DNA of 64,000 bases from an uncultured Alistipes sp. (GTDB lineage Bacteria; Bacteroidota; Bacteroidia; Bacteroidales; Rikenellaceae). Positions 1 through 64,000 of the stretch are shown piece by piece. The notes beneath the pieces were generated by a model. It made no database searches. It was not told the origin of the DNA and worked only from the letters and a program-made list of their open reading frames with translations. The stretch covers positions 1 through 64,000 of the forward strand of contig CASELE010000003.1 of assembly GCA_949288735.1 (NCBI GenBank), written 5' to 3'. The position numbers and the translations under genes are program-made. The stretch's first letter is position 1, and each line of letters starts with the position of its first letter.

Positions 1-50
1 GTCCTTAGGGACCGCGCCGTCTCGTTTCGACCGTACCGAAACGCTGCAGG

Positions 51-821
51 CTACCGCATATCGTCGGAACCGGGATGCTTCGACAACACGGTATGGGGTA
101 CGTCGCCGTGTGTCATGAGCTGGATAGGGCAGTCGTAGGCACGGAGCTGCTCTTCGGTGATACGGTTCGAATCGTGACGATGAAGCGTACGGTTCACGCA
201 TACGATCGTCCGGACGACACTCGAAACGATTCCTATATCGTGCGAAACCATCGCGATGGCCATCCGGCCGCTCAGCTCGCGCAACGTAACGTAGAGCTCT
301 CTTTCGAAGCGGTTGTCCACGAAATTCGTCGGTTCATCGAGCAGCAGCAGTTTCGGTCCGGAGACCACAGCACGGCACAACAGCGCCCGCTGCAACTGTC
401 CGCCCGAGACCTCGCCGACACTCCGGTCCGCCAGCTCGCCGATGCCCGCCGCCTCGAGCAGCGAATGTACCCGCCGGCGGTCCGCCCGGGTATATCGCCC
501 GAAAAGGCCCTTACAGCCCTGCAGCCCCGAAAGAACCGTCTCCTCGACAGAGATAGGGAAGGCCCGGTCGAATCCCGAAAGCTGCGGCATATAGCCGATA
601 AGCCGCTCGCGGCCTCGAAACAGTTCGGGGGCGTACTCGATGCGGCCGGAGTGGGGTATCAGTCCGAGAATAGCCCGCACGAGGGTCGTCTTGCCGCCAC
701 CGTTCGGTCCCACGATTCCCAGGAAATCGTCGGGATAGATATCGAGATCGACCCCGCGGAGCGCCTCGCAGCCGTCGTAGTCGACGCCTACGCCTCTCAG
801 CGATACAAGCGGACGATTCAT
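51..821 (-). CDS. Metal-type ABC transporter ATP-binding protein (ZnuC/MntB-like)
   Basis: The 256-residue product is the ATPase that would power import of a metal ion through an inner-membrane permease. The Walker A motif GPNGGGKTT lies near residue 38, the signature VSGGQLQRA near 138, and Walker B LLLLDEPT near 158, followed by the switch region VSHD. The start overlaps the stop of the substrate-binding gene by 4 bp (ATGA), so the two are translationally coupled. The permease expected in such a set is not visible; it would lie left of base 1 or elsewhere. Family assignment is strong. The metal (Zn, Mn or Fe) cannot be told from sequence alone. Confidence 0.88.
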   Translation of the reverse strand: MNRPLVSLRGVGVDYDGCEALRGVDLDIYPDDFLGIVGPNGGGKTTLVRAILGLIPHSGRIEYAPELFRGRERLIGYMPQLSGFDRAFPISVEETVLSGLQGCKGLFGRYTRADRRRVHSLLEAAGIGELADRSVGEVSGGQLQRALLCRAVVSGPKLLLLDEPTNFVDNRFERELYVTLRELSGRMAIAMVSHDIGIVSSVVRTIVCVNRTLHRHDSNRITEEQLRAYDCPIQLMTHGDVPHTVLSKHPGSDDMR

Positions 822-1666
822 GGCGCGACTATCAGATCGGTGATTCGACGGATGCTCTCCACCACATCCTCCTCGAGCGGGTCGATGACCGCCGCCTCGG
901 CTCCGATGTCATTGCAGAAGGCCTCGACGGCCGATTGCGGGAACTGCCGTTCGTAAAGGAGTCGCCTTACACCATCCGCCCTGGCACGGGCAATAAGCCG
1001 GGCAAGCCGCCGCGCAGATGGCTCGCGGCCCTCCGTTTCGACGGCAACCTGCTCCAGCCCGTAGGCGCGCGCATAGTAGCCCAGAGCAGGGTGGTAGATA
1101 TAGAACACGCGTACGCCATGCTCGCGCAGACTCTCGGCCGTCTCGGCATCGAGTCTTGCAAGTTCCTCGTCAAGTGCACGGTAAGCCGCTGCATACCCTG
1201 TCGAATCGGGAGCCATGCGGCAGAGTGCATCGTAGAGATTGGCCGCCATACGGCGCAATTCACGAGGCGACAGCCACACGTGCGGATCGGCACCGACCAC
1301 ATCACCGTCGGCGCCCTGAATACCGCCTATCGATTCGATACCCCGACAGAGCGTGACGACGCGGGACGAGTCGGCCAAAGGTGCGAGATAGCTTCGCTCG
1401 AAATCGAGCAGTCCGACCGCAACGACCATCCGCGCCTCGTGCAATGTTACCAGCTGACGGGGCGTAGGATCGAAGGTCTCGGGCGAAACGCCAACCGGCA
1501 CCAGCACCTCGATGCGGAAATCGTCGCCCGCGATACGTTCGACAAGCGAACGCAGCGGTGCAATCGAAACACAAATCTCCGCATCGGGAGCAGTTCGCTG
1601 CGACGAACACCCCATAAACGACAGTAATACAATAATAAAAACACGATATATAAAGCGAGGCATCAT
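818..1666 (-). CDS. Metal ABC transporter substrate-binding lipoprotein (ZnuA/TroA family)
   Basis: This 282-residue protein has a hydrophobic signal segment ending in the lipobox SFMGC, so it is a lipoprotein likely held at the periplasmic membrane face. The family core is visible in VSIAPLRSLVERIAGD near the mature N-terminus, the conserved GVSPETFDPTPRQ, and GADPHVWLSP, whose His is a usual metal ligand in the ZnuA/TroA (cluster A-I) family. The His-rich loop seen in many zinc-specific members is absent, which may favour Mn or Fe, but that is inference. It is the first gene of a leftward operon with the ATPase. Two adjacent ATGs (1666, 1663) are possible starts. No clear Zur or MntR box was recognised upstream. 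Confidence 0.87.
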   Translation of the reverse strand: MMPRFIYRVFIIVLLSFMGCSSQRTAPDAEICVSIAPLRSLVERIAGDDFRIEVLVPVGVSPETFDPTPRQLVTLHEARMVVAVGLLDFERSYLAPLADSSRVVTLCRGIESIGGIQGADGDVVGADPHVWLSPRELRRMAANLYDALCRMAPDSTGYAAAYRALDEELARLDAETAESLREHGVRVFYIYHPALGYYARAYGLEQVAVETEGREPSARRLARLIARARADGVRRLLYERQFPQSAVEAFCNDIGAEAAVIDPLEEDVVESIRRITDLIVAP

Positions 1667-1709
1667 ATCACATGAAGTTATATACTATATTTACGGTACA
1701 TAATTACGC

Positions 1710-2360
1710 CTATATGAACCATTGCATCAAATCATCCGGACGCTCCGCCACACCGACGACTCCGGCCCGTTCGAGTTCTTCGCGTGTTCCATACCCCCAC
1801 AGCACACCGATAGCATCGATACCCGCCGTATGGGCTCCCTCCACATCATGGCATCGGTCACCGATCATGGCTGCCATCCGGCGCTCTTCAATCCGTTCGA
1901 GCTTCAAGACCCGCTCAATAACACCCGCCTTGGTGCGACCGGGTCCGTCCGACTCTCCGCCGCAGACAGTCGAAAACCAACGCTCCAGATCGAACCGCCG
2001 CAACACCCGAACGGCCATCTCCTCAGGCTTCGACGTAGCCACCGCCAGACGATATCCCGCAGCCGAAAGTGCAGACAGCAACTCGGCAACGCCCGCATAA
2101 GGGCTGTTTTCAAGGATTCCCTTCGACTCGTACTCACCGCGGAAAAGCGCGACAGCCTCGGCCGTCCGAGCCTCCGAGAGACCGATTTTCCGGAACGAAT
2201 CGACGAGAGGAGGTCCCACGAAACTCCTCAGATCCGACGACAACGGAACATCGACACCCAATCGCTCCAACGCAAAGCGGACACAGCGTACGATGCCCGG
2301 CGCTGAATCGGTCAACGTTCCGTCCAGATCGAAGAGCAAATATCGGTAGGACGACTGCAT
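1710..2360 (-). CDS. HAD-superfamily phosphatase, phosphoglycolate-phosphatase-like
   Basis: The 216-residue protein starts with the HAD motif I FDLDGTLTDS (nucleophile Asp plus acid-base Asp), followed by an alpha-helical cap. It continues with motif II VATSKP, a Lys in GRTKAGVIERV (motif III) and motif IV MIGDRCHDVEGA. This order and the C1-type cap match the Gph/PgmB group, which removes phosphate from small organic phosphates such as phosphoglycolate. Substrate is unproven. It is the last host gene left of the prophage. A leftward -7 element (CAAAGATA on the plus strand) at 2432-2439 probably drives it, giving a leader of about 65 bases. Confidence 0.85.
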   Translation of the reverse strand: MQSSYRYLLFDLDGTLTDSAPGIVRCVRFALERLGVDVPLSSDLRSFVGPPLVDSFRKIGLSEARTAEAVALFRGEYESKGILENSPYAGVAELLSALSAAGYRLAVATSKPEEMAVRVLRRFDLERWFSTVCGGESDGPGRTKAGVIERVLKLERIEERRMAAMIGDRCHDVEGAHTAGIDAIGVLWGYGTREELERAGVVGVAERPDDLMQWFI

Positions 2361-2431
2361 TGATTTATGAATCAGGAGACTATGTATTTTAACACAATAT
2401 TCAATCTACCGTTGCTGCAACGCGCGACGCA

Positions 2432-2439
2432 CAAAGATA
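2432..2439 (-). promoter_or_regulatory. Candidate -7 element TATCTTTG for the HAD phosphatase gene
   Basis: Read leftward the sequence is TATCTTTG, an exact TAnnTTTG Bacteroidetes -7 box. No good -33 TTTG was found at the usual spacing. The rest of 2361-2614 shows no gene I can support. Confidence 0.5.
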
Positions 2440-2614
2440 CGTTTTTTCCCATTAGCAGTGAACGTGCGGCCGGGTATACCTTAGGTTATATACAACGTTC
2501 CGACATCATACGCAACGCTCCGTCATTACATTCTCATGTGCAAAGATCCGCCGCCGCACGGAACAATAGGCAGACTCGACGGCCGCAACCGTTAACGACC
2601 AGAACAGATGAGGA

Positions 2615-2638
2615 GGCGATACCGCTGCGGTTATCGCC
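2615..2638. repeat. Inverted repeat next to the left dif-like site
   Basis: GGCGATA at 2615-2621 pairs with TATCGCC at 2632-2638. An inner CCG/CGG pair and a CTG loop complete the stem, with one unpaired T at 2631. It ends 7 bp before the left attachment site. It could be a terminator (followed by an AT-rich stretch rather than a clean T-run) or an accessory structure; its role is unknown. Confidence 0.5.
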
Positions 2639-2644
2639 TATATA

Positions 2645-2672
2645 ATTTAACATAATGTAAATATTACGTCAT
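2645..2672 (+). repeat. Left dif-like XerCD attachment site (attL)
   Basis: The site has a left arm ATTTAACATAA, a 6-bp centre TGTAAA and a right arm TATTACGTCAT. The left arm is identical to the XerD arm of Escherichia coli dif read on the opposite strand. The same 28-bp arrangement recurs at 8040-8067 with 24 of 28 bases equal and an identical centre, as strand exchange between the two would need. The ATG of the first prophage gene begins at the very next base. Confidence 0.88.
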
Positions 2673-3002
2673 ATGAATCGAGTTGAAATTGAAAAGCTGA
2701 CGAATTTTGTCGTCACGGTCTCAGATCTGTGCGAGTTGGCGGATACTGTGACGTATGCCGATGGTGTACTATATCTCATCGTTGACAAACCTTCGGTTGA
2801 ACTTGTTCACCGCTGTTATATGCAGTTGACTCATTTGCCTGTCAACTCTGCAAGTTTCGAACGGACCCTTGCCGGCACTCTTAATGTGTCGGTCAATCTC
2901 TCTCACCTGGTGGCCTTGCTCTGTCCCCACCTTACTGCGCGTAGTTATCGTAACCCTGTTACATTTGTGAAACGCTATGAAAAATCGAAAAAAGAAAGGT
3001 AG
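2673..3002 (+). CDS. Prophage protein of unknown function, first gene
   Basis: The 109-residue protein begins directly after attL, so in the circular phage genome it would sit just after the joined attachment site. It has no motif I recognise. The middle is moderately hydrophobic with several Cys and His, and the C-terminus is basic (VKRYEKSKKER). It may be regulatory, being the first gene, but nothing in the sequence demonstrates this. Its end overlaps the start of the small basic ORF by 26 bp in another frame, as is common in compact microvirus genomes. Confidence 0.7.
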   Translation: MNRVEIEKLTNFVVTVSDLCELADTVTYADGVLYLIVDKPSVELVHRCYMQLTHLPVNSASFERTLAGTLNVSVNLSHLVALLCPHLTARSYRNPVTFVKRYEKSKKER

Positions 3003-3054
3003 CCGGAAGAAGTCCGGTTATGTGAAGGTAAGACTTGGAGGAGATCGCCTGTAG
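2977..3054 (+). CDS. Candidate J-like basic DNA-packaging peptide (25 aa)
   Basis: This 25-residue ORF starts at an ATG inside the end of the preceding gene and stops 2 bp before the Rep start. It begins MKNRKKKGSRKK and ends VRLGGDRL, with about ten Lys/Arg in total. Microviruses pack ssDNA with a tiny basic protein (J of phiX174 and J-like proteins of gokushoviruses) whose Gly-Gly-containing C-terminus ends in an aromatic or aliphatic residue; the GGDRL ending resembles that. Fit into the operon, composition and tail all support a gene. At this length chance is still possible, and homology cannot be tested here. Confidence 0.6.
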   Translation: MKNRKKKGSRKKSGYVKVRLGGDRL

Positions 3055-3056
3055 TT

Positions 3057-4118
3057 ATGAACTGTCCGTTTTCCATCCGTGTGCCGCATCCTTCGCGTGC
3101 GAAGCTTCAGCGTCAGCGTATGCATATGACTGAGGCCTCGTATGCCTGGGCATGCGAGCATATGGAAAGCTTTCGCAAAGTCGTTAATTGTACACCTTAT
3201 TTTATTGAAGTGCCCTGTGGCCGTTGTCGCATTTGTCGTAAGAAGCGTGGCCAATCGTGGCGTGTTCGCTTGATGCACGAGGCGCAATATGGTAATCATC
3301 GTAATGCAATATTCGTGACGTTGACCCTCGCGCCCAAGTATTATAATAAGGTAAAAGGCAATGAGGCGTATTGTATGCGGTTGTTTCTCGACCGCTGGCG
3401 GAAGAAGTACGGACATGCTCCTGTTCGCTGGTTTACTACTGAACTTGGTGAGGAAAAAGGCCGATTGCATTTTCATGGAATTATCTGGGATGTACCTTTT
3501 TTTCAGGACGGCAACCGGTTCAAGTCGAAAGCTCGTATGAATCGTGAGTTACGTAAACTTTGGAAATACGGCAATACATGGGTTGATTATGTCAAGGAAA
3601 CCACTATTTCGTATATCGTTAAATACATTACGAAACCTTGTGACTATGATCCGAACTATTTTGCAAAGGTCTTCGTCTCTCCGGGTCTTGGCCGAGCTGC
3701 GCTCTCGTCCGCAATGTTGGATAACATTTTGCGGATGTATCGGGAATCGCGTTCCCTGGTAGTCCATGTTGGTGGTTATCCGGTTACGCTGCCTCGGTAT
3801 TATCTTAAACATGCTGTAAAGGATGAACAAAGGAAAGAGGACAATTATTACAAATATTGGCTCGCTGTTCACGGCGATATGGAACCTGTTGACCCGAATA
3901 GTCCCTATTTTGATGGTCGCTATCTCTATCGTAATTACGAGTGCTATTGCCTATCTCGTGAAGCGCTTAGAGAAGTCGAGGTTCAATTCTTACCTGAACC
4001 GTCTCGTTTCGCAGCTCTCGTGGCTGCTGATTGCAGTTGCGATTTATTGCTTGATCAGAATTTGTATAACACATTAAAACACAGTTTGTATGGCATTGCT
4101 CCAGGATGTATTACTTAA
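3057..4118 (+). CDS. Microvirus replication initiator (VP4/Rep, HUH endonuclease)
   Basis: The 353-residue protein should nick the double-stranded phage DNA to start rolling-circle replication. Near residue 54 it carries PCGRCRICRKKR, the Cys-pair basic motif typical of microvirus Rep. The strand FVTLTL follows at about 83, the HUH metal motif GRLHFHG at about 133, and YIVKYITK near 182, where the catalytic Tyr is expected. Length and motif order match alpavirus and gokushovirus VP4. The start lies 2 bp after the small basic ORF, and the end overlaps the capsid gene by 29 bp. No break or missing core motif is seen. Confidence 0.93.
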   Translation: MNCPFSIRVPHPSRAKLQRQRMHMTEASYAWACEHMESFRKVVNCTPYFIEVPCGRCRICRKKRGQSWRVRLMHEAQYGNHRNAIFVTLTLAPKYYNKVKGNEAYCMRLFLDRWRKKYGHAPVRWFTTELGEEKGRLHFHGIIWDVPFFQDGNRFKSKARMNRELRKLWKYGNTWVDYVKETTISYIVKYITKPCDYDPNYFAKVFVSPGLGRAALSSAMLDNILRMYRESRSLVVHVGGYPVTLPRYYLKHAVKDEQRKEDNYYKYWLAVHGDMEPVDPNSPYFDGRYLYRNYECYCLSREALREVEVQFLPEPSRFAALVAADCSCDLLLDQNLYNTLKHSLYGIAPGCIT

Positions 4119-5763
4119 AAAGCCGAAATTTAGTAATTTCGACTGGTCGAAAAAGCTCGGTTTGACTATGATGCCTGGGCCGGTCTACCCTATCATATGT
4201 CGTGAGATGCTCCCCGGTCAGACCGTGCATACGAGTATTATGCACGATATTAAGACCTACCCATTGCAGTCACCTCTCTATGGGTCGTTCCGCTTCCAGG
4301 TTGCGCATTTCTTTGTGCCGACGCGTTTATATGTCCAGGCCATGGATCAGAATAGGCAGATCCCGGACTATGATCCGTCGCAGGTTAAGTTCCCGACGTT
4401 CCAGCTTCCGGATGTCGAGGTCTCCTCTTCGAATGTAGAGACTGGCGAGAAGTATCTCGATGAATATCCGAACGTGCGTAAGTCGTCGTTACTTGAGTGC
4501 CTGGGCATTGGTCAGGGTACTATGGATATGCGTGATCCCTATATGGCAGTGAATCAGAAAAGGTATTGCGCAATTCCTGTTATTGGCTACTACGATATAT
4601 ATCGTAATTATTACGCAAATTCTCAGGAGGACACGTTCCCGATGTTCTTTTGGCGAGATCCTGTACGCGGTACTGCTAATACGACCGTCGAAGCTGTTGA
4701 TTTCAGTAAACTGGATCGATTCATCCAGTTCATAGTGTATAATGGCGATTCACCGTCCGGTAGTCCTATTAATATAACCTATGGTTCGGAAGTTTTTGGA
4801 AACCTGCCAAATCCGATTACGGCCTCTTGTAATGTACCCCTTGGTGGTCTCTGCATGGCGACTATGCGCCCGGATATGTTTACGGCATGGCTTTCGACGA
4901 CGAAATATGAAACCCTTGTTTCACGAGCTGCCGTTACTATGGATGTATCCGAAGATCTGCCCATGCAGACGTCATTCACGATTAACCAGCTTCGTTTTGC
5001 AAACAAGTTGATGCAGTATTTCGAGCGTCAAATTGTTGCAGGTGGTCGGTATGACGACTTTGTCGAGGCGCTGTTCGGTGTGAAAACTTCCCGTGACCTC
5101 TGTATCCCCGAGCTTCTTGGTGTACAGACTTCGCCTATTATCTTCGCGGAGGTTGTCTCTACTGCGTCTGCCGGTGAGGGTCTTGGTGACCTTGGCGGTC
5201 GTGGCTATTCAATATCCAAGAGCCGTACGGTACGTTTCACTGCTTCGGAGCATGGTTATTATATTGCCTGTGCTACGATCATTCCCAACGTCCGGTATAG
5301 TGATGGTATCCCTGCTATGTTCTACCGTACCAATCTCCAGGATGTCTACGCACCTCAGTTCGATACTATCGGATTCCAGCCTGTTCCGGCTCGTCAGATG
5401 CTTGCCCGGCCTCTGCTTGATAGTCAGAATCATATACGAGACTATGGTCCGGGCAATTCGGACATGGTATTCTATCAGCCCGCCTGGACGGAGTATATGA
5501 CCGATGTCTCCAGTTCTCGCGGTGATCTTGCTCTTACCGGTCAGCTCAATTATTGGACCTTGAACCGTAAGTTTGACTTTGAGCAACAGAATTCTGCCGG
5601 TGCTGTGATACCTACTCTGTCGTTCTCTTCGTATCCTCTGCCTGGTATGTTCAATTATCCGTTCACGAATCAGGCGCAAGGTGCTGAGAACTTTATTCTT
5701 GACCTGGAAATCGATTGTAAGGCCCGACTCCCCAAAGGAAAGCGTGTGATGCCTACTCTTTAA
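4090..5763 (+). CDS. Microvirus major capsid protein (VP1, F-like)
   Basis: This 557-residue protein forms the T=1 microvirus shell. The N-terminal segment carries MLPGQTVHTSIMHDI and then YGSFRFQVAHFFVPTR; the strand leading into HFFVP is a signature of F-like microvirus capsid proteins, which use a single jelly-roll fold. The C-terminal third has FDFEQQ and the basic end KGKRVMPTL. The start overlaps the Rep end in another frame. Length is in the usual alpavirus/gokushovirus range and there is no break. It is the best marker for placing the phage in a phylogeny. Confidence 0.94.
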   Translation: MALLQDVLLKKPKFSNFDWSKKLGLTMMPGPVYPIICREMLPGQTVHTSIMHDIKTYPLQSPLYGSFRFQVAHFFVPTRLYVQAMDQNRQIPDYDPSQVKFPTFQLPDVEVSSSNVETGEKYLDEYPNVRKSSLLECLGIGQGTMDMRDPYMAVNQKRYCAIPVIGYYDIYRNYYANSQEDTFPMFFWRDPVRGTANTTVEAVDFSKLDRFIQFIVYNGDSPSGSPINITYGSEVFGNLPNPITASCNVPLGGLCMATMRPDMFTAWLSTTKYETLVSRAAVTMDVSEDLPMQTSFTINQLRFANKLMQYFERQIVAGGRYDDFVEALFGVKTSRDLCIPELLGVQTSPIIFAEVVSTASAGEGLGDLGGRGYSISKSRTVRFTASEHGYYIACATIIPNVRYSDGIPAMFYRTNLQDVYAPQFDTIGFQPVPARQMLARPLLDSQNHIRDYGPGNSDMVFYQPAWTEYMTDVSSSRGDLALTGQLNYWTLNRKFDFEQQNSAGAVIPTLSFSSYPLPGMFNYPFTNQAQGAENFILDLEIDCKARLPKGKRVMPTL

Positions 5764-5775
5764 AAACATTTTAAT

Positions 5776-6027
5776 ATGAAACCTTATCAGACTACTGTAA
5801 TTTTTGCGGCTCGGGCCGAGTTCCTTCCCAATGAGAAGCTTTATAAGGTTCTCGTCTCGCACTCTTGCGTGAGTGTGCTTTCGTCGGCTCCGGTCGTTCA
5901 GCTGGCAATTCCGATGAATGAGTATGAGAGTTCCTCTGTACTTGATGAGCTCGTTTCGGTAGTAGAATACTACGCGCGCGCGCGTGACAATGAAAATGAA
6001 AACAATAACACGTGCGCGTGCGAATAA
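5776..6027 (+). CDS. Small prophage protein of unknown function downstream of VP1
   Basis: The 83-residue ORF starts 12 bp after the capsid stop. The first 50 residues look beta-rich and hydrophobic (TTVIFAARAEF, VVQLAIPMNEY); the C-terminus is acidic and Asn-rich with a final CACE. A short protein between VP1 and the next gene is common in alpavirus-like genomes, but I do not recognise the family. Its coding sequence contains a (CG)6 run at 5973-5984, odd in AT-rich DNA. A perfect hairpin follows directly downstream. Confidence 0.7.
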   Translation: MKPYQTTVIFAARAEFLPNEKLYKVLVSHSCVSVLSSAPVVQLAIPMNEYESSSVLDELVSVVEYYARARDNENENNNTCACE

Positions 6028-6033
6028 CTAGAG

Positions 6034-6070
6034 GTAGATAGCAAGCTCGTTAATACAGCTTGCTATCTAC
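6034..6070 (+). terminator. Perfect 14-bp hairpin after the capsid-side genes
   Basis: GTAGATAGCAAGCT at 6034-6047 pairs base for base with its complement at 6057-6070 around a 9-base loop. No T-run follows, so it is not a textbook intrinsic terminator. It may end or stabilise the capsid transcript, or be a fold of the ssDNA genome used in replication or packaging. Confidence 0.6.
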
Positions 6071-6092
6071 ACCTTAATTAAAACATGAAATA

Positions 6093-6136
6093 ATTGCTCC
6101 GTGAGGATGTCAGATCTTGTATCTGACGTCCGCAAT
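6093..6136 (+). repeat. Second, interrupted hairpin over the start of the next gene
   Basis: GTCAGAT at 6109-6115 pairs with ATCTGAC at 6121-6127 around CTTGT. An outer ATTGC at 6093-6097 pairs with GCAAT at 6132-6136, with a GGA/TCC pair between. The candidate ATG at 6135 lies at the 3' foot, so the fold could limit translation of the downstream gene or mark a replication element. Confidence 0.5.
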
Positions 6137-6470
6137 GGAGCCTGACGAAGTCACTATTATGGCCTACGTTTATGATCCTAGATTCACCGGCCGCACGCTC
6201 TCTGAGCAGATAGCTATTGCGGCTAAGACTGGCGTCTCCGAGATGCTCGCGGACGCTGTAACGACGTTTGACGACGATATAAATGCTTACGACGTCGATT
6301 CCGATATTCGCGTCTCTCGCATGGATAAGGCGGAGATGGCGTTTGCCGCCGCCGAGGAAAAGAGAGCAGCGGCAATACGTGAGCGCAGCGCTGAAGAAGC
6401 AGCGCAGCGCAATCCTGTAGTGGATAATGCATCTGCTGCTGGTACTGAGAGTGGGGGCGCCGGGGCATAG
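6135..6470 (+). CDS. Candidate VP3-type internal scaffolding protein
   Basis: Starting at the ATG at 6135 the product has 111 residues; a second ATG at 6159 (MAYVYDPRF) gives 103. I do not count the upstream TTG in the hairpin loop. The sequence has DPRFTGRTLSEQIAIAAKTG, an acidic stretch DDDINAYDVDSDIR and a long charged Ala-rich helix. Position between capsid and pilot genes, small size, acidity and helical content suit a VP3-like internal scaffolding protein, but I see no decisive motif. It could be another virion or assembly factor. Confidence 0.6.
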   Translation: MEPDEVTIMAYVYDPRFTGRTLSEQIAIAAKTGVSEMLADAVTTFDDDINAYDVDSDIRVSRMDKAEMAFAAAEEKRAAAIRERSAEEAAQRNPVVDNASAAGTESGGAGA

Positions 6471-6496
6471 CCCCCCTCTCTTGACAATCTATGCCA

Positions 6497-6548
6497 GACG
6501 CGGAATAGGTTTCCGCGTCGTCCGGCGCCCCCCCCCCCTTAAAAAAAA
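6497..6548 (+). promoter_or_regulatory. Hairpin, C11 tract and A8 tract before the pilot gene
   Basis: GACGCGGAA at 6497-6505 pairs perfectly with TTCCGCGTC at 6511-6519. Eleven C residues follow at 6528-6538, then TT and eight A residues just before the ATG at 6553. The A-rich leader is what Bacteroidetes ribosomes favour. The long C-tract is unusual here and prone to slippage, though it lies outside the pilot reading frame. Confidence 0.55.
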
Positions 6549-6552
6549 TCTT

Positions 6553-7743
6553 ATGGCTAATAATAATAATTCTTTTTCGTTAGGCTTGGACCTTGGTTCC
6601 CTCGGTGGTGCTTTGTTTGGAGGTCTTACGCAGATTAACGCAGGTAAACGTCAGGAACGTTTGATGCGCAAGCAGGCCGATATACAGGACTGGGCTGCTG
6701 GTCGTCAGCTCGAACGTGATAAGGAGCTGATGGATTATCAGAATCAGCAGCAGATCGATTTCTGGAATATGAATAACGAGTATAATTCGGCTTCGGCCCA
6801 ACGTGAGAGGCTAGAGGATGCGAATCTTCTAGGTGCTTCGTTGATGGGTAATGGTTCTATGGGTACTCCGGCTACGATGCCTTCTGCCTCTGGTGCGACA
6901 TCCTCTACCCCGTCGATGCCTTTCCATTCCGAGATTTCCGCTACTCCTGGCCTAGACAAGGCCATGAAGGCTATATCTTTGATGCAAGGCATTGCGAATG
7001 TTGGATTAATAAGGGCGACCGCGGAGGAAAAAAGTAAGTCATCATTGTTGAAGGAGGCTCAGACGAAACAGACGCTTGCGAATACTATGTTGACGAACGA
7101 AAAGATAAAGGGCCTTGGCATTGAGAATAATATAAAAGCAATTGATTTGTCAATTGCCGAGGCTACGAAAACGGATAGAATTGCGTTGCAGTCTCTTGCA
7201 GTTTCTACGGCGGTTAAAAATCTTGAATTGCTTGACGAGAGAATTCTTGATGCGCGTTTTCGTAATAATAAATTGAATCACGCCGAATATGCCGATATGA
7301 TGCAGGGCGTTGCGTTGAAAGTGGCTGAAGTCGCGAGAGTTAAAGCAGCTACGAACTTGGCATTGCAACAAATCGGCGAATCCAGGTCTCGTGTGTTCCT
7401 TAATATGGCTTTGCGAGAAAAGGCGCGATATGATTCCCAGGAGTCAGCGGCGAATACTGAAGTACTTCGGCAAACTGTCGAGCATATCTCAGCTATGATG
7501 GAATTGCTGGGCGTTGAAAAATCGATAAAAGATGAATTGTTGGAGCAAGAAAGGTATAATACTAAGACTTATAAAGTCTATCGAATTGGTCAGATTGTGA
7601 ATCAGTATGCCGATGCTGCAGAAGCTATATTCACTACAGTCTTTGATGGCGTCCGTACTTTCCGTGATAATGACAAAGAAAAAGAGGCTCGAGGCATGAA
7701 AAAGATGGCCTTTAATTTGGCTCTATCAGCTTTAAAAAAGTAG
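6553..7743 (+). CDS. Microvirus DNA pilot protein (VP2, H-like)
   Basis: The 396-residue protein should carry the ssDNA across the host envelope. The N-terminus has a Gly-rich hydrophobic stretch (GLDLGSLGGALFGG) followed by a charged helix, and the rest is Gln/Ala/Lys-rich and predicted to be long alpha-helix or coiled coil, as in pilot proteins. The open frame continues upstream to 6427, but the ATG at 6553 follows an A-tract and opens the family-typical N-terminus MANNNNSFSLG. No frameshift is seen. Position downstream of the capsid and scaffold genes supports the call. Confidence 0.85.
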   Translation: MANNNNSFSLGLDLGSLGGALFGGLTQINAGKRQERLMRKQADIQDWAAGRQLERDKELMDYQNQQQIDFWNMNNEYNSASAQRERLEDANLLGASLMGNGSMGTPATMPSASGATSSTPSMPFHSEISATPGLDKAMKAISLMQGIANVGLIRATAEEKSKSSLLKEAQTKQTLANTMLTNEKIKGLGIENNIKAIDLSIAEATKTDRIALQSLAVSTAVKNLELLDERILDARFRNNKLNHAEYADMMQGVALKVAEVARVKAATNLALQQIGESRSRVFLNMALREKARYDSQESAANTEVLRQTVEHISAMMELLGVEKSIKDELLEQERYNTKTYKVYRIGQIVNQYADAAEAIFTTVFDGVRTFRDNDKEKEARGMKKMAFNLALSALKK

Positions 7744-7771
7744 TATTGTTTTTTTTTTGAGAAAAATTGCG

Positions 7772-7779
7772 TATGTTTG
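7772..7779 (+). promoter_or_regulatory. -7 element TATGTTTG almost touching the last prophage gene
   Basis: An exact TAnnTTTG box ends 3 bases before the ATG at 7783, so a transcript from it would be nearly leaderless. The remnant copy at 8235-8242 has the same arrangement, which supports function. Confidence 0.5.
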
Positions 7780-8039
7780 TGCATGGATTCTTTAGAGCTG
7801 GTGATGGAGCGTACTGCCGAGAATATGGTGTACGCAATGGAGAATGTCTCGGAAATTCTGTTAGATGCTTCCGAGGGCGAAATTGTGTCAGAAACTATTG
7901 TTTTTTGGCCGCTGTTCTATGGTTTGGCGTTGGGTGCCTCTCTGGCTGTACTCGTCGTGTCTATTTTAAAACGTCGACGCCGGAAGTAACAATTGAATAT
8001 AGCGATTCGCTCAAAGTAAGATTCCCTTTACAAAAGTGA
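7773..8039 (+). CDS. Overlapping frame with conserved CTRRVYFK tail (lipoprotein-like or frameshift product)
   Basis: This frame overlaps the 68-residue membrane protein. Its last part contains a hydrophobic run ending in LSGC, a lipobox-like site, then TRRVYFKTSTPEV and ends PLQK right at attR. The same tail exists in the remnant ORF at 8246-8461, with most differences at third codon positions in this frame; this argues for real coding. How it is started is unclear: the ATG at 7773 lies within the -7 box, a downstream non-ATG start is possible, or a -1 shift from the other frame. It resembles the overlapping Rz/Rz1 spanin layout of larger phages. Confidence 0.5.
   Translation: MFVHGFFRAGDGAYCREYGVRNGECLGNSVRCFRGRNCVRNYCFLAAVLWFGVGCLSGCTRRVYFKTSTPEVTIEYSDSLKVRFPLQK
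7783..7989 (+). CDS. Small prophage membrane protein, possible lysis or envelope factor
   Basis: From the ATG at 7783 the product has 68 residues: an N-terminal amphipathic part (MDSLELVMERTAENM), one clear transmembrane helix (WPLFYGLALGASLAVLVVSI) and a basic end KRRRRK. This is a holin-like or anchor-like build, though function is unproven. The heptamer TTTAAAA at 7965-7971, in frame as T TTA AAA, is a classic -1 slippery site. A slip there would replace the basic tail with the conserved tail of the overlapping frame. No homologue can be named from sequence. Confidence 0.6.
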   Translation: MDSLELVMERTAENMVYAMENVSEILLDASEGEIVSETIVFWPLFYGLALGASLAVLVVSILKRRRRK

Positions 8040-8067
8040 ATTTAACGTATTGTAAATATTACATCAC
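8040..8067 (+). repeat. Right dif-like XerCD attachment site (attR)
   Basis: The site has a left arm ATTTAACGTAT, centre TGTAAA and right arm TATTACATCAC, with 24 of 28 bases as in the left site. It begins one base after the stop of the last prophage frame. An ATG again follows at the next base (8068), as on the left. Confidence 0.85.
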
Positions 8068-8234
8068 ATGAGAGCGGTTGCAGAACATCGTGCTGAGTGG
8101 TCTCGATTTCAGGAAATTGGAGGTCATGGGCCCTGGTGGTATCCCTGATTTGGCGCTTTGTGCAGCAAATTTTTGGAGATCCGAATTTGAAGAGTTGCGG
8201 AAATTATGAATTAGATTGGTAATTGAAAAAAATG

Positions 8235-8242
8235 TATATTTG
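8235..8242 (+). promoter_or_regulatory. -7 element TATATTTG for the remnant small gene
   Basis: An exact TAnnTTTG element ends 3 bases before the ATG at 8246, the same near-leaderless geometry as at 7772-7779. A TTG at 8216-8218 is a weak -33 candidate with short spacing. Confidence 0.5.
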
Positions 8243-8245
8243 CGT

Positions 8246-8461
8246 ATGCGAAATGATTTCGATAGTGTATTTGATCTGATTTTCAGATTGGTTCGGGGTT
8301 ATCTGAAAGCAATATTATTTCTCGGTGTGTTGCTTTTTTTGGTGATGGCGCTTTCGCATATGTGTTCGTGTACTCGTCGCGTCTATTTTAAGACGTCTAC
8401 CCCGGATGTGAGTGTTGAGTACCGCGATTCGCTTAAGGCGCGAATCCCTTTACAATCGTGA
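8246..8461 (+). CDS. Small membrane or lipoprotein-like protein, second copy
   Basis: The 71-residue product has an N-terminal helix, a hydrophobic segment (YLKAILFLGVLLFLVMAL), then CSCTRRVYFKTSTPDV and the end RIPLQS. The tail matches that of the intact prophage's last frame with mainly synonymous differences, so it was under selection as protein. Here signal segment and tail are in a single frame, unlike the prophage copy. A Cys right after the hydrophobic run could be lipidated, though MCSC is a poor lipobox. A TATATTTG box at 8235-8242 lies 3 bases before the ATG, so the gene may still be expressed. Confidence 0.65.
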   Translation: MRNDFDSVFDLIFRLVRGYLKAILFLGVLLFLVMALSHMCSCTRRVYFKTSTPDVSVEYRDSLKARIPLQS

Positions 8462-8468
8462 CTCGGCT

Positions 8469-9026
8469 TCAACGGCGGCGATAATCTTCGAACGTTCCGT
8501 CTTCATACAACACGACGACACGCACCGGAAGACGACCTGACGACGATATTCCATTCTGCGCCACAGAGCCTTGCGAAGCGGCCGCAGGCTCCTCCGACCC
8601 CGTGTGCGCCGCAGCTTCGGTCGCACGGCGAGAATCTTCGCCAACCGGGTCGAACAGCGTGGCAGCCTGGCCCGAAACAGCATACTCTGAGACCTTTGTC
8701 CTTTCGCCGGCCGACGCAGTCTCCGAGCGACGAACATCCTTCACCGTATCTTCAGCGTCTACACGTTCCGGCAAATCGCCGCCATCGAACCTGGCTACAG
8801 CCTCCTTATCATAACCAGGCCGATACATACGCTCCGAATCGAGCAGCAACCAATCGGGATCGAGTTGCGGAAAGCGGCGGAAAAGGCGCTGCAAAAACTC
8901 GAACCCAGGCTTGTTACGTCCGGATATCAAATGCGAAATATTGGAAGGACGTACACCGAGCGCATCTGCCAACTGACTCGGTGTCAATCCTTCACTCTGC
9001 ATCAGTTTTAACAGCTTTTCTCTCAT
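8469..9026 (-). CDS. XRE-family helix-turn-helix regulator
   Basis: The start at 9026 gives 185 residues (MREKLLKLMQSEGL). Residues 1-60 form an HTH: LTPSQLADALGVRPSNIS then HLISGRNKPG. After it comes LDPDWLLLDSERMYRP, a phrase typical of Bacteroidales phage-type regulators. The middle is low-complexity and acidic, and the end RVVVLYEDGTFEDYRRR is a conserved tail of this group. It is convergent with the prophage remnant and ends 7 bp from it, so it may be a host gene or a leftover immunity repressor. TTTGTAAAC-type inverted repeats lie over its promoter, suggesting autoregulation. Confidence 0.8.
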   Translation of the reverse strand: MREKLLKLMQSEGLTPSQLADALGVRPSNISHLISGRNKPGFEFLQRLFRRFPQLDPDWLLLDSERMYRPGYDKEAVARFDGGDLPERVDAEDTVKDVRRSETASAGERTKVSEYAVSGQAATLFDPVGEDSRRATEAAAHTGSEEPAAASQGSVAQNGISSSGRLPVRVVVLYEDGTFEDYRRR

Positions 9027-9039
9027 ATCGGATTTTTTA

Positions 9040-9092
9040 CAAAAATAAAACAATTTTAATTTGTAAACAACCTTTCACCGTTTACAAATGTA
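9040..9092 (-). promoter_or_regulatory. Promoter and candidate operator of the XRE gene
   Basis: TTTGTAAAC at 9060-9068 and GTTTACAAA at 9080-9088 form a perfect inverted repeat with an 11-bp spacer. Two leftward -7 boxes are present: TATTTTTG (9040-9047) and TACATTTG (9085-9092). The latter overlaps the right half-site, so a repressor bound here would block the polymerase. Confidence 0.55.
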
Positions 9093-9688
9093 ATCATTAT
9101 TTTGTGCACAAGTTGTTAACATCTGTGAATAGGCCTAACGACGTAAAATACCGATAAAATACATACTTCTACCATTAATCTAAATACTTACATACAAAAT
9201 GCTGGTTAACAAGTATATCTACTATGATAACTTATCACATGAATATGTTTGCGACGATGTATATCTAATAAGCCTTAAACACTGTATCTGCGATTTAGAT
9301 AGAGCTATATAATTACTTGGTTTTCAATATTGTTTTATGCATACTTCAATAATTTTACACTCTTTTAAAATCATGAAAATGTCAGTGGTTGTTGATCGGG
9401 GTGCTTATTACATTTGTAAATTATCAACTGTTAATTAGAGAAGTGTCCGACTCCATTATCGGGAACATCGAATCTATTATGTGTTTACTTTTGTAAACCA
9501 CCCTACTTGCTCGTCTTTCCGAGTCACGTTGGTTTTCCATATATACAAACAAAAAAGCCGGGCGGTCTCAAACCGTCCGGCATAAAAACATTGAGGTATA
9601 CTCTCTCTCCTAGTATATAACTCTATATAATCGGGACTGCGCTCTCTGCATCAATTCCACAACGAGGAACTCGAATCTTATTCCATAG
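9054..9688. other. AT-rich stretch without genes, with repeated TTTGTAAA motifs
   Basis: No ORF of credible quality lies in these 635 bp. The AT content resembles the prophage more than the host, so it may be further decayed mobile DNA. Besides the inverted repeat at 9060-9088 it holds ATTTGTAAAT at 9412-9421 and the palindrome GTTTAC-TTTT-GTAAAC at 9483-9498. Each of these overlaps a rightward TAnnTTTG box (TACATTTG 9409-9416, TACTTTTG 9486-9493). A leftward terminator sits at 9557-9581. Confidence 0.55.
9550..9581 (-). terminator. Intrinsic terminator of the HIT/RSH leftward transcript
   Basis: GCCGGGCGGT at 9557-9566 pairs with ACCGTCCGGC at 9572-9581 (one G-T pair) around a 5-base loop. 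Read leftward the stem is followed by TTTTTTGTTTG, a good T-run, so it terminates transcription coming from 9689 and beyond. Confidence 0.8.
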
Positions 9689-10081
9689 TTATGCTTCTCC
9701 CCGCAGGCTGGCAGCAATCCGCTCGAACTCTTCGGAGGAGAGAGCCAGCTTGTCGCGACGGAAATCGACATCCGCCTCACAGTTCATCGGAATCAGATGG
9801 ATGTGTGCATGAGGAACCTCGAGTCCCAATACAACAGTCGCAACCTTTCTGCATCCCGTCACCTCGCGAATACGGGCCGCTACCCTCTTGGCAAAGACTA
9901 TCATATCGGACAACGTCTTGTCATCCAAATCGTAAAAATAATCCACCTCAATCTTCGGCACAACCAAAGTATGACCTGCTGCCAGCGGATTGATATCGAG
10001 AAACGCATAGAAACGTTCATCCTCGGCTACCTTGTAGCTCGGGATCTCCCCTGCAATGATGCGCGAAAATATCGTAGCCAT
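9689..10081 (-). CDS. HIT-family nucleotide hydrolase
   Basis: The 130-residue protein has the family layout: N-terminal IFSRIIAGEIPSYKVAED, then DINPLAAGHTLVVPK, and the catalytic histidine triad PHAHIHLIP near residue 98. HIT proteins of this HinT type hydrolyse nucleoside phosphoramidates or AMP conjugates in the cytoplasm; the physiological substrate is not clear from sequence. It sits 31 bp downstream of the RSH gene and is the last gene of a leftward run, followed by a terminator at 9557-9581. Confidence 0.9.
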   Translation of the reverse strand: MATIFSRIIAGEIPSYKVAEDERFYAFLDINPLAAGHTLVVPKIEVDYFYDLDDKTLSDMIVFAKRVAARIREVTGCRKVATVVLGLEVPHAHIHLIPMNCEADVDFRRDKLALSSEEFERIAASLRGEA

Positions 10082-10112
10082 ATCCTACTGCTTACAATCG
10101 ATTTAACATTTA

Positions 10113-12338
10113 TTAGTTCACGCTTCGTTTTACGCTTTCTATTCCTTTGATCCGACGTATGCGATCCATCAGGTCGTGCAGGCTGTCCGCATCCTTCACA
10201 TAGAGACTTACCGTACCTTCGAAGACTCCGTCGTGGCTCTGAATATTCACCTCGCGGATATTCACGCTGAAGTCACCCGTCACGACCTGCGACAGATCGA
10301 GCAACAGCCCCATGCGATCTATACCGCGGATGAGTACGGTCGAAAGGTAGGACATCGCCTTATGCTGAGACCATTGAACCTCCTCCTTGACGATATTCTT
10401 GCCGAACTGGGCCCCCAAACGGTTCAGCTCGTCGCATGTAGCCTTGTGCACAACGATTTTGCCCGACACCGGATCGCGGTATCCGACTACCGGATCGCCC
10501 GGAATGGGTTTGCAGCACTCCGCAATAACGAACTGGGGCTCAGTGGTTCCGTCTCCTTCGGATAGTGTCGCCCCCTTCTTTGCCGGAACGGGAACGCCGT
10601 CGTCATCCGTCTCCTCCCTCTTCGGGATAAAGAGCGTCCAGAATTTCAGGATCTTGCTCGTCGCATTGGTTTTCAACGCCTTCTCCAGCGTATCGAGATT
10701 GACGATTCCGGCGCCGATTTTGCTGTAGAGCTCCTCCTTGTTGTTGCTCTCATAGATGGGGATGATCTTGCGCAGCACGCGACCGCTGAGCGGCACGTTC
10801 AATTCGCGCATCTTCTCCTCGAGAGCACGCTGGCCCCGCTCGATGTTGTTCTGACGTTCACGCTTGAGGAAGCTCTTGATGGCCTGCTTGGCCTTGCCCG
10901 TAGTCACCACGTCGAGCCACTCCGGCTTCGGCCGGGCCGTATCCGCCGTAATGATCTCGATCTGGTCTCCGCTCTTTATGCGTGTAGTGATGGCCTCGAT
11001 CTTATGGTTAATCTTTGCTCCGATAGCCTTGTTACCTATCTTCGAGTGAATCTCATAGGCAAAGTCGAGCGCCGTGGATCCGAAAGGCATTTTACGGGAT
11101 TCACCCTTCGGAGTAAACACCACTATCTCCGATGTATACAGCTGTAACTTGAAGTTATCCAGGAACTCCACGGCGTTCTCCGTCGGGCTGTTCAGCGCAT
11201 CGCGAATCTGTGCCAGCCACTTGTCGAGTTCGTCTTCGTTCTGCGAAATGGTCGCCTGCTTGTACTTCCAGTGGGCCGCAAATCCGCGCTCGGCAATATC
11301 CTCCATGCGCTGCGTGCGGATCTGTACCTCGACCCATACGCCGTCCGGCCCCATCACGGTCGAATGAAGCGCCTCGTACCCGTTGGCCTTGGGCATCGAG
11401 ATCCAGTCACGCAGCCGGTCGGGCTTGGGGGTATAGATGTCCGTAATGGTAGAATATATCTGCCAGCACTGCGTCTTCTCCGAAGGGAACGGCACGGGCT
11501 TGAATACGATACGTATGGCAAAGAGGTCGTATATCTCCTCGAAGGGTATCTGCTTGCGCTGCATCTTCGACCAGATGGAATAGACACTCTTCACGCGGCT
11601 CGAAATCTCGTACTGGATATGATCCCTGTCGAGCGCCGCAACTATGGGCGCCGTAAACCGGTCGATGAACTCCTGGCGCGAAGCCTCCGTCTCGTTCAAC
11701 TTGCGTGTGATCTCCTCGTATTGCTGCGGAAAACGATACTTCATGCAGAGATCCTCCAGCTCGCTCTTGATCGAGTAGAGTCCGAGCCTGTAGGCCAGCG
11801 GAGCGAAGAGATAGATGGTCTCGCTCGTGATCTTGATCTGCTTGTTGAGGGGCATCGAGCCGAGCGTGCGCATGTTGTGCAGGCGGTCGGCAATCTTGAT
11901 AAGAATCACCCGCACGTCGTCCGAAAGAGTCAGCAGCACCTTGCGGAAATACTCGGCCTGCTCGGAGGTGTCGGCGTTAAAGACCCCCGACATCTTGGTC
12001 AGGCCGTCGACCATCGAAGCGATCTTCGGACCGAAAATGCGCTCCATATCCTCCACCGTATACTCCGTATCCTCCACCACGTCGTGCAGCAGAGCGGCTA
12101 CGACCGACTTCACGCCCAGTCCGATCTCGTCGACGACAATCTTCGCCACGGCAATCGGATGCAGAATGTAAGGCTCGCCCGAACGTCTCCGGACCCCTTC
12201 GTGCGCCTCCTTGGCCAGGAAGAAGGCCCGTTTGATGAAGTTCCAGTCCTCGTCGTTCTTGCAGATGTTCGTACACGAATAGAGCAGGTCGTCCCAGTGC
12301 TCCTTGATGATCTTCTCGTCTTCCTCCGTATAACTCAT
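10113..12338 (-). CDS. RelA/SpoT homologue, (p)ppGpp synthetase/hydrolase
   Basis: The 741-residue protein has the full long-RSH architecture. The HD hydrolase domain (about 30-200) contains ILHPIAVAKI and the metal motif LLHDVVEDTEYT. The synthetase domain (about 240-370) contains YDLFAIRIVF and the substrate-binding YEALHSTVMGP with VEVQIRTQRM. A TGS domain (near 405-465) starts EIVVFTPKGESRKMP, and an ACT domain forms the C-terminus. Both catalytic centres look intact, so a bifunctional Rel/SpoT-type enzyme for the stringent response is expected. It lies 19 bp downstream of recA in the same direction and may be co-transcribed with it. Confidence 0.93.
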   Translation of the reverse strand: MSYTEEDEKIIKEHWDDLLYSCTNICKNDEDWNFIKRAFFLAKEAHEGVRRRSGEPYILHPIAVAKIVVDEIGLGVKSVVAALLHDVVEDTEYTVEDMERIFGPKIASMVDGLTKMSGVFNADTSEQAEYFRKVLLTLSDDVRVILIKIADRLHNMRTLGSMPLNKQIKITSETIYLFAPLAYRLGLYSIKSELEDLCMKYRFPQQYEEITRKLNETEASRQEFIDRFTAPIVAALDRDHIQYEISSRVKSVYSIWSKMQRKQIPFEEIYDLFAIRIVFKPVPFPSEKTQCWQIYSTITDIYTPKPDRLRDWISMPKANGYEALHSTVMGPDGVWVEVQIRTQRMEDIAERGFAAHWKYKQATISQNEDELDKWLAQIRDALNSPTENAVEFLDNFKLQLYTSEIVVFTPKGESRKMPFGSTALDFAYEIHSKIGNKAIGAKINHKIEAITTRIKSGDQIEIITADTARPKPEWLDVVTTGKAKQAIKSFLKRERQNNIERGQRALEEKMRELNVPLSGRVLRKIIPIYESNNKEELYSKIGAGIVNLDTLEKALKTNATSKILKFWTLFIPKREETDDDGVPVPAKKGATLSEGDGTTEPQFVIAECCKPIPGDPVVGYRDPVSGKIVVHKATCDELNRLGAQFGKNIVKEEVQWSQHKAMSYLSTVLIRGIDRMGLLLDLSQVVTGDFSVNIREVNIQSHDGVFEGTVSLYVKDADSLHDLMDRIRRIKGIESVKRSVN

Positions 12339-12357
12339 ATGCTTTTTCCTTCCGGAA

Positions 12358-13371
12358 TTACTCCTTTTTCTCTTTCATCGCCTCGCGCACACGCTCCTCT
12401 ATCTCGGCACTCAGCACCTCGTCGCTGCGCAGCAGCTCCTTCACCGCATCGCGGCCCTGACCGATCTTGCGGTCTCCGTAGGAGAACCACGAGCCCGCCT
12501 TCTTGATGATGCCGTAATCCACGCCGAGGTCGATGATTTCACCGATTTTCGAGATACCCTCGCCGAACATGATGTCGAACTCGGCACGCTTGAACGGAGG
12601 CGCCACCTTGTTCTTCACCACCTTCACACGGGTTCGCGTGCCGAGCTGCTCCTCGCCGTCCTTGATGACCGACACGCGGCGGATGTCTATACGCACGCTG
12701 GCATAGAACTTCAGCGCATTGCCGCCCGTCGTGGTCTCGGGGTTGCCGTAGACTACCCCGATCTTGTCACGCAGCTGGTTGATGAAGATGCAGACCGTCT
12801 TCGTCTTCGAGATACTGGCCGTCAGTTTGCGCAGCGCCTGCGACATCAGACGGGCCTGCAAACCCATCTTCGCGTCGCCCATCTCCCCTTCGATCTCCGC
12901 CTTGGGCGTCAGAGCCGCCACCGAGTCTATCACGATGATGTCGATGGCACTCGACCGGATGAGCGAATCGGCGATCTCGAGGGCCTGCTCACCGTTGTCC
13001 GGCTGCGAAATGAGCAGGTTGTCCACATCCACGCCCAGTTTTTGGGCATAGTAGCTGTCAAAGGCATGTTCCGCATCGATGAAAGCAGCTATACCGCCCG
13101 CCTTCTGTGCCTCGGCTATCGCATGGATCGCCAGCGTGGTCTTGCCCGACGACTCGGGGCCAAAAATCTCGATCACACGGCCTTTGGGATACCCGCCCAC
13201 GCCGAGTGCCATATCGAGCGTGATGGATCCCGTCGGAATAACGGGCACGTCGTTCACCTCCTGCGAATTCATGCGCATGATCGACCCCTTGCCGAAGTCC
13301 TTCTCAATCTTCTCCATCACCGCGCTCAACACCTTGAGCTTGTCGGGATTGGCCTGTACCTTTTCAGCCAT
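12358..13371 (-). CDS. recA: Recombinase RecA
   Basis: This 337-residue protein is the DNA strand-exchange recombinase and coprotease for LexA-like repressors. It has the Walker A motif GPESSGKTT near residue 70, the Walker B region [12 protein letters not shown] near 143, loop 1 [10 protein letters not shown] and loop 2 [19 protein letters not shown]. It starts [13 protein letters not shown] and ends in an acidic-basic tail typical of RecA. No intein or interruption is present. It may affect prophage induction, but the microvirus carries no recognisable LexA-type repressor. Confidence 0.97.
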
Positions 13372-13411
13372 TGCTTCAATCTATGTTTATCCGTTTGTTA
13401 TGTACACTTGT

Positions 13412-13921
13412 TCACTTGTCCGCATTCTCGGCCACGGACGCCTCTTCCGCCGCGTCGGCCGCACAGGTTTCGAGAATCTGCCGACCGTGATCCTTCGTCC
13501 GCACCTTGTCGAAAATCCGCTCTATGCGGCCCTGAGCATCGAGCACGAAGGTCGTCCGCACCACTCCCATGTACTTGCGGCCGTACATCGACTTCTCGGC
13601 CCACACGCCGAAGGCTTCGCTCACGCTGTGGTCCGTATCGGCCAGCAAGCTGAACCGCAGCCCCTGCCGTTCGATGAATCCGCGATGCGACCGCTCGCTG
13701 TCGGGGCTTACGCCGACAACCCTGAAACCGCACCGTTCCAACTCCTCCTGTACGTCGCGCAGGCTCCTGGCCTCGAGCGTACAGCCCGACGAGTTGTCCT
13801 TAGGATAGAAGTAGAGAATCGTACGCTGTCCCAACAGGTCGGCGAGTGTCACGGGCCTGCCCTCCTGATCCGTCGAGCGGAAATCGGGAGCCTGCATTCC
13901 GGGTTGGAGCGTCGTTGCCAT
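13412..13921 (-). CDS. Peroxiredoxin of the BCP/PrxQ family
   Basis: The 169-residue protein reduces hydroperoxides with thiol electrons. The active-site segment is YFYPKDNSSGCTLEA with the peroxidatic Cys at about residue 47, and the family Arg lies in GVVRTTFVLD. The resolving Cys usual five residues further on is replaced by Arg (GCTLEAR), so it must act as a 1-Cys enzyme or use another Cys, such as the one in ERCGF near 64. The C-terminus has an extra Ala/Glu-rich tail. It is 40 bp downstream of the zinc-ribbon gene side and upstream of recA in the same direction. Confidence 0.9.
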   Translation of the reverse strand: MATTLQPGMQAPDFRSTDQEGRPVTLADLLGQRTILYFYPKDNSSGCTLEARSLRDVQEELERCGFRVVGVSPDSERSHRGFIERQGLRFSLLADTDHSVSEAFGVWAEKSMYGRKYMGVVRTTFVLDAQGRIERIFDKVRTKDHGRQILETCAADAAEEASVAENADK

Positions 13922-13933
13922 AGGCTTTTTTCG

Positions 13934-14209
13934 TCAGATGATTGGTTTCTCAAAGATACGAAAAATTCCGAACATTCGAGCATTTTCCGTCTCTTTTTTC
14001 CGAGACTCCCATACGCCGGACCACTCCACCTGCGCGCGGAATGCCTCGGCCGTGGCATTAAGCAGATGGAGGCAGGCAGGACAGCGCATCGGCAGTTCGG
14101 TCTCAACGTATCCGCCGTAATTCGCATCGGTCAGCGGAAGATAACTCCCCAGATTTGTCTCCAGCGATGTGCCGCAGCGGCTGCAGCGGATGGTACATTT
14201 CGTTCTCAT
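13934..14209 (-). CDS. Small zinc-ribbon-like protein of unknown function
   Basis: The start MRTKCTIRC at 14209 gives 91 residues. Two Cys pairs, CSRC near residues 9-12 and CPAC near 43-46, should bind one zinc as a rubredoxin-type knuckle pair. The remainder has no motif known to me. The C-terminus IFRIFEKPII is hydrophobic. The longer reading frame upstream overlaps the WYL gene and is not needed. It ends 12 bp before the peroxiredoxin start and is probably in the same transcript. Confidence 0.6.
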   Translation of the reverse strand: MRTKCTIRCSRCGTSLETNLGSYLPLTDANYGGYVETELPMRCPACLHLLNATAEAFRAQVEWSGVWESRKKETENARMFGIFRIFEKPII

Positions 14210-14289
14210 GTGTCTCCAGTCGTTGATTTCACACGGCGAAGGTCGCCTCCGAAAACGACAACTTGTGACACCGGGCAAAAAAAAGCACC

Positions 14290-15255
14290 CTACCGCTCCG
14301 ATGTTCCGGTTCCGGTTCCGCCCTTGTCCACATCGGGGCAAGGCAGATATTTTGCAAAATAGCCGCGCAGGTACGCCTCCAGTCCGGGCGACGAGACGAT
14401 GCGCACATCGTCGAGCAGGCCGGCCACGAAACGCCCCACCCCCGCAAAGTCGGCCACCTCCGTATCGAGCAGCCAACGGCCCGGGGCACAGGGGCTCAAA
14501 TCGCGTTCGGCAAGCGGATACTCCTCCACGAGCAGGTTCCGGCTCCGGATTCCCAGCTCAAGCCGCACACGGTGCCGCTCCTCGCCATGCATGCGGAACA
14601 GGTCGACGAACCCTTCGCGATGTTCGGCCTCGTGCATCCACTCCTCGGTCGTCATCTCGACCCTGCCAATACGTGCCGTCTTGAAGAGTTTGCAGAGCCC
14701 CTCCTCATCGTCGTAACACCACACCTGCACGTAGTTGGCCGTGAAGGCGAAGGGTTCGACCCGACGGTCGCGCACAGCTCCGCCGTGCGCCGATCGGTAA
14801 CCGAGCAACACGACCTGACGCCGCTGTTCGATCGCCTCAAGCAGTGTGTGGATGTTGGAAGCCTGCGCACGCCGAACGACCGACTGCGCCAGCGCCTTGT
14901 TGTCGTAAACGGTGCAGAGTTTCCTCTTGAGGTTCTGTTTCAGAAGATTCGTATCATCGATACTCTCTATGGCGCGGCTCAGTATCACCGCCTCCTCTTC
15001 GGTGAAATGGACCAGCTGCGATATTTCGCGGAAATGGGGCGACGTCTTGTCGAGCCGGATGCAGTCGCCCGACTTCCTGACGACGAAACCCGCCTCGCGG
15101 AAGGTGTCGATATAGCGGTAGATCGTGCGACGCGACATGCCGAGCCGTTCGGCGAGGTCGTCCACCGTATAGGTCGTATTGGCCGTGAGCAGCATCATCA
15201 GCCGCAGCAGGCGCTCGAGTTTGGGCTGGTCCATCCCGTAATGTTCGTCCGTCAT
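14290..15255 (-). CDS. WYL-domain transcriptional regulator
   Basis: From the ATG at 15255 the protein has 321 residues. The N-terminal winged HTH (about 10-65) reads LERLLRLMMLLTANTTYTVDDL in outline, with the recognition helix MSRRTIYRYIDTF. A WYL-type ligand-sensing domain follows (about 130-300), with VEPFAFTANYVQVWCYDDE in the position of the WYL motif. Such proteins bind small ligands or nucleic acid and control neighbouring or distant genes. The end is Gly/Thr-rich. The first 17 codons of the longer frame are rejected as untranslated leader. Confidence 0.85.
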   Translation of the reverse strand: MTDEHYGMDQPKLERLLRLMMLLTANTTYTVDDLAERLGMSRRTIYRYIDTFREAGFVVRKSGDCIRLDKTSPHFREISQLVHFTEEEAVILSRAIESIDDTNLLKQNLKRKLCTVYDNKALAQSVVRRAQASNIHTLLEAIEQRRQVVLLGYRSAHGGAVRDRRVEPFAFTANYVQVWCYDDEEGLCKLFKTARIGRVEMTTEEWMHEAEHREGFVDLFRMHGEERHRVRLELGIRSRNLLVEEYPLAERDLSPCAPGRWLLDTEVADFAGVGRFVAGLLDDVRIVSSPGLEAYLRGYFAKYLPCPDVDKGGTGTGTSER

Positions 15256-15377
15256 GGTCCGCACGGCAGGGTCGCGCATTCTCCGTATTCCCGGCACCGT
15301 GTGCATGCATGTTCACACCGCAAAGATACTCAAAATCGGGGCGCTGCAAGCCCTCTTCCTCTTTTTTGGGAGGCCGG

Positions 15378-15407
15378 TTGCAGATTCTGATTTTTTATGT
15401 ACCTTTG
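15378..15407 (+). promoter_or_regulatory. Promoter of tRNA-Gln
   Basis: TTG at 15378-15380, a 19-bp spacer and TACCTTTG at 15400-15407 match the Bacteroidetes housekeeping promoter closely, 22 bp before the tRNA. Confidence 0.75.
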
Positions 15408-15429
15408 TCTGCGCTTTCGAGCGCACGAT

Positions 15430-15500
15430 TGAGCTATGGTGTAACGGTAACACAGCAGATTTTGGTTCTGTTATTCCAGGTTCGAATCCTGGTAGCTCAA
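15430..15500 (+). tRNA. tRNA-Gln (anticodon TTG)
   Basis: The acceptor arm TGAGCTA pairs fully with TAGCTCA. The anticodon stem GCAGA/TCTGT encloses the loop TTTTGGT, giving anticodon TTG for CAA codons. The T-arm is CCAGG-TTCGAAT-CCTGG. The 3' CCA is not encoded. A strong terminator follows. Confidence 0.95.
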
Positions 15501-15505
15501 CACGG

Positions 15506-15536
15506 ACAGGGGACGGCATGGCCGTCCCCTGTTTTT
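15506..15536 (+). terminator. Intrinsic terminator of tRNA-Gln
   Basis: ACAGGGGACGGC (15506-15517) pairs with its exact complement at 15521-15532 around ATG, followed by a run of five T. Confidence 0.9.
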
Positions 15537-15598
15537 CATGCATACTCGTTCCGCCGCGGATCCCCCCTCGCGGCTTCTGGCCGATGACCGGCCAGGCG

Positions 15599-16951
15599 TC
15601 AGAAGGCCTCGGTCATGTTCATGTAGAAGAGCCACCCCTTCTGCCCGGGCTCCTTGCCTATGTCGAAACGGAAGTTCTTGCGCGGCTGCACCTGTATGCG
15701 GAGCCCGGCTCCGTAGTTCCACTTCCATTTGCTCCACCGGGCCGGCGTATCGCCGATCGTCCCGACCGCGCCCCAAACGACGAAACCCAACTTCGAATAG
15801 AAGCGTCCCTTGCGGTAAGCCTCTTCGGAGCCGAACATATGACGGTACTCCACGATGCCGTAGGCCATCGACTTGTCACGGTACTTGCCCAGATAGTACC
15901 CGCGCAGATCGTTGGGAGAGCCGAACGAGGGGAGTTCCGTAAAAGGTACGTCCGAAAAGCCGATCTGTGTTCGAGCCGTCCAGGCCAGCACGCTGCGAGG
16001 TCGAAAGATTCGCTTGAACTGGCGATACTCAAATTCCAGAATCTGATAGTCGTACGTTCCTCCGAAAATGCGGCTGTACACCTTTCCCGTCAGACCTACC
16101 AGCAACCCCTCCGAAGGCATGGCCACATCGTCGCGCGTATCGTATTGGGCCATGGCGCCGAGGGCGATGTTCGTATATCTGGATCCCGTTCCGGAACCGA
16201 AGCGCATGTAATAGGGGTCGAGCGCCATGCGGGCGTTGATATCCGTCGACGAGGTATGGTTCACGTCGGCCACCGCCCCGACATAGAGGGCCGGACGCAC
16301 CTCCCAGACAAACTGCGGAGCGAACTGGAACATGCGCTTGTGGAACTCGGTGGTCTCCTTGCCCTGCCGTGTCTGTTCGACGGTGGCATAACCCTTGCCG
16401 TAGTAGTTGCTCGGTTCGTCGCGGTAGGCATACTTCAGATAGATACGGAACCGGTTCTCCTTCATGAAGAAGGACCCCGCACCCGCCACCACGATCGTGC
16501 CGTTGAGCGAAAGATTGAATCCTATGGGCAGAAACGAACGCTGCGAGAGCGAATCCGCACGGTTCAGCCGAAACGAGGCAAGCATCGCACCGCCTACGCC
16601 GAACGAGGCTTCGGGCGTATACGACGGTCCGCCGAGCACCGATATCCACACCTTCTTGCGGGCACGTATCGAATCGCGCCTTATCTGCCGCAGTTCGGAT
16701 TTACGCATCTGCTCGGGCGTGGGAGGCATCGTCAGCGTATCGCCCGATATGCCCCATACACCCGACACCCGTACGGGCGAGCCGGTCGTTCCATCCGCCC
16801 TCCCCATCGGAGCCCGTCGGGGCACTCCGCGCTCGAGCGTATCGACCGTCTCGTGCAGCGGCTTCGTCTCCTCTTCGGCGCGGAGCGGCATTACTCCGCC
16901 CGACAGCAGAAGCACAACGGCTAGCACCCGGAACATGCACCGTCTGCTCAT
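15599..16951 (-). CDS. Omp85/BamA-TamA-like outer-membrane beta-barrel protein
   Basis: From the ATG at 16951 the protein has 450 residues with a signal peptide (RCMFRVLAVVLLLSGG). The rest is a beta-barrel with alternating aromatic strands, and FGSPNDLRGYYLGKYRD contains the conserved (L)RGY motif of the Omp85 barrel loop. No POTRA repeats are apparent, so it is a barrel-dominated variant rather than BamA itself. Its start overlaps the sulfotransferase stop by 4 bp (ATGA), so it belongs to the sulfate/sulfotransferase operon. This suggests export or membrane placement of a sulfated product, which is inference. Confidence 0.85.
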   Translation of the reverse strand: MSRRCMFRVLAVVLLLSGGVMPLRAEEETKPLHETVDTLERGVPRRAPMGRADGTTGSPVRVSGVWGISGDTLTMPPTPEQMRKSELRQIRRDSIRARKKVWISVLGGPSYTPEASFGVGGAMLASFRLNRADSLSQRSFLPIGFNLSLNGTIVVAGAGSFFMKENRFRIYLKYAYRDEPSNYYGKGYATVEQTRQGKETTEFHKRMFQFAPQFVWEVRPALYVGAVADVNHTSSTDINARMALDPYYMRFGSGTGSRYTNIALGAMAQYDTRDDVAMPSEGLLVGLTGKVYSRIFGGTYDYQILEFEYRQFKRIFRPRSVLAWTARTQIGFSDVPFTELPSFGSPNDLRGYYLGKYRDKSMAYGIVEYRHMFGSEEAYRKGRFYSKLGFVVWGAVGTIGDTPARWSKWKWNYGAGLRIQVQPRKNFRFDIGKEPGQKGWLFYMNMTEAF

Positions 16952-18051
16952 GGACGGTAATCCCATTGACGGAGCGCCCGCTCCCAATGCGTCTCCACCA
17001 GCCGCACGGTCTCCTCGCTGAAGACCCGCCGGTTCTTGCGGAACGTGCGATGGGCATCCAAATAGGCGGCCATCGCCGGACGCACCCGTTCGAAGTCGCC
17101 CAGCGAAAGCGCACGGTAGATCTCCTCGGTCCGGCCGAGCGGATCGGCCTCGAAATCCTCGAAACGCACCTCGACGAGCTGGTCTGCGGGAATCAGGCTC
17201 TTCTCACGCTCGTACTTGTCGTACAGTTCGACATAGGTATCGAGGATCTGCCGCTGCATCTCCTCGTCCGGGATACGCTGCAGGCATATCGGCCGCATCG
17301 TATTGCGGAAGAAGCTGCTCGTCGAGTCGAAAACGGCATATGGATTGCGTATCAGATAGATGAACTTCGCATCGGGATACATCTCCATCAGCAGGCGGAT
17401 ACGTCCCGTATGGGGCGGATTCTTGCTCAGATAGCGCGTCCGGCCCGATGTGCGGAGCGCGATGCGTATCATCTTGTCGAGCGCCTCGCGGAGCGACCGC
17501 AGCTCCCCGTCGGCGATACCGTCGAGAAGCAGGTACTTCCTGCGATATTCGCTCCACAGACGCGGAAACATCCAGAAGTGATAATAGGAGCAGGGCGTCA
17601 TGTTCGAGAGGGCAAACTCCTCCTCCTGCGGCAGATCCGCCCCCAGTTCCACCGCATCGGTCGGTCGCTGCGACGGCATGACCGCCGACATGCACCCCTT
17701 GAAAAAGGAGCGACCCCGAAGCATCAGATGGGGAAAGACCGTCTGATAGGTCGAACAGCAACCGAAACGGTCATCGCACGAAATGACATTGTGCATGAAG
17801 GTAGTACCGCTCCGCCAGTGTCCCAGAATGAAAACCGGAGCCTCGATGCGGTCTTCGGAGGGACTATCGTTCCAGCAGCGTTCGTTGAGGGCATAGAAGG
17901 GGTCGAGCATACGCCGCACCCGCTTCGTCAGCCGGAACTTGCGACGATATTCCGGATCGATCTCCACGCCGCGTGTCACCGCTTCGAAAGTCTCGCGGTC
18001 GGCACCCACCAGCGTATTGACAGGCAGTTTGTCGAATTTGATCAGACCCAT
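16948..18051 (-). CDS. PAPS-dependent sulfotransferase
   Basis: The ATG at 18051 gives 367 residues; a GTG at 18057 is an alternative start. The 5'-phosphosulfate loop is PVFILGHWRSGTTFMHN near residue 74. The 3'-phosphate region is FIYLIRNPYAVFDSTSS near 230, with the Arg and Ser expected in the family. RYLSKNPPHTGR lies between them. This is the bacterial Sulfotransfer_3-like type, which moves sulfate from PAPS to a hydroxyl of a small molecule, lipid or sugar. It follows cysN directly in an operon that makes PAPS, and a steroid-reductase operon lies beside it. Substrate is inferred only. Confidence 0.9.
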   Translation of the reverse strand: MGLIKFDKLPVNTLVGADRETFEAVTRGVEIDPEYRRKFRLTKRVRRMLDPFYALNERCWNDSPSEDRIEAPVFILGHWRSGTTFMHNVISCDDRFGCCSTYQTVFPHLMLRGRSFFKGCMSAVMPSQRPTDAVELGADLPQEEEFALSNMTPCSYYHFWMFPRLWSEYRRKYLLLDGIADGELRSLREALDKMIRIALRTSGRTRYLSKNPPHTGRIRLLMEMYPDAKFIYLIRNPYAVFDSTSSFFRNTMRPICLQRIPDEEMQRQILDTYVELYDKYEREKSLIPADQLVEVRFEDFEADPLGRTEEIYRALSLGDFERVRPAMAAYLDAHRTFRKNRRVFSEETVRLVETHWERALRQWDYRP

Positions 18052-18057
18052 ACGCAC

Positions 18058-19485
18058 CTATTTTTTACATGTAACCCGCACTCCGTTGCGGCGCAGATAG
18101 TCGCACGCACGCTCCAACGCCTCGAAATGCTCTTCGCCGATACCCAGTTCGGCAAGCGGGAGCACCAGTTCGGTGGCGTCGTGCCGGCCGCCGCGCCGTT
18201 CCTCGGCCGGAGCGAGAATCATGCCGACGGCCGAGGTAAAGTTGGTCACGGGATCGATCAGAATGAAAGCGCCCGTCGCACGGTTACCGGCATAGGCATC
18301 GTACATCACGAGACTGTTCGCCTCGATGGTCACCTCGCCTATCTCGTTCAGGACAAACGCTTCGGAATCGCTGTGCTCGAGCGTATTGACGTCGATACGG
18401 AAGTGAACCTCGCGCACCTGTGCCCGTGTCTGGTTGGTCGTCTGTTTCAGGTAGAAGGACTTCGTGCGGTCCATCGGCTCTTCGTCCATCCACACCAGCA
18501 CGGCCCGGAAGGCATGTCCCGTATGCGGAAGGTTGTCGGGACGCACGAGCATCTCGCCGCGCGAAAGGTCTATCTCATCCTCCAGCGTCAGCGTCACCGA
18601 CTGAGGCGCGAAGGCTCGTTCGAGCGAACCGTCGTAGGTGACGATCTCCTTCACGCGCGACCGTCGGCCCGAGGGCAGCGCCACCACCTCGTCGCCGCGC
18701 CGCACCACGCCCGAAGCGATCTTGCCGCTGAATCCGCGGAAATCGAGGTTCGGGCGCAACACGTACTGCACCGGAAAGCGGAAATCCGCAAGGTTGATAT
18801 CCTGGTCGATGGGGACCGTTTCCAGATACTCCATCAGCGGCTGCCCGTCGTACCAGGGTGTCCGCGCGCTACGCTCCACCACGTTGTCGCCGTCGAGAGC
18901 CGAGAGCGGTATGCACTGCAGGTCGGGGATGGCGAACGGGGTGACAAAGGCACGGTATTCGTCGCAGATGGCACGGAAACGCTCCTCCGAAAAATCCACC
19001 AGATCCATCTTGTTCACCGCCAGAACCACGTGGCGGATACCGAGCAGCGAGACCAGGAAGGTATGGCGCCGGGTCTGCGTCACCACACCGGCGCGGGCAT
19101 CCACCAGGATGATGGCCAGATTGGCCGTCGAACCGCCCGTAATCATGTTGCGCGTATACTGCTCGTGTCCGGGCGTATCGGCGATGATGAACTTGCGCCG
19201 GTTAGTCGAGAAGTACCGGTAGGCCACGTCGATGGTGATACCCTGTTCGCGTTCTGCCTTCAGGCCGTCGCACAGCAGGGCATAGTCGATGTGGTCACCG
19301 GCATTGCCGCAACGCTTGCTGTCGCGTTCGAGCGCCTGCAGCTGGTCCTCGTAGAGGCGCTTGCTGTCGAAGAGCAGCCGTCCGATCAGGGTCGACTTGC
19401 CGTCGTCCACCGAACCGGCGGTCAACAGGCGCAGCAGGTCCTTGCGTTCGTCCTGCGCCAGAAATTCCTCTATGCTGATTGCCAT
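18058..19485 (-). CDS. cysN: Sulfate adenylyltransferase subunit 1 (GTPase)
   Basis: The 475-residue protein is the GTPase subunit of ATP sulfurylase, which couples GTP hydrolysis to making adenosine phosphosulfate (APS). It has the G1 motif [15 protein letters not shown] near residue 25, G3 [12 protein letters not shown] near 102, and G4 NKMDLVD near 157, then an EF-Tu-like beta-barrel part. It stops where the sulfotransferase start region begins and lies 14 bp downstream of cysD. There is no fused APS kinase domain; a separate cysC is present in the operon. Confidence 0.95.
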
Positions 19486-19499
19486 GATTGTCTGTCGAT

Positions 19500-20408
19500 T
19501 TAGAAGTAACCTTCACGCTTCTTCTGCTCCATGCTCCCCTCCTGATCGAAATCGATCACGCGCGTGGTGCGTTCGCTCTTCGTGGTGGTCATCATCTCCT
19601 CCACGATCTTCTCTATGGTGTCGGCCTCGCTCTCCACGGCGCCCGTCAACGGATAACAGCCCAAAGTCCGAAAGCGTACCTTGCGCATCTTCGCCGTACG
19701 GCGCAGTTCCTCGGGCATACGGTCGTCATCGACCATGATCAGGTTGCCGTTGTACTCCACCACGGGCCGCTCCTTGGCAAAATAGAGCGGCACGATGGGG
19801 ATGTGCTCCTGACGGATGTACTGCCATACGTCGAGTTCGGTCCAGTTCGACAGCGGAAAGACACGGATGCTCTCGCCCTCGTTGATACGCGTGTTGTAGA
19901 TATCCCACAATTCGGGGCGCTGGTTCTTGGGATCCCACTGCTGGAACTCGTTGCGGAACGAAAAGATACGCTCCTTGGCACGGCTCTTCTCCTCGTCGCG
20001 GCGCGCCCCGCCGAAGGCGGCATCGAATCCGTACTTCTTCAAGGCCATAAGCAGGGCCTGCGTCTTCATCAGATCGGTATGCACCTTGCTACCGTGGGTG
20101 AAGGGCCCCACTCCGGCTTCGTAGGCCTTCCTGTTGTACTCGACGATGAGATTCCAGCCGTACTCCTTCGCGTAGCGGTCGCGGAATTCAATCATCTCGC
20201 GGAACTTCCACTTCGAATCGATGTGCATCAGCGGAAAGGGCACCTTTCCGGGATAGAAGGCCTTTTCGGCCAGGCGGACCATGACCGACGAATCCTTGCC
20301 TATCGAATAGAGCATCACCGGATTGCGAAACTCGGCCGCCACCTCGCGAATGATGTGTATCGATTCGGCTTCAAGAGCCTTCAGATGGCTCAACTGATAT
20401 TTCTCCAT
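19500..20408 (-). CDS. cysD: Sulfate adenylyltransferase subunit 2
   Basis: The 302-residue protein is the catalytic N-type ATP pyrophosphatase subunit of ATP sulfurylase. The PP-loop [10 protein letters not shown] is near residue 36, and the conserved [13 protein letters not shown] follows. [28 protein letters not shown] and [15 protein letters not shown] mark the CysD family rather than PAPS reductase (CysH), which shares the fold. The C-terminus REGYF is typical. It is preceded by cysC and followed by cysN. Confidence 0.96.
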
Positions 20409-20432
20409 AGCTGTTGCTGTCGCTGTCTCTAT

Positions 20433-21038
20433 CTATCTATCTGCTTCCGGTCGGATGCGTCTCCAGACGAACTCCATCACCTCACGGGCGCAGGCTTCGG
20501 CCTCACGGCCCCGCGTATCGATCCGCAGGGCGGGAGTCTCGGGCTCCTCGAAGGGGGCCGATATGCCCGTAAAGTCGCGAAGCTCGCCCCGGCGTGCCTT
20601 GGCATAGAGTCCCTTCACGTCACGCCGCTCGCACTCATCGAGCGGTGTCGAAACATAGACCTCCACGAAATCGTCGCTGCCGATGATCGATGCGGCCAGT
20701 TCGCGAAGTTCACGCGTGGGGCTGACGAAGGCGGCCAGCGTGACAATCCCCGTATCGGTGAAGAGACGGCACACTTCGGCGATACGGCGTATGTTTTCGC
20801 GACGGTCCTCCTCCGAGAAACCCAGATTGGAACTGATGCCGCAACGCACATTGTCTCCGTCGAGAATCCGGCAGAGCACACCGCGTTCGGCCAGAGCGCG
20901 TTCCAGCGCCACGGCCACCGTACTCTTGCCCGACCCCGAAAGGCCCGTGAACCAGACGGTGAGTCCGCGCTGTCCGAGCTGCCGCTCCTTGTCGGCCCGG
21001 GACTGCATGCGGTCGAATATGGGATGTATTTCTTTCAT
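20433..21038 (-). CDS. cysC: Adenylylsulfate (APS) kinase
   Basis: The 201-residue enzyme phosphorylates APS to PAPS, the sulfate donor for sulfotransferases. The P-loop GLSGSGKST is near residue 33, the APS-binding LDGDNVRCGI near 58, and NLGFSEEDRRENIRR follows. FVSPTRELR and KGLYAKARRGEL match the kinase lid region. It precedes cysD by 24 bp and follows the permease by 19 bp. As no PAPS reductase is found in this operon, PAPS here looks destined for sulfation rather than for cysteine synthesis. Confidence 0.95.
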   Translation of the reverse strand: MKEIHPIFDRMQSRADKERQLGQRGLTVWFTGLSGSGKSTVAVALERALAERGVLCRILDGDNVRCGISSNLGFSEEDRRENIRRIAEVCRLFTDTGIVTLAAFVSPTRELRELAASIIGSDDFVEVYVSTPLDECERRDVKGLYAKARRGELRDFTGISAPFEEPETPALRIDTRGREAEACAREVMEFVWRRIRPEADR

Positions 21039-21057
21039 TGGTATAATCGTCCTGGAA

Positions 21058-22641
21058 TCAGAAGGGCCAGAAGAGCGGAATCAGCACGACCGACAAAATG
21101 AAGGCTATCAGATTCAACGGCAAACCTATACGCACGAAATCGCTGAACCGGTAGTTGCCGATGCCCTGTACGATCATGTTCGTCTGATACCCAATCGGAC
21201 ACGAGAAACTGGCCGATGCCGCGATGCAGATCGCCACGAAGAAGGGCATCGGATCGACCCCCAGCTGCATGGCGGCCGACAGGGCGACGGGGAAGGCGAA
21301 GGCCGCAGCGGCGTTGTTGGTGATGAACTCCGTGATGACGTTGGTCGTCACATAGAGAATGGCCAGCACGATCCACGGCGACACGGAACCCGAGATACCG
21401 ATCAGGAACGAGGCGATTGCATCGGCCAGTCCGGAATTGGTCATCGCCCGGCTGATGGCCAGCGCGCAGGCGATGGTCACCAGGATGTCCCACGAAATGA
21501 ACTTCGTGTATTTCTTGGCGGGGAAGAGGTTGAAGAAGGCCATGGCCACCGTCACCACACAGGCCCAAAAAAACATGTCGAGCGACATCCCGGGCAGGAT
21601 CCGCTCCATGAAGGGCATGCTTCCGAAGGTGGCGCCCATGATCATCACCACGAGCAGGCCCAGAGCCAGCCACTTCTTCCACTTCGGCCCGGCCTGGTAA
21701 TGTACCGAGCCGTTGCTCACCATGAGGAAGACACTCGAATCGCCCCACGTGCGGACGAAACTTCCGTCCGTATCGAGCACGAGCGTATCGCCCCGTCTGA
21801 AGACGAAGCGGTCCAGATCGGTCTGCCGCTCGCCGTCGCGGCGCACCTCGCGCACTTCAGCATTGTAATGACGCTTGAAGTCGAATTCGCGATAAGGGGT
21901 GTTGATGCCCGGGAAGCGGGGGCCGAGCACCACCTCCACCCGGTTGGGATCGTCCGTACGGTCCGAATCCTCCTCGGCCGGATCATCGACCGGATCCTCC
22001 TCCGCACCTTCGTCCGACAGGTCGGCGGACGGAAGACGGCGCTCGCCGAAAAAGACCAGATAGAGCACGCCGACGGCGGCGACCACGACCCCCACCTTGC
22101 TCAGTTCGAACATCGTCAGACCGTCGAATCCGGCCTCGAGCATCAGACCGTGGACGACCAGATTGGTCGAGGTGCCGATCAGCGTGCACATGCCGCCCAG
22201 GATGGCGGCATACGAGAGAGGAATGAAGAACTTCTTGACGGGCAGCTGCGCCTTGCGCGCCCACTGCTTGATGATCGGGATGAAGATGACCACCAGCGGC
22301 GTATTGTTCAGGAAGGCCGACGCGAAGGCGACCGTAGGCACGATACGCGCATACCCGCTCCGTACGCTCTGGCCTTTGCGTGCCGAGAGCAGCCGCTCCA
22401 TGAGGTGGCCCAGACAGTCGCTGCGCCGCACCCCCTCGCTCACCAGGAAGAGCAGTGCGACCGTGATCATACCCTTGTTGCTGAACCCCTCCACCACTTC
22501 GGCGGGTGTCAGGATGCCGAAGCACATGAAGAGGACCACGACGGAGAAGAGCACCAGACCCGGCCGCAGACGGTCCATGGCCAGCAGGGCGACCATGACA
22601 ACGAGCGAGGCCAGCACAAGCCAGATTTCGACGTTTTCCAT
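21058..22641 (-). CDS. SLC13/DASS-type permease with central RCK-C domain, probable sulfate transporter
   Basis: From MENVEIWLVLAS at 22641 the protein has 527 residues: a dozen or so hydrophobic segments split by a soluble part. NNTPLVVIFIPI and the TSTNLVVHG motif in the first half, and TNNAAAAFAFPVALS in the second, are the paired hairpin motifs of the DASS/ArsB superfamily. The central domain with RRGDTLVLDTDGSF resembles a TrkA/RCK C-terminal domain. It heads the operon with cysC, cysD and cysN, so sulfate import is the likely job; anion selectivity is otherwise unproven. Confidence 0.85.
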   Translation of the reverse strand: MENVEIWLVLASLVVMVALLAMDRLRPGLVLFSVVVLFMCFGILTPAEVVEGFSNKGMITVALLFLVSEGVRRSDCLGHLMERLLSARKGQSVRSGYARIVPTVAFASAFLNNTPLVVIFIPIIKQWARKAQLPVKKFFIPLSYAAILGGMCTLIGTSTNLVVHGLMLEAGFDGLTMFELSKVGVVVAAVGVLYLVFFGERRLPSADLSDEGAEEDPVDDPAEEDSDRTDDPNRVEVVLGPRFPGINTPYREFDFKRHYNAEVREVRRDGERQTDLDRFVFRRGDTLVLDTDGSFVRTWGDSSVFLMVSNGSVHYQAGPKWKKWLALGLLVVMIMGATFGSMPFMERILPGMSLDMFFWACVVTVAMAFFNLFPAKKYTKFISWDILVTIACALAISRAMTNSGLADAIASFLIGISGSVSPWIVLAILYVTTNVITEFITNNAAAAFAFPVALSAAMQLGVDPMPFFVAICIAASASFSCPIGYQTNMIVQGIGNYRFSDFVRIGLPLNLIAFILSVVLIPLFWPF

Positions 22642-22794
22642 CGGTGCAACAAATTTTTCCGAGCGAGCAAAAATAATAAAAAACATTCAAAACAGGAAAA
22701 AGCCGGAGGAGTATCTACCATATCGACCAGAATCCGACCCAAACCGAACCGCGAACCGTATCGGAAGCCCGTTCCGTCTTATCCGAAATCTTCG

Positions 22795-22802
22795 TATCTT
22801 TG
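22795..22802 (+). promoter_or_regulatory. -7 element TATCTTTG of the steroid-reductase operon
   Basis: An exact TAnnTTTG element lies 16 bp before the ATG at 22819. The 177-bp divergent gap 22642-22818 must also hold the leftward promoter of the sulfate operon, so the two sets could share control. Confidence 0.7.
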
Positions 22803-22818
22803 CGCCGTCAAACCCGAT

Positions 22819-23589
22819 ATGCGCACCATGGTTGCTGCCTTCGACATCTTTCTCATCGTCATGTCCCTGCTCGCACTCGCGGTATTCGTCGCGCTCCAGC
22901 GCTTCGAGGCGGGCTACGGTTACCTGTTCGATGCGAGATACGGCCCGCCCCTCTCCAACCGTCTGGGCTGGATTCTGATGGAGGCGCCCGTCTTCATCGC
23001 GATGACCGTTCTGTGGCTTCTTTCCGACCGGACATGGCAGGCTGCCCCGCTCACTCTGTTCCTGCTGTTTCAGAGCCATTACCTCTACCGTTCATTCATC
23101 TTTCCGCTTCGGATGCGCGGCCGCTCGAAGATGCCCCTGGGCATCGTGGCGATGGGGATGCTCTTCAATACGCTCAACGCCCTGATGCAGGGCGGCTGGA
23201 TCTTCTTCGTCTCTCCGGCGGACTACTACGACGGCTGGTTCGCGAAGCCCTTCATCTACATCGGTGCGGCCGTCTTCTTCACGGGCATGTATATCAACCG
23301 CCGCTCCGACGCCATCATACGCAACCTGCGCCGGCCGGGCGACACGCGCCACTACATTCCGCGCGGCGGCATGTTCCGTTACGTTTCGTCGGCCAACTAC
23401 TTCGGCGAACTGACCGAATGGGTCGGTTTCGCCATAGCCTCGTGGTCATGGGCGGGTCTCGTCTTCGTCTGGTGGACCTTCGCCAACCTCGCCCCCCGCT
23501 CCGCCTCGCTGTACCGCCGCTACACCGCGGAGTTCGGCGAGGAGTTCACCTCGCTGCACCGCAAGAAAATCATACCTTTCATATATTAA
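22819..23589 (+). CDS. Steroid 5-alpha-reductase family protein (3-oxo-5-alpha-steroid 4-dehydrogenase type)
   Basis: The 256-residue membrane protein is close in length to human SRD5A1/2. It has about six or seven hydrophobic helices. The C-terminal signature is strong: FRYVSSANYFGELTEWVGF, ASWSWAGLVFVWWTFANL, then RYTAEFGEEF and a final KKIIPFIY. This is the NADPH- and steroid-binding end of the family, with the Asn-Tyr-Phe-Gly-Glu core kept. The reaction would be NADPH-dependent reduction of the delta-4 double bond of a 3-oxo-steroid to the 5-alpha product. It is the first gene of a four-gene operon. A non-steroid enone or lipid substrate cannot be excluded. Confidence 0.9.
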   Translation: MRTMVAAFDIFLIVMSLLALAVFVALQRFEAGYGYLFDARYGPPLSNRLGWILMEAPVFIAMTVLWLLSDRTWQAAPLTLFLLFQSHYLYRSFIFPLRMRGRSKMPLGIVAMGMLFNTLNALMQGGWIFFVSPADYYDGWFAKPFIYIGAAVFFTGMYINRRSDAIIRNLRRPGDTRHYIPRGGMFRYVSSANYFGELTEWVGFAIASWSWAGLVFVWWTFANLAPRSASLYRRYTAEFGEEFTSLHRKKIIPFIY

Positions 23590-23594
23590 CCTCC

Positions 23595-24806
23595 ATGTCG
23601 CGACTCTTCACCCCCTACAGACTGGGCCCCGTCACGCTTCGCAACCGCACGATCCGCTCGGCGGCCTTCGAATCGATGGGCAAGGATTTCGGTCCCACGG
23701 AGCAGCTCAAGCAATACCACGTGAGCGTGGCGCGCGGCGGCATCGGAATGACGACGCTCGCCTACGCCGCCGTGAGCCGCAGCGGCTTATCGTTCCGCAA
23801 ACAGCTATGGCTCAGGCCGGAAATTGTCCCTGCCCTGCGCGACATTACCGAAGCCATACACGCCGAAGGAGCCGCCGCATCCATTCAGATCGGCCACTGC
23901 GGCAACATGACCCACCTCTCTACCGCCGGACAGATACCTGTCGGAGCCTCTACGGGCATCAACCTCTACGCCTATACCCCCGTGCGGGGCATGCGGCGCA
24001 GTGAGATCACCGCCGTAGCCAAGGATTTCGGACGTGCCGTCCATACGGCCCACGAGGCGGGGTTCGACTGCGTGGAGGTCCATGCGGGCCACGGATATCT
24101 CATTTCGCAGTTTCTCTCGCCCTACACCAACCACCGCCGCGACGAGTACGGCGGTTCGCTCGACAACCGCATGCGCTTCATGCGCATGTGCCTGGAGGAG
24201 GTGATGGAGGCCGCCGCCCGGACCCGCACGGCAGTACTGGTCAAGCACAACATGTACGACGGCTTCAAGGGCGGCATCGAGATACCGGAAAGTCTCGAAA
24301 TAGCCCGTGAAATCGAACGCTACGGCGTGAACGGCATCGTTCTCTCGGGAGGCTTCGTCTCGAAGGCCCCGATGGCCGTCATGCGGGGGCTCATCCCGAT
24401 CTATACCATGAGCTACTACTCGCCCTGGTGGCTCCGCTACTTCATCCGCTGGTGCGGGCCGATGATGATCAAGCAGTTCCCCTTCGAGGAGTGCTACTTC
24501 CTCGAGGATGCCCGAAAGTTCCGGGCCGAGCTGAAGTGTCCGCTGGTCTACGTGGGCGGTCTGGTGAGCCGTGCAGGCATCGACCGGGCTCTCGACGCCG
24601 GTTTCGAAATGGTACAGATGGGGCGCGCGCTGGTGAACGACCCCGCCTTCGTCGAGAAGCTGCGCACGGGCGACGAAAAGACCCGCAGCGGATGCGATCA
24701 TCGCAACTATTGTATTGCCCGCATGTATTCGGTCGACATGAAGTGCTGCAAGCACTGTCCCGACCTGCCTAAACGAATCCGCGAAGAGCTCGAACGACTT
24801 CCCTGA
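23595..24806 (+). CDS. Old Yellow Enzyme-type NADH:flavin oxidoreductase, candidate 5-beta-reductase
   Basis: The 403-residue FMN TIM-barrel enzyme starts 5 bp after the 5-alpha-reductase stop. Family motifs are LFTPYRLGPVTLRNR at the start, SIQIGHCGN near 100, CVEVHAGHGYLISQFLSP with NHRRDEYGGSLDNR in the middle, and VYVGGLVSRAGI plus MVQMGRALVNDP for phosphate binding. The C-terminus has a Cys cluster (CDHRNYC and CCKHC) reminiscent of, but not identical to, the 4Fe-4S motif of BaiCD-like enzymes. It lacks the long C-terminal NAD domain of BaiH. Enone reduction of a 3-oxo-delta-4 steroid is a sensible guess from context. Confidence 0.85.
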   Translation: MSRLFTPYRLGPVTLRNRTIRSAAFESMGKDFGPTEQLKQYHVSVARGGIGMTTLAYAAVSRSGLSFRKQLWLRPEIVPALRDITEAIHAEGAAASIQIGHCGNMTHLSTAGQIPVGASTGINLYAYTPVRGMRRSEITAVAKDFGRAVHTAHEAGFDCVEVHAGHGYLISQFLSPYTNHRRDEYGGSLDNRMRFMRMCLEEVMEAAARTRTAVLVKHNMYDGFKGGIEIPESLEIAREIERYGVNGIVLSGGFVSKAPMAVMRGLIPIYTMSYYSPWWLRYFIRWCGPMMIKQFPFEECYFLEDARKFRAELKCPLVYVGGLVSRAGIDRALDAGFEMVQMGRALVNDPAFVEKLRTGDEKTRSGCDHRNYCIARMYSVDMKCCKHCPDLPKRIREELERLP

Positions 24807-24808
24807 CA

Positions 24809-25621
24809 ATGCGCGGACGGACCATCGAACGGGGCTCGGCCTGGGCCCTCGTAACGGGAGCAGGCAGCGGCATCGGCCGCCGGCTGGCCGAACGGCTGGC
24901 CGACGCGGGCTACAACCTCGCCCTGGCGGGTCTCACACCCGAAAAGATTGCGACGGCGGCCGACGAACTGCGGCGCAACCACCCCGGCATCGAGGTACGA
25001 AGTCTAGCCATAGACCTCGCACGTGCCGAGGCATCGCAGGAGCTCTTCGACTGGTGCCGTCGTGAAGGCATCGATGTGGAGGTGCTTATCAACAATGCCG
25101 GCATCTTCTCCTTCTGCGACCTGCTCCGCACCCCCGAGGAGCGCATCGTGCGCATCATCATGCTCCATGATCTCACGGCGACGCTCAACTGCCGCCGTTT
25201 CGCCGAAGCCATGGCGCACCGCGGCAGGGGGGGATACATACTCAACCTCTCCTCCTTTTCGCTCTGGATGCCCTTCCCGGGACTTGCGCTCTACAGCGCC
25301 AGCAAGGCCTATCTGCGCTCCTTTTCCGTATCGTTCGCCAAGGAGGTGCACGAGGCCGGCATCCGCGTCACGGCCGTCTGTCCGGCAGGCGTGGCCACCG
25401 ACCTCTACGGTCTTCCTCCCCGCTGGCAGCGCATCGGCATGCGGCTGGGAGTACTGATTTCTGCCGACCGCTGCGCCCGGCGCAGCCTGCGCGCCCTGTG
25501 GCGCGGCCGGCGCACGATCGTGCCCGACTGGTGGAACCGGGCACTCATACCGCTCTGCAAGCTGCTTCCCATGTGGATCATCCGTCCGATCAGACGCTTC
25601 ACCATGACATTCCAGAAATGA
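24809..25621 (+). CDS. Short-chain dehydrogenase/reductase, candidate hydroxysteroid dehydrogenase
   Basis: The 270-residue SDR has the cofactor motif TGAGSGIG near residue 16, the NNAG motif near 94, catalytic Ser in LNLSSFS, and the catalytic YSASK near 160. The C-terminus has a hydrophobic, basic extension (LIPLCKLLPMWIIRPIRRF) that may touch the membrane. It starts 2 bp after the ene-reductase stop, so it is coupled. SDRs of this class oxidise or reduce hydroxyls, including the 3-OH of steroids; with an adjacent 5-alpha-reductase, a 3-beta- or 3-alpha-HSDH role is plausible. Position specificity cannot be read from sequence. Confidence 0.87.
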   Translation: MRGRTIERGSAWALVTGAGSGIGRRLAERLADAGYNLALAGLTPEKIATAADELRRNHPGIEVRSLAIDLARAEASQELFDWCRREGIDVEVLINNAGIFSFCDLLRTPEERIVRIIMLHDLTATLNCRRFAEAMAHRGRGGYILNLSSFSLWMPFPGLALYSASKAYLRSFSVSFAKEVHEAGIRVTAVCPAGVATDLYGLPPRWQRIGMRLGVLISADRCARRSLRALWRGRRTIVPDWWNRALIPLCKLLPMWIIRPIRRFTMTFQK

Positions 25622-26271
25622 AACCGCACACACCTCTGCGCAACATCGTCTTCGATCTCGGAGGCGTATTGGCCGACCTCGATCCCGAACGCTGCAAGGC
25701 ATCGTTCCGGGCTCTCGGCATGCCCCAGGTCGCCGAATGGATCGACCCCTGCTACCCCTCCGACCTCTTCGCCCGCATGGAACGGGGCGACCTCACGGCC
25801 GCCGAAACCTGCGAAGAGCTGCGCCGCATCACCGGCCGCACGGAGGTTACGGACGAAGCCATCGCCGCAGCCTACCGCTCGCTCATCACAGGCATCCCGC
25901 GCTACAAACTGCGCATGGTACAAGCTCTGCGCGAAGCCGGATTCGCCACCTATATGCTCTCGAACAACAACCCGATCTCCATGCCCTATCTGGCCGAATG
26001 CCTCTTCACGGCCGACGGGCGTACCATGGGCGACTACTTCGTGCGCATCTATCTCTCCTACGAGATGCACGAGCTGAAACCGTCGCCCTCCATATTCCAC
26101 AAAATGATAGACGACAGCGGCATGGTGCCCGGTGAAACCCTGTTCATCGACGACGGAGCGGCATCGATAGCCACGGCACACGATCTCGGCTTCCGCACCT
26201 ACATGCCCGCTCCGCACGAGGATTTCCGCTCCGTTTTCGACGGTTTCGCCGTCCGTTTCCCGGCCGACTGA
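25618..26271 (+). CDS. HAD-superfamily phosphatase (YihX-like)
   Basis: The ATG overlaps the SDR stop by 4 bp (ATGA), making this the fourth gene of the operon. The 217-residue protein has motif I VFDLGGVLADLD, motif II MLSNNNP, the Lys motif LKPSPSIFHKMI and motif IV FIDDGAASIATA. Replacement of the second motif I Asp by Gly (DLGGV) matches the YihX/epoxide-hydrolase-N group. Sugar phosphates are usual substrates; a role in the steroid module is not evident and it may simply be carried along. Confidence 0.85.
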   Translation: MKPHTPLRNIVFDLGGVLADLDPERCKASFRALGMPQVAEWIDPCYPSDLFARMERGDLTAAETCEELRRITGRTEVTDEAIAAAYRSLITGIPRYKLRMVQALREAGFATYMLSNNNPISMPYLAECLFTADGRTMGDYFVRIYLSYEMHELKPSPSIFHKMIDDSGMVPGETLFIDDGAASIATAHDLGFRTYMPAPHEDFRSVFDGFAVRFPAD

Positions 26272-26336
26272 ACATCCGGCACGGAGGCTCCGGGTGAGCC
26301 CGGAGAAGCAAGGACGCGATTATTTTTCCGAAAAGC

Positions 26337-26367
26337 TTTGCAGAAATCAAAAAAAGCCTTATATTTG
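26337..26367 (+). promoter_or_regulatory. Promoter of the tRNA-Pro pair
   Basis: TTTG at 26337-26340, a 19-bp spacer and TATATTTG at 26360-26367 form a near-consensus Bacteroidetes promoter. The rest of 26272-26451 shows no gene. Confidence 0.75.
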
Positions 26368-26451
26368 CACTCCGAAATCGAAGGATTTCTTCCGGTATCC
26401 GCCGATGCGGCACAATCCCAGGCGCCGCACATCAATCGGGGACGGAATCGA

Positions 26452-26526
26452 CGGGGTGTAGCGCAGTCCGGTTAGCGCACCTGCTTTGGGAGCAGGGGGT
26501 CACAGGTTCGAATCCTGTTACCCCGA
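26452..26526 (+). tRNA. tRNA-Pro (anticodon TGG)
   Basis: Acceptor CGGGGTG pairs with TACCCCG (one G-T). The anticodon stem CCTGC/GCAGG encloses TTTGGGA, giving anticodon TGG. The T-arm is ACAGG-TTCGAAT-CCTGT. CCA is not encoded. Confidence 0.94.
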
Positions 26527-26548
26527 CTCGTCGGAGAGAGATATAGTT

Positions 26549-26623
26549 CGGGGTGTAGCGCAGTCCGGTTAGCGCGCCAGCTTCGGGAGTTGGAGGTCGC
26601 TGGTTCGAATCCAGTCTCCCCGA
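26549..26623 (+). tRNA. tRNA-Pro (anticodon CGG)
   Basis: This gene lies 22 bp after the first tRNA-Pro and is likely co-transcribed. The anticodon stem CCAGC/GTTGG encloses TTCGGGA, giving anticodon CGG. The acceptor stem has a T-T mismatch at pair 6-67, unlike its neighbour; otherwise it folds normally. Confidence 0.92.
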
Positions 26624-26821
26624 CACGAGAGGGGCCCGTCTGCTTTGCGGCAGATCGGCCCCTCGCTCTTTCCCGATCACTGACCGTCGGCGCGATCCGC
26701 TGTTCTCCGCTCGTCATCTCCTCCCGCTCCACCCTGCGACAGAAAATCGGCATACGGCGGAACCATCGGGAAAAGGCAGAATCCGTCCATCCCCGAAGCG
26801 TGAAAAATAGAGACCGAAATG

Positions 26822-26853
26822 TTTTGAATACCTACTATTTTTGCCGTACTTTG
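26822..26853 (+). promoter_or_regulatory. Candidate promoter of the cold-shock gene
   Basis: TATTTTTG at 26836-26843 is an exact -7 box. Alternatively TTTTG (26822-26826) pairs with a shortened TACTTTG (26847-26853) at about 20 bp. Which one is used is unclear. Confidence 0.45.
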
Positions 26854-26881
26854 TTGACCGATTCACTTTAATTCAATGCAT

Positions 26882-27082
26882 ATGAAAGGTACTGTAAAAT
26901 GGTTCGATAGCAAGAAGGGCTACGGATTCATCACCGAGGAGGGCGGAAAGGAGATATTCGTCCACTTCACCGGCATCGTCAGCGAAGGATTCCGTTCGCT
27001 GCGCGAGCACCAGAAAGTCGAGTTCGAGATCGAGAACGGTGCCAAGGGTGAGCAGGCGGTAAACGTGACCGTCATCGAATAG
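26882..27082 (+). CDS. Cold-shock protein (CspA family)
   Basis: The 66-residue OB-fold protein begins [17 protein letters not shown] with RNP1-like KGYGFI and RNP2-like EIFVHFTGI, the RNA- and ssDNA-binding motifs of CspA. The ATG two codons upstream (26876) is possible but MKGTVKWF is the family start. It probably acts as an RNA chaperone. It is a single-gene unit with its own terminator; expression control could involve its 5' leader, which is short here, unlike in Escherichia coli cspA. Confidence 0.95.
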
Positions 27083-27113
27083 ACGGCCGTCCCGAAAGGA
27101 TCCGTTCGCCGAA

Positions 27114-27150
27114 GAGGAGGAGAGACCTAACGATCTCTCCTCCTCTTTTT
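27114..27150 (+). terminator. Intrinsic terminator of the cold-shock gene
   Basis: GAGGAGGAGAGA (27114-27125) pairs with its exact complement at 27134-27145 and is followed by five T. Confidence 0.9.
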
Positions 27151-27163
27151 CATCCCGAAGGAT

Positions 27164-27193
27164 TGGAACTCTCGAAAAAAAATTCTATATTTG
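27164..27193 (+). promoter_or_regulatory. Promoter of the phosphofructokinase gene
   Basis: TTG at 27164-27166, 19 bp and TATATTTG at 27186-27193 give a close match, leaving a leader of roughly 50 bases. Confidence 0.75.
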
Positions 27194-27248
27194 AAGCATC
27201 AACCCGGATCTCCGGGTCAGAAATCGACTAATTTTTATTCCGAAAGCT

Positions 27249-28481
27249 ATGAAAGAAGCTATTGCCATTCTTACGGGCGGCGGTCCCGCCCCGGGCATGA
27301 ACACCGTGGTCGGCAGCGTCGCCAAGACCTTTCTCCGCCGGGGCTACCGCGTCATCGGTCTTCACGAGGGATATACGGGTCTCTTCCGGCCCGAACCCCG
27401 TACGGTGGACATTGACTACGCGATGGCCGACGGCATATTCAACCAGGGGGGATCGTTCCTGCAGATGAGCCGGTTCAAGCCCTCGGATATAGATTTCGAA
27501 CAGCACTTCAACCTCGCCTTCTTCACCGGAAACAACGTGAAGCTGCTCGTCACAGTGGGAGGCGACGATACGGCATCGACGGCCAACCGCATCGCACGGT
27601 TCCTCGAAACGAAGAAATACCCCATCGCCAACATCCACGTTCCGAAGACCATCGACAACGATCTGCCTCTGCCCGACGGCACGCCCACTTTCGGCTACGA
27701 ATCGGCCAAGGAGAAGGGTGCGGTAATCGGCCGCGCCGTCTACGTCGACGCCCGTACCAGCGGCAACTGGTTTGTGGTGGCTGCCATGGGCCGCAGCGCG
27801 GGCCATCTCGCCTTCGGCATCGGCGAGGCATGCCACTACCCCATGATCGTCATCCCCGAGATGTTCGACAAGACGGAAATCACGGTCGACAAGATCGTCA
27901 ACCTGGTTATCTCGTCGATTATCAAGCGCAAGCTGATGCACATGGACTACGGCGCCGCCATCATCTCCGAAGGGGTCTTCCATGCGCTGAGCGACGAGGA
28001 GATCCGCCGCAGCGGCGTCCACTTCACCTACGACGAGCACGGACATCCGGAGCTGGGCAAGGTGTCGAAAGCCCATATATTCAACGAGATAATCGAACGG
28101 AAACTCAAAGAGCTCAACATCCGGGCCAAACTCCGTCCCGTCGAGGTCGGCTACGAGGTCCGCTGTCAGGACCCGATCGCCTACGACCTGACCTACTGCT
28201 CGGAACTCGGCATCGGTGTCTACAAGCTCTTCTCCGAAGGGAAGACGGGGTGCATGGTCTACGTAAACAGCGAAGGCAATGTCGCACCGCTCTATCTCAA
28301 GGATCTGCAGGACCCCGCCACGGGCAAGATTCCGCCCCGTCTGGTAGACATCCGCTCGGACCGTTTCCATTCGGTAATCAACAACATTCTCAACTTTATC
28401 GAACCGGCCGACTACGAGGCAGCCCGTGCCTACGTCGCCGATCCGGAGCGCTACGATCTGGCCCTCATCCTCAACTGGTAG
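27249..28481 (+). CDS. Phosphofructokinase, probably pyrophosphate-dependent
   Basis: The 410-residue glycolytic enzyme phosphorylates fructose 6-phosphate. Motifs are LTGGGPAPGMN at the N-terminus, VTVGGDDTASTA near 100 and the catalytic PKTIDNDLPLPDG near 130. Asp in the GGDD position, where ATP-type enzymes have Gly (GGDGS), indicates use of pyrophosphate, the usual state in Bacteroidetes. AMGRSAGHLAFG and the substrate-binding PEMFDKTEI region follow. Pyrophosphate use is inferred from motif, not tested. It is monocistronic and ends at a hairpin shared with the convergent gene. Confidence 0.9.
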   Translation: MKEAIAILTGGGPAPGMNTVVGSVAKTFLRRGYRVIGLHEGYTGLFRPEPRTVDIDYAMADGIFNQGGSFLQMSRFKPSDIDFEQHFNLAFFTGNNVKLLVTVGGDDTASTANRIARFLETKKYPIANIHVPKTIDNDLPLPDGTPTFGYESAKEKGAVIGRAVYVDARTSGNWFVVAAMGRSAGHLAFGIGEACHYPMIVIPEMFDKTEITVDKIVNLVISSIIKRKLMHMDYGAAIISEGVFHALSDEEIRRSGVHFTYDEHGHPELGKVSKAHIFNEIIERKLKELNIRAKLRPVEVGYEVRCQDPIAYDLTYCSELGIGVYKLFSEGKTGCMVYVNSEGNVAPLYLKDLQDPATGKIPPRLVDIRSDRFHSVINNILNFIEPADYEAARAYVADPERYDLALILNW

Positions 28482-28502
28482 CGCATGGCCGCGGTCAAAG
28501 AG

Positions 28503-28534
28503 AGACCCCCGCTTCTCAAAAGAGGCGGGGGTCT
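28503..28534 (+). terminator. Hairpin between convergent genes after phosphofructokinase
   Basis: AGACCCCCGC (28503-28512) pairs with GCGGGGGTCT (28525-28534). It overlaps the last codons of the leftward SLOG gene. No T-run is present, so termination efficiency is uncertain. Confidence 0.6.
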
Positions 28535-29010
28535 GTCATCTCTTCGCGGAGCGGAGCGAGATGTTCGACGGGAATACCCGTGCGCTCGGCCCGGCGAACC
28601 GTATAGCCGGTCCCCCCCGGCGAACCGTCGTACCAGGCCACGAGCAGCGAAGCCTCCGCCACAAGCCGGTCATTGCGAAGCCGGTAGCACTCGGGGCGGT
28701 ACTCCGGACAGACTACTATCCGTTCGTCGGCCTCGGCCAGCACCCGTCGGTAGCGAGTGCGGGCCGTCTCCGGGAAACGCCGCTCCTGCCCCTCAAAGGG
28801 GAGCACGCAGACAAGCCGCACATCGGGAAACTCAGCTTTCAGTTCCAGTACCGCCTCGGCTGCCGCAAGGTCGAAACCTACGGCCATGCCACTGAAAAAG
28901 GAGCGGAAGCCATCGCCGTAAAGCCGGCGCAGAAGCTCACGGAGCGGCGCGTCGGCCTCACCCCGGTAGGAGCGATGGCCGGTAAAGGAGACGGAAGCGG
29001 AACGGTTCAT
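28516..29010 (-). CDS. SLOG-superfamily (YpsA/DUF1273-like) protein
   Basis: From MNRSASVSFTGHR the protein has 164 residues; an ATG one codon upstream is possible. The N-terminal SFTGHR strand-loop, FFSGMAVGFDLAAAEAV near 38-54 and VAWYDGSPGGTGYTVRRA near 124-141 are hallmarks of the SLOG Rossmann fold, which binds nucleotide-like ligands. YpsA-type members have been linked to cell division or stress, but function here is unknown. It is divergent from the YtxH gene. Confidence 0.75.
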   Translation of the reverse strand: MNRSASVSFTGHRSYRGEADAPLRELLRRLYGDGFRSFFSGMAVGFDLAAAEAVLELKAEFPDVRLVCVLPFEGQERRFPETARTRYRRVLAEADERIVVCPEYRPECYRLRNDRLVAEASLLVAWYDGSPGGTGYTVRRAERTGIPVEHLAPLREEMTDPRLF

Positions 29011-29083
29011 CATGAAGACAAAGATAGCTCTTTGGCGCGGACTTTGCACCGTATCGGGTGTATTCATCAAAAAAACACCCATC

Positions 29084-29293
29084 ATGAAAAACACGGGAAT
29101 CTGCATTGCCGCCTCGCTCGTGGGAGGCATGCTTGTCGGTACGGCGCTCACCCTGCTTCTCACACCCAAATCGGGTCCCGAAATGCGGCAGCAAATCCGC
29201 GACCTCGTGGAACGGGAGACACGGCACATGCGTGAAAAGGCCGAACGGATGCGCGAAGCGCTCGACGACGACCGGGACGGTCAGCCGCTCTAA
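29084..29293 (+). CDS. YtxH-domain small membrane protein
   Basis: The 69-residue protein has an N-terminal membrane helix with Gly-rich face (CIAASLVGGMLVGTALTLLL), then TPKSGPEMRQQIRD and a charged helix. TPKSG after the helix is the YtxH (gas-vesicle-like) hallmark. It probably acts in envelope stress, but this is not shown. The longer upstream frame overlaps the divergent SLOG gene and is rejected. It is 13 bp ahead of the next membrane protein and forms an operon with it. Confidence 0.75.
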   Translation: MKNTGICIAASLVGGMLVGTALTLLLTPKSGPEMRQQIRDLVERETRHMREKAERMREALDDDRDGQPL

Positions 29294-29306
29294 AAGCCGG
29301 ATACGC

Positions 29307-29651
29307 ATGGGACGTCCCGAAGCGGCACGCCAAGCCTTTGTCGTTCCGCTGATCCTCTTCGTTCTGGCCGCCTCGCTGGGCGGCCTGCTTCTCGTCGCGG
29401 CGCTGGTCGTCTGGCTCGCCGCCGCAACCGGCTCGTTGGTCGGCGCAATGTTTCTGGCGGGCATACTCTGCATCACGGCCACCATGCTGCTCTACCTGCT
29501 GGTTCTGCGTACACCTTTCGCCCTTCTGCGCGACCGGCTCGATACGGTCTACGAGACGGCACGGAGCCTGCGTGCGGGTTACGACAGCCTGCTGCGCAAA
29601 TGGCGGCTCGTGGCCGCCTTGCTCGAATGGCCGGCCGACGGACGGAAATGA
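29307..29651 (+). CDS. Holin-X-like (phage holin superfamily III) membrane protein
   Basis: The start at 29307 gives 114 residues with two long hydrophobic helices (VVPLILFVLAASLGGLLLVAA and GAMFLAGILCITATMLLYLL) and a basic soluble C-terminus. Proteins of this shape paired with YtxH proteins are common in Bacteroidetes and are usually annotated as holin superfamily; they are not evidence of a phage. Function is unknown. The gene is followed by a strong terminator. Confidence 0.7.
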   Translation: MGRPEAARQAFVVPLILFVLAASLGGLLLVAALVVWLAAATGSLVGAMFLAGILCITATMLLYLLVLRTPFALLRDRLDTVYETARSLRAGYDSLLRKWRLVAALLEWPADGRK

Positions 29652-29652
29652 C

Positions 29653-29688
29653 GAAGGGGCGGTTCCTCGGAACCGCCCCTTCCTTTTT
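29653..29688 (+). terminator. Intrinsic terminator of the YtxH operon
   Basis: GAAGGGGCGGTTCC (29653-29666) pairs perfectly with its complement at 29669-29682 and is followed by CTTTTT. Confidence 0.9.
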
Positions 29689-29707
29689 CTCCGGAAGCCA
29701 AAGAGAA

Positions 29708-30265
29708 CTACTTGCCGAAATAACGCTTGTAGAGACCCTCGAAGCCCTTGCCGTGACGAGCCTCGTCCTTGGCCATCTCGTGCACCGTATCATGCACGGC
29801 ATCAAGATTCTCCTGCTTGGCCAGACGCGCCAGACGCATCTTGTCCTCACAGGCACCGCACTCGGCATTCATGCGCTTGTAGAGATTGGTCTTCGTATCC
29901 CATACCACCTCGCCGATCAGTTCGGCGAACTTCGAGGCGTGCTCTGCCTCCTCCCAGGCATAACGCTTGTAGGCCTCGGCTATTTCGGGATAGCCCTCGC
30001 GGTCGGCCTGACGGCTCATGGCCAGATACATGCCCACTTCCGTGCATTCGCCCATGAAGTGGTTCTGCAGACCCTCCCAGAGCTCCTTGCTGGCGCCCTT
30101 TCCGTCGCCGATCTTATGCTCGGTCACATATTCGAGACCTTCGCTCTGCTCGATTACCTCTACGAACTTATCCTTGCCTACCTTGCACATCGGGCACTGC
30201 TCGGGTGCCTCGGGACCTTCGTGAATGTACCCGCAAACGGTACAACGCCATTTCTTGGTTGCCAT
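29708..30265 (-). CDS. Rubrerythrin with N-terminal rubredoxin domain
   Basis: The 185-residue protein protects anaerobes by reducing hydrogen peroxide. The rubredoxin part is N-terminal ([10 protein letters not shown] and CPMCKVG, residues about 8-27). The ferritin-like diiron domain follows, with ligands in [33 protein letters not shown] and [12 protein letters not shown]. Rubredoxin first ('reverse' order) is common in Bacteroidales and clostridia. It is monocistronic. It needs an electron donor such as NADH:rubredoxin reductase, not seen here. Confidence 0.93.
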
Positions 30266-30321
30266 AATCCGAATGTATTAGATGTTGTGTGTAATGTTCG
30301 TCGGTCTCATACCCGACACGA

Positions 30322-30329
30322 CAAAGATA
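30322..30329 (-). promoter_or_regulatory. -7 element TATCTTTG of the rubrerythrin gene
   Basis: Read leftward the bases are TATCTTTG, 56 bp before the ATG. No clear -33 element was seen, and no PerR- or OxyR-like box was recognised. Confidence 0.6.
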
Positions 30330-30407
30330 GACCATTCCCTCGATTTTCCATAGAAAAATCCATCGTATTTACTTATACCGCCATAGGAGCGTTCTATAGG
30401 CCGCTCT

Positions 30408-31352
30408 CTATTCTCCGTCGAGCGCCGCCTCGATAGCACCCACGTCGGCCGTATCCTTCACCACGATACGTTTCGTCCGGTCGAGCAGATAGAGCGACGG
30501 AACGGCCCTCAGATCATACGTCCCTTCGAACAACGTGCCGTCGTCGCAGGCGAGCAGCCATGAGGCGGGCAGGCGCCCCCCGCAGTAACGGAGAGCCTCC
30601 GTATCGCCCCGCGGCAACAGGTAGAGCAGTGTCAGGGAGCCCCTTTCGAGCCGTTCGTTCACAAGGGGCGACGCCGCCACCTCGAGACTCAGCCTCTCGC
30701 AGGCGGAGCAGTCGGGATCGGCGACAAAGAGCAGCGTATGGTCCGATTGCAGATCGTAGAGCGTAGCCTCTTCGCCCGTCGAAAGGACAAACCGCAAATC
30801 GGCCGCCGGTTCCCCCACCCGGCAGCGCAGGGCAAGCCGCAGCTGTTCTGCCGGACGCAGACGCTCCCACTCCGTAAGCAGCTTCGAGGAGACAACGGTC
30901 CGCAACACGGGAATATAGAGTTCGTCGTCACGCAACGGCGAATTGGGATCGTAGAGCACCCGTTCGGCGAGCATCCAGAAATAGAGAAGCCCCATGCGCG
31001 ATACGGAGGCACGGCACATCAGCGAATCGATCGGCGCGGAGTCCGACGCGACGGCACACAGCGCCGCATGTCGGGCGAAGAGCCCGAGCATGCGCAGCGT
31101 ATCGGCCCGTACGAGTGCCGCCGTATCGGCGAAATCGAAGCCGTCCCAATAGTGTGCGCGCAGCCATGCGGCCCGTGCCGCCGGCGCGACATCCGCGGGC
31201 GGCATCCGCGGCAGAAAGGCATCGGGCACAAAGCGACGGGCCGTATCGCCGGTATCCTCCTCCGCCCTTCCGCCGACCGGACGCGGCGACGGGCCGCAAC
31301 CCGATACGCACAGCGTTCCGACAGCGAGCAGAAGCAGCAGCAGGCGTTTCAT
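30408..31352 (-). CDS. Thioredoxin-like lipoprotein (DUF5106-type)
   Basis: From MKRLLLLLLAVGTLC at 31352 the protein has 314 residues with a lipobox CVSGC, so it is an envelope lipoprotein. The middle is helical (DUF5106-like). The C-terminal third has a thioredoxin fold with LLFVADPDCSACERL, a C-x2-C active site (Cys-Ser-Ala-Cys), and a cis-Pro region AVPSLYLLD. A role in periplasmic thiol-disulfide exchange or stress is plausible. The longer frame to 31424 contains no better start. Confidence 0.75.
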   Translation of the reverse strand: MKRLLLLLLAVGTLCVSGCGPSPRPVGGRAEEDTGDTARRFVPDAFLPRMPPADVAPAARAAWLRAHYWDGFDFADTAALVRADTLRMLGLFARHAALCAVASDSAPIDSLMCRASVSRMGLLYFWMLAERVLYDPNSPLRDDELYIPVLRTVVSSKLLTEWERLRPAEQLRLALRCRVGEPAADLRFVLSTGEEATLYDLQSDHTLLFVADPDCSACERLSLEVAASPLVNERLERGSLTLLYLLPRGDTEALRYCGGRLPASWLLACDDGTLFEGTYDLRAVPSLYLLDRTKRIVVKDTADVGAIEAALDGE

Positions 31353-31441
31353 TGCTTCCATTCCGGTTCGTATTCCAAAGAACGGACAACGACGGTCCGA
31401 AGGCCGTCGCTGTCCGTCCATCACAGGCTCCGGGCTGCTGC

Positions 31442-33169
31442 TCAGAGCGTCTCCTCCTCGACCCGACGGAAGAGAGCCACATCCTCGGCCGGCGAGTTCA
31501 TCACGAAGGCATGGGCCTCGGCGATCTTAGCTTCGGCCAAACGGGCGAAGATACGCGCCGAAGCGGCGTACTCGTCCGACTCGCCGGCCTGACGGGCCAG
31601 CAGATAGCCGATGATGATGTGGCCGGCCGTCTCGACCAGCCGGCGTGCATGGAGATCCTTGTACCCGGCCGTCTCCTTGTCCATCGCCTCGACACGCTCC
31701 GTCATCTCGACGAAACGTCCGGTAAGAGTACGCAGCTGCGCCACGACAGGCTGCATGGACTCGGCGTACGAGGCCTCGGCATAACGGTCGATCTGCTCCT
31801 TGAAGGTACCCTTCGTCACGGCGTTGATGGCCGCCACGACCTGCAACTGCGACGTACCCTCGTAGATGTTCATGATTCGGGCGTCGCGATAGAGCCGTTC
31901 GCAGGCATAATCCTTCATGAAGCCCGAACCGCCGTGGATCTGCACGGCATCGTAAGCCAGCTGGTTGGCATACTCCGAAGCAAAGAGTTTCACCAGCGGC
32001 GTAAAGCCGTCGGCCAGACGGTTGTAGAACTTCATCTCCTGACGCTCGGCTGCCTCCAGCGAACGCTCCTGCGCGATGTGTCCGTAGAGCTTGTACATCT
32101 CCACGAAACGCGTCGTCTCATAGAGCAGCGCGCGGGCTCCCTGCAGCTTGGCCTTCATCAGCGAAAGCATCTCGGCCACGGCGGCAAAACGGACGATCGG
32201 CTTCCCGAACTGCATGCGCTCGTGCGCGTACTTCAGCGCTTCGCGGTAGGCCGCCTCACAAAGTCCCACCGACTGGGCGCCGATACCCAGACGGGCGGCA
32301 TTCATGAGCGACATCACATATTTGATCAGGCCCATCTTGCGGTCGCCCACAAGCTGTGCGGGAGCATCGGTATAGACCAGCTCACAGGTGGGCGAACCCT
32401 TGATGCCGAGCTTGTTCTCGATTCGGCGCACCTTCACGCCGCCGTCGCGCCGGTCATAGGCGAGCATCGAGAGGCCGCGGGCATCGGTCGTCCCCTCCTC
32501 CGTACGCGCCAGCACGAGCGAGATGTCACCGTCGCCGTTGGTGATGAAGCGCTTCACACCGTTCAGCAGCCAGGTCTGACGCTCCTCGCTCCAGGTCGCA
32601 CGGAGCGTCACGGCACCGAGATCCGAACCGGCATCGGGTTCGGTAAGAGCCATGGCGCAGGTCTCGCCCGCCGAAACACGGGGCAGGTACTTGGCCTTGA
32701 GCTCCTCCGAAGCGAACTCGTTAAGCGTCTCGGCGCAATCCTGCAGACCCCAGATGTTCTCGAATCCGGCATCGGCACGGGCTACCATCTCGTTGGCCAT
32801 CACGAAGCAGACGAGCGGGAAATTCAGGCCGTCGTACTTGCGCGGGAGGGTCAGACCGCTCAGACCGGCATCGACGATCGCCTGAAGGTTCCGTGCCGTA
32901 CCTGCAGCATATTTCACGTGGTCGTTCTCCACGCGCGGACCTTCGTGATCCACCCCTTCGGCATTCGGAGCGATGACATCGCCGCAGACACCGCCCGCAA
33001 TCTCCAGCACGCGGCGGTAGGAGTCCATGGCATCGTCGAAATCCTGGGGCGCATAGTCGTAGAGCTCCTTCTCGGCGAAACCGCGCTCCTTCAGCTCCAC
33101 GATCCGGCGCATCATCGGATGGCCGAGGTGAAACTGCAAATCCTTGTTATCTGAAAAGAAATTAGCCAT
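31442..33169 (-). CDS. Acyl-CoA dehydrogenase
   Basis: The ATG at 33169 overlaps the etfA stop (ATGA), giving 575 residues. Longer than the typical 380 because of a C-terminal extension, as in a Bacteroidetes and proteobacterial subgroup. Family motifs are ALTEPDAGSDLGAV (FAD and substrate binding), NGVKRFITNGDGD, AARLGIGAQSVG, IHGGSGFMKDYACER and the C-terminal IMNIYEGTSQLQ. Electrons would pass to the ETF encoded just upstream. Chain-length specificity is unknown; a short-chain (butyryl-like) or other acyl-CoA is possible. Confidence 0.92.
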   Translation of the reverse strand: MANFFSDNKDLQFHLGHPMMRRIVELKERGFAEKELYDYAPQDFDDAMDSYRRVLEIAGGVCGDVIAPNAEGVDHEGPRVENDHVKYAAGTARNLQAIVDAGLSGLTLPRKYDGLNFPLVCFVMANEMVARADAGFENIWGLQDCAETLNEFASEELKAKYLPRVSAGETCAMALTEPDAGSDLGAVTLRATWSEERQTWLLNGVKRFITNGDGDISLVLARTEEGTTDARGLSMLAYDRRDGGVKVRRIENKLGIKGSPTCELVYTDAPAQLVGDRKMGLIKYVMSLMNAARLGIGAQSVGLCEAAYREALKYAHERMQFGKPIVRFAAVAEMLSLMKAKLQGARALLYETTRFVEMYKLYGHIAQERSLEAAERQEMKFYNRLADGFTPLVKLFASEYANQLAYDAVQIHGGSGFMKDYACERLYRDARIMNIYEGTSQLQVVAAINAVTKGTFKEQIDRYAEASYAESMQPVVAQLRTLTGRFVEMTERVEAMDKETAGYKDLHARRLVETAGHIIIGYLLARQAGESDEYAASARIFARLAEAKIAEAHAFVMNSPAEDVALFRRVEEETL

Positions 33170-34188
33170 CACTTCGAATTTTGTTTGTAGTACTTGATCA
33201 TCTTGGGTATCACCTCGTTCACATCGCCCGTAATCGCATAGTCGGCAATCTTGTTGATCGGGGCGTCGGGATCCGTATTGATCGATATGATCATCGACGA
33301 CTGGTCCATACCGGCCGTATGCTGAATCTGACCCGAGATGCCGCAGGCGATGTAGAGCTTCGGACGTACCGTGACACCCGTCTGTCCGATCTGGCGCGCG
33401 TGGTCCGCAAAGCCGGCATCGACGGCGGCACGGCTGGCGCCTACCTCGCCGCCGAGAACCTCGGCCAGTTCGTGAACGAGGCGGAAATTCTCCTTCGAGC
33501 CCATGCCGTAGCCGCCTGCCACAATCACGCCCGCACCCTTGATGTCGATCTTGCGCTCCTCGATCTGCCGGTCGATGATCCGCACCGCCAGGTCCGTATC
33601 CTGCACATACTTTTTCCAGTCGATCGGACGCACCTCGCCCGCATGGGGAGCGGAAGCCTCCTCCTTGCGCATCACGCCTTCCCGCACGGTGGCCATCTGC
33701 GGACGGTGGTCCGGATTGACGATCGTGGCAATGATGTTGCCGCCGAATGCCGGACGGATCTGATAGAGCAGGTTCTTGTACTCGCGGCCCGTCTTGGGAT
33801 CGGTATGATCGCCGATGACGAGCTGCGTACAGTCGGCCGTCAGACCGCTGTGCAGGGCCGACGAGACGCGCGGCGCAAAGTCACGTCCCACGGGCGTAGC
33901 GCCGAAGAGGACGATCTGCGGCTGCTCCTGACGAACCAGACCGCACATCACGGCCGTATGGGGCAGCGTACGGAAGGGGGCGAAGATCGCATCGTCGGCC
34001 ACCCATACCGTATCGGCGCCGTAACGGGCCAGCTCCTTCTCGATGCCCGTCAGCTTCTCGCCGATAGCCACCGCCTCGAGTTTCACCTGCAGCGTGTCGG
34101 CCAGTTCGCGTCCTTTGGTCAGCAGTTCGAGGCTCACGTCAGCGACGGCCCCGTTTTCGAGTTCGATATATACGAATACGTTGTTCAT
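33169..34188 (-). CDS. etfA: Electron transfer flavoprotein, alpha subunit
   Basis: The 339-residue protein binds FAD and partners with EtfB. The C-terminal FAD domain shows GGYGMGSKENF, the conserved SRAAVDAGFADHARQIGQTG and CGISGQIQHTAGM, then INTDPDAPINKIADY. The N-terminal half has the usual Rossmann-like domain. It lies 15 bp after etfB and overlaps the acyl-CoA dehydrogenase start by 3-4 bp, so the three form one operon. Confidence 0.95.
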   Translation of the reverse strand: MNNVFVYIELENGAVADVSLELLTKGRELADTLQVKLEAVAIGEKLTGIEKELARYGADTVWVADDAIFAPFRTLPHTAVMCGLVRQEQPQIVLFGATPVGRDFAPRVSSALHSGLTADCTQLVIGDHTDPKTGREYKNLLYQIRPAFGGNIIATIVNPDHRPQMATVREGVMRKEEASAPHAGEVRPIDWKKYVQDTDLAVRIIDRQIEERKIDIKGAGVIVAGGYGMGSKENFRLVHELAEVLGGEVGASRAAVDAGFADHARQIGQTGVTVRPKLYIACGISGQIQHTAGMDQSSMIISINTDPDAPINKIADYAITGDVNEVIPKMIKYYKQNSK

Positions 34189-34203
34189 TGTCTGCGTGGT
34201 TGA

Positions 34204-35085
34204 TTAACCGAGCGTATGGCTCGCGATGAGTTCTACCATAAGGGTCTCGATGTCGCCGTCTGCGGCCGTGAGCTTCTTGGCCTCCTTGGCCTGGAAGACC
34301 ACGTTCTCGATCTTCTTCACCTTCGTGGGCGAACCGGTCAGGCCGAGCTGCTGCGGATCGGGATCGACATCGGCCGCCGCCCACTCGACGATACGGAGGT
34401 ACTCTCGCTCGGCGGCCCGCTTCGCCGCGGGCGAATCGGGTGCCGCAGTCATCTCCGACGGCGTGAGGGCACACTTGTACTTCATGACCCGCTTTGCATT
34501 GCAGGGACGGCATTCGGGGGCCGATCCGTTGACTGTCAGCACCATCGGGATGGGGCTCTCCACCACCTCGGCACCATGGTCCAGACGGCGGCGCACGACG
34601 AGCGAACGCTCTTTCAGTTCCACGACCTCCTCGGCATAGGTCACCTGGGGCAGACCGAGTTTCTCGGCCACCTGCGGACCCACCTGGGCCGTATCGCCGT
34701 CGATGGCCTGACGACCCGCGACAATCAGATCGGGGGCGATCCGGCGCAACGCGCACGAGAGGGCATAGGAGGTAGCGAGCGTATCCGAACCGGCGAATTC
34801 ACGACCCGAAAGAAGATAGCCGCCGTCGGCACCGCGGAACATGGCATCGCGGATGATATCGGCGGCACGGGCGGGTCCCATCGAAAGCACGCGCACCGTG
34901 GCTTCACCTCCGGCCATCTCACGGATGCGGAGCGCCATCTCGAGCGCATTCAGATCTTCGGGATTGAAGATCGCAGGCAACGCAGAGCGGTTGACCGTAC
35001 CCTCGGGGGTCATGGCATCCTTGCCCACGTTGCGGGTATCGGGCACCTGCTTTGCCAGAACGACAATGTTGAGTTGTTTTTTCAT
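34204..35085 (-). CDS. etfB: Electron transfer flavoprotein, beta subunit
   Basis: The 293-residue protein starts MKKQLNIVVLAKQVPDT, the usual EtfB opening. It includes NPEDLNALEMALRIRE, then GRQAIDGDTAQVGPQVAEKL with the AMP-binding loop, and PIPMVLTVNGSAPECRP. In the family, the beta subunit binds AMP or, in bifurcating forms, a second FAD; which applies cannot be decided here. It is the first gene of the etfB-etfA-acyl-CoA dehydrogenase operon. Confidence 0.94.
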   Translation of the reverse strand: MKKQLNIVVLAKQVPDTRNVGKDAMTPEGTVNRSALPAIFNPEDLNALEMALRIREMAGGEATVRVLSMGPARAADIIRDAMFRGADGGYLLSGREFAGSDTLATSYALSCALRRIAPDLIVAGRQAIDGDTAQVGPQVAEKLGLPQVTYAEEVVELKERSLVVRRRLDHGAEVVESPIPMVLTVNGSAPECRPCNAKRVMKYKCALTPSEMTAAPDSPAAKRAAEREYLRIVEWAAADVDPDPQQLGLTGSPTKVKKIENVVFQAKEAKKLTAADGDIETLMVELIASHTLG

Positions 35086-35113
35086 ATGAAGAAAAAATAA
35101 GTTGCATATAACC

Positions 35114-35142
35114 CCGCGGAAGGCGACACCGCCCTTCCGCGG
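35114..35142 (-). terminator. Hairpin between purA and etfB
   Basis: CCGCGGAAGG (35114-35123) pairs with CCTTCCGCGG (35133-35142). It lies just after the purA stop in the leftward direction. No clean T-run follows directly. Confidence 0.6.
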
Positions 35143-35160
35143 CTGCGTCCGGACGTATCG

Positions 35161-36426
35161 CTACCGCACAATCGTCTCCGACCTGTCGGGGCCGACCGAG
35201 ACGATCCGTACGGGAACGCCCGTCGCGCGTTCGATGAACTCCACATAACGCTTGAATTCGGCGGGGAACTCCTCGTAGCGCTTCACGCTGCGCAAGTCGC
35301 ATTTCCAGCCGGCGAAATCCTCGTACAGAGGTTTCACCTCCCCGTCGAGCGCATAGGGGAACTCGTCCGTCCGCACGCCGTCCACCTCGTAGGCGGTGGC
35401 CACGCGGATCGTATCGAAGTCGTTCATCACGTCGGACTTCATCATGATGAGCTGCGTCACCCCGTTGATCATCACGGCATAGCGCAGAGCCACCAGATCG
35501 AGCCAGCCGCATCGCCGCTCGCGCCCGGTGACGGCGCCGTATTCATGGCCCAGGTCACGCAAACGCGCCCCTGTCTCGTCGAAGAGTTCGGTCGGGAAGG
35601 GACCGCTGCCTACGCGCGTACAGTAGGCCTTGAAAATACCGTAGACTTCGCCGATCCGGCTCGGTGCCACACCCAGACCGGTGCATACGCCTGCACAGAC
35701 CGTATTCGACGAGGTGACGAAGGGATACGATCCGAAATCGACGTCGAGCAACGTACCCTGCGCCCCTTCGGCGAGCACGCTCCGCCCTTCGGTCAGGGCC
35801 TTGTTGATGACATACTCACTGTCGATCAGCCGGAAACGGAGCAGATACTCCGTCGCTTCGAACCACCGTTCCTCCAGCTCGCCGACATCGCAGGAGTGCC
35901 CCATCCCGCGCAGCATCGCCTCGTGACGCGACTTGGCCGCAGCATAGCGCTCGCGGAAGTCGGGCCGCAGCAGATCGCCCACACGGAGGCCGTTACGGCT
36001 CGTCTTGTCCGTATAGGTCGGACCTATGCCCTTGCCCGTCGTGCCGATTTTGGCTCCGCCCTTCGCCACCTCGTTGGCGGCATCGAGCAGACGGTGCGTC
36101 GGAAGGATCAGATGCGCCTTCTTCGATATGCAGAGCCGTTGCGTCAGGTCGTAGCCGGCCGCCGCAAGCGTTTCGGCCTCCTCACGGAAGAGGACAGGGT
36201 CGAGCACCACGCCGTTGCCTATGATATTCGTCTTGCCGCCCTGGAAGATTCCCGAAGGAATAGAGCGGAGGATGTATTTCTTCCCCTCGAACTCCAGCGT
36301 ATGGCCCGCATTCGGACCTCCCTGGAAGCGGGCTACGACCTCGTAGGAAGGAGTCAGCACGTCGACGACCTTGCCCTTGCCTTCGTCTCCCCACTGCAGA
36401 CCGAGGATGACATCCACTTTCTTCAT
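35161..36426 (-). CDS. purA: Adenylosuccinate synthetase
   Basis: The ATG at 36426 (MKKVDVILGLQWGDEGKGK) gives 421 residues. The enzyme makes adenylosuccinate from IMP, aspartate and GTP. The P-loop GLQWGDEGKGKVVD, GGPNAGHTLEFEG, GIGPTYTDKTSRNGLR, EGAQGTLLDVDFGSYPFVT and GRERRCGWLDLVALRYA are all present and in order. The 13 codons before it in the longer frame lie at the promoter and are rejected. Confidence 0.97.
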   Translation of the reverse strand: MKKVDVILGLQWGDEGKGKVVDVLTPSYEVVARFQGGPNAGHTLEFEGKKYILRSIPSGIFQGGKTNIIGNGVVLDPVLFREEAETLAAAGYDLTQRLCISKKAHLILPTHRLLDAANEVAKGGAKIGTTGKGIGPTYTDKTSRNGLRVGDLLRPDFRERYAAAKSRHEAMLRGMGHSCDVGELEERWFEATEYLLRFRLIDSEYVINKALTEGRSVLAEGAQGTLLDVDFGSYPFVTSSNTVCAGVCTGLGVAPSRIGEVYGIFKAYCTRVGSGPFPTELFDETGARLRDLGHEYGAVTGRERRCGWLDLVALRYAVMINGVTQLIMMKSDVMNDFDTIRVATAYEVDGVRTDEFPYALDGEVKPLYEDFAGWKCDLRSVKRYEEFPAEFKRYVEFIERATGVPVRIVSVGPDRSETIVR

Positions 36427-36466
36427 CGCATGAATCGTATTTAGCGCAAAAGACATTTTTTGCACC

Positions 36467-36498
36467 CAAAGATAGACATTTTTATCCTAAAAATCCAA
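36467..36498 (-). promoter_or_regulatory. Promoter of purA
   Basis: Read leftward, TATCTTTG occupies 36474-36467, with TTGG at 36498-36495 about 20 bp upstream. The resulting leader is about 35 bases. No PurR-like site was recognised. Confidence 0.65.
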
Positions 36499-36619
36499 TT
36501 TTCTCTGTCGCTTCGTCCCGGAACAATCCAGTCGAATCCGGGCAAAAAGACTGTATGACAACTTAAAACGCCCCATACGGACAGTTGCGGCCGTCGCGGA
36601 TACCGACCGACACCCGGCG

Positions 36620-37243
36620 TCAGGGGTAGACGACCCGGGTGGCGTCATCGACTCTCAGGTCGTCGATCCGCTGGCCTTCGGCCAAATAAATATAGGTAAG
36701 TTCCGGATTGCCGCGCGTCCACAGCAGCCGCATCGATAGGGAACACTCCTCTACGGCTATGTTTTCGAGACAGTTGTCGTGGCAGTCGAGCACCTCGAGC
36801 GAATGATTGTCCGCAAGGTCTATCCCGGTCAGCACGTTGCCGCCGCACCGCACTTCGCGCAGGCGCGCCAGAGAAGAGAGATCGAGCCGATCGAGCGCAC
36901 AGCCGTCACATGCGAGGCGTTCGAGCCGGCTGCAGGCGGAGAGGTCGAGCCGGGCCACGGGATTGTCGCCGCAATCGAGCGACACGAGACCCGAAAAGGC
37001 CTCTATACCCTGCATCGAACCGATACCGGCCCCGCGGCAGTCGAGCGAACGCACCGCCCGCGCCTCGTATCGCGAAAGCACTCCGTCTCCGTCGGTATCG
37101 CCGGCGGCGAGGCAGATCCGTTCGAAAGCCGCATCGGCGAAGCGGACCCGGGACAGTCGCTCCTCTTCGGCAAGACGGTCGTCGACGAGGCCGCACGAAA
37201 CACCGAGCGACAATACACCGCAGAGGATGAGGAGCCGCTTCAT
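36620..37243 (-). CDS. Leucine-rich-repeat lipoprotein with an EF-hand-like loop
   Basis: The 207-residue protein has a signal with lipobox GVSCG, so it is an envelope lipoprotein. Residues about 48-60 read DTDGDGVLSRYEA, a calcium-binding EF-hand/dockerin-like loop. Then come about five short repeats of the pattern L-x2-LDCxxN-x-L-x2-LDLS (for example LVSLDCGDNPVARLDLSAC), typical of Bacteroidetes LRR proteins. The function is probably protein or surface binding. It is 14 bp downstream of the acidic protein gene and may be co-transcribed. Confidence 0.75.
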   Translation of the reverse strand: MKRLLILCGVLSLGVSCGLVDDRLAEEERLSRVRFADAAFERICLAAGDTDGDGVLSRYEARAVRSLDCRGAGIGSMQGIEAFSGLVSLDCGDNPVARLDLSACSRLERLACDGCALDRLDLSSLARLREVRCGGNVLTGIDLADNHSLEVLDCHDNCLENIAVEECSLSMRLLWTRGNPELTYIYLAEGQRIDDLRVDDATRVVYP

Positions 37244-37257
37244 GCGCCCGGCCGCAA

Positions 37258-37590
37258 TCAGTCGTTCAGATCGTCGTCCGCCTCCTCCGAAAGTTCAGAA
37301 CCTCCCTCTTCCTGAATCTCGTCCGCCCCCTTGAGCTCGTCGTCGAAATAGTCCTTCTCGTCCTCCTCCTGGGCGTGGTCGTCGATCTTCACATCGATCT
37401 TCACCAGATAGGATACGTCGTCCGTATCGAACGGCACCGCATAGAAGAAATCGCCATTGGGCTTGTCTACCCGCATCATCGCATCGGTGAATCCGGCGGG
37501 ATAACAAGCCTTCACCGCCTCCTGAAGTTCGGGCGAGAGGTTGCGATAACTGATTACGAGGTGCTTTTTCGCCTTGCTCGGTATAGCCAT
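37258..37590 (-). CDS. Small acidic protein of unknown function
   Basis: From MAIPSKAKKHLVIS the protein has 110 residues. The first 70 are a compact domain (VISYRNLSPELQEAV, AVPFDTDDVSYLVKID) and the last 40 are almost wholly Asp/Glu. I do not recognise the domain, though similar conserved proteins occur in other Bacteroidales by my recollection. It is divergent from ligA. The longer frame crosses the divergent promoter and is rejected. Confidence 0.65.
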   Translation of the reverse strand: MAIPSKAKKHLVISYRNLSPELQEAVKACYPAGFTDAMMRVDKPNGDFFYAVPFDTDDVSYLVKIDVKIDDHAQEEDEKDYFDDELKGADEIQEEGGSELSEEADDDLND

Positions 37591-37719
37591 ACGTCGTTTG
37601 TGTGCTGAATTTCGCCGCAAGTATAAGCAAAATTTGTATACCGCGCCAAATCCGCAATTTTTTTTTCGTGTTTTTTCCGTTTTTCGCGCCGGGCCCGGGA
37701 AAACGGAGACAAAATACAC

Positions 37720-37727
37720 TATCTTTA
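37720..37727 (+). promoter_or_regulatory. -7-like element TATCTTTA of ligA
   Basis: TATCTTTA lies 8 bp before the ATG at 37736, so the leader would be very short. It deviates from TAnnTTTG only in the last base. Confidence 0.45.
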
Positions 37728-37735
37728 CCCGTGCA

Positions 37736-39970
37736 ATGAAGCCTCCAATGATCCGCGAACACATCGAAGAGCTGCGCCGGCAGCTCGAATACCACAACCG
37801 TAAATACTACATAGACAACGCTCCCGAGATCTCCGATTTCGAGTTCGACACCATGATGCACGAACTGCAGGAGCTCGAACGAGACCACCCCGAATACGCC
37901 GATCCCAACTCCCCCACCGCACGCGTGGGAAGCGATCTGACGGTCGAATTCCGCAGCGTGGAGCATCGCTTTCCGATGCTCTCGCTCGGCAACACCTATT
38001 CGCTCGACGAGCTGCACGACTTCATCGGCCGCATCGAGAAGGAGGTCGGGGAGACCGAATATGTCTGCGAGCTGAAGTTCGACGGGACGGCCATCTCGCT
38101 CACCTACGAAGAGGGGCGTCTCGCGCGTGCCGTGACGCGCGGCGACGGTACGCGCGGCGACGACGTAACGGCCAACGTTCGGACCATTCGCACCGTACCG
38201 CTCGTGCTGCAGGGTGACGACTGGCCCGCACTGTTCGAGATCCGGGGCGAGATTCTGATGCCCTACGCCTCGTTCGACCGGCTCAACGCCGAACGCGAGG
38301 CGGCCGGCGAACCCCTCTTCGCCAATCCGCGCAATGCGGCCGCCGGCACGCTCAAGCAGCAATCGTCGGCCGTGGCGGCCCGGCGCGGGCTCGACTGTAC
38401 GCTCTATCAGCTGGCCGGCGACGAACTGCCCTCCGACTCACACTGGGAGAACATGCAACGGGCCCGCACATGGGGGTTCAAGGTATCGGATGCCATGCGC
38501 ATATGCCGCACGGCCGGGGAGATCGACGCCTACATCAACCATTGGGACGATGCACGGCGGGGGCTTCCATTTCCTACCGACGGCGTGGTCGTTAAGGTGA
38601 ACCGCTACGACGTCCGGCGGGCGCTGGGGACGACTGCCAAAGCGCCGAAATGGGCCGTAGCCTACAAATTCAAGGCCGAGCAGGCCCTCACGCGGCTCGT
38701 GAACGTCGACTTCCAGGTAGGCCGCACGGGAGCCGTCACCCCCGTGGCGAACCTCGAACCGGTACAGCTGGCCGGCACGACCGTACGGCGTGCCACGCTC
38801 CACAATGCCGAACAGATGGCACTGCTCGACATCCGTCCGGGCGATACGGTCCGGGTCGAGAAGGGCGGCGAGATCATCCCCAAGATTACGGGTGTAGAGC
38901 TCGGACTGCGACCGGCCGACAGCCGTCCCTTCGCCTACATCGACCGCTGCCCCGTATGCGGTACGCCTCTCGTGCGCTACGAGGGTGAAGCCAAGCACTA
39001 CTGTCCGAACCAGAGCGGCTGCCGGCCCCAGATCATCGGCCGCATGGTCCACTTCGTCCGCCGCAAGGCTATGGACATCGAAGGATTGGGCGAAGAGCTC
39101 ATCGACCGGCTCTACGAAGCGGGGCTGCTCCACGACGTGGCCGATATCTACGACCTCGGTCCCGAGGCCGTAGCCCGCACCCGCATCACGGCCAAGCTCA
39201 CCGAAGGCCAGGCACTCCGCCTGATGCAGCAGTTGCGCGAAGGCAAGGGTTCGAACCATCAGGCGGTCCGCCGCCTCATCGCCGAAGGGGCCGTCGACGA
39301 TCCGGCGGAGATTCCGCTGCTGCCGCTCGACCGGCTGCTCGAGGTCGACGTCGAAAAGGAGATCGGGCGGAAGACGGCCGAACGCATCGTCCGGAACATC
39401 GCCGCGTCGAAGGAGGTTCCCTTCCGCCGCGTACTCTTCGCCCTCGGCATCCGTTTCGTGGGCGAAGCGACGGCCCGGAGTCTGGCACTCCATTTCCGTA
39501 CGCTCGACCGGCTGATGGAGGCTCCGCGCGAAGAGTTGCTTGCAGCCGAAGAGGTGGGCGAGAAGATCGCCGACTCCATCCTCGAATACTTCGCCGACCC
39601 GACGAACCGCCGCATCGTGGAACGGCTGCGCGCCGCAGGCATCCGCACCGAAGAGGAGGAAGGCGAACGGGAATCGGAACGTCTCGCAGGGTTGAGTTTC
39701 GTCATCTCGGGGAGCTTCCGTAACCGGAGCCGCGACGAACTGAAGCGGCTCATCGAACGTCACGGAGGACGCAATCTGGCGGCCGTATCGTCGGCAACCG
39801 ACTATCTCGTGGCGGGCGACAAGATGGGCCCCGCCAAGCGGCAGAAGGCCGAAAAGCTAGGTATCCGCATCATCTCCGAGGAGGAGTTCGAATCGCTCCT
39901 TCTCGGCGAAGGGCCTTCGGCCGCACTGCCTCCGCAACCACCGGCCGGAATGCAGGGTTCGCTCTTCTGA
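37736..39970 (+). CDS. ligA: NAD-dependent DNA ligase
   Basis: The 744-residue enzyme seals nicks using NAD. Domain Ia holds YYIDNAPEISDFEFD. The adenylation motif CELKFDGTAISL (active-site Lys) is near residue 120. The OB fold includes VGRTGAVTPVANLEPV, and a Cys4 zinc finger spans CPVCG to CPNQSGC near 405-430. The HhH region and the C-terminal BRCT domain (LAGLSFVISGSFRN onward) are complete. The ATG at 37736 or 37748 is the start; the long upstream frame lies opposite the acidic protein gene. Confidence 0.96.
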   Translation: MKPPMIREHIEELRRQLEYHNRKYYIDNAPEISDFEFDTMMHELQELERDHPEYADPNSPTARVGSDLTVEFRSVEHRFPMLSLGNTYSLDELHDFIGRIEKEVGETEYVCELKFDGTAISLTYEEGRLARAVTRGDGTRGDDVTANVRTIRTVPLVLQGDDWPALFEIRGEILMPYASFDRLNAEREAAGEPLFANPRNAAAGTLKQQSSAVAARRGLDCTLYQLAGDELPSDSHWENMQRARTWGFKVSDAMRICRTAGEIDAYINHWDDARRGLPFPTDGVVVKVNRYDVRRALGTTAKAPKWAVAYKFKAEQALTRLVNVDFQVGRTGAVTPVANLEPVQLAGTTVRRATLHNAEQMALLDIRPGDTVRVEKGGEIIPKITGVELGLRPADSRPFAYIDRCPVCGTPLVRYEGEAKHYCPNQSGCRPQIIGRMVHFVRRKAMDIEGLGEELIDRLYEAGLLHDVADIYDLGPEAVARTRITAKLTEGQALRLMQQLREGKGSNHQAVRRLIAEGAVDDPAEIPLLPLDRLLEVDVEKEIGRKTAERIVRNIAASKEVPFRRVLFALGIRFVGEATARSLALHFRTLDRLMEAPREELLAAEEVGEKIADSILEYFADPTNRRIVERLRAAGIRTEEEEGERESERLAGLSFVISGSFRNRSRDELKRLIERHGGRNLAAVSSATDYLVAGDKMGPAKRQKAEKLGIRIISEEEFESLLLGEGPSAALPPQPPAGMQGSLF

Positions 39971-40133
39971 ACACATGCCTAAAAAAGCTCCGGAGAGCGA
40001 ATCTCGCGCGGAAAATTTATGTAACTTTACACCGTAACGACCGTCGGAGATTCCGGTCGGCATCGGCCCGAAGCCCGATGCATCCACGGACACGACCGGA
40101 ACGCGACGGTTCCTTCAAAGTGCGAAACAGACC

Positions 40134-41024
40134 ATGAACCGACACAAGTTGAGCGGCGTAGGCGCCGCCCTGATCACCCCTTTCACCGACGACGGGCGCG
40201 TAGACTTCGAGGCGCTGGCCCGCATGGTGGACTATGTCATCGACGGAGGTACGGACTACATCGTAGTCCTCGGCACGACAGCCGAGACCCCGACGCTCTA
40301 TCTGCACGAGCGGGCCGTGGTCGCCATGTTCATCTCGAACCACATAGCGGGACGCGTTCCGCTGGTCATCGGCGTAGGCGGCAACTCCACCTCGGAGGTG
40401 CTGGATCAGCTGCGCGAATTCGACCTGCGCAAGGCCGACGCCATTCTGAGCGTCACACCCTACTATAACAAGCCTTCGCAGGAGGGGCTCTACCGCCACT
40501 TCCGCACCGTATCGGAACACTCGCCCGTGCCAGTCATTCTCTACAACGTACCGGGTCGCACGGGTGTGAACATGACCGACGAAACGACGCTCCGTCTTGC
40601 CGGAGAGCTGCCCAACGTACTAGGAATCAAGGAAGCGTCGGGCAATCTGGAGCAGATCCAGCGGATCATCGACCGCCGGCCCGAAGGATTCCTCGTCCTC
40701 TCGGGCGACGATGCTCTGGCCATAGAGGTCATGCGCCGCGGCGGCGACGGCGTGATCTCGGTCGCCGTGAACGCCTTTCCCGAACGCTTCATGCAGTGCA
40801 TGAACTACGCAAAGGGGGGTGACTTCGCCGCGGCCGACCGCGCCTACGCATCGCTCGACGAGGCGGTCCGCGCCCTCTTCGCCGAAGGCAATCCCACAGG
40901 CGTGAAGTGCGCCCTCACGGTCATGGGCCGCATCGGGCCCACGCTGCGCCTGCCTCTCGTCCCGGGGACGGAGGCTCTGGCCGAACGGTTCCGCAGGCTC
41001 ATCGCGGAATACGATTTGCGATAG
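40134..41024 (+). CDS. dapA: 4-hydroxy-tetrahydrodipicolinate synthase
   Basis: The 296-residue TIM-barrel enzyme condenses pyruvate with aspartate semialdehyde in the lysine and diaminopimelate pathway. It has LGTTAETPTLYLHER near 48, YYNKPSQEGLYRHF near 107-120, the catalytic Tyr in YNVPGRTGVNM, and the Schiff-base Lys in LGIKEASGNL near 163. A weak TAACTTTA -7-like box lies at 40022-40029. No other dap gene is adjacent; this separation is usual in Bacteroidetes. Confidence 0.95.
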   Translation: MNRHKLSGVGAALITPFTDDGRVDFEALARMVDYVIDGGTDYIVVLGTTAETPTLYLHERAVVAMFISNHIAGRVPLVIGVGGNSTSEVLDQLREFDLRKADAILSVTPYYNKPSQEGLYRHFRTVSEHSPVPVILYNVPGRTGVNMTDETTLRLAGELPNVLGIKEASGNLEQIQRIIDRRPEGFLVLSGDDALAIEVMRRGGDGVISVAVNAFPERFMQCMNYAKGGDFAAADRAYASLDEAVRALFAEGNPTGVKCALTVMGRIGPTLRLPLVPGTEALAERFRRLIAEYDLR

Positions 41025-41057
41025 ACACCGCTGTTATACGGAAAACGATTCGCAACG

Positions 41058-41819
41058 ATGCGTAGCACGACAGGAATACGACGAGGTTTCGGACTGCTTG
41101 TCTGCCTCATGCTCTCTCTTGCGGCAAGAGCCCAGGCTCCCGACGAGGAGCTGATCTTCGACCGGACGACCACGGCCTCTTCACCCTACTACTACCCCAA
41201 CCTGCTGATCCGCTACAATGCGGGCGACACGACCCTCACGAAGGAGGATTACCGTTATCTCTACTATGGTTATGCCTTCCGCGACGAGTACCGACCGCTC
41301 GAACCGAACGACGAGTTCGACCGTACATTGCTTATCGCCTCGCGCATCGACCCCGACCGGCCGCGCGTGGAGGACCTCGAGGAGTTGATTCTGGCCGGAC
41401 TCAAGGCTCTCGAACGCGATCCCTTCAGTCCGCGGCTGCTCAACCTGATGGCCTACGCCTACGGCGCACTGGGCAACTCCACGCAGGAGCGCATCTACTA
41501 CGACCGCATGAACAAGGTGATGGAGGCCATACGCTCGACGGGCGACGCCCTCACACAGCGCACGCCGCAGCATATCCTCATGTTCGACCATGCCCTCGAT
41601 CTGATGACGGCCGAGGGTCTCGCTCCGGGACGCAGCCGCGTGGTGAGCCGCACGACGGAGTATGTACCCCTCGTTGCGCCCGCCCGCATCGACGGACGCA
41701 AGATAAAGGGGCTCTACTTCGACTACAGCCGTATCTACCGCAACAAGCCCGACGGCTACGTCTTCAAACGCGAGCGGACATGGCAGTTCAACAACCTCAA
41801 ACCAAGAGAATACCGTTAA
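41058..41819 (+). CDS. DUF4919-type secreted protein
   Basis: The 253-residue protein has a signal peptide ending near ARAQAPDEE. YYYPNLLIRYNAGD and YRYLYYGYAFRDEYRPL recall DUF4919 of Bacteroidetes. The middle is helical, TPR-like (LILAGLKALERDPF, LMAYAYGALGNS). The end KGLYFDYSRIYRNKPDGY is also typical. Function is unknown. It is 4 bp ahead of the C11 peptidase and in the same transcript. Confidence 0.7.
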   Translation: MRSTTGIRRGFGLLVCLMLSLAARAQAPDEELIFDRTTTASSPYYYPNLLIRYNAGDTTLTKEDYRYLYYGYAFRDEYRPLEPNDEFDRTLLIASRIDPDRPRVEDLEELILAGLKALERDPFSPRLLNLMAYAYGALGNSTQERIYYDRMNKVMEAIRSTGDALTQRTPQHILMFDHALDLMTAEGLAPGRSRVVSRTTEYVPLVAPARIDGRKIKGLYFDYSRIYRNKPDGYVFKRERTWQFNNLKPREYR

Positions 41820-41823
41820 AACC

Positions 41824-43068
41824 ATGATATTCTACTCCATCCATACGCTCCGCCATGCTGTTCGGACGATCTTCGCCGCCCTGCTGCTCGTGCAGGCCGC
41901 AGCCTGCGGAGAAGAGTGTGTCGAGCCGCAGCCCGACCCCGACGAGCCGAAAACCGAAAAGCCGGGACATACCCTCATGGTCTATTTCTCGGGTCGCTCG
42001 CTCATCAGTTTCTACCTGCAGAACATCGACGGTCTGTGCAGCGCCATGAACGAGGAGCTGCTCGGAGACAACGACCTGCTCATCTGCTACCAGCCCCTCC
42101 GTTCGGACGAGGCCGTACTCTACAGGGCGCAGATCAACCGCATCACCAAAATATGCGAGCTGAAAGAGGCGGCCCGCTACGAAGGGTTCGAAGCGGGCGA
42201 TCCCGACTGCGTGGCCCGGATGTTCGCCGACATGATGGCCGCGGCCCCGGCCGAGAGCTACGGCGTCATCATCAACAGCCACGGTAAAGCCTGGCTGCCC
42301 GCCGAGAGCGGTGCGCTGCGGGTGCCCGGCCACGGGAACGCTCCCGACGACTACTGGCGACAGGTCGAGGGGGCGCTTCCGACCCGATCGTTCGGCGACA
42401 CGGGCCACGAACTGGACATCACCGAACTGGCCGGCGTACTGGAGGGGCTTCCCGTACGCCCCGAATATCTGCTCTTCGACGCCTGCTTCATGAGCAACAT
42501 CGAGACCCTCTACGACCTGCGCCGCAGCGCCGACTGCATCGTCGCCTCGCCCTGCGAGGTGATGGGCGTAGGTTTCCCCTACGCCTCGTTCACCGACGCC
42601 CTATTCTCCGACCGTACAGGCCGCGAAAAGATGGAGTATACATGCCGTCAGTTCTATGACTACTTCAACACCCAGCAAGGCTACTACAGGTCCGGGTGCG
42701 TCGCCCTCACCGTCACCGACGAGCTGGATGCGCTGGCCGATGTCATGCGCCGCATCAACGAAAGCCGGACGCAGACGGTCGACCTCTCGACGCTCCAATG
42801 TTACGAGGCGCTCTCGACCCCTCTCTTCTTCGACCTGGGCGACTATGTGACAAAGAGCTGCACCGACGCTGCACTGCTCGACGAATTCGAAGAGCGGATG
42901 GAACGCGCCGTGCCGTCGGAATACCGGTTCCATACGCCCGAGTTCTATTCGGCATACAACGGACAGATGAACCCCGTAGAGAATTACTGGGGCCTGTCCA
43001 CCAGCGCACCCGCCGAACGGTACGAGGCCGAATACCTGCGAACCTCCTGGTACGCACGCACCAACTGA
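41824..43068 (+). CDS. Clostripain-related (C11) cysteine peptidase lipoprotein
   Basis: The 414-residue protein has a signal with lipobox QAAACG, so it is a lipoprotein. The catalytic His lies in YGVIINSHGKAW (near 143-154), and the catalytic Cys in YLLFDACFMSNIETLY (near 217-232), followed by SPCEVMGVGFPY. This is the clan CD layout of the C11 family, which cleaves after Arg or Lys. In gut Bacteroidales such peptidases are common envelope proteins. There is no clear propeptide. It follows the DUF4919 gene closely. Confidence 0.88.
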   Translation: MIFYSIHTLRHAVRTIFAALLLVQAAACGEECVEPQPDPDEPKTEKPGHTLMVYFSGRSLISFYLQNIDGLCSAMNEELLGDNDLLICYQPLRSDEAVLYRAQINRITKICELKEAARYEGFEAGDPDCVARMFADMMAAAPAESYGVIINSHGKAWLPAESGALRVPGHGNAPDDYWRQVEGALPTRSFGDTGHELDITELAGVLEGLPVRPEYLLFDACFMSNIETLYDLRRSADCIVASPCEVMGVGFPYASFTDALFSDRTGREKMEYTCRQFYDYFNTQQGYYRSGCVALTVTDELDALADVMRRINESRTQTVDLSTLQCYEALSTPLFFDLGDYVTKSCTDAALLDEFEERMERAVPSEYRFHTPEFYSAYNGQMNPVENYWGLSTSAPAERYEAEYLRTSWYARTN

Positions 43069-43120
43069 GCGGAACCGGCCACCCGGTAAATTCCGGGTCC
43101 GAGACAGAACGGAACAGAAA

Positions 43121-43161
43121 CAGCAGGAGCGGAGATGCCGCCGGCATGGCCGCTCCTGCTG
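43121..43161. terminator. Long hairpin between convergent genes
   Basis: CAGCAGGAGCGG (43121-43132) pairs with CCGCTCCTGCTG (43150-43161), with an inner ATGCC/GGCAT stem. It could terminate in both directions, though T-runs are weak. Confidence 0.6.
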
Positions 43162-43182
43162 TACTGCGGTCCGCAGACCTCC

Positions 43183-44538
43183 CTATTCGTACTGTCCCGA
43201 CTTGAGACGTTCGACCTCCTCGCGCGTGAGGAAGCGCCATGCCCCCCGCTTGAGATTCTTCTTCGTCAGACCTGCGTAGTAGACACGATCGAGTTTCTTC
43301 ACCTCGTAGCCCAGATGCTCGAAGATGCGCCGCACGATGCGGTTACGTCCCGAGTGTATCTCGATGCCCACCTCCTTGCGGTTCTCCTTCGCATAGGCAA
43401 TCTCGTCGGCATGCGCCTCGCCGTCTTCGAGTACCACCCCCTGGGCGATGGTCTCCATGTCGGCCTCGGTGAGCGGTTTGTCGAGTGAGACCTGGTAGAT
43501 CTTCTTCTTGCGGTAGGAGGGATGCGTAAGCTGACGCGTCAGGTCGCCGTCATTGGTGAAGAGCAGCAGGCCGACACTGTTGCGGTCGAGCCGGCCGACG
43601 GGATAGATACGTTCGGCACAGGCCCCCTTCACCAGATCCATCACCGTACGGTCGGCATGCGGATCATCGAGCGTGGTCACATATCCCTTCGGTTTGTTGA
43701 GTACGAGATAGACCCGTTTCTCGCCCTGTACACGGCTGTCATTGAACCGCACCTCGTCCGTCGGTTTCACCTTCGTACCGAGTTCCGTCACCACCTTGCC
43801 GTTGACCGACACGACCCCCGCCAGGATGAAATCGTCGGCCTCGCGCCTCGAGCAGATGCCCGACTGGGCGATGAAACGGTTGAGCCTTATCTCTCCCGAC
43901 GGACGCGCCGCCTCGTAACGCGGATAATTCGCCTCGTTCCTGCGGGCCGTACCTCTCGGACCGCCCTTGCGACCCGCTCCGTTCCGGTAGCGCGCATCCG
44001 CACCGCGATTCTCGCCGTGCATCGGAGCGAAACCCTCCTCGCGGCGCGTATCGCGCGTCGGAACATCGAACGATCCGCGCGACCGGCTAGCCCGGGAACC
44101 GGCCGCCGCATCGCTTCGCCGCTTCGGCTCGTTGCCGTACGAACGCTCCGCACGTCCGCCGCGGAAACCCTGCTCATCGCGACTGTCGCGTCCACCGTAG
44201 CGCTCCCCGCCCCTGTCCGGGCGGCCGCCCGCACGGTACGCGGAGCCCTTTCCGCCCCGCTCTCCGACGAATCCGCCCTCGCGGCCGGAATCATGACGGG
44301 GCTCCAGCCCGGCCCGCTTCCCGTAATCCGACGCCTCGCGACGACGGCCCGCCGGACGATTCTCTTCGGTGAAGTTGGGATTGTATGATGCTCTTTTCTG
44401 TCCCGTCCGATTGTCTCCGCCTCTCCGCTCACCGTAGCGGCCATGGTCCCTGTCGCCCTCTCTGTCGGAGGTGCGCTCCCTTCTGTCCTTGCCGAAGCGC
44501 GCCAGCGCCGCGGTCGAATCGTTCTTGTACTCCTTCAT
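43183..44538 (-). CDS. RsuA/RluB-family rRNA pseudouridine synthase with long basic N-terminal extension
   Basis: Of 451 residues the last 240 are the enzyme: an S4 domain (IRLNRFIAQSGICSRREAD), KPKGYVTTLDDPHAD, and the catalytic Asp in YPVGRLDRNSVGLLLFTNDG. They should make pseudouridine in rRNA. The first 205 residues are low-complexity, rich in Arg, Gly, Glu and Asp, and disordered, like RGG RNA-binding tails. Such extensions are frequent on Bacteroidetes members. Which rRNA site is modified is not known. Confidence 0.9.
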   Translation of the reverse strand: MKEYKNDSTAALARFGKDRRERTSDREGDRDHGRYGERRGGDNRTGQKRASYNPNFTEENRPAGRRREASDYGKRAGLEPRHDSGREGGFVGERGGKGSAYRAGGRPDRGGERYGGRDSRDEQGFRGGRAERSYGNEPKRRSDAAAGSRASRSRGSFDVPTRDTRREEGFAPMHGENRGADARYRNGAGRKGGPRGTARRNEANYPRYEAARPSGEIRLNRFIAQSGICSRREADDFILAGVVSVNGKVVTELGTKVKPTDEVRFNDSRVQGEKRVYLVLNKPKGYVTTLDDPHADRTVMDLVKGACAERIYPVGRLDRNSVGLLLFTNDGDLTRQLTHPSYRKKKIYQVSLDKPLTEADMETIAQGVVLEDGEAHADEIAYAKENRKEVGIEIHSGRNRIVRRIFEHLGYEVKKLDRVYYAGLTKKNLKRGAWRFLTREEVERLKSGQYE

Positions 44539-44787
44539 GATGGTTGTGCAGCGGGACCGGTGTCTTCATCGGAACAAGCGACGGAGCTACGAACGGAGGA
44601 CCACCGGTCCCGCATGGAGCGTCTTCCGACACCCCTCTTCCGTCCGAACCGCTCCGGCCCGGCGGTCGGAGCTACCTGCAGTCCGTACCGCGGAGCAAAG
44701 GTAATTCATTTTTCCGGATGCGTACGCTTTCCCCGCCGCCTTTCGTCGGAAAAACCGGGCCCCGATACTTTTTCGCCGATTTCACCC

Positions 44788-44795
44788 TATCTTTG
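44788..44795 (+). promoter_or_regulatory. -7 element TATCTTTG of the MATE gene
   Basis: The exact element ends 8 bp before the ATG at 44804. The region 44539-44787 shows no gene. Confidence 0.7.
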
Positions 44796-44803
44796 CCTTC
44801 GCT

Positions 44804-46156
44804 ATGGAGAAGCTGAGGATGAACCGCGAGATTCTGCGCATCGCCCTGCCCAACATCGTATCGAACATCACGGTACCGCTCATGGGCATAGCCGCTACGG
44901 CCATCGCCGGCCATTGGGGCAACGATTCGGCCGCCACCATCGGCTCGCTGGCCATCGGAGTCTCGATATTCAACTTCATCTACTGGAACTGCTCGTTCGT
45001 CCGCATGGGGACCAGCGGACTGACGGCTCAGGCCTTCGGCGCGGGCGACTTCAGCGAATGCACCCACATGCTGGTACGCGCCGTCGCCGTCGCCCTCATG
45101 CTCGGACTGCTGATCATCATCTTCCAGTATCCGCTGGGAGAGGCGGCGCTGTGGCTCATGAACGGCAGCGAGATGACACGCGCCTACTACTATACGCGCA
45201 TCTGGGCGGTTCCGGCAGGCATCCTGCTCTTCGGCCTCAACGGCTGGTACAACGGCATGCAGAACGCCATGATTCCCATGTGTACGGCCATAACGGTCAA
45301 CATCATCCACATTCTCGTCAGTCTCTGGTTCGCCTTCGGCCGCGACATGGGCATCGTCGGCATCGCCTACGGTTCGGTCGTGGCACAGTGGAGCGGCGTC
45401 ACGCTTTCGCTCCTGCTGCTCTTCATCTTCTACAGACGGAGACTGACACGCATCGACTGGCGCCGTACCATCGACCTGACGGCTCTTCGCCGTTTCTTCG
45501 CCGTCAATCGCGACATCATCCTGCGCACGCTCTGCATCGTAGCCGTATACACCTTCTTCACCGGCGCCTCTGCCCGCATGGACGACACCGCGCTGCTTGC
45601 CGTCAATACGCTGCTGCTCCAGCTATTCACTCTCTTCTCCTACATGAACGACGGCTTCGCCTATGCCGCAGAGGCCCTCACCGGCCGCTTCATCGGAGCC
45701 CGCAACGAGGGCGCACTGCGCGACTGTCTGAAACGCTGCCTGCTTTGGGGAACGGCCGTATCGCTTCTCTTCGTAGGCATCTACGTGGGTTGGTGGCACG
45801 AGCTGGTGGGTATATTCGTCGACCGCGACGCGGCCGATGCCGACCGGATCGTGTTCCTCGCCGGCGAATACATCGGCTGGATCATCGCCATTCCGCTGGC
45901 CAGCGCCATGCCCTTCATCATGGACGGCATCATGGTCGGAGCCACCCATTCGCGCATCATGCGCAACTCGATGTTCTGGTCCACGGTGGCCTACTTCGCC
46001 ATCTTCTACACCCTGTACGGTGTCATCGGGAACAACGCTCTCTGGCTCGCCTTCACGCTCTACATGTTCCTGCGCGGCGTGCTTCAATACTTCATGACCG
46101 ATCGCCTGCGCGTCATATACCGCATGGCCGCGGCAGAGCCGCACCGCACCCGGTAG
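44804..46156 (+). CDS. MATE-family multidrug/cation efflux transporter
   Basis: The 450-residue protein has twelve hydrophobic segments in two related halves. The first half starts EILRIALPNIVSNITVPLMG; RMGTSGLTAQAFGAGD carries the typical Gly-Ala-Gly-Asp end of a MATE repeat, and ALTGRFIGARNEG is its counterpart in the second half. It is related to the DinF-like branch. The start may be the later ATG at 44819 (MNREILRI), because the promoter leaves only a few bases before 44804. A drug or metabolite substrate is unknown. Confidence 0.9.
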   Translation: MEKLRMNREILRIALPNIVSNITVPLMGIAATAIAGHWGNDSAATIGSLAIGVSIFNFIYWNCSFVRMGTSGLTAQAFGAGDFSECTHMLVRAVAVALMLGLLIIIFQYPLGEAALWLMNGSEMTRAYYYTRIWAVPAGILLFGLNGWYNGMQNAMIPMCTAITVNIIHILVSLWFAFGRDMGIVGIAYGSVVAQWSGVTLSLLLLFIFYRRRLTRIDWRRTIDLTALRRFFAVNRDIILRTLCIVAVYTFFTGASARMDDTALLAVNTLLLQLFTLFSYMNDGFAYAAEALTGRFIGARNEGALRDCLKRCLLWGTAVSLLFVGIYVGWWHELVGIFVDRDAADADRIVFLAGEYIGWIIAIPLASAMPFIMDGIMVGATHSRIMRNSMFWSTVAYFAIFYTLYGVIGNNALWLAFTLYMFLRGVLQYFMTDRLRVIYRMAAAEPHRTR

Positions 46157-46206
46157 CCGCAGCAACGGAAGCGAAGAGCGCCACAGCCAAGACCGCACAA
46201 AAGAGC

Positions 46207-46248
46207 GGCGGCGACCCGCATCCGCAGGTCGCCGCCTTCTCTTTTTTT
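46207..46248 (+). terminator. Intrinsic terminator of the MATE gene
   Basis: GGCGGCGACC (46207-46216) pairs with its complement at 46227-46236 and is followed by TTCT and a run of seven T, just before the convergent TPR gene end. Confidence 0.85.
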
Positions 46249-46254
46249 CGGAAA

Positions 46255-47604
46255 TTACTGCTGCTGGGCCTGGATTTCCTGCAGCATCCGGTTGTAGGTC
46301 TCATACTTCTCCTGCATACCGGCTTCGTCCCGCAGACGGAAGCAGATAGACTTGAGGTAATCAACCGTATTCAGATCGCCGGGCTGAATCGCCAGCGCCT
46401 TCTCGAACCAAGGAATCGCCTCGGCATAGACGGCATTGATACCCTTCAGCTCCGCCTCGTAGGCCGCCGTACCGGTCCAGGGCTTGTTGTTCAGCTCCTC
46501 GTTCATGGCGTTGCCCTTCTCGACATAGAAGTAACCCGTCCAGAAATAGCCGTCGAACTGCTCGGGAGCCAGTTCGGTAACCTTCTTGAAGGCGACGATG
46601 CAGTTGTCGTTATCCTTCAGGGCGGCATAGATACGGCCCAGGCCGAACCACATGTCCACATTCTCGGGATCGGAGGCGATCGTCTCCTCAAAGCGCGAGA
46701 TCAGGTCGGCAGGGTTGCCCAGCCCGGGCTCCGAGGTGTAGAGCGACATCAGACCGTCGAGCATGCGCTCGCTCTTCGGGAAACGGTCCATACCCGTCAG
46801 CAGGGCCTGCCTGGCCTTCTGAAGGTTGGCCTTGTCGGCGTCGCGCATGCCGTAGTAGCAGTGGAAAAGATAGTAGTACGTCAGACCCTCTTCGCCTTCA
46901 TATCCCTCGGCCACGGCCTTTTCGAGATACTCGGCACCTTTGGCGAAGGAGGCGGGATCGTTCGCGCCGTTCACCGTCTCGAGATATCCGGCATAGTAGA
47001 GCAGTTCGGGATCGGCCTCGCCGTAGGCGGGGTTCGACTGCGCGGCATAGGCCAGTCCGAAAGCGTCGGCGGCAGCCTTGTAGTCGGCCAGTTCGAGATT
47101 GATATTGCCCACCTGCGAGCAGAAGTTGCTGATCTCCTCCAAGCCGCCCTTGACCTTCGACGCGCTCTTCGGATCGAGCTCGTAGGCCTTCGCATAGGAC
47201 TCGAGCGCCGTCTCGATCAGACGATCGCCCACGCTCTTCGTCTGTTTCCAGGTAGCGATCTTGTTGTCGAAGACATAGACGCGCACATAGGGATAGACCC
47301 ACACGTCGTACTCCTTGCCGTTGATCGTCTCCTTCTCGCGCGATGCGGGTTCTCCCAGCGTGAACTGCAGCATCTGTGCCTCCATGTTGCCGAAGAGGCT
47401 CTTCGTCGGCTCGATAGCGGCTTCGTAATAGGACTTGCCGCGCAGAATCCACGTCGAGGCCTTCTCCGACTTTTTCGGATTGGTTACGTCGGCCTCGCTC
47501 TTGGCGATACGCGCACGCAGCAACTCCTCGTTGACCTTCTGCGCCCGCGTAGCCGGGACGGCCAGCAACAGAGCGGCAACCGACATTAGAATCAGTTTTT
47601 TCAT
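46255..47604 (-). CDS. Tetratricopeptide-repeat periplasmic protein
   Basis: From MKKLILMSVAALLLAVPATRAQ the protein has 449 residues with a signal peptide and no lipobox Cys. Several TPR units are visible in the second half, for example ADLISRFEETIASDPENVD and WFGLGRIYAALKDNDNC, then YAEAIPWFEKALAIQPGD near the end. It is probably a periplasmic scaffold. It begins 13 bp after the gyrA stop, so co-transcription is likely. The C-terminus is Gln-rich. Confidence 0.8.
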   Translation of the reverse strand: MKKLILMSVAALLLAVPATRAQKVNEELLRARIAKSEADVTNPKKSEKASTWILRGKSYYEAAIEPTKSLFGNMEAQMLQFTLGEPASREKETINGKEYDVWVYPYVRVYVFDNKIATWKQTKSVGDRLIETALESYAKAYELDPKSASKVKGGLEEISNFCSQVGNINLELADYKAAADAFGLAYAAQSNPAYGEADPELLYYAGYLETVNGANDPASFAKGAEYLEKAVAEGYEGEEGLTYYYLFHCYYGMRDADKANLQKARQALLTGMDRFPKSERMLDGLMSLYTSEPGLGNPADLISRFEETIASDPENVDMWFGLGRIYAALKDNDNCIVAFKKVTELAPEQFDGYFWTGYFYVEKGNAMNEELNNKPWTGTAAYEAELKGINAVYAEAIPWFEKALAIQPGDLNTVDYLKSICFRLRDEAGMQEKYETYNRMLQEIQAQQQ

Positions 47605-47617
47605 AAGTACGAAAGAT

Positions 47618-50146
47618 TTATTGATTATTTGGTTGTTCCATCTCCGCCTGTTCGGCCGGGCCATCCGCCGCCTCACCCTCGGCCGCCGGCACTACGGCTA
47701 CCGAAGCTATGGCATCGCCCTCGCGCAGGTTGATGATACGCACACCCTGCGTCGCACGGCCCGCCACGCGGATTTGCGACACGGATGTCCTGATTGTCAA
47801 GCCGGAACGGTTGATAATCATCAGATCGTTATCGTCCGATACGGCCTGTATGGATATGAGCTGACCGGTCTTCTCGGTTACGTTGATGGTCTTCACGCCC
47901 TTGCCGCCACGGTTCGTCACGCGGTACTCCTCCAGGTCGGTACGTTTGCCGTAGCCGTTCTCGCTCAGCACCAGCACATCCTGTTTCACGTCTGGCTCCA
48001 GGCAGAGCATGCCGATCACCTCGTCGCCCTCGTCGAGCGAGATGCCGCGTACGCCGGCGCCCACTCGTCCGATCGGGCGCACGGTCCGCTCGTTGAAACG
48101 GATTGCCTTGCCTCCGCGGGCCGCAAGCATCATCTCGGCCTCGCCGCTCGTCAGTCTGGCCTCGATCAGCTGGTCACCCTCGCGGATGACGATGGCATTC
48201 ACTCCGTTCTGCCGCGGACGCGAATAGGCTTCGAGCTTCGTCTTCTTGATCGTGCCGTCCTTCGTACACATGACTATATATTTGTCGTTCACGAAGTCGG
48301 GATCGTTCAGACGCTTCACGTTGATATAAGCCCGCACCTTGTCGTCGGGGTCGATCTGAATGAGATTCTGTATGGCGCGGCCCTTCGACGCCCGCGTACC
48401 TTCTGGTATCTCGTATACCTTCAGCCAGTAGCACCGGCCCTTCTCCGTAAAGAAGAGCATCGTATTGTGCATCGTGGCCATGTAGAGATGCTCGATGAAA
48501 TCCTCGTCACGCGTGGCGCTGCCCTTCATGCCCACGCCGCCGCGGTTCTGCGTGCGGTACTCGGAGAGGGGCGTCCGTTTGATGTAGCCCATGTGCGAAA
48601 TGGTGATGACCATTTCGTCGTCGGCATAGAAATCCTCGGGGTTGAACTCCTCCGAGGCATAGATGATCTCCGTGCGGCGCTCGTCGCCGTACTTGGCCTT
48701 CATTTCGAGTAGCTCCTCCTTGATGAGCTGCATCTGCAGTTCGTGGCTGCCCAGCAGTTCGCGCAGCGACCCGATGCGCTGCTGCAGGTCATCGTGCTCG
48801 GCAGTCAGTTTGCCGTGCTCGAGCCCCGTCAAGGCACGCAGGCGCATCTCGACGATGGCCGAAGCCTGCACGTCGCTCAGCGAAAACCGCGACATCAGGG
48901 TCTGACGGGCCTCGTCGGGCGTCTGGGCCGAACGGATGATACGGATTACCTCGTCGATGTTGTCCTGTGCGATAAGGAGGCCCTGCACGATGTGCAGACG
49001 ATCCTCCGCCTTGCGCAGGTCGAAGCGCGCGCGGCGTACCACTACATCGTGGCGATGCTCCACGAAGTAGTGAATCATATCCTTGAGGTTGAGCAGCCTG
49101 GGTTTGCGATCCACCAGCGCGATGTTGTTCACCGAGAAGGCCGTCTGCAGCGGCGTATTCTTGTAAAGCGTATTGAGCACCACGCTCGGCACGGCATCCT
49201 GTTTCAGGATGATGACCACGCGCGTGCCTTCGCGATCCGACTCGTCGTTCACGTACGAGATACCCTCCAGCTTGTTCTCCTTCACCAGCTCGCCGATCTT
49301 CTCCACCATTTCGGCCTTGTAGACCATGTAGGGGATCTCGGACACCACGATGCAGGCCCGGCCGCTGGGAGTATACTCGATTTCTGTCTTCGCACGCATG
49401 ACGATGCGACCCCGGCCCGTAAGCAGGGCTTCGCGCACCCCTTCGTAGCCGTAGATGAGACCGCCCGTCGGGAAATCGGGACCTTTGACATAGTGCAGCA
49501 GGTCGGCACACTCGATCTCGGGATTGTCGATATAGGCACAGCACGCATCGACGACCTCGCACAGGTTGTGGGGGGCCATATTGGTGGCCAGACCCACGGC
49601 GATACCGCTCGCTCCGTTCACGAGCAGCAGCGGGAGCTTGGTCGGAAGCACCGTAGGCTCGGGTAACGACTCGTCGAAGTTGCGCGTCCAGTCGATCGTC
49701 TCCTTATCGATGTCGGCCATCACGTCGGCCGTGATCTTCGCCATTCGAGCCTCGGTATAACGCATGGCCGCGGCACGGTCGTTGTCGGGCGAACCGAAGT
49801 TACCCTGACCGTCGACCAGCGGATAGCGCATCGTCCAGGACTGGGCCAGACGCACCATCGCCTCGTAGACCGACGAGTCGCCGTGGGGATGGAATTTACC
49901 GAGCACGTCGCCCACGATACGGGCCGACTTCTTGTAGGGCTTGTTGTAGACAAGTCCGAGTTCGGCGCTCATATCGTAAAGAATGCGCCGCTGTACGGGC
50001 TTCAGTCCGTCGCGCACATCGGGCAGCGCACGGGAGACGATCACCGACATGGCATAGTCGATGTATGCCGTCTTCATCGTCTCTTCGATGTTGACCGGAA
50101 TGATCTTTCCCACCAAACCGGCGTTCTTTTCCTCTTCAGTCAGCAT
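47618..50146 (-). CDS. gyrA: DNA gyrase subunit A
   Basis: From [14 protein letters not shown] the protein has 842 residues. The breakage-reunion domain has [39 protein letters not shown] (the quinolone-resistance region with Ser and Glu in place) and the catalytic Tyr in [11 protein letters not shown]. The C-terminal beta-pinwheel has a gyrase box-like [10 protein letters not shown], which distinguishes it from the ParC-like protein at 55420-58134. The end is Ala/Glu-rich. It negatively supercoils DNA with GyrB, which is not in this window. Confidence 0.96.
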
Positions 50147-50164
50147 TTTCCAGTTTTTAACGAA

Positions 50165-50195
50165 CAAAAATAAGACTTATTTCCGTTCCGAACAA
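50165..50195 (-). promoter_or_regulatory. Promoter of gyrA
   Basis: Read leftward, TATTTTTG occupies 50172-50165, with TTG at 50195-50193 about 20 bp upstream. The stretch up to 50311 also holds a hairpin GGCGCTCCG/CGGAGCGCC (50244-50264) but no gene. Confidence 0.6.
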
Positions 50196-50311
50196 CTCCG
50201 GGCGGGGGAAATCGCGCACGCGCACGCAAGATTTTTCGACCGCGGCGCTCCGGTGCGGAGCGCCGGCGACACGGACGACAAAAGGGGAAACCCGGAAGGA
50301 GAAACGGTCCG

Positions 50312-50971
50312 CTAACGGAAATCGATCACCTCGTAACCCGCATGGCGCGAAGGGTCGTAGGACTCGGGAGCGGATGCCGCACGGCTCACGCGGAGCAGGC
50401 GAATGCGCACGAGATCGCCGTCGAAATCATAGGTTACGGCGAGCGGCAGCATACTCCGCGTATCGACCGTAAGTTCCAGTGCGCTCATCGCCCCCGCGTC
50501 GTGCGGACGGAGTCGCACGACGGCACGGTCCGCCTCCCCGGCGACCAGGCGGGCATCGTACCCGTTTCCGGCCAGCTCGAAGGCGCGGGCGGGATTGTCT
50601 ATCAGATTGCGGGCCGTCGTATCGACCCGGTCGATGAGTACCTCGCGGCGGTCGCGATGCACCTCCCAGCGCGTCGTACCCGCGCCATAGACCTCGAGGC
50701 CCTCCATACTGAGGCTATAACGCTCCGCCGCGACGATGCACCTGCCGTCGACCGAAACGCCGTCACCGGTCTCGACCCTGAAGAGCACCTCGTAAGGTTC
50801 CATTCCGCGGAGAGTCGCCGCAACCGAACGCAGCAGTCCGTCGGAATTCCGCTCCGTCGGCCCGTCGTGCGGCAGAGCCGCCGTCGCACGACAACTGCAC
50901 GCCAGCGTCAGCGATAGACACAATGTGCTCAGAATTACCCTTTTCAACCTACACGCCCCCGTCATGGCCAT
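50312..50971 (-). CDS. LolA-like outer-membrane lipoprotein carrier
   Basis: From the ATG at 50971 the protein has 219 residues with a signal peptide (LKRVILSTLCLSLTLACS). The body is beta-rich: VEVEDG-type strands such as DGVSVDGRCIVAAERYSL, then GMEPYEVLFRVE, in the order of the LolA half-barrel that carries lipoproteins across the periplasm. It lies right after ftsK, as in many Bacteroidetes. ATGs at 50971 and 50965 are both possible. Sequence identity to LolA is modest, so the call rests on fold pattern and position. Confidence 0.7.
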   Translation of the reverse strand: MAMTGACRLKRVILSTLCLSLTLACSCRATAALPHDGPTERNSDGLLRSVAATLRGMEPYEVLFRVETGDGVSVDGRCIVAAERYSLSMEGLEVYGAGTTRWEVHRDRREVLIDRVDTTARNLIDNPARAFELAGNGYDARLVAGEADRAVVRLRPHDAGAMSALELTVDTRSMLPLAVTYDFDGDLVRIRLLRVSRAASAPESYDPSRHAGYEVIDFR

Positions 50972-50985
50972 TTCGCGCACCGCTG

Positions 50986-53900
50986 TCAGAAGAGACCCAG
51001 TTCCTGCAGTTTCGCCTCGAGCGACGGCAGGTCGTGATACAGAATATCACGGGGCCGCACCCCCTCTTGACGTCCAACGATTCCGGCCCGTTCGAGCTGC
51101 ATCATGATGCGGCCGGCCCGGTTGAAGCCCACCTCGTAGTTGCGCTGGATCATCGAGGTGGAGATCGATCCGCCCGTAACCGCCGCCCGGGCGATCTCGG
51201 CAAAGAGCACGTCGTACTTCACCGGAGCACCCCCCTCGCCCGCAGCGGGAGCCTCGCTGCCCGTATCGGGCGTATAGTCGGGCAACGGATAGGGGGCGGT
51301 ATAGCTCTGCTGCCGGGCGATATAGTCCACGATACGCTCCACCTCGGGCGTATCGACCAGCGCGCACTGGATACGCGTCAGCTCGCCGTCCTTCGAAAAG
51401 AGCATGTCACCGCGGCCGATGAGCTGATTGGCACCGGGCTGATCGATGATCGTGCGCGAGTCGATCATTTGCATCACGCGGAAGGCCATCCGCGCGGGGA
51501 AGTTGGCCTTGATTCCACCCGTAATGACCTTCACGTCGGGACGCTGCGTGGCGATGATCAGATGGATACCGATAGCCCGGGCCTTCTGCGCCAGACGCAT
51601 CACGGGACCCTCTACTTCGCGGGCCATCATGATCAGGTCGGCGAACTCGTCGACCACCACGACGATGTAGGGCAGGAAGCGGTGCCCGTGCTGCGGATTG
51701 AGCCGTCGCGCGACGAATTTCGCATTGTATTCGGCTATATTGCGCGCTCCGGCTTTTTTGCACAGTTCCAGCCGATTGTCCATCTCGATACAGAGCGCAT
51801 TGAGCGTGTATACCGCCTTTTTCGGATCGGTGACCACCGACTCCTCCTCCGACTCCATGCGGGCCAGGAAGTGCCGTTCGATACGTGTGTAGAGAGAAAA
51901 CTCGACCATCTTGGGATCGATGAGCACGAACTTGAGTTCGGCCGGATGCTTGCGGTAGAGCAGCGAGGTGATGATGGCATTCAGACCCACCGATTTGCCC
52001 TGTCCCGTAGCACCGGCCACGAGCAGATGGGGCATCTTCGCCAGATCGAATACGTAGGCCTGGTTCTGAATCGTGCGCCCGATCACCACCGGGAGCGCCG
52101 CCTTCGAGGACTGGAATTCGGGCGACATCACGGCAGAGTACATCGACACCACCCTTTTATGGCGGTTCGGCACCTCGATGCCGATGGTTCCCTTGCCCGG
52201 AATCGGAGCAATGATACGGATACCGAGCGCCTTGAGGCTCTGCGCTATGTCGTTCTCCAGGCCTTGAATCTTCGAGATACGGACCCCTTGTTCCTGCACG
52301 ATTTCGTAGAGCGTCACCGTCGGTCCGACCGTCGAGGTGATATCCATGATCGGAATGCCGAAATTACGGAATGTATCCACGATGCGGCGCTTGTTCTCGT
52401 AGAGCTCCTCGTCGCTCACCTTCTGGTCGGAAGGATAGTTCTCCAGCAACTCCACCGGCGGCAGACAGTAGTTCATCAGATCCTTCAGAGGATCATAGGC
52501 CTCGGTCGTCACCCTGCTCTCTTCCACCTGTCGCGCCTCATTCTCCACCACGCGCATCACGAGAGGTTCCGTCTGCGCTGCGGCTTCATCCCCCTCCTCC
52601 TCGGATCGGTCGGATTCCGCCGCCGTTTCGGATACGGCTTCACCCTCCTGCTGCAAGGAGGCTTCGGGCTCCTCGAGCGACCATTCGATCAGCCCCTCCT
52701 CCGCATCGGTCCGACCGGAACCGGCGAGCGGGCGTTCGGCGCGACTCGAAGGCTTCGGGGTGTTCTGCGCGGTCACTGCCGGCTTCCCGTCATCTCCGAG
52801 CGTATACTCGACCAGCCCGTCGGGCCCGGGCTCGGGCTCACGGTCGTCGGCAAGACCCGAAAGAAGCCGTTCGGCAACCGCCGGATCCACGACAGCGTCG
52901 CGCTCCTTTCCAACCGCTTCATCCGCATCATCCGAAAAGTCGAGTTCGATCAGCCCGTCGTCGCCCATCACCACACGACCGCGCGGCTGGACGCCACCCT
53001 CCGGGATATTCGTCGGGGCCGGGGCCGCTGCTGCGGGTTCGCCGTCATCCGCATTCAGTTCCAGGAAGGGACTCTCCGGCTCCGGAGCCGCGAACTGCGC
53101 CGCGGGATTCTGCGCCGCGACGGCCGGCTCCGGGGCATGTCCGGAGACGAAGACCTGCGCCTCGGCAGGACGCACTATCCGCATCGGCACATCGTGCTCG
53201 GACCCATGTCCGGGCTCCTCTTCACGCTCGGACTCGGAGCAAGACTCCGGACCCCGATTCGCTGCACGCTCGTCCGTCCCGCCCTGTACTCCGGCCGCGG
53301 CGGCGGTTTCCGGCTCCGGCATGCCGGCATGCGGCGGTTCGGAGGCAGCATCCTCGTCGTATTCGTGTGCACCGGAACGGCCCGGAACCACCTTGTGTCT
53401 GACCATCTCCACGATGCGTCCGCCGCGATCCATCATCGCGTTGCCGGCCGAATTGACCGTATTGATGAAGCGTCGGTTGATATAGACGCCCGTCAAAATC
53501 CATCCGCCGAGCAGTACGATGGCCGTCCCCACCGCTCCGATCTTCGCATGGAGCATGCGGGCGGCCTCGATGCCGAGGGCTCCGCCCCAGCCGCTGCTCG
53601 CAATGAGGTTCCACCGTTCGTCCAGCAGGAACCCGAGCGTCAGCGAACCGAGTATCATGATGAGAAAAAGGCTCAGAATCGAATGGTTGAAGAACAACGA
53701 CCGGCGCCGTATGATGCGCACGCCCACGAGCATCATCATCACGGGCAGCAGCATGCCGAAGAGGCCGAAGCCCCGGCCGACGATCCACTCGCCGATCCAG
53801 GCGCCCGTACGGCCGCAGAGGTTCTCCACCGAATCGTCGAAGAGCGGGTTGTCCCGCTCCGTACCCTGCAGCACGCTCAGATCGCTGCGCCAGCAGAGAA

Positions 53901-54036
53901 AATAGAAAAGCACCGACGCCGCGAAAAAGAGCCCCGCGAAGAAGAGCACGAGCCCCGCGGCCCAGCGGATGCTGTCACGGTCGGAGCGTTGCATCTCCTG
54001 TCTGCCGTTGGCGGATGTTCGGTTTTTCGTTGCCAT
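50986..54036 (-). CDS. ftsK: DNA translocase FtsK
   Basis: The start MATKNRTSANG at 54036 gives 1016 residues; the frame upstream of it overlaps murI and is rejected. The N-terminus has four membrane helices, then a long acidic Ala/Pro/Glu-rich linker. The motor has Walker A GATGQGKSVG, Walker B VVVVDEFADLIMM and RPDVKVITGGIKANFPARM. The C-terminal gamma winged-helix (SISTSMIQRNYEVGFNRAGRI in outline) reads KOPS DNA and activates XerD at dif. This ties it to the dif-like sites at the left of the window. It is part of a division/topology cluster. Confidence 0.95.
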   Translation of the reverse strand: MATKNRTSANGRQEMQRSDRDSIRWAAGLVLFFAGLFFAASVLFYFLCWRSDLSVLQGTERDNPLFDDSVENLCGRTGAWIGEWIVGRGFGLFGMLLPVMMMLVGVRIIRRRSLFFNHSILSLFLIMILGSLTLGFLLDERWNLIASSGWGGALGIEAARMLHAKIGAVGTAIVLLGGWILTGVYINRRFINTVNSAGNAMMDRGGRIVEMVRHKVVPGRSGAHEYDEDAASEPPHAGMPEPETAAAAGVQGGTDERAANRGPESCSESEREEEPGHGSEHDVPMRIVRPAEAQVFVSGHAPEPAVAAQNPAAQFAAPEPESPFLELNADDGEPAAAAPAPTNIPEGGVQPRGRVVMGDDGLIELDFSDDADEAVGKERDAVVDPAVAERLLSGLADDREPEPGPDGLVEYTLGDDGKPAVTAQNTPKPSSRAERPLAGSGRTDAEEGLIEWSLEEPEASLQQEGEAVSETAAESDRSEEEGDEAAAQTEPLVMRVVENEARQVEESRVTTEAYDPLKDLMNYCLPPVELLENYPSDQKVSDEELYENKRRIVDTFRNFGIPIMDITSTVGPTVTLYEIVQEQGVRISKIQGLENDIAQSLKALGIRIIAPIPGKGTIGIEVPNRHKRVVSMYSAVMSPEFQSSKAALPVVIGRTIQNQAYVFDLAKMPHLLVAGATGQGKSVGLNAIITSLLYRKHPAELKFVLIDPKMVEFSLYTRIERHFLARMESEEESVVTDPKKAVYTLNALCIEMDNRLELCKKAGARNIAEYNAKFVARRLNPQHGHRFLPYIVVVVDEFADLIMMAREVEGPVMRLAQKARAIGIHLIIATQRPDVKVITGGIKANFPARMAFRVMQMIDSRTIIDQPGANQLIGRGDMLFSKDGELTRIQCALVDTPEVERIVDYIARQQSYTAPYPLPDYTPDTGSEAPAAGEGGAPVKYDVLFAEIARAAVTGGSISTSMIQRNYEVGFNRAGRIMMQLERAGIVGRQEGVRPRDILYHDLPSLEAKLQELGLF

Positions 54037-54089
54037 TCCTGAGTTTCGAATATCAAGCGAAGATACGACAAATTTTCCACTTCGCGAAA

Positions 54090-54878
54090 TCACTCCCCCC
54101 ACGCCGCCCGGGCCTTGCTGCGGAGCCGCTCGCGGTATGCATCGTCGGCGAACGTAATGAAGTCGTAGCGGGGCGCTTGCGCGCCCGAAGCGCGCAGACC
54201 GTAGCGGTCGAGCAGCTGTGCCGTACGACGCGCAACAGCCGGCGAAGGGTCGACGATGGTTGCGCCGCTTCCGGCCGTCACCCGCCTCAGCACCGGCAGC
54301 AGAAAGGGATAGTGCGTGCATCCGAGGACGATCTGATCGGCTCCGCGCCGCAGCATGGGCTCGACCGCCCGCCGCACGCAAGCCTCGGCTTCGGCGCTCT
54401 CCTCGGCATCGCGTTCGACCAGTTCGACGAAGCCCGTACCAGCCGCCGCTATCACCTCCACTCCGGCACCGTAACGGGCCGCCGTGCGACGGAAGAGCTC
54501 ACCGTCGAGACTCCGCTCCGTGGCGAGCACCCCCACCACCCCGCTGCGTGTCGCCAGGCAGGCGGGCTTCACCGCCGGCTCCATCCCCACGAGCGGCATC
54601 GGCGCATACTTCTCGCGCAGATATCCGATAGCCGCGGCGGTCGCCGTATTGCAGGCCACGACCACCAGCTTGCACCCCTCGGCCACGAGTGCCGCAACGG
54701 CCGCATCGGCCAGACGGCGGATCTCACCGGCGGGCCGGGTTCCGTAGGGACAGTTCTTGCCGTCGCCGAGGTAGAGCAGCGACTCGGCGGGGAGTTCCGC
54801 GCGCAGCGCCCGCCATACCGTCAAGCCTCCCATGCCCGAGTCATAGACTCCTATGGGTCTGTCGTCCGTTGTCGCCAT
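54090..54878 (-). CDS. murI: Glutamate racemase
   Basis: The 262-residue enzyme supplies D-glutamate for peptidoglycan. It has IGVYDSGMGGLTVWRAL at the start, YLGDGKNCPYG, the first catalytic Cys in VVACNTATAAAI and the second in VLGCTHYPFLL. The 5' end overlaps the aroK 3' end by 38 bp, a larger overlap than usual, so start choice is somewhat open, but the N-terminal Asp-Ser motif near residue 13 demands a start about here. Confidence 0.94.
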   Translation of the reverse strand: MATTDDRPIGVYDSGMGGLTVWRALRAELPAESLLYLGDGKNCPYGTRPAGEIRRLADAAVAALVAEGCKLVVVACNTATAAAIGYLREKYAPMPLVGMEPAVKPACLATRSGVVGVLATERSLDGELFRRTAARYGAGVEVIAAAGTGFVELVERDAEESAEAEACVRRAVEPMLRRGADQIVLGCTHYPFLLPVLRRVTAGSGATIVDPSPAVARRTAQLLDRYGLRASGAQAPRYDFITFADDAYRERLRSKARAAWGE

Positions 54879-55416
54879 AGTATCCGATTCGATCCAACAC
54901 CACCTTCATCAGCTCTTCGTCGCTCATCGAGCCGCACTCCACCACTATCTTGGCTTCGGCATAGAAGGGTTCGCGCAGGGCCATGTCCCGCGTCATGAAA
55001 GCCAGCAGTTCACGGTCATCGAGACCGGCCAACCGGGGTCTTTTCCGTCGGCCGTAGGGGCTCAGACGGCCGGCTATCTGCTCTGCCGTCCGGCGCAGGT
55101 AGAGCGTCGTCCCGGATTCATTCAGCCGGGCCATGTTGTCGCGCCATGCGGGCAGACCGCCTCCGGTCGATACGATACAGGCTTCGCCTCGGCCGACAAT
55201 CGACTCTACAGCCGCGCGCTCCACCTCGCGGAAGCGCTCTTCGCCCTCGTAACGGAAGACATCGGCGGCCGACGCCCCTTCGTGTTCCTCGACCATCGCG
55301 TCGGTATCGTAAAATGGAAGGGCGAGCCGCCGGGCCAGCCGCCGGCCGAGCGTACTCTTGCCGCACCCCATGTATCCTACCAGAAAGAGCGGCCCCATCG
55401 TTCCGGTCCGATCCAT
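54841..55416 (-). CDS. aroK: Shikimate kinase
   Basis: The 191-residue enzyme phosphorylates shikimate in aromatic amino acid synthesis. The P-loop GYMGCGKSTLGRRLA is near residue 14; FYDTDAMVEEHEG binds shikimate; the Gly-rich STGGGLPAWRDN and the lid with GRRKRPRL follow. The end overlaps murI. It starts 3 bp after the ParC stop. The ATG at 55398 would remove six N-terminal residues and is an alternative. Confidence 0.93.
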   Translation of the reverse strand: MDRTGTMGPLFLVGYMGCGKSTLGRRLARRLALPFYDTDAMVEEHEGASAADVFRYEGEERFREVERAAVESIVGRGEACIVSTGGGLPAWRDNMARLNESGTTLYLRRTAEQIAGRLSPYGRRKRPRLAGLDDRELLAFMTRDMALREPFYAEAKIVVECGSMSDEELMKVVLDRIGYYGDNGRQTHRSL

Positions 55417-55419
55417 TCG

Positions 55420-58134
55420 TCAGAAGAGATCCAGCTGTTCGGCCTCCTCCCCGCCGTCGGCCGGAGCCTCGACGCCCGCATCGGAAGCGACAGTCGCGGC
55501 CGGACCGAATTCCGGATTCGGGGATTCGCCGTCGGACTCCGGTTCCGCCGGAGCGGGATCGGGCTCCACAAAGAGAAGCGACGCCACCTCGTAGGTAGTC
55601 AGACGTTTGCCCTTGGCGCGGTGGCTCTTCACTCCGACGAAACCGTCCACGTCGACCTCGTCGGCCGGACGCGAGGCATGGGCGCCCTTATAGGTGATGT
55701 GCAGCTTCGCCCCCTCGGCCGCCGTGAGAGCCACGAACTCGGACTGTCCCGCCTCGTCGAGAAACGACTGCATCCGTTCGCTCGGCTCGGCTGTAAAGCG
55801 CTTGAGGTAGTAATAACCCTGCGTGCGGTCGAAATAGCAGAGGGCATATACCCGTCCGGGATCGTACTTCTCCACCCGCAGCGTCCCTTCGGGGAAGTGC
55901 TGCGCCAGATCGTATCCCGTGATATAGTACTGGTTCCGGTCCGTCCAGACGATCAGCCGGTCGTCGCCGCAGAACTCGCCGAGCGCCACGCCCCGTCCGT
56001 CGGCATTGAGCCTCCGGATCTCGTCGTCGTACCAGATCTGCTGGCCGCCGAGCGTCGAGGCGCCACGCTCCTTGAGCGTTATCTTGCGTATGCCGTAACG
56101 CGAAAAGAGGTTGCCCTGGCTCTGACGGCCCTTGATGGCGAGTGTCGAGAAATCGAGCTCGGAAATCATCCGTTTCAGCCGCGGCCTCGGATTGAAGTAG
56201 ATCTTCAGCACCTCGGCTTCACCGTTCGGATTGACTGACATATATAGCAATTCACTCTGCGGCGTCCCCTTGGTGATATGGTACTCCTTGTCACGCGTGA
56301 TGCCCTTGATGGCGCAGCGTTTCATCAGGATGGGACCGTTCTTGCCGTCACGATAGAGGACATTGTATATGGTGCGCTCGTCGTTGCGCTTGAATACGCC
56401 GATATAATATAAGTTGCGGTCGAAGAAATCCTTGTCGCTCACCTTGCGGATGACGTAGCGGCCGTCCTTCGTGAAGACTATTACGTCGTCGATGTCCGAA
56501 CATTCGCAGACGAACTCCGCATCCTTCATCGATTTGCCTATACCGAAAAACCCTTCGGAACGGTTCACGTAAAGGCGCGCGTTCGTCACGGCCACCTTCG
56601 AGGCCTCGATCGAGTCGAAGGTGCGCAGTTCGGTCCGCCGTTCATGCCCGGCACCGTACTTCTCGCGCAACCGCTCGTACCACGCCACGGCATATTCGGT
56701 CAGGTGCTCCAGGTTGTACTTCGTCTGCTCTATCTCCTCTTCGATGCGACGGATTTCATTGTCGGCCTTCTCCGTATCATAGCGCGAAATGCGGATGAAA
56801 CGCAGTTCGGTAAGCTTCTGCACGTCCTCAAGCGTCACGGCGCGGCGCAGCCGCCTCTTGAAGGGCTCCAGGCCCTTGTCCACGGCCGCATAGGCCTCCT
56901 CGCGCGAACGGCATCCCTCGATGAGCGCATAGAGCTTTTGTTCGATGAAGATACGCTCGAGCGACGCCGCATGCCACGCCTCGTTCAGCTCGTCGAGCCG
57001 TATCTCCAGCTCACGGCCCAGCAGTCCGCGCGTACGGTCGGCCGAACGGCGGAGAATCTCGCTCACTCCGAGGAAGTGGGGTTTCTCGTCGTAGATGACG
57101 CAGGCATTGGGCGCAATCGACACCTCGCAGTCGGTGAAGGCGTAGAGTGCATCGATGGTACGGTCGCTCGACTCGTCGTTGGCCACATGGATGATGATTT
57201 CGACCTTCTTGGCCGTATTGTCGTCCACGTGCTTGATCTTGATCTTGCCCTTTTCGTTGGCCTTGAGGATGGAATCGATGATCGACTCAGTGGTCGTCGT
57301 ATAGGGAATCTCCGTGATGGCTATCGTACGCCGGTCGATCTTCGATATGCGGGCCCGCACCTTCACCGTACCGCCGCGCAAACCGTCGTTATAGCGGCTC
57401 ACGTCCGCCAGACCGCCCGTCGGAAAGTCGGGCAGCAGCTTGAACTCGCGGCCCTCGAGATGGGCAATCGATGCGTTGATGAGCTCCACGAAGTTGTGGG
57501 GCAGAATCTTCGACGCGAGGCCTACGGCAATGCCGTCGGCACCCTGCGCCAGCAACAGCGGAAATTTGACGGGCAGCGTCACCGGCTCCTCGTTGCGGCC
57601 GTCGTAGGAGCGCATCCATTCGGTCGTCTTGCGGTTGAAAAGCACCTCGAGGGCGAACTTCGAAAGACGCGCCTCGATGTAACGGGCTGCGGCCGCCCGG
57701 TCGCCTGTGAGGATATTACCCCAGTTGCCCTGGCAGTCGACGAGCAGATCTTTCTGCCCCATCTGCACGAGGGCATCCTTGATCGAGGCGTCGCCGTGCG
57801 GATGGTACTGCATGGTCTGGCCCACGATGTTGGCCACCTTGTTGTAGCGGCCGTCCTCCACCGTCCGCATGGCATGGAGAATGCGACGCTGCACGGGTTT
57901 GAGGCCGTCTTCGATATGGGGCACGGCTCTTTCCAGGATGACGTATGAAGCGTAATCCAGAAACCAGTTGCGGTACATGCCCGTAAGCCGGTGCACCCCC
58001 CCCTCGTCTGTCGTCAGCCGGTCGAAACGGCCGCCCCGGGCAGAGGGCTGCCCTGCCGGCACGACGGAACCGGCCGTTCCCGCCGTCTCCGCACCCGCCT
58101 CGTCCGGGCGGCGCATATCCTGTTCTTCTGTCAT
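55420..58134 (-). CDS. parC: Topoisomerase IV subunit A (ParC-like)
   Basis: The 904-residue protein has [40 protein letters not shown] and the catalytic Tyr in AAAARYIEARLSKF. It lacks a recognisable gyrase box. It is encoded directly ahead of the ParE-like subunit's end (20-bp gap) rather than near gyrA alone, so it is topoisomerase IV, which decatenates sister chromosomes. N- and C-terminal ends are acidic and low in complexity. Confidence 0.92.
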   Translation of the reverse strand: MTEEQDMRRPDEAGAETAGTAGSVVPAGQPSARGGRFDRLTTDEGGVHRLTGMYRNWFLDYASYVILERAVPHIEDGLKPVQRRILHAMRTVEDGRYNKVANIVGQTMQYHPHGDASIKDALVQMGQKDLLVDCQGNWGNILTGDRAAAARYIEARLSKFALEVLFNRKTTEWMRSYDGRNEEPVTLPVKFPLLLAQGADGIAVGLASKILPHNFVELINASIAHLEGREFKLLPDFPTGGLADVSRYNDGLRGGTVKVRARISKIDRRTIAITEIPYTTTTESIIDSILKANEKGKIKIKHVDDNTAKKVEIIIHVANDESSDRTIDALYAFTDCEVSIAPNACVIYDEKPHFLGVSEILRRSADRTRGLLGRELEIRLDELNEAWHAASLERIFIEQKLYALIEGCRSREEAYAAVDKGLEPFKRRLRRAVTLEDVQKLTELRFIRISRYDTEKADNEIRRIEEEIEQTKYNLEHLTEYAVAWYERLREKYGAGHERRTELRTFDSIEASKVAVTNARLYVNRSEGFFGIGKSMKDAEFVCECSDIDDVIVFTKDGRYVIRKVSDKDFFDRNLYYIGVFKRNDERTIYNVLYRDGKNGPILMKRCAIKGITRDKEYHITKGTPQSELLYMSVNPNGEAEVLKIYFNPRPRLKRMISELDFSTLAIKGRQSQGNLFSRYGIRKITLKERGASTLGGQQIWYDDEIRRLNADGRGVALGEFCGDDRLIVWTDRNQYYITGYDLAQHFPEGTLRVEKYDPGRVYALCYFDRTQGYYYLKRFTAEPSERMQSFLDEAGQSEFVALTAAEGAKLHITYKGAHASRPADEVDVDGFVGVKSHRAKGKRLTTYEVASLLFVEPDPAPAEPESDGESPNPEFGPAATVASDAGVEAPADGGEEAEQLDLF

Positions 58135-58154
58135 TTGAATCGCTGCGTGCTAAA

Positions 58155-60032
58155 CTAATTGAAATCCTCCTGCACGAGATCCTCCTCGATACGCAGATTG
58201 TCGATGATGAAGCCCTGGCGTTCGGCCGAATTCTTACCCATGTAAAACTCCAGCAGGTCGTGTATCGGATCCTCCTTCGTGATATTCACCCGGTCGAGCC
58301 GCATGTGTTCGCCGATGAACTCGCGGAACTCGTCGGGCGAGATCTCGCCCAAACCCTTGAAGCGCGTGATCTCGGCCTGCGCACCGCAGCGCTCCACGGC
58401 CCGGCGGCGCTCCTCCTCCGAATAACAGTAGTAGGTCTCCTGCTTGTTGCGCACGCGGAAGAGCGGCGTCTGAAGAATATAGAGGTGTCCCCCGCGGATC
58501 AGATCGGGGAAGAACTGCAGGAAAAACGAGGTGAGCAGCAGACGGATATGCATGCCGTCCACATCGGCGTCGGTCGCAATGATGACCTTCTCGTAGCGCA
58601 GCCGGTCCATCTCCTCCTCGATGTCGAGCGCCAGCTGCAGCAGGTTGAACTCCTCGTTCTCGTATACCACCTTCTTGGTCAGGCCGAAGCAGTTGAGCGG
58701 CTTTCCGCGCAGCGAGAAGACCGCCTGCGTACGCGGATCGCGGCTCTTGGTAATCGAGCCCGAGGCCGAATCGCCCTCCGTAATGAAGATCATCGACTGT
58801 TCGGCCAGCTCGCTGCGATCGGTGCGGTGAATCTTGCAGTCGCGTACCTTTCGGTTGTTGAGCGACACCTTGCGGGCCGTCTCGCGCGCCTTCTTCTGTA
58901 TGCCCGATATCTCCTTGCGTTCCTTCTCGTTATCCACTATCTTCTTCTGGAGCACCTGAGCCGTCTCGGGATGCTTGTGCAGATAATCATCGAGCTGCTT
59001 GGAGAGAAAATCGCCCACGAAGCTGCGCATCGAGACACCGGGCTCCACCTCCTTCGAGCCGAGCTTGATCTTGGTCTGCGACTCGAAGACGGGGTCGGTC
59101 ACCCGTACCGACACGGCGGCAATGATCGACGTGCGGATGTCCGCCGGATCGTAGTCCTTGCGGTAAAACTCCTTCACGGTCTTGGCAATTGCCTCGCGGA
59201 AGGCTGACTGGTGCGTACCGCCCTGCGAGGTATACTGACCGTTCACGAACGAGAAGTAGCTCTCGCCGTATCCCGTGCCGTGGGCGATGGCCACCTCGAT
59301 GTCTTCGCCCGTAAGATGGATGGGCGGATAGAGCGGCTCCTCGGTCAGATGTTCGTTCAGAAGATCCAGAAGTCCGTTCTTCGAGACGTAGCTCCGGCCG
59401 TTGAAACGGATCGTGAGTCCGAGGTTCAGATAGGTGTAGTTCTTCACCAACTGCTCGACATACTCCGTATTGTAGGCGTAATCGCCGAAGATCTCGCGGT
59501 CCACACGGAACGAGACGAACGTACCGTTTTTCTCCTCCACGCCCGACTCCCAGCGATCGCTCTGTTCCAATCCCTGGGCGAAGGTGACGGTACGCGCCTC
59601 GCCGTCACGGACCGACCGGACGGTAAATTCGCTCGAGAGCATGTTCACCGCCTTGACACCCACGCCGTTCAGGCCCACAGTCTTCTTGAAGGCCGTACCG
59701 CCGTACTTGCCGCCCGTATTCATCTCGCTTACGGCCGCCGCAAGCGACTTGAGCGGGATGCCCCGACCGTAGTCGCGCACCGAAACCGTATCGTCGGCGA
59801 CCGTGATCTCTATCGTGCGGCCGGCACCCATGATGAACTCGTCCACCGAATTGTCCACCACCTCCTTCACCAGCACATAGATACCGTCATCGGGTTGCGA
59901 GCCGTCGCCCAGCTTGCCGATGTACATGCCGGGGCGCAGGCGGATATGCTCGCGCGGCGAGAGCGTGACGATCGCATCGTCGTCGTAAGCCTGGCTGCCC
60001 GTCGTATTCGTATGATTCAATATATCAGACAT
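58155..60032 (-). CDS. parE: Topoisomerase IV subunit B (ParE-like)
   Basis: The 625-residue ATPase subunit has the GHKL motifs [26 protein letters not shown] and [16 protein letters not shown]. The TOPRIM domain has [12 protein letters not shown] and [15 protein letters not shown]. It is paired with parC. Length is typical of ParE. The N-terminal 20 residues are variable. The pair forms an operon that may continue through aroK and murI. Confidence 0.94.
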
Positions 60033-60090
60033 ATTCGTTCGTTCGAATCATGCTGCGGCGCTCTCTTCGGAAGATCGCACCCGCACGGAA

Positions 60091-60813
60091 TCAACCGCGC
60101 AGCTCGCTCAGAGCCGCACACATGGACTCACGCACCTCGACGGCCGCCTGCTTGGCGCCCACCTCGGCGACATGCACCGCCGGCACCGGAGGCAATACGC
60201 GCAACATCAAACGGTTGCGCCAGTTGAAGAGTCCGTTCGGACGGAAGATGGTTGTCGTACCCTCCATCACCACCGGAAGCACATCGACGCCCGCTTCGGC
60301 CGCCAGCATGAAGGCCCCCGTCTTGAAACGGTGTATCTCGCCGTCCTTCGACCGTGTCCCCTCGGGGAATATGGCCACCGAGACTCCGCGCCCGAGCCAT
60401 CGTCTGCCCTCGCGGAGCAACTGCTCCATCGCCTCGGTGGCATGGCTTCGGTCTATGCAGATATCGCCGTGCAGCGAAAGGAACTGCCCGAAAAAGGGGA
60501 GACGGAACACTTCGCGCTTGGAGACCCACCGGAAATTGAGAGGCAGAAAATAGAGCGACGGAATGTCGGTCATGGCCCTGTGGTTGATAACTATCACGTA
60601 GGGACGCTTCCTGTCCACATGCTCCAACCCATCGATCCGGTGGCGCCACAGGGGCGGCACGAAGAAGAAGATCCGCACCAGTGCGCGCGACAATTCGTGC
60701 ACGATACGGCGCGACCGCTGAAATGGCCACGTCAGCACGAGCGCCACGGCCGAAAGCACCAGAAACAGCGTGCAGATGACGACCAGAAAGAGATAGAACA
60801 GAATGCTCAGCAT
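60091..60813 (-). CDS. plsC: 1-acyl-glycerol-3-phosphate acyltransferase (PlsC family)
   Basis: The 240-residue membrane protein has an N-terminal hydrophobic anchor, the catalytic VINHRAMTDIPSL (H-x4-D), the substrate-binding FPEGTRSKDGEI near 150 and VLPVVMEGTT. It should make phosphatidic acid or a related acylated lipid at the inner membrane. It is followed leftward by parE after 58 bp. Acyl donor and exact acceptor are not clear from sequence. Confidence 0.9.
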   Translation of the reverse strand: MLSILFYLFLVVICTLFLVLSAVALVLTWPFQRSRRIVHELSRALVRIFFFVPPLWRHRIDGLEHVDRKRPYVIVINHRAMTDIPSLYFLPLNFRWVSKREVFRLPFFGQFLSLHGDICIDRSHATEAMEQLLREGRRWLGRGVSVAIFPEGTRSKDGEIHRFKTGAFMLAAEAGVDVLPVVMEGTTTIFRPNGLFNWRNRLMLRVLPPVPAVHVAEVGAKQAAVEVRESMCAALSELRG

Positions 60814-60850
60814 GACAATCCGAAGGCCTCCTCACCGGGGCCGCGCCCCG

Positions 60851-60858
60851 CAAAGGTA
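60851..60858 (-). promoter_or_regulatory. -7 element TACCTTTG of the plsC gene
   Basis: Read leftward the bases are TACCTTTG, 37 bp before the ATG of plsC. It could also serve parE and parC if they are co-transcribed. Confidence 0.6.
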
Positions 60859-60980
60859 GCGATTTTCCTCCGGATTTTCCGTCGGAAGCGCACAAGTTTT
60901 TGAAAAAAAAGCTGAAGACAAGGACCTCCGGACAGAGAGCGGCGCCCCGGCGGCGACCGTCGGAAAAGCGTCCGGCGGCA

Positions 60981-61172
60981 CTACTCGCGACCGAGCGTCC
61001 GCTCGCGGATAAGTTCTTCGGCAATGGCAAGGACCCGTTCACTCGTACCGCGACCGCCGATCACCTCCGACACCCATACCCAATGGACGCCGGCACGCTC
61101 GGCTATGAGTTTCTTGTCGCCGCGAACAAGGTGTGTGCGAATGTTTTTCAAACGTTTTTCTTTCGCATCCAT
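60981..61172 (-). CDS. Small phage-type HTH protein
   Basis: The start MDAKEKRLKNIRTHL at 61172 gives 63 residues. They form a compact helix-turn-helix: GDKKLIAERAGVHWVWVSEVI, then RVLAIAEELIRER. Small proteins of this build occur in Bacteroidetes phages and mobile elements as Cro- or anti-repressor-like regulators. It is divergent from the larger HTH protein, with an AT-rich operator-like region between them. The long upstream frame antisense to that neighbour is rejected. Confidence 0.65.
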   Translation of the reverse strand: MDAKEKRLKNIRTHLVRGDKKLIAERAGVHWVWVSEVIGGRGTSERVLAIAEELIRERTLGRE

Positions 61173-61268
61173 CGCCGTATCGATTTTTTGTATACTTTTG
61201 CTTATATAAAGTTTATACAAAGCTCTTCTACAAATATACGTGAGAAATTTCACAGTAGCAAGAAAATT
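61173..61268. promoter_or_regulatory. AT-rich divergent promoter/operator region
   Basis: TTTGTATACTTT (61187-61198) and AAAGTTTATACAAA (61208-61221) form an imperfect inverted repeat. TACTTTTG (61193-61200) is a rightward -7 box, so a repressor bound to the repeat would cover it. The AT content differs sharply from the flanks, hinting at transferred DNA. Confidence 0.5.
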
Positions 61269-62096
61269 ATGAGAGAATTTTCTACTATAAAGGAAAGAAT
61301 TCTTCAATTTCTTGAACTGAAGGGTATTACAAAATACGCCTTCTACAAGACCACCGGCATCGCCAACGGTGTGCTGAGCCAGGCAAACGGCATATCCGAG
61401 GAGAATCTGCTGAAATTTCTCGATTGCTATCCGGAGGTGAATCCCGGCTGGCTCGTCCGCGGCGAAGGACCTGTGGAGTTGAGGAGCGCACCTGCCTGGA
61501 GCTACGGCAGGCACAACACCGCCGAAACGGCCTGCATGAACGACGTGCAGGCGTCCTACGGCACCACGGCCGCATCCGTACACGGCACGACGCCGCCCGT
61601 TCCCGTACGCGCGCTGTCGGAGGCCCAATCGGCCGAAGCGGCAACTCCCGACGCGGAAGAGCACATCGCCCTGCCCCGTTCACTGCTCGGCCCGGGCCAT
61701 CGCTGCTGCTTCCGGCTCGACGAACCGGGACGGTCGGTTCCCGAAGCCGGCCGCCGCTACGCCGTGTGCCGTCTGACGGAATGCGGCGAACGGGCCGACG
61801 GGCACAACGCACTCTTCGTGGCGGCCCTGACCGACGGACGCACACTGCTCTGCCGCCGCAGCGGCGAGGAGAATACGTTCTCCGTTCTTCCGGAACATAC
61901 GGGCACGCTCGGAAGCCCGGTCGAACGCTTCGCAAGCGGGGCCGTGCATCTGCTCTGGAGAGTCGAATGGCTTCTGACCGACACGGAGAGCCTTCAGACC
62001 GACGCGACCGGAGCGTCGAGGCTCACCCGCATGGAGGAGGAGATCACCGACCTGCGCCGACGGTTCGACCGCATCGCCGGGCCGCACGGCGACTGA
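61269..62096 (+). CDS. HTH regulator with C-terminal LexA/S24-like or sensor domain
   Basis: From MREFSTIKERILQFLE the protein has 275 residues. Residues 1-65 are an XRE-type HTH (KYAFYKTTGIANGVLSQANG) followed by YPEVNPGWLVRGEGPVEL, the same build as the regulator at 8469-9026. The C-terminal part (HIALPRSLLGPGHRCCFRLD onward) resembles the beta-rich S24 fold of phage repressors, but no clear Ser-Lys dyad was found. It may be a phage-derived regulator. The upstream frame is rejected. Confidence 0.7.
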   Translation: MREFSTIKERILQFLELKGITKYAFYKTTGIANGVLSQANGISEENLLKFLDCYPEVNPGWLVRGEGPVELRSAPAWSYGRHNTAETACMNDVQASYGTTAASVHGTTPPVPVRALSEAQSAEAATPDAEEHIALPRSLLGPGHRCCFRLDEPGRSVPEAGRRYAVCRLTECGERADGHNALFVAALTDGRTLLCRRSGEENTFSVLPEHTGTLGSPVERFASGAVHLLWRVEWLLTDTESLQTDATGASRLTRMEEEITDLRRRFDRIAGPHGD

Positions 62097-62191
62097 CCGG
62101 GCATCCGACTGCGCCGCCGACCCGGGACGCAAAACGAGGAGCATGGCGCGGCTATCGCCGGCAGAAGGGTTGCTTTTTCGGGCAAAAGTTC

Positions 62192-62199
62192 TAATTTTG
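62192..62199 (+). promoter_or_regulatory. -7 element TAATTTTG of the barrel-protein gene
   Basis: An exact TAnnTTTG element lies 29 bp before the ATG at 62229. Confidence 0.65.
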
Positions 62200-62228
62200 T
62201 GCCCTCGAAAAACCCTACCGAACAACTT

Positions 62229-63002
62229 ATGACCCGAAAAATTCTGCTTTTCGCCGCCCTGATCGCGGCTCTTCCGGCGTTTGCCGCGCCGAACTCCGGG
62301 GCGACTCCCGCCGACATACAGGCGTGCGGAACCGACACCCTCTCCGAACCGAATCGCAACCGCGTAGAGATAGATCTCACGCTCGAACTGATGAGCAGCT
62401 ACGTCTGCCGCGGCAGCTACCAGTCGGGCTGCAGTTTCCAGCCCACACTCGAAGCCTCGTGGCGGGGTATCTTTCTCAAGGCATGGGGTTCGACCGATTT
62501 GGACGGCATCCGCATGCGCGAGGTGGACCTCACGCTCGGCTACCGCATCCAGCGGTTCGAGGCGGCCGTCACCGACTACTATGTCACTCCGGCCGACGGA
62601 GGCGGATTCTTCACGGCCGGCGACCGCGGCCCCCACATCTTCGAAGCCTCGGTCGCATGGACCGTCAGCGAACGGGTGCCCCTGCGGCTGTGGTGGGGTA
62701 CGATATTCGCCGGAGCGGACGTCGCCAACGACGGAAGCCGCAACTTCTCCTCGTACCTGCATCTCTCCTACCCCTTCACTGTCCGCCGGTGCGTAGACAT
62801 GAAGGCGGGTATCGGCATGATGCCCTGGTCGACCGAAAACTGCTTCAATACGCGCGGTTTCGCCGTGACGAACGTCTACCTCAACGCCTCGAAGGAGTGG
62901 ACCCTGCGCAACGACATGAAGCTGGGGCTGCTGACCCAGATCATCTGCAACCCCTACCGAGAATCGCTCAACTTCGTGGGAGGAATCAGTTTCCGCATAT
63001 AA
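62229..63002 (+). CDS. Outer-membrane beta-barrel protein of unknown function
   Basis: The start MTRKILLFAALIAALPAFAA at 62229 gives 257 residues with a clear signal peptide. The mature part shows alternating hydrophobic strands (VEIDLTLELMSSYVCRG, MREVDLTLGYRIQRFEAAV, FAVTNVYLNASKEWTL) and ends in SFRI, a C-terminal aromatic-like strand. The MSSYVCRGSYQSG stretch is reminiscent of TorF-like barrel proteins. No pathway can be named. It is monocistronic. Confidence 0.7.
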   Translation: MTRKILLFAALIAALPAFAAPNSGATPADIQACGTDTLSEPNRNRVEIDLTLELMSSYVCRGSYQSGCSFQPTLEASWRGIFLKAWGSTDLDGIRMREVDLTLGYRIQRFEAAVTDYYVTPADGGGFFTAGDRGPHIFEASVAWTVSERVPLRLWWGTIFAGADVANDGSRNFSSYLHLSYPFTVRRCVDMKAGIGMMPWSTENCFNTRGFAVTNVYLNASKEWTLRNDMKLGLLTQIICNPYRESLNFVGGISFRI

Positions 63003-63035
63003 TAAAAGAGGAACGAAGCGGCAGCTTACAACGCA

Positions 63036-63066
63036 TGCGGGGGAGGCTCAGACGGCCTCCCCCGCA
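63036..63066 (+). terminator. Hairpin between the barrel-protein gene and lemA
   Basis: TGCGGGGGAGGC (63036-63047) pairs perfectly with its complement at 63055-63066 around a 7-base loop. A short CTTTC follows. It lies between convergent genes. Confidence 0.75.
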
Positions 63067-63092
63067 CTTTCGCTCAATGCGGTACGGCCTCG

Positions 63093-63686
63093 TCAGAACG
63101 AGACGACAGGTGCCGCCTCGCTCCCTTCGGCCGCGGCGAACCGCTCCTGCGGGCCGAATCCGAAGAGACCCGCCACCAGATTGGAGGGGAAGCGGCGGAT
63201 GGCCACGTTGTAGGTATTCACCCGCTCGTTATACTCCTTGCGCGCCACGGCGATACGGTTCTCGGTCCCCTCGAGCTGCGCCTGCAGTTCGAGAAAATTC
63301 TGATTGGCCTTCAGGTCGGGATAGTTCTCCGCCACGGCTATCAGCCGTCCGAGTGCCGAACCCACCCGGGACTGCGCACGCTGGAACTCGGCCAACCGTT
63401 CGGGCGTCAGATCATCGGCCGACACCTGGAACGACAGGGCCTCGGCACGTGCCTCGACCACGGCGTCGAGCGTCGAGCGCTCGTGTCCGGCATAACCCTT
63501 CACCGTATTGACCAGATTGGGAATCAGGTCGGCACGACGCTGGTACTGCGTCTCGACATTGGCCCATGCGGTCTTTACCGCCTCGTCCTTCGTCACGAAA
63601 CCGTTGTAGGCCGAGTAGAAGAAGATTACAACAAGGGCCACTACGGCAGCCACGACAATCCAGGTCCAGTTCTTTCCTTTTTTCAT
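63093..63686 (-). CDS. LemA-family membrane protein
   Basis: The 197-residue protein has one N-terminal membrane helix (WTWIVVAAVVALVVIFFYSAY), then YNGFVTKDEAVKTAWANVETQYQRRADLIPNLVNTVKGY in outline and ARKEYNERVNTYNVAIRRFPSNLVAG, the LemA signature. Two antiparallel coiled helices follow the membrane anchor. Function is unclear. It lies 57 bp after the TPM-like gene, its usual partner. Confidence 0.93.
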   Translation of the reverse strand: MKKGKNWTWIVVAAVVALVVIFFYSAYNGFVTKDEAVKTAWANVETQYQRRADLIPNLVNTVKGYAGHERSTLDAVVEARAEALSFQVSADDLTPERLAEFQRAQSRVGSALGRLIAVAENYPDLKANQNFLELQAQLEGTENRIAVARKEYNERVNTYNVAIRRFPSNLVAGLFGFGPQERFAAAEGSEAAPVVSF

Positions 63687-63743
63687 GCTTTGTTTTTTGT
63701 TGGGTATTCTATATTTACTCTTTTCGTTCCGTTCTTCGTCCGT

Positions 63744-64000
63744 CTACCAGCGCGAGCCGGCACCGCCTCCGCCGAAGCCGCCTCCGCCGAAGCCGCCCCC
63801 CGAAGACCCTCCGCCGAAGCCGCCAAAGCCGCCCCCCATGAAGACTCCGCCGCCCGCTCCCGGGCCGGCTCCGAAGCCGTCGTTGTGGTGATCGCGCCTT
63901 CTGCGACGCACCGTCTGCCCGCAGTGAGGACAAACAAAAGTATACTCCGATACGCCCTGCTGGGCCGTCCTTACGGCCGACTGGAGCCGCAGCGACATCC
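63744..64000 (-). CDS. C-terminal end of a TPM-domain (YgcG-like) protein, cut by the window edge
   Basis: Only the last 85 or so residues are visible; the gene begins right of base 64000. They hold a zinc-ribbon-like CPHCGQTVRRR and a long Gly/Phe-rich tail (repeats of GGGFGG), ending GGAGSRW. This tail after a TPM domain is typical of YgcG-type membrane proteins encoded with LemA. The TPM domain itself cannot be seen. Confidence 0.75.
   Translation of the reverse strand, partial: MSLRLQSAVRTAQQGVSEYTFVCPHCGQTVRRRRRDHHNDGFGAGPGAGGGVFMGGGFGGFGGGSSGGGFGGGGFGGGGAGSRW

Follow-up and report, generated by a model that had tools for sequence, protein, structure and literature searches.

In 2011, Krupovic and Forterre (PMC3091885) proposed that microviruses of Bacteroidetes lysogenize at dif without an integrase, and Xer-dependent lysogeny of a microvirus was proven in E. 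coli in 2020 (Kirchberger and Ochman, PMC7062461). Xer-mediated microvirus lysogeny is therefore already known in kind, as the first-pass annotation of the locus described here had held in principle, and the present case adds a genus, Alistipes, for which no description of microvirus lysogeny at dif was found in the literature searched (coverage of which was incomplete). The proviruses of the 2011 study (BMV1-7, PMC3091885) resemble the element analyzed here in being integrase-free, in residing in Bacteroidales, in carrying Rep, capsid, and pilot genes, and in ending in dif-like imperfect direct repeats, whereas Alistipes is not mentioned in that paper and the likeness is one of gene content and end repeats rather than of compared capsids. 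An empty site could be defined there for one provirus only, and the position of dif was not testable by GC skew. In Escherichia, enterogokushovirus EC6098 was shown to depend on XerC and XerD as well as on each of the two arms of its site, with a xerD mutant that could not be complemented (PMC7062461), and in the TLC-phi class of Vibrio cholerae the XerC arm and the centre of the phage site are dif-like and the XerD arm is degenerate (reviewed in PMC4246890).

The element and its attachment sites

The window, i.e., the whole stretch of 64 kb that was analyzed, comes from an Alistipes genome (assembly of 1.66 Mb in 44 contigs), starts at the end of a contig, and contains an element of ~5.4 kb at 2645-8067 (Table 1) which, judged by its genes, is a microvirus. 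The presence of Rep, capsid, and pilot genes, as first annotated, was confirmed by family matches (PF23343, PF02305, and phrog_8689), and no match to a recombinase family was found among the ORFs of the element that were scanned (Pfam, PHROG), in line with Xer-exploiting integrated elements (IMEX type), which have no recombinase of their own. The reading frames of Rep, capsid, and pilot protein are uninterrupted and of full length, and a HUH motif together with paired tyrosines could be read in the Rep sequence. An F/VP1-type capsid, a rolling-circle Rep, a pilot protein, and a predicted circle of 5,395 bp (within the 4-6 kb range) place the element in Microviridae. Its GC content is 46.7% as compared to 60.3% for the host. 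The capsid is 34% identical to that of Dipodfec virus UOA04_Rod_768, and a peptide-pattern search with it, which reaches close relatives only, returned no relatives in the genome or viral contig sets. The 109-aa ORF had no phage relative at E 0.1, and the 117-aa ORF may, by inference from its position only, correspond to a scaffold-like gene. The small ORF at the right end overlaps another frame ending in CTRRVYFKTSTPEVTIEYSDSLKVRFPLQK.

Table 1 Features of the element and its flanks (positions in the window)
Feature	Position	Strand	Description
Left host flank	51..2360	-	ABC ATPase, ZnuA-like binding protein, HAD phosphatase; names by sequence likeness
attL	2645..2672	+	ATTTAACATAA TGTAAA TATTACGTCAT: host XerD-type arm, centre, XerC-type arm; near-perfect Alistipes dif
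ORF, 109 aa	2673..3002	+	start adjoins attL; no family match; function not assigned
Rep, 353 aa	3057..4118	+	rolling-circle replication initiator, VP4-like; PF23343 (E 7e-14), phrog_942 (E 3e-35)
Major capsid protein, 557 aa	4090..5763	+	VP1/F; PF02305 (E 2.4e-24), phrog_514 (E 1.6e-59)
ORF, 83 aa	5776..6027	+	no family match
ORF, 117 aa	6117..6470	+	between capsid and pilot genes; no family match
DNA pilot protein, 396 aa	6553..7743	+	VP2/H-like; phrog_8689 (E 2.4e-6), phrog_31272 (E 9e-6)
Small ORF	7783..7989	+	hydrophobic stretch; right end of element
attR	8040..8067	+	ATTTAACGTAT TGTAAA TATTACATCAC: phage XerD-type arm (2 mismatches), centre, host XerC-type arm
Remnant of a second, related microvirus	8068..8461	+	394 bp, just outside attR; without right att site
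Host HTH regulator	8469..9053	-	PF01381; directly right of element

The sites attL and attR are direct repeats of 28 bp each, lie 5,395 bp apart, and are identical at 24/28 positions, including the common central TGTAAA, in exact agreement with the positions first given for them; the outer arm of attL, which had been equated with the XerD arm of E. coli, equals its reverse complement at 11/11 bases. A dif matrix built on 58 chromosomal sites of the genus (26 positions scored) gave 43.8 bits for attL and 31.8 bits for attR, as compared to 3.7 bits for the next best place in the 64 kb (attL read on the reverse strand) and at most 1.4 bits for shuffled windows. In the whole assembly, attL and attR were the only matches with up to 3 mismatches. 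The sites are not due to chance. When joined, the outer arms yield ATTTAACATAATGTAAATATTACATCA, which is identical to the genus consensus at the 26 scored positions (45.6 bits), while the predicted circle junction ATTTAACGTATTGTAAATATTACGTCAT reaches 30.0 bits, equal to the weakest chromosomal training site. A near-perfect dif at attL and a weaker phage arm at attR are what a crossover in the central region predicts.

The borders had been described as precise, which holds for the positions of the two sites but not for a clean right border, as a piece of a second microvirus lies outside attR. Over its last 93 bp this piece matches the right end of the element (7947-8039) with 78% identity, on which ground the idea that 8068-8461 is an ordinary host spacer was rejected. 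The simplest account is that an earlier, related microvirus would have sat in tandem at the same dif and later have been deleted to its ends. Given the remnant beyond attR, phage-derived DNA probably spans from 2645 to about 8461.

The dif locus of Alistipes and its microviruses

The HTH regulator is present in 124/151 genomes of the genus, and the dif core TTT(A/T)ACATAA-6-TATT lies within 1.5 kb of its gene in 23 of the 29 relatives in which the locus was read. With at most one mismatch, the core was recovered in 109/151 genus genomes, nearly always in one copy, as compared to two matches in all for the reversed control pattern, and exact matches of the site pattern in named genomes belonged to Alistipes and one Rikenellaceae bacterium. 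In being usually single-copy, intergenic, and conserved within the genus, the site resembles a chromosomal dif. In the one complete relative (G127), the GC skew passes from positive to negative over about 2.98-3.15 Mb and the site is found at 3.178 Mb; the curve is noisy and comes from one genome, and is no more than supportive of a location near the chromosome terminus. An uncultured Alistipes MAG (L087) has the order of the window without the prophage (ABC, ZnuA-like, HAD, dif, HTH, HIT, SpoT), in which dif is followed by the HTH gene after no more than some tens of bases. Among relatives, the length of this spacer varies widely. By these comparisons the element sits at a dif-like locus that is conserved in the genus and usually present once, with dif-like sites at both ends and a compatible centre, as IMEX-type elements do, and the reading of the site as dif-like, which had been based on likeness to E. 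coli, now draws on a genus-wide locus, the empty site of L087, and five other prophages, in other species, at the same type of site. The host encodes a XerC-like (C9) and a XerD-like (C33) recombinase, both of which score below the curated equivalog cut-offs and one above the subfamily cut-off, as well as two other tyrosine recombinases.

A microvirus capsid was detected in 6/151 genus genomes (that of the window included), and in 6/6 the prophage is located at a dif-like site. The paired sites are ATTTAACATAA TGTAAA TATTATTTCAT and CTATACAATAA TGTAAA TATTATTTCAT in G022, ATTTAACATAA TGTAAA TATTACGACAA and AGTAATCTTAA TGTAAA TATTACGACAA in G058, ATTTAACATAA TAGTAA TATTAATTCAA and ATTTAACATAA TAGTAA GTATTGAAAAC in G053, and ATTTTACATAA TATAAA TATTATTTCAT and ATTTAACATAA TATAAA GTATTGAGGCC in G076. 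In G143 two contigs are involved: one ends in a full dif with the pilot gene beside it, the other in GCGGTACATAA CATAAA TATTACGACAT with Rep and capsid beside it; the two presumably belong to one prophage. The central hexamer is the same at both ends of each prophage and differs between hosts (TGTAAA in the window, G022, and G058, TAGTAA in G053, TATAAA in G076, and CATAAA in G143), the ends of each prophage carrying the hexamer of their own host (n = 6). Xer strand exchange requires a common central hexamer, and part of the identity could stem from repair after exchange. The six prophages do not form a single group in the capsid tree, which has several long branches and in which only the starred groups were relied on (the BMV1-7 sequences were left out): G058 groups with G143, G076 with Dulem virus 180, G022 with two rodent viruses, and the window with Dipodfec virus UOA04_Rod_768.

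Gut viromes are rich in microviruses, most of which have no known host. Among 12 of the best capsid relatives, chosen by similarity and scanned with the matrix, clear single dif-like sites were found in Dulem virus 200 (34.7 bits), bajarodmic virus 24 (27.1), bajarodmic virus 19 (27.1), and MG945631 (19.3), and a weak one in MG945567 (13.4 bits, shuffles of the scanned virus genomes reaching at most 12.0); 7/12 had no clear site by the matrix. As these records were picked for similarity, they yield no frequency of such sites. When a dif-like 32-mer was compared by blastn to 50,697 phage records, five hits had E < 0.01, namely four microviruses and L150, an unannotated human-gut contig of 14.7 kb, and a further free microvirus with a matching site is bajarodmic virus 755. 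The sites of the free viruses are mostly found in the pilot-rep interval, like that of the window, with the exception of Dulem virus 180, in which the site is inside an annotated ORF. Among 13 viral contigs matching TAATGTAAATATTAYRTCA, L095 and L099 are of microvirus size but carry phage genes of another sort, and they were set aside as chance matches; stricter dif patterns matched one and zero viral contigs.

Route of entry and present state

The element is very probably a temperate microvirus that exploits the chromosome dimer-resolution machinery of its host. Its replicative form would be a double-stranded circle with one dif-like site, ATTTAACGTAT TGTAAA TATTACGTCAT, which XerC and XerD would pair with the host dif, ATTTAACATAA TGTAAA TATTACATCAC, and strand exchange across the identical central hexamer would turn attL into an almost perfect dif and attR into a weaker site. 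With a near-perfect dif left at attL, chromosome dimers should still be resolvable, and integration should be reversible. The sequences themselves show the element, its two sites with their mosaic arms, the locus across the genus, an empty site, matching hexamers in six prophages, and free relatives with a site of this type, and from these we infer the roles of XerC and XerD, their catalysis, the reversibility, and the present activity of the element.

The prophage may have entered in this way and since become fixed and defunct, a relic unable to excise, an outcome we regard as unlikely: the decay of an older microvirus at the same spot to 394 bp without a right site and the degenerate XerD-type arm of attR (31.8 vs. 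43.8 bits) would fit it, but the frames of Rep, capsid, and pilot remain open and full length, the predicted circle junction scores as high as the weakest chromosomal training site, and the sites of free relatives score 27-35 bits. That joining the outer arms yields a perfect host dif, the outcome expected from a crossover within the site, and that the same rule applies in five other prophages with different hexamers, makes it very improbable that the element arrived by another route than Xer, be it homologous recombination into an older dif prophage, for which the neighboring related remnant could have supplied the homology, or an integrase acting in trans, for which the genome has two further tyrosine recombinases. 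We also considered an assembly artefact joining a free microvirus genome to a host contig, since the assembly is fragmented and the composition of the element differs; the joins, however, coincide with the two att sites, whose arms are hybrid, host genes flank both sides in conserved order, and the same arrangement is found in other assemblies, leaving such an origin with hardly any probability. Xer-mediated integration of a temperate microvirus is the reading we adopt.

Two kinds of phage site and the known Xer classes

The arm names used here are putative, being assigned by likeness to E. coli. The phage site combines an intact XerC-type arm with a weakened XerD-type arm (from 2 mismatches in the window to at least 4) in the window, G022, G058, and G143. 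The reverse is seen in G053 and G076, which have an intact XerD-type arm and no recognizable XerC-type arm; free viruses such as MG945631 likewise keep the XerD arm and the centre and have no recognizable XerC arm. We tentatively raise the possibility that, at a single host dif, the microviruses of Alistipes rely on two kinds of attachment site that mirror each other. If both kinds work, the one lacking the XerC arm would represent a Xer route outside the three classes of the review (PMC4246890), and, if true, the attP hexamer could assign hosts to uncultured gut microviruses.

With regard to these classes, the element does not have the two inverted dif-like sites of the CTX-phi class, and a CTX-like route through folded ssDNA was rejected, as only the two direct-repeat end sites score. 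The phage sites of the window, G022, G058, and G143 resemble that of TLC-phi in their weakened XerD arm, the strong degeneration typical of that class being seen in G022, G058 (4 mismatches), and G143, as compared to only 2 mismatches in the window; TLC-phi is, however, a filamentous satellite phage and not a microvirus, and the likeness concerns the sequence of the site, not the order of strand exchange. EC6098 shares with the window a full dif upstream and a phage dif downstream that varies mainly in its spacer and XerD arm (PMC7062461), but has a host from another phylum and belongs to the gokushovirus lineage, the element here being placed in Microviridae at large. Dulem virus 200, bajarodmic virus 24, and Dipodfec virus UOA04_Rod_841 are circular microviruses with one Alistipes-type dif-like site, mostly in the pilot-rep interval; unlike the element they are not prophages, the capsids of those listed by the capsid search share 29-34% identity with that of the window, and their records name animal sources rather than bacterial hosts. 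The attachment site suggests a way to link such free gut microviruses to Alistipes. The proposal made for Bacteroidetes in 2011 is supported here in a new genus by an empty site and six cases, and in each prophage the phage site can be matched to the host dif at single-base resolution.

Right end of the prophage and adjacent remnant

To the right of the main microvirus prophage, a remnant of a second, related microvirus contains a complete small ORF, and the end of this ORF resembles the right-hand end of the prophage. The C-terminal peptide CTRRVYFKTSTP(D/E)V... is common to both. In the remnant it is read in a single frame together with a hydrophobic stretch, whereas in the main element its frame differs from that of the hydrophobic ORF, which could reflect either a frameshift or overlapping genes.

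Coordinates of features in the window and in the sequences used for comparison
Sequence	Feature	Position	Location
Window	C run, then TT, then A run	about 6530-6548	immediately upstream of pilot gene
Window	Region with shared peptide, main element	7767-8039	
Window	Hydrophobic ORF, main element	7783-7989	
Window	Remnant of second, related microvirus	8068-8461	between attR and HTH gene
Window	Small ORF of remnant	about 8249-8461	
Window	Region with shared peptide, remnant	8249-8461	
L090	Dif-like site	4202-4228	
G127 (L083)	Best DnaA match	3167896-3168381	~10 kb from dif-like site
L086	Weaker dif-like site	171	
L086	Full dif	2003-2029	
L086	Pilot-like peptide	2700-2885	~0.7 kb from full dif
L150	Full Alistipes-type dif	3383	

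Dif-like sites in relatives

The dif-like site is inverted relative to the HTH regulator gene in L090, where the flanking genes keep their usual order, and likewise in three other stretches (L033, L037, and L041). In the complete relative G127, the best DnaA match lies near the terminus side and not at the origin expected from the skew.

Other phage or possible phage DNA associated with dif

In the uncultured Alistipes contig L086, a pilot-like peptide lies close to a full dif, and there is also a weaker site; this may be a further prophage at dif. The human faecal 'Bacteriophage sp.' contig MT836585.1 (L150, 14.7 kb) gave no match to the microvirus capsid or Rep and may be a piece of chromosome. 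Read from the site on the HTH side, the G076 prophage (L059) has its genes in the order pilot, Rep, capsid; its att site therefore sits elsewhere on the circle than that of the window element.
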